Positions 1-21,223 of a DNA stretch of 21,223 nt are shown here, in pieces. Within the stretch, counting starts at the first letter, position 1. The number at the start of each line of letters is the position of its first letter. A program made the position numbers and the translations under genes. The DNA comes from a virus. The stretch covers positions 1-21,223 of the IMG/VR virus record IMGVR_UViG_3300035069_000190, one strand, 5' to 3'. The notes under the pieces are model-generated. The model searched no databases. It saw only the letters and a list, made by a program, of their open reading frames with translations, and had not been told where the DNA came from.

Positions 1-1596
1 ATCATACTTGACTTTGTTTTTTGCAAGATAATGTGCAAGACCAATGTATCCTATACCTAAACTTCTTCTTGCCTTAGTTGATACCTCTGCAGCTTTAACT
101 GGATATCTTTGATATTCAATTAGTTCATCTAATCCACGAACTGCAATTTCACAAAGGTCATCAAGTTCTTCTAATTTAATTGAACCTACATTAATTGCAG
201 ATAAAATACAAAGTGCAATCTCACCTTCTTCATCATCTGGATGACTAATAGGTGTTGTAGGTAATGTAATCTCTTGACATAGATTACTCATATTTACTTT
301 ATCTAAAAATGAACTATGAGTATTACTATGGTCAATATTCATAATATAGATTCTTCCTGTTTCTGCTCTTTCTTTGAGTAAGTCCATAAACAGTGTTCTT
401 GCATTTACTTTCTTTTTAGGGATAGAATAAGCTCTCTCGTACTTTTCGTATAGTTCATCAAACTTATCTGTGCCAAATGCATCGTACAAATCAGGCACAT
501 CGTGAGGAGAAAACAAAGTGATATCCTCGTCTTTAATAAATCTTTCATAAAATAATTTAGATAACTGAATCGAATAGTCTAACTTTCTGACTCTATTGTC
601 TTCTGTACCTTTGTTATTTTTGAGGACAATAATGTCTTCAATCTCTTGATGCCAGATTGGGAAATGGACAGTAGCTGACCCACCCCTAACACCATTTTGT
701 GTACAACATCTGACTGTGGATTCAAATTTCTTGAGGAAAGGTATAACTCCTGTGTGCTGTACTTCTCCACCACGAATTTTAGAATTGATTCCACGAATCC
801 TACCAGCATTAATACCAATTCCAGCCCTCTGTGCAACATACCTACCAATAGCCATATCAGAAGAGAAAATACTTGGAAGAGTATCATCACTATCGACCAA
901 AACACAACTAGCAAACTGTCGAAGAGGAGTCCTAACCCCTGCCATAACTGGGGTTGGTATGTTGATTTTAAATTGACTAATCGCGTCATAATATTTTTTA
1001 ACATAATTTAACCTCGTTTCTATAGGATAGTCCTTAAAAAGAACTGCACTAATCAAAATATACATGAACTGTGGTGTCTCATACAACTTACCAGATGACC
1101 TGTCTTGTACAAGATACTTGTCCACTACCTGTTGGAGACCTGCGTATGCAAACATCATGTCTCTGTTATGATTCAGATATGAGTTTAGTTTATCCCATTC
1201 ATCATCGTCATAATAACTTATTAAATCTTTATCATATACACCATACTCTATGTTTCTTTCTACAATATCTTTTAGAGGTGGATAGATTTCACTGTCTTTC
1301 CATTTGGTATTAAATACATCTTTACGAATTGCAAACAATAACAATCTAGATGCAACATATTGGTAGTTTGGTGCATCTAGAGATATCAAATCAGATGCAG
1401 ATTTGATTAGTGTATCCTGTATCTCCTGTGTTGTCATCCCATCATAGAACGACAAGTTTGCACTCATTTCTACCTGTGATGCAGATACCCCATTGATACC
1501 ATCACATGCAGCTTCTACCATCTTGTGGATTTTTTCTAAATTTAAATTCTCTTTCGACCCATCCCTCTTTACGATACTCAATCCATTTCCATTCAC
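1..1596 (-). CDS. nrdA: Ribonucleoside-diphosphate reductase, class Ia alpha (large) subunit; C-terminus outside window
   Basis: Reduces ribonucleoside diphosphates to deoxyribonucleotides with a beta (NrdB) radical partner, supplying dNTPs for phage DNA synthesis. I translated the open frame that runs off the left edge: 532 residues are visible, and the family is usually about 750. Diagnostic pieces are the redox cysteine in FASCVL (C231), the RAGIGINAGRIRG segment, the active-site NLCQEI (N438, C440, E442) and the second redox cysteine in GEIALCILSAINVG (C463); the numbering is almost that of the E. coli enzyme. The start is GTG at 1596, with GGAG about nine bases upstream; it overlaps the primase stop by one base (TAGTG), so translation is probably coupled. 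The nearby ATG at 1592 is in another frame and stops after four codons. NrdB is not in the window; the diiron protein at 4848-5954 is not NrdB. Confidence 0.96.
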   Translation of the reverse strand, partial: MNGNGLSIVKRDGSKENLNLEKIHKMVEAACDGINGVSASQVEMSANLSFYDGMTTQEIQDTLIKSASDLISLDAPNYQYVASRLLLFAIRKDVFNTKWKDSEIYPPLKDIVERNIEYGVYDKDLISYYDDDEWDKLNSYLNHNRDMMFAYAGLQQVVDKYLVQDRSSGKLYETPQFMYILISAVLFKDYPIETRLNYVKKYYDAISQFKINIPTPVMAGVRTPLRQFASCVLVDSDDTLPSIFSSDMAIGRYVAQRAGIGINAGRIRGINSKIRGGEVQHTGVIPFLKKFESTVRCCTQNGVRGGSATVHFPIWHQEIEDIIVLKNNKGTEDNRVRKLDYSIQLSKLFYERFIKDEDITLFSPHDVPDLYDAFGTDKFDELYEKYERAYSIPKKKVNARTLFMDLLKERAETGRIYIMNIDHSNTHSSFLDKVNMSNLCQEITLPTTPISHPDDEEGEIALCILSAINVGSIKLEELDDLCEIAVRGLDELIEYQRYPVKAAEVSTKARRSLGIGYIGLAHYLAKNKVKYD

Positions 1597-2588
1597 TATA
1601 CTTTACTCCAGTTATTAATTGCAAGATTTAGTGACAAACCTTGCATTGTATTGTTATTAATTACATCGATGATATTTGGTATCTGATTGAGTACCATATC
1701 ATTAATATCTTTTTCTTTTATCGTCTCTGGCCAAACAACAACTTTGTATCCTTGGTCACCCATAGACCTCATCTTTTTGATGATTTCTTTATTCCGAGGT
1801 TCATTGTCAAAGATTAGAGTAGAATTACTCTTACTAATTTCGTTTGTTACCTTGGAGAAGTCTGAACCTGCGACTGCAATGCAGTTGTCCAGAAATAAAG
1901 AGTCAATTGGCCCTTCAACAACATAAAGAGGTTGGTTGAAATCAACTTTGTCGAGATTGAAAATAAGTGGTTTTTCTTCATCGAATCGTAGTGTTAAATA
2001 TCTCAGTTGTGAATCATTTAATGCTCTACCAGTCAATCCTATGAGATTTTTTTGTCTATCATAGAATGGTAGAACTAGTCTTGGGTCGTTTCCTAAAACT
2101 CTCTTATTATACTTATAATTTATCGAACTTAGACTTTGGGATTTTTCTACAAAATAGAAATCTTTCCACCACTTTTTTGGTATCTGTCTTCGAGTCAAAT
2201 AGTCGATACATAATTGACTATCTTCTGCCTTGGGATACTTTGCAAGTGGGTTAGATTTAAACTTTGGTGGTTCGAAAGTAAAGTTCTGTTGTGCAACTGG
2301 TCTAGTATCTTTCTTTTTACCGAACTTCTCCATGACCCATTGTTTGTACAACATGTCATCTTGGTCTTTTAGAAAGATACCCACATTGGTAGAATGACCA
2401 CAATTGTGACACTTATAGACATAAGTATCCTTATGCACAAAGTGATAACCTCGTGCTTTCAGTTCATTCTTGGAACTATCTCCACAATATGGACATGAAT
2501 GGTTAAGGAGTTTATCATCCTTCCATTTCACATTTCTTAAACGAGGAGATACCAGTTTAAGGTACTTTTTATCAATCCACAAAGACAT
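1596..2588 (-). CDS. 61: DNA primase, T4 gp61 type
   Basis: Makes the RNA primers for lagging-strand synthesis together with the replicative helicase (gp41 in T4). The 330 residues match the T4 gp61 plan (342 residues). An N-terminal zinc ribbon has C32-x2-C35 and C60-x2-C63, with a GDS..KARG segment between the pairs as in gp61. A TOPRIM-like catalytic domain follows, with VVEGPIDS (224-230, catalytic Glu), LIFDNEP (258-264) and KEKDINDM (291-298) for metal binding. The ATG at 2588 fits the family N-terminus. It has no good Shine-Dalgarno sequence and lies only about seven bases after a good -10 box, so its first transcript may be leaderless. It overlaps nrdA by one base and so pairs replication with dNTP synthesis, as in early or middle T4-like regions. 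Confidence 0.93.
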   Translation of the reverse strand: MSLWIDKKYLKLVSPRLRNVKWKDDKLLNHSCPYCGDSSKNELKARGYHFVHKDTYVYKCHNCGHSTNVGIFLKDQDDMLYKQWVMEKFGKKKDTRPVAQQNFTFEPPKFKSNPLAKYPKAEDSQLCIDYLTRRQIPKKWWKDFYFVEKSQSLSSINYKYNKRVLGNDPRLVLPFYDRQKNLIGLTGRALNDSQLRYLTLRFDEEKPLIFNLDKVDFNQPLYVVEGPIDSLFLDNCIAVAGSDFSKVTNEISKSNSTLIFDNEPRNKEIIKKMRSMGDQGYKVVVWPETIKEKDINDMVLNQIPNIIDVINNNTMQGLSLNLAINNWSKV

Positions 2589-2594
2589 ATATCT

Positions 2595-2622
2595 ATAATA
2601 CTATAAGTCTGGGATTTGTCAA
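2595..2622 (-). promoter_or_regulatory. Sigma70-like promoter for primase and nrdA
   Basis: Reading the minus strand, a perfect -35 box TTGACA (2622-2617) is followed after 16 bases by TATTAT (2600-2595, five of six matches to TATAAT). The expected start of transcription is about 2588, the A of the primase ATG. This separates the replication genes from the lipoprotein gene that ends at 2664, and fits early expression by unmodified host RNA polymerase. Confidence 0.65.
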
Positions 2623-2626
2623 GGTA

Positions 2627-2650
2627 ATATTCGTTCTCTCTTACGAATAT
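2627..2650. repeat. Perfect 8-bp inverted repeat between operons
   Basis: The arms ATATTCGT and ACGAATAT flank an 8-base pyrimidine-rich (plus strand) loop. It lies just after the stop of the lipoprotein gene and just before the -35 box of the primase promoter. On the minus strand no T-run follows, so it is not a classic intrinsic terminator. It could slow or end upstream transcription, stabilise a 3' end, or be an operator next to the promoter. Confidence 0.6.
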
Positions 2651-2663
2651 CTAGACATTGGTT

Positions 2664-3197
2664 TTATTTTTTCTTGACGACTGCAGCTTGTCCCTGTGAG
2701 GTAGAACCATCTGGGTTCTTAATAGTGACATTTCTATAGTAAACTACAACTTCTTGTACTTCACGAATGTATCTTCTTAGTTCTTGCATGTTATATGCAA
2801 GGAGTTCATAATCACTGACCGAGAATGCAACAAAGACGACATCACCATTGTTCATCTTCTTCATATCATCCATAAATCTATCAAGATATGTGTAATCTTC
2901 TGGCCAATCTGGGTTTTCTTTACCCAAATCACATACCCATTTACCATCTATTTTGGTTCTAGGTCTTTTACCTTCTTCATTTTTTACACATGGATTTGCA
3001 ATCTTAGCTTCAGATACCACATAGAACTTAGGTTCTTTCAAATCAATGTTCCTAGGCATTGTAGGTTGAATGATATCTATTTCTAATGGTTTACTGACTA
3101 TATCTATCTTCTTGTTAGGTATTAACGAACAACCACTAATTGTTAGGGTTGATATCAGAAGAAGGGTCGTCCAATGAGTCCAATTCTTTACTGTCAT
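2664..3197 (-). CDS. Lipoprotein; candidate outer-membrane spanin subunit
   Basis: A 177-residue protein with a short basic-to-hydrophobic N-terminus and a lipobox (TISGC, Cys23), so it should be exported, lipidated and held in a membrane, most likely the outer one. The mature part is about 155 residues. It has a Pro/Ile-rich beginning, two cysteines (near PCVKN and WVCDL), a helical segment rich in Met/Tyr/Arg and a Lys-rich tail. Its ATG lies inside the end of the upstream coiled-coil membrane protein (62-base overlap in another frame), an arrangement typical of Rz/Rz1 spanin pairs, which fuse inner and outer membranes at lysis. GAGAG upstream is a plausible ribosome site. It is longer than usual for an o-spanin, so another envelope role (for example superinfection exclusion) is possible. 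Lipoprotein call firm; spanin call moderate. Confidence 0.62.
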   Translation of the reverse strand: MTVKNWTHWTTLLLISTLTISGCSLIPNKKIDIVSKPLEIDIIQPTMPRNIDLKEPKFYVVSEAKIANPCVKNEEGKRPRTKIDGKWVCDLGKENPDWPEDYTYLDRFMDDMKKMNNGDVVFVAFSVSDYELLAYNMQELRRYIREVQEVVVYYRNVTIKNPDGSTSQGQAAVVKKK

Positions 3198-3531
3198 TTT
3201 CTATACTCTCAAAAACTTGTGCAGTACCATCATTGATTCTTTTTTCAATCATGCCTGGCTTTGCAATTGCAAGTTGGTTTAAATTATGTCTTCTAAAAAT
3301 GTCGAGATATGAGTTCATCTCTTGTTCTATTTGTGCATTTCTTGATGCAAGATTATTTAGAGCTTTACCTTGTTTTTCAAAGTTCTCTTTCATTACATTC
3401 ATTGCAGCTTGTTGTTCTGCAACTGCACCTTCAAGTGCAAGATTATTTGCACTTAAAACTTGATTTTGATTATAAAGATAATAAGAACCTAATCCTAGTA
3501 CCAATATAATTCCAATTAACATTTGTTGCAT
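3136..3531 (-). CDS. Membrane-anchored coiled-coil protein; candidate inner-membrane spanin (Rz-like)
   Basis: A 131-residue protein with one N-terminal hydrophobic helix (about residues 4-20, MLIGIILVLGLGSYYLY) followed by an Ala/Gln/Glu/Asn-rich segment (about 25-80) that reads as a coiled coil, and then an acidic Asn/Ser/Asp tail. This is the topology of i-spanins: N-terminus in the inner membrane, coiled coil through the periplasm, C-terminus meeting the lipoprotein partner. The start has GGGAG five bases upstream. The lipoprotein gene begins inside its 3' end. The segment FRRHNLNQLA..KPGMIEKRIN resembles proteins I recall from other marine T4-like phages, usually labelled hypothetical. 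No holin or endolysin is next to it, so the lysis role rests on architecture only. Confidence 0.6.
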   Translation of the reverse strand: MQQMLIGIILVLGLGSYYLYNQNQVLSANNLALEGAVAEQQAAMNVMKENFEKQGKALNNLASRNAQIEQEMNSYLDIFRRHNLNQLAIAKPGMIEKRINDGTAQVFESIENDSKELDSLDDPSSDINPNN

Positions 3532-3782
3532 TATAACTCCCTTATTATATAGTTCAGTCCTGCGGCACTTCTATACTCAATGACCTCATTGTCTTCGTTT
3601 GTAAATTTGAGGTGTTTTTCTTTCTGTACTGAAATCTTTTTTGCTATATAACTTCTATCGTCTGCATCACCCCATTCTTTGTTGAATGATACTGTCACTT
3701 CATATCTTGTTCTGAATAAATCTATGAACCACCAAAATGCATACTTTATCCAATCCCAGATTTTAGTTATCCACTTTCGCAC
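3531..3782 (-). CDS. Small Trp-rich, probably membrane-associated phage protein
   Basis: Function not recognised. From a GTG at 3782 it gives 83 residues: an N-terminal aromatic segment (WITKIWDWIKYAFWWFIDLF) that could be a short membrane or interfacial helix, then a mixed beta-type domain ending RSAAGLNYIIREL. The frame stays open up to an ATG at 3881, which would add 33 residues and overlap the upstream gene by 119 bases. I prefer GTG because it has GGAGAG just upstream and overlaps only 20 bases, and because the stretch further upstream lies over the conserved C-terminus of the other protein. Its stop overlaps the ATG of the coiled-coil protein by one base. Placed just before the spanin-like pair, it could belong to lysis, but nothing shows this directly. 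Confidence 0.6.
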   Translation of the reverse strand: MRKWITKIWDWIKYAFWWFIDLFRTRYEVTVSFNKEWGDADDRSYIAKKISVQKEKHLKFTNEDNEVIEYRSAAGLNYIIREL

Positions 3783-4851
3783 TTGCTCTCCACTGATAAC
3801 ATGACCAATATCTTGCTTTCCATTTAGGGCCAGGGTCAGAACAATTATGTCTTGCTCTGAATGACTTTCTTCGTTCTGCATTATCTCTGTTTATACCCAT
3901 GTTAGGGTCTCCAAATCGAACTACAACAACCTTACCCTTCTCATTCTTTACATAGACCTTAAACTTCTTATTAGGGTTCTCAGAAGTCCTTATAGGGTCG
4001 TTTAGTGTAACTTTCTTACCTTGATACTCTGCTTCTGTAAGTTGATGGTCATAATATCCTAAACATTCTGCACAACATTCTTCTTGAGCTCTTTTGATTT
4101 GGTCTGGAGTAGGAGCTCCTTTCTCACCTTTCTTTCTCATCTTCTCACCAGAACCAGCTTTAATTCTTGCCTTTTTCTTTCTGATATTATCCCAAAGTCC
4201 TTCATCTAATTCATCAAAATCACCCAGTTTTAAGAACATTCTATTTTTAACTTGTTTCTTATCAGTTGCTTTCATTCCTACCATTTTTGCAATGGAGTTG
4301 ATATATGCAAGTCCATCCTTTGCATCTTTCTTGTATCTTTTACCCATTTCTTGTTTGAGTCTTTTGGTTATGATATCAAGAACTTGTAAAACACCTGTGA
4401 CAATCTTACCATCTGTCACAAGTTGTGCTTCATTTACAGATGCAAGTGAACCTTTAAGTACAACTTTTTTCTTTTCTTTTTCTTTGTCTTTTACATGAGG
4501 TGGATGTTCATCATCACCAGCAACTATCATACCCATTTGATTTATCATTGATGTAATGACAGGCATTGGTAGTTTAACTATTTCTTGTGCAAGTGCATCT
4601 GAAACACCTTTCATCTTTTTAAGTTTCTTTAAGATATCTGCTTTGAGTTTTACACTTTCAGTGATTGCACCTTCTTGGCCAGGTGTTTGTTCTTTGTATC
4701 TTTTTAGAAGTTCTGGTGTACCGATTTCTCTATACTCTGAATCTTGTTTCTTTTTCTTTTTACGAACAATAGGTTCATTAGTTGCAACTGCACTTCCTGT
4801 TGCATTCACTGGTGCATCTTCTACTACTTCTTTGAACCTTTTTAATTTCAT
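3763..4851 (-). CDS. Modular phage structural or internal protein with Cys-containing C-terminal domain
   Basis: A 362-residue, very Lys-rich protein. The N-terminus (MKLKRFKEVVE, then DAPVNATGSAVA) is of a kind repeated in marine T4-like phage proteins. A middle part (about 65-205) is helical. At 215-218 an LDE|G site resembles a T4 gp21 cleavage site, and directly after it comes a module I recall from other marine phage proteins (GLWDNIRKKKARIKAGSGEK). The end has C259, C260, C263, then RARHNC (C337) and RYWSC (C351), possibly metal-binding. The start overlaps the stop of the diiron gene (ATGA), so the two are translationally coupled. Probably a virion or prohead component; exact role unknown. 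Confidence 0.72.
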   Translation of the reverse strand: MKLKRFKEVVEDAPVNATGSAVATNEPIVRKKKKKQDSEYREIGTPELLKRYKEQTPGQEGAITESVKLKADILKKLKKMKGVSDALAQEIVKLPMPVITSMINQMGMIVAGDDEHPPHVKDKEKEKKKVVLKGSLASVNEAQLVTDGKIVTGVLQVLDIITKRLKQEMGKRYKKDAKDGLAYINSIAKMVGMKATDKKQVKNRMFLKLGDFDELDEGLWDNIRKKKARIKAGSGEKMRKKGEKGAPTPDQIKRAQEECCAECLGYYDHQLTEAEYQGKKVTLNDPIRTSENPNKKFKVYVKNEKGKVVVVRFGDPNMGINRDNAERRKSFRARHNCSDPGPKWKARYWSCYQWRASAKVDN

Positions 4852-5954
4852 TTTACTATTTCCAATGGTTTACTTAGTTCTTCCCAAGATGTTTCATAGT
4901 CTGATTCACCGACTTGAAACTTAGAAATCCCTAACATATCATATTTAGGTAAAAGTCTATCTGGAAGTAGTCCAACCTTCTTAAGATTAGGCATAATTCT
5001 AGTAAATAGTAGTTCTTGGAACTGAGTATTCAATGCATTCTTAGTGATATATGCATCTGTATATTCAATATCGAATCCCCATTTTTCCCAAACATCATAT
5101 TGTTTAAATCTATTTCTTAACACTGTACATGCCTCTAGACAAAAATCTTCTCTTTCTTCTTTCTCTTGAGGTGTCAAAGTATGTACAAAACTTTCAAGAT
5201 AGTTTACTCCAAAAGTAACATGTCTTGCTTCGTCTCTAATAATAAGAGTAAGTAGATTTCTTAATACTGGGTCTGTAGTTGTTTGTTTTATAGTATTGAA
5301 GATTGCAAGTGCAAGTCCTTCAATAATAATCTGCATTCCGATAAATTTTAAATCCCATCTTTCATCTGTAAGAATTTTATCTAGTAATGCCTTTAATTGT
5401 GTACCAATAGGAAACATCCTACCGACTCTAGTCTGTATGTACTTATTAAATGCTTCTACATGTCTTGCTTCATCAAATGTTTGAGAAGCTGCATATAGTT
5501 TTGCATTGAATGTAGGTGCGCAACTGGTTAATTGAGATGCAACTAATAATGCACCTTGTTCACCATGTAGTAGTTGTGCAAGTGTCCAATTATTTAAATC
5601 TTGAACAAAATCTTTTCTCTGTTCTATTGACAATAATTGATAATCTTTATGGTCTTTCCACTGTTCATTGAAAAACATAAATGCAGTTTCATCTTCATCT
5701 GGATTATCTACATTCCAGTCTATATCTGTTTCTACATTCCAGTTCTTTTCTTTACCTAATTCGTACAGTTTTTTAATTCTATTGTCTTGAACTGTGTAGT
5801 CCCAATTGTAAGAACCTGTTAGAGGTGTATTGAATATCTCAACTACATCCTCTGGATTGATACCTTCATCGTCCACTGGATAGTTTGCACCATTGAAATG
5901 TGCAATGTCTTTTGGTGGAGTTTGTACCTTCGTAATCTTCATAAACCCATTCAT
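4848..5954 (-). CDS. Ferritin-like diiron protein (uncharacterised R2/AurF-like oxygenase family)
   Basis: A 368-residue four-helix diiron protein. All six ligands are visible in the classic order: E132 (LLHGEQGA), E162 and H165 (DEARH), E212 (IIEGLALA), E242 and H245 (second DEARH). It resembles bacterial proteins annotated only as ferritin-like domain-containing, distantly related to AurF-type N-oxygenases and RNR R2. It lacks the R2 pattern around the radical tyrosine and the C-terminal peptide that binds NrdA, so I do not call it NrdB. Likely chemistry is O2-dependent oxidation of an unknown substrate, in the cytoplasm. It is coupled by ATGA overlaps to genes on both sides that look structural or conserved-hypothetical. 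It is a candidate auxiliary metabolic gene, or an enzyme acting on a phage or host component. Confidence 0.85.
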   Translation of the reverse strand: MNGFMKITKVQTPPKDIAHFNGANYPVDDEGINPEDVVEIFNTPLTGSYNWDYTVQDNRIKKLYELGKEKNWNVETDIDWNVDNPDEDETAFMFFNEQWKDHKDYQLLSIEQRKDFVQDLNNWTLAQLLHGEQGALLVASQLTSCAPTFNAKLYAASQTFDEARHVEAFNKYIQTRVGRMFPIGTQLKALLDKILTDERWDLKFIGMQIIIEGLALAIFNTIKQTTTDPVLRNLLTLIIRDEARHVTFGVNYLESFVHTLTPQEKEEREDFCLEACTVLRNRFKQYDVWEKWGFDIEYTDAYITKNALNTQFQELLFTRIMPNLKKVGLLPDRLLPKYDMLGISKFQVGESDYETSWEELSKPLEIVK

Positions 5955-6535
5955 TTAATATCATGTCCTGTTATCAACATGGACTGGTCTTGTGTTATAT
6001 TGTAGACTCTGTATATGTCTACTCCCATCACATTATCAGTCCTTCCTAAAACTTGTACTTGGTCACCTCTATAACCAACATTATCTTCTTCGTTCCAAAC
6101 TGATTGTCTTAATTCATACTGTTTACCCTTTTGTAAATTATTCATATTATCATGACCTTCTAATAAGTCAAGTACTAAATCGTTTTCTTTGAGGTATTGA
6201 TAGAAATGTCTTTCAAGAGACTCTCCATCTATGTTGAAATGTTCTTTGAGTAAAGCTAATGATGCAGCGTAAGATGCAAGTCTTGTCCTACCAAATGGTA
6301 GTAGTTCCAAGACTCTTTTTAAATTAAATACTAATCTATGTAGTAGTGTGAATGAGTTTTTTTCTTCTGAGGTTTTGGGTTTCTTTGATTTGATTCTTTT
6401 ACCATTATCATCGATGAGACCGAACTTATATGCATCCATCTCTTCCCATTTACGAGTCATCATTTTAAGAATACGAAATACAATGACTGTATCTACTACA
6501 TTCATTGCACCTTCTTTTAAATCAACCTGTGTCAT
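5951..6535 (-). CDS. Conserved phage protein of unknown function
   Basis: A 194-residue protein of a type I recall from marine T4-like phages, with no assigned function. The N-terminal half is helical (VDTVIVFRILKMMTRKWEEM, then SKKPKTSEEKN, then LLHRLVFNLKRVLELLPFGR). The C-terminal half, ending YRVYNITQDQSMLITGHDIK, is richer in beta structure and polar. No catalytic motif stands out. It is coupled by ATGA overlaps to the small protein upstream (6532) and the diiron gene downstream (5954), so the three are made in fixed proportion. The conserved pairing with the upstream gene suggests that the two work together, perhaps in head or neck assembly; that is inference. Confidence 0.75.
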   Translation of the reverse strand: MTQVDLKEGAMNVVDTVIVFRILKMMTRKWEEMDAYKFGLIDDNGKRIKSKKPKTSEEKNSFTLLHRLVFNLKRVLELLPFGRTRLASYAASLALLKEHFNIDGESLERHFYQYLKENDLVLDLLEGHDNMNNLQKGKQYELRQSVWNEEDNVGYRGDQVQVLGRTDNVMGVDIYRVYNITQDQSMLITGHDIK

Positions 6536-6900
6536 AATTCTCTTAATACCTGTGCTACTTCCATATCAACTGGAATTTTTGTCTTCCAATCTTCTTTAAC
6601 ATAATCCATAAAAATTAAACAAGTTTTAAGTACAGGCCAGTACTCTTCATCGATTTTGAATTCCAACATCTTAACAGAATTTTCGAATCCAAATATATTG
6701 AAAATGACGATGAGATGATTGAGAATCAATCTTTCTCTGAGTTCACCATTTTTGTAGTATCTTCTTAACAGTCGTTTTAGGTATCTGAACCTTCTAAGGT
6801 CTTCCATAAACTCTTCCATGGAAGTGCATTGAGGGTTATCATAACACTGCATTGCAAACATGGTGAAGTTCTCATCTGTCAACTTCTCAAATAATTTCAT
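6532..6900 (-). CDS. Conserved T4-like phage protein (DUF7207-like)
   Basis: A 122-residue, almost wholly alpha-helical protein, first gene of the coupled operon running to about 2664. The pattern (MKLFEKLTDENFTMFAMQCY, DLRRFRYLKRLLRRY, GELRERLILNHLIVIFNIFG) matches a small family conserved in T4-type phages that I believe Pfam lists as DUF7207; the number is from memory. Function unknown. The ATG has AGGA nine bases upstream and sits behind a plausible sigma70-like promoter at 6917-6945. The last four bases overlap the next start (ATGA). Confidence 0.78.
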   Translation of the reverse strand: MKLFEKLTDENFTMFAMQCYDNPQCTSMEEFMEDLRRFRYLKRLLRRYYKNGELRERLILNHLIVIFNIFGFENSVKMLEFKIDEEYWPVLKTCLIFMDYVKEDWKTKIPVDMEVAQVLREL

Positions 6901-6916
6901 AATTTATATCCTAGTT

Positions 6917-6945
6917 ATTATACTAGTATATAGGTGAATTGTAAG
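6917..6945 (-). promoter_or_regulatory. Sigma70-like promoter for the 6900-2664 operon
   Basis: On the minus strand CTTACA (6945-6940, four of six matches to TTGACA) is followed after exactly 17 bases by a perfect TATAAT (6922-6917), itself preceded by TAG. Transcription would start near 6910 and leave a short leader with AGGA before the ATG at 6900. The spacing and -10 are good and the -35 is weak. The sequence GATATAAATT nearer the start codon is too close to be a late promoter. Confidence 0.5.
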
Positions 6946-6950
6946 AAAAG

Positions 6951-7391
6951 TTATTTAATTTCTGCAACGACTTTAAACATCTTAGTAGGAAGTCTTTCCC
7001 ACTCTACATGCATTTTTAGGTCTGGGCCTTTTGCAGATACGAAGTTGTCATCTATATCACCTTCTTCGTCTTTACCCATTCTACCACCATATTGTGTGAT
7101 AGGTAAATCTTTAGAACCAGAGTCCCCAACATTTTCTTCCAATGCTGGGTTAAACTCTATTCCAATTTGTTTTACTTTTCTGTACAGTTGTTGCATTGCA
7201 GCTTCAACAGTAATGTGTTCTCTATCTGCAATATCACCTATCCAAGTGTTTAATTTATCTAAAACTGAATCATCTGATGCAAATCGATGTAAGTCTGCTG
7301 TGTCTACACGACCACGAACATCTTTTGACATGTCATTACTGAATGCTCTACCTTGCAAATTTTCAGCTATATATTTCTTGAATGTTTTCAT
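6951..7391 (-). CDS. Small phage protein with T4 capsid-targeting-like N-terminus
   Basis: A 146-residue protein of unknown function. The first residues MKTFKKYIAE|N closely resemble the capsid-targeting sequence that I recall for T4 internal protein IPII (MKTYQEFIAE|A), including the I-x-E cleavage consensus of the prohead protease gp21. This suggests entry into the prohead and trimming after Glu10. The rest is mixed: a helical part around LNTWIGDIADREHITVEAAM and an acidic Gly-rich part, ending in a short beta-type segment (KMHVEWERLPTKMFKVVAEI). The start has AGGA five bases upstream. It lies 12 bases after the Ig-like virion protein and probably shares its late promoter at 8031-8038. Confidence 0.68.
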   Translation of the reverse strand: MKTFKKYIAENLQGRAFSNDMSKDVRGRVDTADLHRFASDDSVLDKLNTWIGDIADREHITVEAAMQQLYRKVKQIGIEFNPALEENVGDSGSKDLPITQYGGRMGKDEEGDIDDNFVSAKGPDLKMHVEWERLPTKMFKVVAEIK

Positions 7392-7403
7392 AATAATTTC
7401 CTA

Positions 7404-7973
7404 TTAGGCAGCTACTGTAATTGTACCAGCTGCAGTTCCGATTGAAGCTGCACTAGTAATTGTTGCATTACCACCTTCTGCTCTATCAACAATTGTTCCA
7501 CTGTTAAGTGCTAATGGATTTGCACCAAAACTTAATACATCACCTGCGTTTGTAGCTGCATTGTTAGCTCCAATTGCAAGAGAGAATGTAAGTTTGTTGG
7601 TTGATGAACCACTTGCATATGCAAGTAAGTGTGGCCCTCTTCCAGAACCAGAACCTTGGTTTCCATTAGTTACTGATAATGTAGGTGTTCCACCAGAAGT
7701 ATTAACTGTCACTTTCTCATTGAAAGTCACTGTTGCTGATAAAGTACCACCATCTGATTTATCAAATGCTGTTGATACCCAATCAATACTTGTAATATCT
7801 GCTTGACCGATAGAAGTTGCAAGTTCTCCAATTGCACAGAGAACTTCTTCTTGATGATTATCAGATTTTTTGAATACCCAACCCCTTGCAGTTGCAAAGG
7901 TTAGTTTTTTTTCTGCAGCTGTCAACCACTTTGGTTTTGACTCGTCTGCGTCTGAATTACCCCATAAAGACAT
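7404..7973 (-). CDS. Virion structural or decoration protein with Ig-like (adhesin-type) repeat
   Basis: A 189-residue protein. The N-terminus MSLWGNSDADESKPKWL is a signature I recall from structural proteins of marine T4-like phages. From about residue 65 the sequence turns into a beta-rich Thr/Ser/Gly/Ala domain. It includes VTFNEKVTVNTSGGTPTLSV and a later Asn/Ala/Gly-rich stretch, as in bacterial Ig-like adhesin repeats. Such domains decorate capsids or tails and bind glycans. It starts from ATG with GGAG seven bases upstream and is the first gene behind a perfect T4-type late promoter (8031-8038), consistent with a virion component made in quantity. Hoc-like head decoration and tail attachment are both possible. 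Confidence 0.72.
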   Translation of the reverse strand: MSLWGNSDADESKPKWLTAAEKKLTFATARGWVFKKSDNHQEEVLCAIGELATSIGQADITSIDWVSTAFDKSDGGTLSATVTFNEKVTVNTSGGTPTLSVTNGNQGSGSGRGPHLLAYASGSSTNKLTFSLAIGANNAATNAGDVLSFGANPLALNSGTIVDRAEGGNATITSAASIGTAAGTITVAA

Positions 7974-8030
7974 AATTATCTCCTCATTTGTTAGTTCCCT
8001 GTATGAGAAACTTTTTTGATTATACTATTG

Positions 8031-8038
8031 TATTTATA
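8031..8038 (-). promoter_or_regulatory. T4-type late promoter TATAAATA
   Basis: A perfect TATAAATA on the minus strand, the -10-like box read by gp55-containing RNA polymerase with the sliding clamp in T4. It lies in the 77-base space between the PurD-like gene and the Ig-like gene. Transcription should begin near 8024, giving a leader of about 50 bases. The leader contains a possible 6-bp stem (AGTTTC/GGAACT with one wobble) and then the GGAG site. It drives 7973-6951. Confidence 0.75.
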
Positions 8039-8050
8039 ACTTTTAATATC

Positions 8051-9322
8051 TCAGTTACCCCTATAAGCTCTTAATTCCGATTCTTTTTCTACTTCATTTA
8101 TGAAATCCATATTGATTTCATCCTCAAATACTATTACTACACCACCTCTTGTTGCAATATATTTACCATCTTCTATCTCTAAAGGTGTAGGTTCTGCAAT
8201 CTTATATTTATCATGTAAATGAAATGGATATTCAACTTTTTGTAAATGTTCACTACCAATCTTAGGATGTTGTAATACAACTTTAGGAAACTTTCTTCCC
8301 TCAAACCAATCACCTATTTTCTTAGGATTGTTTCTAAATGCATCCAAATACTCATTACCTGTATAAGGAATAGGAAAAGAATTGTTTACATATGGTCTAC
8401 AATTATTTTCTAAGAAATAAAGTTCACCATCCTCTCCTAACATCTGAGTAATACTTCCTTCGTATGTACCACCTAACTTTGCAGCTTGATTGAGATATTC
8501 TACAACATTATCTCTTACCATCTTGTCAACTTCTGGTGTAAGTCCTTCTATTGTAGTATTTGCATACCAAACTACTGGATTTACATTAAAAAGTTGTTTT
8601 GCTTTTGATTCATCACATGATTCAGAAAAAGTAAATGACCATTTACCATCTGACATAATATATGATATATTAGTTTCTTGTCCTTTTACTAGTTCTTCGA
8701 TGTAATAAGAATATGTTGCACCATGATTATTACCACCGAATAAATGGACTTCAAATGGAAATGTGTCAATAAATGCTTTATCAGAAATTACTGTTGCAGA
8801 TGTCCATTTGTTTGATGGTTTAATAACAAATTGATTTGGTAATGACTCTATATCAATATTTCTATGATTATCACCTGCTTGTAATATTTTAGGTGTTTTC
8901 ATACCACAATGTTTTGCAAAAGAATTTGCAAATATTTTTTCTTGTTCTAATTTTATTGCATCTGGAGTTGCAGTTACAAAATCAACACCCCAATCTTTTA
9001 AATGCATTATTTCATTAAAAGGTGGATAAGTGTTTATGACTAAATCTATTTTATACTTTTCTAAAGTCTTTTCAAACTTTTCTTCCATCCATTTTGGTAA
9101 TCCATTACCAACCTCTTCATAAGTAGACATATCAATAAGATGAGACCAAGGTTGTCCTTGGGCCCAAACCTCATGTGGTAAATCATCCACTCCATGAATT
9201 CCAAGTGATTCTAGGTAATTTTTTGTATAAGTTTGATTAGTATAGACTGAATGTCCATCCTCTGCAAGTTTCTTCATAAAATGAAGATTATGTTGTTCCA
9301 TTTCAACGAATAATATGTTCAT
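8051..9322 (-). CDS. PurD-like ATP-grasp ligase
   Basis: A 423-residue protein with the domain order of phosphoribosylamine-glycine ligase (PurD). It has a Rossmann-like N-domain (MNILFVE, then DLVINTYPPFNE at 93-104), a linker like PurD (AIKLEQEKIFANSFAKHCG, 122-140), an ATP-grasp domain with FVIKPS (K168), hinge EEL (209-211) and metal site LENNCRP (E305, N307, R309), and a small C-terminal beta domain (TRGGVVIVF, 391-399). The glycine-rich loop usual in PurD after the first lysine is replaced by NKWTSAT, and overall similarity is low, so the substrate may not be phosphoribosylamine. ATP-grasp enzymes join a carboxylate to an amine through an acylphosphate. It sits between a GNAT-like orphan and a virion gene, not with other purine genes. 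There is no clear Shine-Dalgarno sequence. Confidence 0.8.
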   Translation of the reverse strand: MNILFVEMEQHNLHFMKKLAEDGHSVYTNQTYTKNYLESLGIHGVDDLPHEVWAQGQPWSHLIDMSTYEEVGNGLPKWMEEKFEKTLEKYKIDLVINTYPPFNEIMHLKDWGVDFVTATPDAIKLEQEKIFANSFAKHCGMKTPKILQAGDNHRNIDIESLPNQFVIKPSNKWTSATVISDKAFIDTFPFEVHLFGGNNHGATYSYYIEELVKGQETNISYIMSDGKWSFTFSESCDESKAKQLFNVNPVVWYANTTIEGLTPEVDKMVRDNVVEYLNQAAKLGGTYEGSITQMLGEDGELYFLENNCRPYVNNSFPIPYTGNEYLDAFRNNPKKIGDWFEGRKFPKVVLQHPKIGSEHLQKVEYPFHLHDKYKIAEPTPLEIEDGKYIATRGGVVIVFEDEINMDFINEVEKESELRAYRGN

Positions 9323-9337
9323 AATATATGATTATAT

Positions 9338-10219
9338 TTAGTCAGTTGTGCCAGGCGGTATAGGTGCTGGTTGGATACCTAATTTTTCCTGTTCGTCTCT
9401 AGATGCAATATAAGGTCTTGGTAATAAGTCTGGTCTTATAGTATCGTCCTTATGATATAGAGGATGACTCATAGGCCACCCCATCCATTCCATTTTAGCA
9501 CCAACTAATCTGTAGATAAAAGATGTCTGTTCATCTACATTAAAACCTACTTCTTGTCTTTCATTAAATGCATAACCATGTTTTAACCATCTATCATATT
9601 TTAATGACTCACACTCTCTTGCACCCCAGAGAAGTTGTTTTTGTAATTTACCATGTTGACATGCATAAGCTCTTTCATAACCATGTTGCCACATTGCTTG
9701 GTGTACAGATTCACCATCATTATTATCCCATACTGGTGAAATTTCTGGACGAGTTAACATCCAATGATGTTGGTCTCCAGTTGAATCTGGTCTTCCAATC
9801 ATAACATCAGTTTTTAAAGTCGTACTTCTCCAGTCATCTAAATCTGTTTCAACTGGTATACCAGAAGTCCCAATGTGTTTTTGAGGTTTCCAATTATCAC
9901 CACCAAGTATTTTACCAAGAGGGCCATTAGGGCCTGCTGTATGAACCATTCCACCAGAAAAATCTTCTTGATGTCTACAATCTGTAAACATTCTAAATCC
10001 TATTAATAAATCATCTTCCCACCAACACTGCCAAAATACTGCAAATCTGTCTGCATAAATCCATAAATCATCTCTCATGTCTTCGGCAGTTTCATAAATT
10101 AATGTTGGGTCATACCAACTATATGCTTTATGTTTGTAAAAAGTATTTTTCTTTATATCAAATAACTCTTTGAATTCTGATTCTTGTACTCGATATGTTG
10201 TTGTTTGTCTATATGCCAT
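9338..10219 (-). CDS. Unknown protein, weakly GNAT-like
   Basis: A 293-residue protein that I do not recognise with confidence. It is rich in Trp, Tyr, His and Asp. Residues 60-78 (AVFWQCWWEDDLLIGFRMF) read like the central strands of an acetyltransferase fold. The later segment around HGYERAYACQHGKLQKQLLWGAR and LKHGYAFNERQEVGF has the helix-then-loop pattern of GNAT C-terminal halves, but the acetyl-CoA loop (R/Q-x-x-G-x-G/A) is not evident. The C-terminus is Pro-rich. It starts from ATG with GGAG ten bases upstream and lies 15 bases from genes on both sides, after the tail fibre and before the PurD-like enzyme. An acyl or aminoacyl transfer step paired with the ATP-grasp ligase is possible; a fibre-associated protein is the main alternative. 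Confidence 0.55.
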   Translation of the reverse strand: MAYRQTTTYRVQESEFKELFDIKKNTFYKHKAYSWYDPTLIYETAEDMRDDLWIYADRFAVFWQCWWEDDLLIGFRMFTDCRHQEDFSGGMVHTAGPNGPLGKILGGDNWKPQKHIGTSGIPVETDLDDWRSTTLKTDVMIGRPDSTGDQHHWMLTRPEISPVWDNNDGESVHQAMWQHGYERAYACQHGKLQKQLLWGARECESLKYDRWLKHGYAFNERQEVGFNVDEQTSFIYRLVGAKMEWMGWPMSHPLYHKDDTIRPDLLPRPYIASRDEQEKLGIQPAPIPPGTTD

Positions 10220-10234
10220 AATATAATTTCTCCA

Positions 10235-11584
10235 TTAATCTTTTCTGTAACCTCGAATCCATACATGTCTACCATCTCCATTTGGCATCTTTCTACCTAC
10301 TTGAGGAGTATAACCTTTAGCACTATAACTAGTAGAATAACCATATTTACTACTTACTGTAGTACCATTATATCCACCAGTATAATTACATATTGATACA
10401 TAATATGCACCACGATATGAACTAGTTGGAGTTTGCATATGCATATCATACCCATAGGTAGATGGAATTGAACCCAGAGCTGATGGATGACCATTACTCC
10501 AGAAAGCAGATGATGAAATACTTATAATAAATCCTTGGTGTCTATGATTTCCAGCTGCGTTTGAAGGATGAAAGTTAGCTGCATTTGCATTAGTCACAGT
10601 TATTGCTGATTCTGGTGTAGTATATTTAGTAAGATAATTTCCAACAGTAGGCAACACATATGGCCCTTTAATAACCATGACATAAAAAAGATAAGGTGAT
10701 AAACCACTATGATATGGATTTACTCCTACTCTTGCAGCTCCTGCTGGAGCAGTTGCCATATAAACTGCCATCCAATCATCTGAACCTGTTTCATTTTTAT
10801 GTGGACTAGCTAAAGTAGTTGTTGTCACTCCAGATAAAGATGCACCAGTTTGACTTCTTAAATAAATTGGGTCTGTAGTAGTGAAAGTATTCATAGTTCC
10901 ACCAGCACCTGCGTGTGCTACAACAACTACTCTATCACCAGCTGCAGTAATAGTATTAAGACCTAATTCTGTCCATTGATTATTATGATATGTTCCATAA
11001 ACACTGAATCCAAGGTCGGAGTGGGTAATATTACTCAAATTCCCCTTCTGACCTGGCTTTCTTCCAACAGATGAACCATCCAGCTGTATACCAAAATAGC
11101 CAGGGTTTAAAGTCACAACATTAGATGTGACTCCACCCTTTGCACCTCTAGTTTGTCCACATGGGTCAGTTGTTAAAACACAATCACTGTATCCTACTAA
11201 TTTATCAAATCCTATATTAGTTGCACTACCATGAGAATTTGCAGTTGCAGTATCAAGTGTCACTGTTGGTATAGTTTGATTTGATGGTGTACCTGTACTA
11301 CCACTTCGATATCTACCATACACTGAACTAAAAGTAAGTTTGTTTTCAGTTGAAAAAGAACCACTGGATGAACCACCCCTCAGACCTGTATGAGCATTTC
11401 TTACACTGTAAAGACCACCAGTATCATGTTGTGCATTAAATTCAGAGTATTGAGGAACACCAAACACTTCATTCATACCTAACAACCCACCAGAGGTTGC
11501 AGATGGACTGCTATTAGTTGTCAGATATTTTATCATATCAGACATTGAAATATTTTGTCTTACTCCATCATGTGCAAACGACAT
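10235..11584 (-). CDS. Probable tail fibre or receptor-binding protein
   Basis: A 449-residue protein dominated by Gly, Ser, Thr, Asn and Tyr, with little charge and predicted beta structure throughout, as in distal tail fibres. The N-terminus (MSFAHDGVRQNISMSDMIKY) may be the attachment part. The middle has fibre-like runs such as LRGGSSSGSF and AGAGGTMNTFTTTDPIYLR. The last third is rich in Tyr-Gly-Ser (GGYNGTTVSSKYGYSTSYSA) and ends GDGRHVWIRGYRKD, possibly the receptor-binding tip. Its ATG overlaps the stop of the gene before it (TAATG). No chaperone gene is recognisable beside it. A receptor on the host surface is likely, but its nature cannot be read from sequence. Confidence 0.68.
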   Translation of the reverse strand: MSFAHDGVRQNISMSDMIKYLTTNSSPSATSGGLLGMNEVFGVPQYSEFNAQHDTGGLYSVRNAHTGLRGGSSSGSFSTENKLTFSSVYGRYRSGSTGTPSNQTIPTVTLDTATANSHGSATNIGFDKLVGYSDCVLTTDPCGQTRGAKGGVTSNVVTLNPGYFGIQLDGSSVGRKPGQKGNLSNITHSDLGFSVYGTYHNNQWTELGLNTITAAGDRVVVVAHAGAGGTMNTFTTTDPIYLRSQTGASLSGVTTTTLASPHKNETGSDDWMAVYMATAPAGAARVGVNPYHSGLSPYLFYVMVIKGPYVLPTVGNYLTKYTTPESAITVTNANAANFHPSNAAGNHRHQGFIISISSSAFWSNGHPSALGSIPSTYGYDMHMQTPTSSYRGAYYVSICNYTGGYNGTTVSSKYGYSTSYSAKGYTPQVGRKMPNGDGRHVWIRGYRKD

Positions 11585-12333
11585 TATGCCATACTCCTTT
11601 TAATTGCACCGAGAGCTTTCATGAAAGACTGTTTGTTCTTTCCTAATAGTTTGATTAATTGTACTCTCATTTGTGGTTTTACTCTATCTAATGCCATATT
11701 AATTATTTTTGCATTCTTTTGGGTTACCTTGATTGTTTTACCATCATCTAGTTTTACATTACTCCCAGTTCTTAAATCTTCTGCACCTTTAAGTTGTACT
11801 TGAAGGTTTTGGTCTGGGTCATTTGCACGAGGGCCCAGTTTCTTAACTCTATCTCTCTGTTGAATAAAGTCCTTTACATTTTGTTCTATATCTTTGTCTG
11901 GATTCCAATCAGTATATTTACCAGCACCAATTGATGATGCAAACTTTTTACTTGCAGTTGATGAACCTCTTGCAAAGTCTACAATCTTATTTATTGCATC
12001 TTTATAGTCTTTTGCCTTGTTTGCAATATCTCTTATCTTATTATTTGCAGATGGACTGTTTGCACCAAAGTCATGGAATGCACGAGCTTCGAATTGCAAT
12101 ACTTCACCATACATCTGTTGATACGACTTGGTATACTTTGATGGTTTTGTTTTTGCTTTCTTATCGCCAGGTGCTGGAGTATATGCAGAAGGGTCATTGT
12201 CCGACTTCTTTGCATTTTTCTTGAAGTGAGCATCCCTTTTATCCTTAGTCCCTTTCTTAAGACCAGAATAATATCTCTTTGGTTGAGTCCCCTCTTTATC
12301 CTTTACATCTGGGTCTTGGACTGTCTTTGTCAT
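11584..12333 (-). CDS. DUF5872-like basic phage protein
   Basis: A 249-residue protein. Residues 1-75 are a basic module with the pattern KRYYSGL.KGTKDKRDAHF and PSAYTPAPGDKKAKTKPSK, well known to me from marine phage and giant-virus proteins and, I believe, Pfam DUF5872 (from memory). The rest is helical and Lys/Ala/Asp-rich, ending LGKNKQSFMKALGAIKRSMA. The high positive charge suggests nucleic acid contact or a place inside the head. It lies eight bases after the 713-residue modular protein, and its stop overlaps the start of the fibre gene. Molecular function unknown. Confidence 0.72.
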   Translation of the reverse strand: MTKTVQDPDVKDKEGTQPKRYYSGLKKGTKDKRDAHFKKNAKKSDNDPSAYTPAPGDKKAKTKPSKYTKSYQQMYGEVLQFEARAFHDFGANSPSANNKIRDIANKAKDYKDAINKIVDFARGSSTASKKFASSIGAGKYTDWNPDKDIEQNVKDFIQQRDRVKKLGPRANDPDQNLQVQLKGAEDLRTGSNVKLDDGKTIKVTQKNAKIINMALDRVKPQMRVQLIKLLGKNKQSFMKALGAIKRSMA

Positions 12334-12341
12334 ATGACCCC

Positions 12342-14483
12342 CTAAAAAGAACTTATGACATCTTTGTGATTAGAATACTTACTCGATGATTGTCTCATGA
12401 GGTTGTCGTAAATTTGATTCCTAGTTCTCATTAATCCATCTGGCATATGACCTAGTGCTTTATGAGTCATCATAATACCTTTTAATGCTTCTAGTCCTTT
12501 TCTATCACCAAGAAGTTTTGCAAGATGCATTAATGAACCAGTATGGTCATTTCTATCTGTCATTTGTGCAATCTTTTTGATATCTGCAGCTGACATTTCT
12601 TTTTTCTCGACAAGTTCTTCAATACCTTCTTTAATGTCTTCTATCTTTTGATGCCATTCTACTATTTCTTCTGTACCTTCTTTATAAAAGATTGCTTTCT
12701 TAGTCACTGGGTCTAATCCCATGTACTTACCTTTGAGAGAAGGCATCTTAACACCGATGTCTCTTAACATTGCAACCATCTTATGAAGTCTTTCCCAGTT
12801 TGCTGGAACATGTTTTTGTTTCCAGATTTGACCCATTAATTTGTCAATACTTTTCTCTGGATTGTTTTCATCAAATGGTAGTTTAGTCATCTTTGCCATC
12901 ATCTTACCAAATGTTTTTAACTTGACAACATTTGCTGGTGATAGGTTTTCAATCACCACATGATGACCTGTAAATTCTTTTGATTCGTTTGCATGTCTAA
13001 GTGCAAGTTTAACTGCTGGATGTTTTGATAATCCTTTTTTAAACTTCTCAATCTCTTTGATTGCATAGTTAGTTGCACCACTTAAATCAAGTGCAAGTTC
13101 GATTGCTTTCTTAACTGACTTATCTCTTGCAGCTGCTTTCTGTTTTGGATTATCTCTGTAATATTGATTAATCTCTGAACCTGTAAGTTTAGATTTACCC
13201 ATTTTAGATAGTGGGTCTAACTTACCATCTTTAACTCTTTCATTAACTGCCTTTTCTAAATCAGAAGCTTGTTTTGCATGTTTTTTACTTGCACCTTTTA
13301 ACTTGTTAATTATTTTTTTAACTACTGGTTTGTCGTCATTGTCAAGTTCTTCTGGTAAAGGTTTTATACCTTGTTGTTTGAACATTTTCAACAATCTATC
13401 GTTAGTTGGCATTTTCACTTTACCTTTTGCTTTACCCATGTCAATCATAGTATTTTTAAATCCTACTGGATTTTGTTTTTGCATTGACATTGCAACACCA
13501 ACACCAGTCATGTTAAGAAGTTTTGCAATACCATATTGAAAATTCTTATCACCACCAGTTTTAAATAGTTTATCAATCATTGCACCAGCAGATGCTTCTA
13601 CTATTTCAAAGTTTTCTTTTTGCATTAACATTTTAGTGTTAAGAGTTCCAATCATCTTAAGGATTGTATCTCTTGCATCTAAAACTTTTTTGTAATCTTT
13701 GTTATGAATTGTATTCTTGAGTTCTTTGTCACCCATGTTTGCAATCTTCTGATAAGATTTTAAGACACTCTGCATGTCTTTAGAAACCTTTTTCATTGCA
13801 TCGACTTCTTGTTTCTTGACTTCATTCATCATGTCATCATCTGGATGTATGACATGTGCAAGGTCTTTATCGTGATTTAGACCACCTTTTTTCTTCTTGA
13901 CTATAAATGCATTGACGCGTGCCATTCCCCACTGTTGTGGTGTTGTGCCAGGCCTATGACCTGTTTTCCATGCAGCCATTCCACGATTATAAACTTTTCT
14001 TAATGTTCCTACTGAGATACCAGATTTTTTTGCCTTATCTGCTAATGCACCTTCTTCTAATTCACTACCTTCCATCATCTTCATGAGAGGTTTGTCTTTT
14101 TGGATAGCTTGAAATAAGTCATCGATATCATCATGACTACCACTAAAGTTTATAATATTATCATCTACAAACTTACCTTTCCCAACCATTACATGGTTAG
14201 ATGAATGTGTACCAAATGTTATTTTAACTTTTGGATGTTTTTTAAAATATTTACTTCTTAATGCTTGTTGAATTTTTTTCTTGTTTTTGTTTGGTACAGA
14301 GAAAACAGCTTTTGATTCATCAATATAATCTAACCATTCATTAATTTCTTCGTCATAAGTATCTTCGATGAGAGAGTCAATCAACTCCTCATTTAAGATA
14401 TCTTCATTTGGTTTTGCATACATATCTCTGTATGCATCTGCAACAGACGACAGAGATTTTCTGTTTCTCATGTAGTTGGACAT
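12342..14483 (-). CDS. Large modular phage protein, likely cleaved virion or internal-head polyprotein (contains DUF5824-like module)
   Basis: A 713-residue, mostly helical protein built of modules seen in many marine T4-like phage proteins. These are an acidic N-terminus (1-55), a small beta-rich part with GTHSSNHVMVGKGKF (91-105), a module with SGISVGTLRKVYNRG and GHRPGTTPQQWGMARVN (about 147-210; I believe DUF5824), long Lys-rich helices, a GLSKHPAVKLALRHA segment and a C-terminal ADIKKIAQMTDRNDH..LGHMPDGL part. At module edges stand LEE|G (142-145) and IVE|A (294-297), which fit the T4 gp21 prohead-protease rule (L/I-x-E before Gly/Ala). Its ATG overlaps the stop of the preceding gene (TAATG). 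No catalytic motif is seen. Probably a virion component processed during maturation. Confidence 0.7.
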   Translation of the reverse strand: MSNYMRNRKSLSSVADAYRDMYAKPNEDILNEELIDSLIEDTYDEEINEWLDYIDESKAVFSVPNKNKKKIQQALRSKYFKKHPKVKITFGTHSSNHVMVGKGKFVDDNIINFSGSHDDIDDLFQAIQKDKPLMKMMEGSELEEGALADKAKKSGISVGTLRKVYNRGMAAWKTGHRPGTTPQQWGMARVNAFIVKKKKGGLNHDKDLAHVIHPDDDMMNEVKKQEVDAMKKVSKDMQSVLKSYQKIANMGDKELKNTIHNKDYKKVLDARDTILKMIGTLNTKMLMQKENFEIVEASAGAMIDKLFKTGGDKNFQYGIAKLLNMTGVGVAMSMQKQNPVGFKNTMIDMGKAKGKVKMPTNDRLLKMFKQQGIKPLPEELDNDDKPVVKKIINKLKGASKKHAKQASDLEKAVNERVKDGKLDPLSKMGKSKLTGSEINQYYRDNPKQKAAARDKSVKKAIELALDLSGATNYAIKEIEKFKKGLSKHPAVKLALRHANESKEFTGHHVVIENLSPANVVKLKTFGKMMAKMTKLPFDENNPEKSIDKLMGQIWKQKHVPANWERLHKMVAMLRDIGVKMPSLKGKYMGLDPVTKKAIFYKEGTEEIVEWHQKIEDIKEGIEELVEKKEMSAADIKKIAQMTDRNDHTGSLMHLAKLLGDRKGLEALKGIMMTHKALGHMPDGLMRTRNQIYDNLMRQSSSKYSNHKDVISSF

Positions 14484-15178
14484 TATTTTTTTCCAGATTT
14501 TTTGTTGTTGTATATTAAAGATTTTTCTTTAACATATCCTAATCTTCTAAGAGTTTCCTTAAAAGATTTACTTCTTGCATCATATTTTATCTCAGATGCA
14601 TCTTCTTTTTTGTCGATTGCTTTTGAGATTGCTTTTCTTTTCTTATGCAAGAATTTATCAGATGAATCTACATCACCATCGTTATCGATGTCTTTGTCTT
14701 TTCTATCTTTGAACTTTTTCTTAACTGCTTTTTTGTCTACTTTATCAAGTCCTTCACCATCGTCTGACTTATCATTAGATGCATCTTCTGTATTACAATG
14801 ACTTGCCTTTAGGTCTTTCTTAAGTTTCTTTTTACCTTCATCAGAACCCATATCAGCCATTTCACCGACTGTACAAGGATACTCTTTACCAGCAAACACA
14901 AAGGTTTTATCACCATTTTCTTTTGCTTTTCTAGCTTTAGCAATAAATTCCCTCTTGGAATCATTTACTGCTTTTCTGAGTTCTTGTAGTTCTTTACCGA
15001 ATGACTCTTCAACTTTTGGTTTGTCCTGTAAAGGATATCCCATAAGTTCTGCTTGTTGTTCAAAACGAGTTTTTGGTGGTTGACCAGAGTTAAGAACATC
15101 CGAGACCGCATCAGCAACAGATTGTGTCACTTTATCAGTCCCACTGTTAAATTTTAATCTATCTTTTATATCTGACAT
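14483..15178 (-). CDS. Acidic/basic phage protein with dockerin-like calcium-binding motif
   Basis: A 231-residue, highly charged protein of unknown function. Near residues 165-180 it has DKDIDNDGDVDSSDKFLHKK, in which Asp/Asn positions follow the D-x-D/N-x-D-G-D-V-D-x-x-D calcium loop of dockerin and EF-hand repeats. The same motif recurs in marine T4-like phage proteins I remember. Residues 95-110 (FVFAGKEYPCTVGEMA) form a small separate module. The N-terminus (SDIKDRLKFNSGTDKVTQSV) is helical and the C-terminus Lys-rich. It is the first gene after a TATAAATA late promoter; GGAG lies eight bases before the ATG. Probably a virion or assembly protein that binds calcium. Confidence 0.7.
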   Translation of the reverse strand: MSDIKDRLKFNSGTDKVTQSVADAVSDVLNSGQPPKTRFEQQAELMGYPLQDKPKVEESFGKELQELRKAVNDSKREFIAKARKAKENGDKTFVFAGKEYPCTVGEMADMGSDEGKKKLKKDLKASHCNTEDASNDKSDDGEGLDKVDKKAVKKKFKDRKDKDIDNDGDVDSSDKFLHKKRKAISKAIDKKEDASEIKYDARSKSFKETLRRLGYVKEKSLIYNNKKSGKK

Positions 15179-15207
15179 TGTGGTCTCCTGTTAAATCTTT
15201 CCTATAG

Positions 15208-15215
15208 TATTTATA
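15208..15215 (-). promoter_or_regulatory. T4-type late promoter TATAAATA
   Basis: A perfect TATAAATA on the minus strand, in the 50-base gap between the kinase gene and the dockerin-like gene. The start of transcription is expected near 15201, leaving a leader of about 22 bases that includes the GGAG site. It should drive the chain 15178 to 10235 and perhaps on to 8051, since these genes overlap or lie within 16 bases of one another. Confidence 0.75.
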
Positions 15216-15228
15216 TATATCAGTAATT

Positions 15229-16746
15229 CTACTGTTTATCTTTTTGATTCTGTTGTTGTCTAAACCTTGCAAGTCTTTCAACTTCTTGTTTTTTGACTTT
15301 AGGTAGTAGTCTTTTAGCAAGTTTTGCTATTGCACCTTTCTTTTTATCAAGTTTTTTACCGATTGCTATCCTAGCACCGACTGATAAATCACCAGCTGCC
15401 TTACCCCCAGACATCTTTTTAAATAGTATTGACCTTGCTTGTTTGTTTGCTTTGGTCTTCAATGCTCTTGGGTCTTTCATTCTTTTCTTTTTACGAGCTT
15501 TAGTTCTTGCAATTTTCTTTGCAAGTCTTTTCATTCTCATACCGATTGCTCGTCTTTGTTGCATGTTAAGTACTTCAAGTTGTAGTTGTCTTGTTAATTC
15601 ACTTTCGAATCTACCTTCTGCAACCTTATGTTGTTTCTTTGCCATGTTCATAGCAGTTCCATGCATGACCTCATCTGCTTTATCTTTACCATACTCTTTT
15701 TCAAAGTAATCTCTTTTCTTTTTGAGGTCTTTATAAATCTTTTCTTTTGTAGCTAATACTGCATCTGATACTTCTTTTTTATTACCATCTTTATCATACT
15801 TACCAGATTTTTTCTTTGCAATTGCAATTGCAGCTTGTTGGGCAGGACTTACACTTTTACCTTCATCTTGTTGTGCATCACTATCACGATTCTTAAGTCT
15901 AGTTAACCTTAGTCTATCTCTATCCTTTTCTCTATCGTGTTTGTCTTTCAATTGTTCTTTTTCCCTTTCTTGTTTGTCTTTTAATGCATCTGACACTCTA
16001 TCTTCTTCTAATCTTTTTTCCATTTCTGCTGGATGTTCGTATTCAGCTGCAAGTGCAACATTCTTCATAGGTTTCATGGTCAATGCAGTTTTCCATGCTT
16101 TTGCCATCTTGTTATCTGGGAAAGATTTTACGAATGCTCTAAGTCTAGGGAAGATTTTGGTTGTGTTCTTTTCTGCATCTTTTAAATCACCATCATTGTC
16201 CACAATAAAGAAGTTTGCACGACCAAATGCATTCTGGAATTTACCCATTACCTGTCTAACTTGTGCATGATTGTCTTTTACAATCTTGTCTGGTATACTT
16301 CTTTCTCTTGTTCTATTTCTATCTAATGCAGTTTCTAAAGAAGTATTTACGAATACCATTGCAGTTTCGTAACCGAGTTTTTCTAATAGAAGTTTTTGTT
16401 GTAATAATTTTTTGACATCTCTTGCAGTTGAATCTATAACAAGACCCATACGACCTTTGACTAACATGTCTTGTCGTTTTGCAGTCATAGCTTTTGCATG
16501 AACTCTTATTGCATCTCTTTGTTCTTCTTCATCCTCTGGCATCTTAAGTGAAAGACCTGCTTTCTTAAGACCTGCTTCAAATGATGAATCTGAGTTTACT
16601 GGTCGTAAACCCATAGACTGAAAACCTAATTTTTTTGCAATAAGTGATTTACCACTGCCAGGCCCACCTGCCATAAAGACAGCTTTGAAAATGCCTGGGT
16701 CGTTTATCCCCTCATTAAGCGATGCGTATGTCTCTTCCAATGTCAT
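15229..16746 (-). CDS. Zeta-toxin/polynucleotide-kinase-like P-loop kinase fused to a long basic tail
   Basis: A 505-residue protein. Residues 20-200 form a small P-loop kinase: Walker A GGPGSGKS (27-34), LVIDSTA (101-107) as Walker B-like strand, and an arginine-rich lid DRNRTRERS (141-149), closest in style to zeta toxins and T4 Pnk. Residues 240-300 are a charged helix rich in Asp/Lys/Arg. The last 140 residues are extremely basic (MRMKRLAKKIARTKARKKK and later KKLDKKKGAIAKLAKRLLPK), a module I recall from cyanophage virion proteins. N-terminal ASLNE|G (residue 12/13) fits a gp21 site. The start overlaps the preceding nucleotidyltransferase by 32 bases and has only a weak ribosome site. 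Target (nucleotide, UDP-sugar, nucleic acid end) unknown. Confidence 0.8.
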   Translation of the reverse strand: MTLEETYASLNEGINDPGIFKAVFMAGGPGSGKSLIAKKLGFQSMGLRPVNSDSSFEAGLKKAGLSLKMPEDEEEQRDAIRVHAKAMTAKRQDMLVKGRMGLVIDSTARDVKKLLQQKLLLEKLGYETAMVFVNTSLETALDRNRTRERSIPDKIVKDNHAQVRQVMGKFQNAFGRANFFIVDNDGDLKDAEKNTTKIFPRLRAFVKSFPDNKMAKAWKTALTMKPMKNVALAAEYEHPAEMEKRLEEDRVSDALKDKQEREKEQLKDKHDREKDRDRLRLTRLKNRDSDAQQDEGKSVSPAQQAAIAIAKKKSGKYDKDGNKKEVSDAVLATKEKIYKDLKKKRDYFEKEYGKDKADEVMHGTAMNMAKKQHKVAEGRFESELTRQLQLEVLNMQQRRAIGMRMKRLAKKIARTKARKKKRMKDPRALKTKANKQARSILFKKMSGGKAAGDLSVGARIAIGKKLDKKKGAIAKLAKRLLPKVKKQEVERLARFRQQQNQKDKQ

Positions 16747-17371
16747 TTCTTATGTACTCTGGTATATGATGGAATTCTTCTCGAATTGCCATTCCTTTTC
16801 TTACTGCTTTATACAGTTGTTTTCCTTGTCTAAAAGTTCTTGGTAATGCAGAAATAAATCCTTTCTCATCACCATCGAAAGCCATTGCTCTCATCTTAGA
16901 TGCAGACATACCAGATATGTCATCTGCATCTGGGTCTCTTTCACCTGCCGATACCAATTCGATATCTTTAAAGTTGTAGAAACCATGTCTACCTTTCACA
17001 CCATTGTACTTTGTGAGTAGACTTTCAAACTCTCTTAGTCTGTCTGAACCAGCAACCATTTTTACACTTCTGTATCCTTGGTTATATAAGTCAACAACCA
17101 CATCAAATACTGTTCTAGAATTAGATGTAGAAACTGTCACCTTTGCTGGTCTAAACAAGAGTTTCATGAACTTTGTTTTGGTTCTATAATCTAATGGATT
17201 TTTCTTTGGGTCTTGACTATGACTTGTATAGATAAATCCATCATCTGAACCTGCGACCTGTTTTACTTTCATTGCAAGTTTGAGATGTCCAGCAGTTGGT
17301 GGATTAAACCTACCAAATGCAAACACAGCAGTTTGTGAATTTATCTCAACTATGTCTCTGAAAGATTTCAT
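16715..17371 (-). CDS. HIGH-type nucleotidyltransferase (NMNAT/cytidylyltransferase superfamily)
   Basis: A 218-residue enzyme that transfers a nucleotidyl group to a phosphorylated substrate. The active-site pieces are clear: GRFNPPTAGH (20-29, an HxGH variant with Thr for the first His), the VAGSDR loop (106-111) and SGMSASKMR (153-161, the ISSTxxR-type motif). It is longer than phosphopantetheine adenylyltransferase, with an inserted GERDPDADD loop. Candidate reactions are NMN adenylylation (NAD synthesis) or a CTP-dependent transfer. The N-terminus MKSFRDIVE|I resembles T4 capsid-targeting peptides. The last 32 bases also encode the beginning of the kinase gene. It starts eight bases after the sulfotransferase-like gene without an evident Shine-Dalgarno sequence. 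Confidence 0.82.
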   Translation of the reverse strand: MKSFRDIVEINSQTAVFAFGRFNPPTAGHLKLAMKVKQVAGSDDGFIYTSHSQDPKKNPLDYRTKTKFMKLLFRPAKVTVSTSNSRTVFDVVVDLYNQGYRSVKMVAGSDRLREFESLLTKYNGVKGRHGFYNFKDIELVSAGERDPDADDISGMSASKMRAMAFDGDEKGFISALPRTFRQGKQLYKAVRKGMAIREEFHHIPEYIRNDIGRDIRIA

Positions 17372-17379
17372 ATAGGTAT

Positions 17380-18528
17380 TTATGTATTTTGGAATTTCTG
17401 TTCGTTCTGATTTATCTGAATACTGTCTAATGCAACAATATCATTACATTTTTCCCACCACTCTTTTAAATCTTCATCTGCTTGTAACTCTGAGATTACA
17501 TGTTGTCTTATATGTGGTGTAACATTCATATGAGTATGAGAATGCATGTTTCCAGAGTCATTTTCTTGGAATTTAACTCTAACTTCATCATTAACAAAAC
17601 CTAATTCAACCATTGCACCAATAACACCACTATTTTTATGCATAGAATCATGGTCTACAATCATTCTTCCATCATTTTCTCTTTTAAAAGAAATACCATG
17701 TTTGTAATCAATAAATTTATCGTAGGTTTCAAACATACTTTTACCATTCCATAAAGGTCTTGACAAGATGAATGTATGATTCATTTGTTGTCCATCTAAA
17801 CCACCTAACAATAACCACTCTGGGTCTGTAAAATATAAAAGTCTTTTTGCAGAATTATAATATTTTTCCCATCCTTCTTCTGAGTTTGCAATACTATCAT
17901 ATAACCAAGGAGAACCAATACCATTATCCATCTCAGTTATTAACCCAGATATGAATCTATCCCAAGGGTCTCTAATCAAAAGGTACGATGTCCAATCTTC
18001 AAATAGTGGTAAAGTTTGAAAAGGTGGAGTCATATCGTTATCACGATTAAGATATTGGTCACTTATACTAGCTGCATAGTCCCATTGATTGTACTCACCA
18101 AATGTGTCTTTACAATCTTGACTACCTTTTACGATTAATTCTGCATTAGCAGTATGACTATTTGTGTCATTATGATGTGGTTGTATTTCTGGAACAAGTA
18201 CTATTCTTCCATTCTTTTTATAAATTGATTCAACTAAACTTTTATACTCATCATCATTTAACCATGTTTTAGGGTCACGATTATCATCTTCAATCCATAC
18301 CCAATCATCATCAAACATTTCATTTTGATAATTAAAATAAAATCTAATTGATGAATGACCTACCTTACGAGGTGCAGTGAGGATTACTTTTCTTTTTTTA
18401 GATATGAATGTTGGATGACATCTTTCCCAACATGATACACCATCGAAGTGAGGAATGATGATTCTACCATCTATTTCAAATTGATTTTTATCGTTCCAAG
18501 ATGCAAATTTCTTTAACGAGTTTGCCAT
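17380..18528 (-). CDS. Sulfotransferase-like protein
   Basis: A 382-residue protein with both PAPS-binding signatures. PRKVGHSSI (53-61) corresponds to the 5'-phosphosulfate loop, and RDPWDRFISG (186-195) to the 3'-phosphate motif with its conserved Arg and Ser. PAPS-dependent sulfotransferases move sulfate to hydroxyl or amino groups of sugars, lipids or proteins. The invariant-type loop Lys is present but followed by V-G-H rather than G-S/T, so the family is divergent. Many His, Asp and Asn residues occur near the C-terminus (NMHSHTHMNVTPHIRQH). The ATG has GGAG seven bases upstream. It sits among probable internal-head proteins, not in a sugar pathway cluster, so the acceptor is unknown: host glycan, virion protein or metabolite. 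Confidence 0.78.
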   Translation of the reverse strand: MANSLKKFASWNDKNQFEIDGRIIIPHFDGVSCWERCHPTFISKKRKVILTAPRKVGHSSIRFYFNYQNEMFDDDWVWIEDDNRDPKTWLNDDEYKSLVESIYKKNGRIVLVPEIQPHHNDTNSHTANAELIVKGSQDCKDTFGEYNQWDYAASISDQYLNRDNDMTPPFQTLPLFEDWTSYLLIRDPWDRFISGLITEMDNGIGSPWLYDSIANSEEGWEKYYNSAKRLLYFTDPEWLLLGGLDGQQMNHTFILSRPLWNGKSMFETYDKFIDYKHGISFKRENDGRMIVDHDSMHKNSGVIGAMVELGFVNDEVRVKFQENDSGNMHSHTHMNVTPHIRQHVISELQADEDLKEWWEKCNDIVALDSIQINQNEQKFQNT

Positions 18529-18544
18529 AATATATCTCCATAAT

Positions 18545-19756
18545 TTATTTGTCCCAGTCTTTTTGTACTGTAAAGTTATTTAGTGAGAACTCCATTCGGT
18601 CTACTAACTTCACTGCACCACCAAGATTATTGTCAATTGCAACAAAACCCTCTGGTGCAACGACATCAAAACCATTATCTTTTTTTACAAACAATTGTGT
18701 TAATTGTTTTGCTTTATTTACTTTAGTAAGTATCTTAATCTTTGCATAGTTTATTAATGCTTGAAACTCTACCAAAGTTTTAAGTAATGTTAAATGTTTT
18801 CTAATTTGTGTAAGATGTATGTTTTTGTTTTTTTCTGCTGTCTTTTTTGCAGATGTAACTTTGAGTTTATCTATTTGTGCATCAAACTTTTCCTCTACGA
18901 ATTTAAAATAACCATCTGCATGATTCTTGTAGTTTAGTCGTAAAAAGTTTGTACCCTCTCTCACTTTGCTATTGTGATATGTTTTATAACTCATGCCTGG
19001 CTTCATCTCTGATTGATGTTTTAAGAATGAATCTAGTGATGGTTTTTTTATCTTCTGAAAAACTTTACCTGTTCTGGACATCAATCTGGTTATTTCTGCA
19101 CTGTCTTTTTGTGTAAAGGTTGCAGTTCCAGATACATCGTTGTAGGATGCATCATCCATCCAGACCTTACTTGTTTTTTTAAGACCAGATATGTTTGCAC
19201 CAAATGATGCAGTTAAATCTGATAATGAATCTCCTGTATAAGTTGTATGAAATACAATACCCACATTTGCTCTTCTCATAGTAGATGCAAGTTTAGATGT
19301 AGAAGGTACTGCATACATGATTGTATTTGGTTGAAAGGTTTCATATGATTCACCATTGATATCTTTTTTCTCTAGGTCACCTTTTGTAAACATCAAGTCA
19401 CCTTGAAGTATATCTTTAATACCGATATCTTTCAGATTGTTATAACATGCTTTGAACTTTTCTGCAAGTTGTCCAGATAAATCTGCATTTATCTCTGCAA
19501 TTGATGTGTAGTATTTTGGTGTTTTGTTAAATAAACTTTTCTTTGCAACAAAGAATTTACCTGTCTCTGGGTCATTACCACAAAAGATAGCAGGAGCTCC
19601 ATCCCATTTTACAGTGACATTGACACTTCGTTTACTCCCAGACATCAACATATCACGAAGTGACCTTATAAAGTTTATAGATGCACGACCACCATCAATA
19701 CCATTATTGAATATTTCGTCTTCTATATGTTCTAAATGTACATTAGGACTTGGCAT
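18545..19756 (-). CDS. DUF6267-type protein with nucleotidyltransferase/ligase-like motifs
   Basis: A 403-residue protein of a family common in marine T4-like phages that I believe is Pfam DUF6267 (from memory). The N-terminus HLEHIEDEIFNNGIDGGR is typical. K50-W-D-G-A-P (50-55) looks like motif I (KxDG) of ATP/GTP-dependent ligases and capping enzymes. ILQGDLMF (about 115-122) could be the acidic motif III. Near the end, EGFV (369-372) and AVK (381-383) resemble motifs IV and V, though the distance between I and IV is longer than usual. If active it would form a lysyl-AMP intermediate and seal or modify nucleic acid. It shares one base with the ParB-like gene before it. Family call good; enzymatic role tentative. 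Confidence 0.72.
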   Translation of the reverse strand: MPSPNVHLEHIEDEIFNNGIDGGRASINFIRSLRDMLMSGSKRSVNVTVKWDGAPAIFCGNDPETGKFFVAKKSLFNKTPKYYTSIAEINADLSGQLAEKFKACYNNLKDIGIKDILQGDLMFTKGDLEKKDINGESYETFQPNTIMYAVPSTSKLASTMRRANVGIVFHTTYTGDSLSDLTASFGANISGLKKTSKVWMDDASYNDVSGTATFTQKDSAEITRLMSRTGKVFQKIKKPSLDSFLKHQSEMKPGMSYKTYHNSKVREGTNFLRLNYKNHADGYFKFVEEKFDAQIDKLKVTSAKKTAEKNKNIHLTQIRKHLTLLKTLVEFQALINYAKIKILTKVNKAKQLTQLFVKKDNGFDVVAPEGFVAIDNNLGGAVKLVDRMEFSLNNFTVQKDWDK

Positions 19757-20481
19757 TATTTGTTTCTCACATTTCCTATTGCATCTGTATATGCAAGTGT
19801 TAAGGGTAGTAAATCTTTGATTGGTAAATCTATTTCTAATGCAGTTACTTGTATAGCTGGGTCAACCAATACAGCAGATAAGAATCTGTGGTGACCATCT
19901 ATAATTCTGTCATCTTTAGATACTACATAAAAATTATTCTTAGATGCAGAAAAATCTCTAGTACCTTTTGCACCAAACTTCGATATATTCTTAATTGACT
20001 TGTCAAAATATATTTGACTTTGAATAGGTTTTAGTTTTCCTACTGAAATCTTTTTAATTCTAACATTTACTTTGTCATCGTCTTTATCACCATCATTCTT
20101 TGCAAGACCACCATTTACCCATTTCTTTCCTGTCTCTTTGTCTAGTCCTTGAGGAAATGGGTCATCTGGAACTTCATTCTTTGCAAAGGGTCTTGCAATA
20201 TCAATTGCACCTGCTTTTAATCTTTTTTGTAACAGTTTGATATCTCTGTTATCAATTACAGGCATATCTTTTCTTTGTGCAAATCCCATCCTTGCAAGTT
20301 TTTTTGCAAGTTTGTAGTTCTGTGAAAACTTAGGAATCTCTTTATCTATATCAAATCCTTTCTTATCAAAGAGTTTCTTTGCATGTTCGTATGCTTTCTT
20401 TTCATCTGTTTTGATAAGTTCCATCTTACCAGCTTCTGCACCACCTTTACCTTCTATTATGTACCTTCTGAAACTCTTCAT
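19756..20481 (-). CDS. ParB/Srx-like domain protein with capsid-targeting-like N-terminus
   Basis: A 241-residue protein. The C-terminal half is a ParB N-terminal-type domain: VGKLKPIQSQIYFDKS (147-162), then FYVVSKDDRIIDGHHRFLSA (184-203) with the hallmark DGHHR, and ALEIDLPI (214-221). This fold includes CTP-binding switches, nucleases and sulfiredoxin. The N-terminal half is helical and Lys-rich. There is no helix-turn-helix for parS binding, so plasmid-type partition is unlikely. The first residues MKSFRRYIIE|G are a close match to T4 capsid-targeting peptides with a gp21-type I-x-E|G site. It overlaps the gene before it by four bases (ATGA) and the DUF6267 gene after it by one base. Probably packaged or nucleic-acid associated. 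Confidence 0.75.
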   Translation of the reverse strand: MKSFRRYIIEGKGGAEAGKMELIKTDEKKAYEHAKKLFDKKGFDIDKEIPKFSQNYKLAKKLARMGFAQRKDMPVIDNRDIKLLQKRLKAGAIDIARPFAKNEVPDDPFPQGLDKETGKKWVNGGLAKNDGDKDDDKVNVRIKKISVGKLKPIQSQIYFDKSIKNISKFGAKGTRDFSASKNNFYVVSKDDRIIDGHHRFLSAVLVDPAIQVTALEIDLPIKDLLPLTLAYTDAIGNVRNK

Positions 20482-21221
20482 ACTTTTATGGGATACTTCC
20501 CACCCCCTGTTAGTTTTATGTTCCTAATATCTAAACCGAAGAAATTAAGAACTGCATCGATTAATTTTCTACCTTGTTTTTTAATCCAATCGAATGCCAT
20601 TTTTAATCTTTTCATAATTGCATCAAGAACTCTTTTTGCTTGATTCTTAATAGAAGTTGCAACATTCTTTGCCTTGGATACTAATTTATTAAACATTTGA
20701 AACTCATCTAGTTGTTCTACTTTACCTTCATGTAAAACTTGCATTCCTACTCTTTCCTTTGCACATTCTTCTTTTATAATGTCTGCAAATGTAGGTTGAT
20801 ATGATGATGTTAATCTTACCTTTTTACTTCTTAGTGCAAGATAAGGTGGTGAACCAGATGAACTTTTAAACGATACATAAAAGTTATTACCTTTTGCAAG
20901 TACTTTACCTGCTTGACTAGGTGATTTTAATTCTAGGATGTCTGTAATTGTTCCTGTTTCTTTAAATGTAACGACTTGGTTTGCAACACCTAGTGAATCT
21001 TTACCAAATTTATTTTCACCAGTTGCAGCTTCCCAACAAAAGAATTCTTTCATTAATTGTTCTGAATTGAATAAGTTTTCCATTTCAGTTGTTAAGTCTT
21101 TTGCAAATAATTGTCCTTGGTCTAATTCTGCAATTTTCTTTTTATCTGCTGGAGATAGGTTTTTCTGGTCTCTCATTTTATTGAGTTTTGTTATAGTATC
21201 ATCTGACTGTAGTTTAATCAT
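20478..21221 (-). CDS. Phage virion/internal protein with amphipathic C-terminus (5' end probably outside window)
   Basis: A frame of 247 residues reaching the right edge. The ATG at 21221 is two bases from the end of the window, so the true start may lie beyond it. Residues 32-75 (ELDQGQLFAKDLTTEMENLF, then KEFFCWEAATGENKFG) match a module that I recall from marine T4-like phage proteins. A beta-type part with FYVSFKSSSG follows (about 114-123). LHE|G (163-166) and LDE|F (171-174) look like prohead-protease sites. After them come long amphipathic helices with Trp and Phe (RVLDAIMKRLKMAFDWIKKQ, LIDAVLNFFGL) that could bind membranes or pack in the head. It ends GGGKYPIKV and is coupled to the ParB-like gene by ATGA. 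Confidence 0.68.
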   Translation of the reverse strand: MIKLQSDDTITKLNKMRDQKNLSPADKKKIAELDQGQLFAKDLTTEMENLFNSEQLMKEFFCWEAATGENKFGKDSLGVANQVVTFKETGTITDILELKSPSQAGKVLAKGNNFYVSFKSSSGSPPYLALRSKKVRLTSSYQPTFADIIKEECAKERVGMQVLHEGKVEQLDEFQMFNKLVSKAKNVATSIKNQAKRVLDAIMKRLKMAFDWIKKQGRKLIDAVLNFFGLDIRNIKLTGGGKYPIKV

Positions 21222-21223
21222 TT

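Follow-up and report, generated by a model that had tools for sequence, protein, structure and literature searches.

The window that we analyzed is the whole of a source record of 21,223 bases, 99.6% of it coding, and represents part of a T4-like marine myovirus genome, with a gp61-type primase and nrdA at its left end; among isolates, Synechococcus myoviruses come closest to its primase, at 44% identity. On its minus strand, positions 4848..5954 hold a gene for a ferritin-like diiron oxidase/oxygenase. This is a real, intact open reading frame of 368 amino acids, beginning with ATG and ending with TGA, and it has full-length homologues. The family-wide start is probably M5 (MKITK, codon at 5940-5942), upstream of which the window copy adds MNGF. 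The protein matches the Pfam family AurF (PF11583) at 1.4e-10, with 41.2 bits against a curated gathering cut-off of 29.6, and PHROGs holds no family that matches it.

The gene overlaps both of its neighbors by an ATGA stop/start, with the downstream gene (3763-4851) at 4848..4851 and with the upstream gene (5951-6535, phrog_18642) at 5951..5954, all on the minus strand. An earlier, sequence-only reading of this DNA had described both overlaps correctly, but its claim that they couple the gene to structural genes is unsupported, because the flanking genes match only PHROGs of unknown function, because such overlaps are routine in the window (4-base overlaps at 4 of its 22 junctions and 1-base overlaps at several others, together nearly half), and because the neighborhoods differ between phage lineages. 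The same reading inferred a role in the phage program from the overlaps; such a role is better supported by the retention and spread of the gene across several phage lineages, and the overlaps themselves are not evidence for it. Elsewhere in the window, an overlapping Rz-like spanin pair (2664-3531) adjoins the primase, an ATP-grasp-like protein with weak similarity to PurD and D-Ala-D-Ala ligase (8051-9322) diverges among relatives more than most surrounding genes, and a zeta-toxin/AAA_33-type kinase-like gene overlaps a cytidylyltransferase-like (NMNAT-type) gene by 32 bases (15229-17371).

Six iron ligands had been named from the letters alone, and all of them lie where they were placed: Glu132 within HGEQGA (codon at 5559..5561), Glu162 and His165 of a first DEARH (5460..5471), Glu212 (5319..5321), and Glu242 and His245 of a second DEARH (5220..5231), all on the minus strand. 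Each is invariant in 44 close homologues, almost all of which share at least 54% identity, and in 27 distant ones, with identities down to about 23%. Two motifs, [DE]ExxH and [IV]xxDExxH, hold throughout these 44 and 27 sequences with no exceptions, and both DExxH motifs are present in the window protein. An AlphaFold2 model built from an alignment of 44 sequences (pLDDT 78.5, pTM 0.82) distributes the ligands over four long helices (H110-145, H149-177, H200-225 and H229-257). Foldseek matched this model in the PDB to R2-like ligand-binding oxidases (R2lox), aldehyde-deformylating oxygenases (ADO) and R2 proteins, with probability 1.00 and E-values of only about 1e-3; in a viral structure library it matched mostly ribonucleotide reductases, and nothing there was closer than those. 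A 2-His/4-carboxylate site is the kind described for most non-heme diiron hydroxylases (PMC12101540), and judged by its sequence the protein is a canonical FDO of this kind, of a type without a characterized close member. The description of the family as uncharacterized in bacteria thus holds for the subfamily, for which the PDB searches found only distant R2lox, ADO and R2 as solved relatives and for whose close members our search found no biochemistry, but it does not hold for the FDO superfamily.

Because AurF is the best Pfam family for the protein, and above its curated cut-off, an AurF/CmlI-type N-oxygenase, which would convert an amine or hydroxylamine to a nitroso or nitro product (compare AurF, CmlI, AzoC, DnfA and Dob3), has to be weighed. 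AurF-type N-oxygenases carry a seventh ligand, a His, beyond the six common to all FDOs (PMC12154687); DnfA has the same ligand set, seventh His included (PMC9478400), and HxxDExxH is the N-oxygenase motif (PMC12101540). The corresponding position in the window protein is Ile238 (5241..5243, minus strand), and it is Ile or Val in 44/44 close and 27/27 distant homologues; nor is there an AurF chain among the PDB sequence matches listed. We therefore reject membership of the AurF N-oxygenases despite the Pfam score, and regard this activity as improbable. The pair QExxH and HxxDExxH marks the CylC-type dimetal halogenases (PMC12101540), an assignment that was also rejected, since the protein has D161 and I238 instead.

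If the gene encoded a divergent small subunit of ribonucleotide reductase (NrdB/R2), working with the nrdA that lies about 3.3 kb downstream, this would account for the presence of nrdA in the window, for the R2 structures among the fold matches, and for a weak match to Ribonuc_red_sm (PF00268). That match reaches 23.8 bits, however, below the cut-off of 33.6, and a true NrdB coexists with the diiron gene in 11 of 25 phage records (Pfam E 1e-55 to 1e-76), among them five members of the clade to which the window belongs (L006, L009, L012, L014 and L018) as well as records of the other major lineages examined. The position of the radical Tyr of the Tyr-radical NrdB classes, His+4, is Phe169 in the window protein and Phe in 44/44 homologues, and the tree places the protein with bacterial genes that are not ribonucleotide reductases. 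The sub-threshold score, Phe169 and the coexisting enzyme rule out NrdB, which we consider next to impossible; the clear NrdB match with radical residues that the sequence-only reading had named as the case against itself fails on the Phe and on the separate NrdB.

That reading had also proposed looking for the gene across marine phages, and 132 IMG/VR stretches (about 130 uncultured records) encode relatives of the protein. Alphaproteobacterial and SAR86-type queries, meant to reveal viral copies nearer to the bacterial genes, found 118 stretches each, with wide overlap and mostly in the phage records already matched. Among isolate phages, tblastn found no copy in 50,697 records even at E 10, although records very near the window were possibly excluded from that set. 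The uncultured records span several T4-like, HTVC008M-like and PA5oct-like lineages, and gene neighborhoods differ between the groups. The gene sits among phage genes in several phage genomes, as an auxiliary metabolic gene does. The window's clade comprises 19 syntenic records (the window, L002-L018 and L082), L018 being more rearranged, whereas other groups are linked through capsid or sheath proteins to HTVC008M and Melnitz, a phage of Methylophilales, or to jumbo phages resembling PA5oct. Record L082 (NYUU01000108.1), a contig assigned to a Synechococcus MAG, is of phage origin and syntenic with the window, having 10 genes in common with it and a diiron protein 96% identical; in that bacterial genome it is a binning contaminant. 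In L074, a tandem, divergent second paralogue (9289-10407), 38% identical, lies directly downstream of the first. In addition to the diiron gene, iscU is carried by L215 (1143-1932, with an A-type-carrier-like ORF adjoining iscU) and L218 (1495-2533, iscU being followed by what reads as a putative 2OG oxygenase), and the IscU of L218 is closest to those of SAR86-type genomes.

Such Fe-S genes bear on whether the protein handles iron or oxygen, as a ferroxidase or a scavenger of O2 or peroxide, instead of oxygenating a substrate. IscU occurs in 5 of the 25 diiron-gene records, the carrier-like ORF in L215 was recognized by reading, and PMC5332604 reports Fe-S genes in a phage predicted to infect SAR86. 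IscU is nevertheless missing from most records, those of the window's clade among them, and an architecture of 368 residues with extensive conservation beyond the ligands suits FDO enzymes better than small ferritins. We consider this explanation very unlikely.

To place the phage copies among bacterial homologues, as the sequence-only reading had suggested, we inferred an IQ-TREE phylogeny of 63 proteins, rooted on distant copies and including 23 phage copies (the second copy of L074, on a long branch, was excluded). All 23 form one branch (100/100) among gammaproteobacterial genes, where this clade nests with SAR86 copy A (96/91, described below) and Halieaceae genes (100/97), indicating cellular ancestry; the branch between phage and bacterial copies is long, at 0.65. 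Between the window and its nearest relatives, dN/dS of the diiron gene is 0.067-0.080 (about 0.07). For three genes close by, measured against one of these relatives, the ratio is 0.18-0.24. The phage gene is under strong purifying selection. The simplest reading of the tree is that the gene was captured once, from a SAR86-like gammaproteobacterium, and later passed from one phage lineage to another.

Among GTDB-type contigs, 469 stretches matched, and SAR86 makes up most of the best 80, together with Halieaceae and Alcanivoracaceae. The family is rare in evenly drawn genomes, with 9 of 185 from the class of SAR86 and 14 of 398 from its phylum. In SAR86 the gene (X) has two contexts. Copy A is core and lies in a uniform housekeeping block, rpsF-rplI-dnaB-alr-X-pyrG-kdsA-eno. 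Copy B belongs to a block cobS-cobT-X-2OG-Fe(II) oxygenase-pantothenate kinase that has an acyl-CoA thioesterase close by. The cobS-cobT-X block occurs in L121, L151-L153, L155, L158, L212 and L213, and in several of these a 2OG-Fe(II) oxygenase and a Fumble-type pantothenate kinase come after X. The CobS and CobT proteins may be an AAA/VWA activase pair for the copy B enzyme. As a metal-insertion pair in phages they were rejected, CobT being absent from 20 of 20 phage records, and the idea is left for SAR86. Replacement of Coq7 or FabA in SAR86 was likewise set aside, since both families are already present there.

Some bacterial copies have acyl-CoA or hotdog thioesterases nearby, and an aldehyde dehydrogenase adjoins two. 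From these neighborhood hints our best guess, offered tentatively, is that the substrate may be an aliphatic acyl or aldehyde compound. The guess is weak because bacterial neighborhoods outside SAR86 are not conserved; no conserved neighbor of the gene was found there.

Several observations are consistent with a SAR86 host. The GC content of the phages (33-37%) is near that of SAR86 (35%), against 59% for Halieaceae. For the IscU of the L044-type phage, the three closest sequences in a set of 185 gammaproteobacteria come from G001 (SAR86), G042 and G187, all of which carry the diiron gene; this hint stems from another phage lineage than the window's clade. A phage of SAR86 that carries IscU and is a relative of HTVC008M has been predicted, and no SAR86 virus had been isolated by then (PMC5332604), which fits the absence of the gene from isolate phages. 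Against a SAR86 host, the isolated relatives of the diiron-gene phages infect Methylophilales, Pelagibacter and Pseudomonas. The phage records hold too few tRNAs for tRNA-based host matching. SAR86 as host is thus reasonable but unproven.

We propose that the window gene is probably a host-derived auxiliary metabolic gene for a soluble, O2-activating non-heme diiron enzyme, captured once from the SAR86 lineage, spread and retained. Hypothetically, a marine phage captured the core copy A gene of a SAR86-lineage gammaproteobacterium in a single event, after which the gene would have passed among several T4-superfamily phage lineages, with strong purifying selection maintaining it. In the infected cell, the ferredoxin/flavodoxin system of the host would reduce the diferrous site; a phage-encoded Fer2 ferredoxin was rejected as the electron donor, as none is found in the 25 records. 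The reduced site and O2 would then give a diferric-peroxo or high-valent species, which may hydroxylate, desaturate or otherwise oxidize a small host metabolite. In this way, a reaction normally run by the host's own copies would be sustained or redirected during infection.

The branch that separates the phage copies from the bacterial ones is long enough to allow for a change of function. The phage subfamily might have been repurposed to oxidize a phage-specific target, such as a nucleotide, DNA, a protein or an envelope lipid, instead of a host metabolite, and its separate clade on that branch, its persistence in lineages with unrelated neighborhoods, and its stronger constraint than its neighbors when the same relative is compared all speak for this. 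However, the ligand and second-sphere residues examined are all identical to those of the bacterial copies, and the phage protein is still 55-60% identical to that of SAR86 across almost its entire length, which speaks for an activity that was retained. We judge repurposing rather unlikely. It is likewise doubtful that the gene marks a phage-specific subfamily across unrelated SAR86-infecting marine myoviruses with a dedicated role in infection, acting on a nucleic-acid, envelope or carrier-bound target; if it did, such a dedicated oxidation would be a function performed by no known phage enzyme.

What is new here is a phage-borne subfamily, with a clear cellular origin, of the known FDO superfamily; no report of it was found in the open-access literature searched. 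SAR86 is among the most abundant uncultured bacteria of the surface ocean, its viruses known by prediction only in PMC5332604. That a core SAR86 gene is kept by several phage lineages points to an O2- and iron-dependent step of importance for the cell as well as for infection, and the metabolism of an abundant uncultured microbe may thus be adjusted by its viruses. The gene is also a candidate marker for phages of SAR86-like hosts, and offers one protein whose substrate could be sought.

The diiron protein can be set beside several known enzymes. With AurF, CmlI, DnfA and Dob3 (PF11583) it has the ferritin-like fold and six ligands in common and lies above the Pfam cut-off, but it does not have their seventh His (Ile238) and shows no close sequence identity to them. 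The dimetal halogenases CylC and NocO belong to the same FDO superfamily and act on acyl-ACP, which is one possible substrate class for the diiron protein; they have QExxH and HxxDExxH where it has DExxH and IxxDExxH. The R2lox proteins, with a 2-His/4-Glu site, are among its closest fold matches. R2lox binds a long-chain fatty acid. The Tyr of its Tyr-Val cross-link we take to lie at Glu-5, which is Met207 in the diiron protein and Met in 44/44 homologues, and the protein scores 24.5 bits against an NCBIfam cut-off of 194. Similarity to ADO, by profile and by fold, extends across the four-helix core (TM up to 0.76 by target length), but ADO has about 230 residues against 368, and the protein scores 16 bits against the ADO NCBIfam cut-off of 222.65. 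The SAR86 copy A protein is about 56-60% identical across almost its full length, keeps all ligands and holds a neighboring position in the tree, yet the phage copies form a clade of their own.
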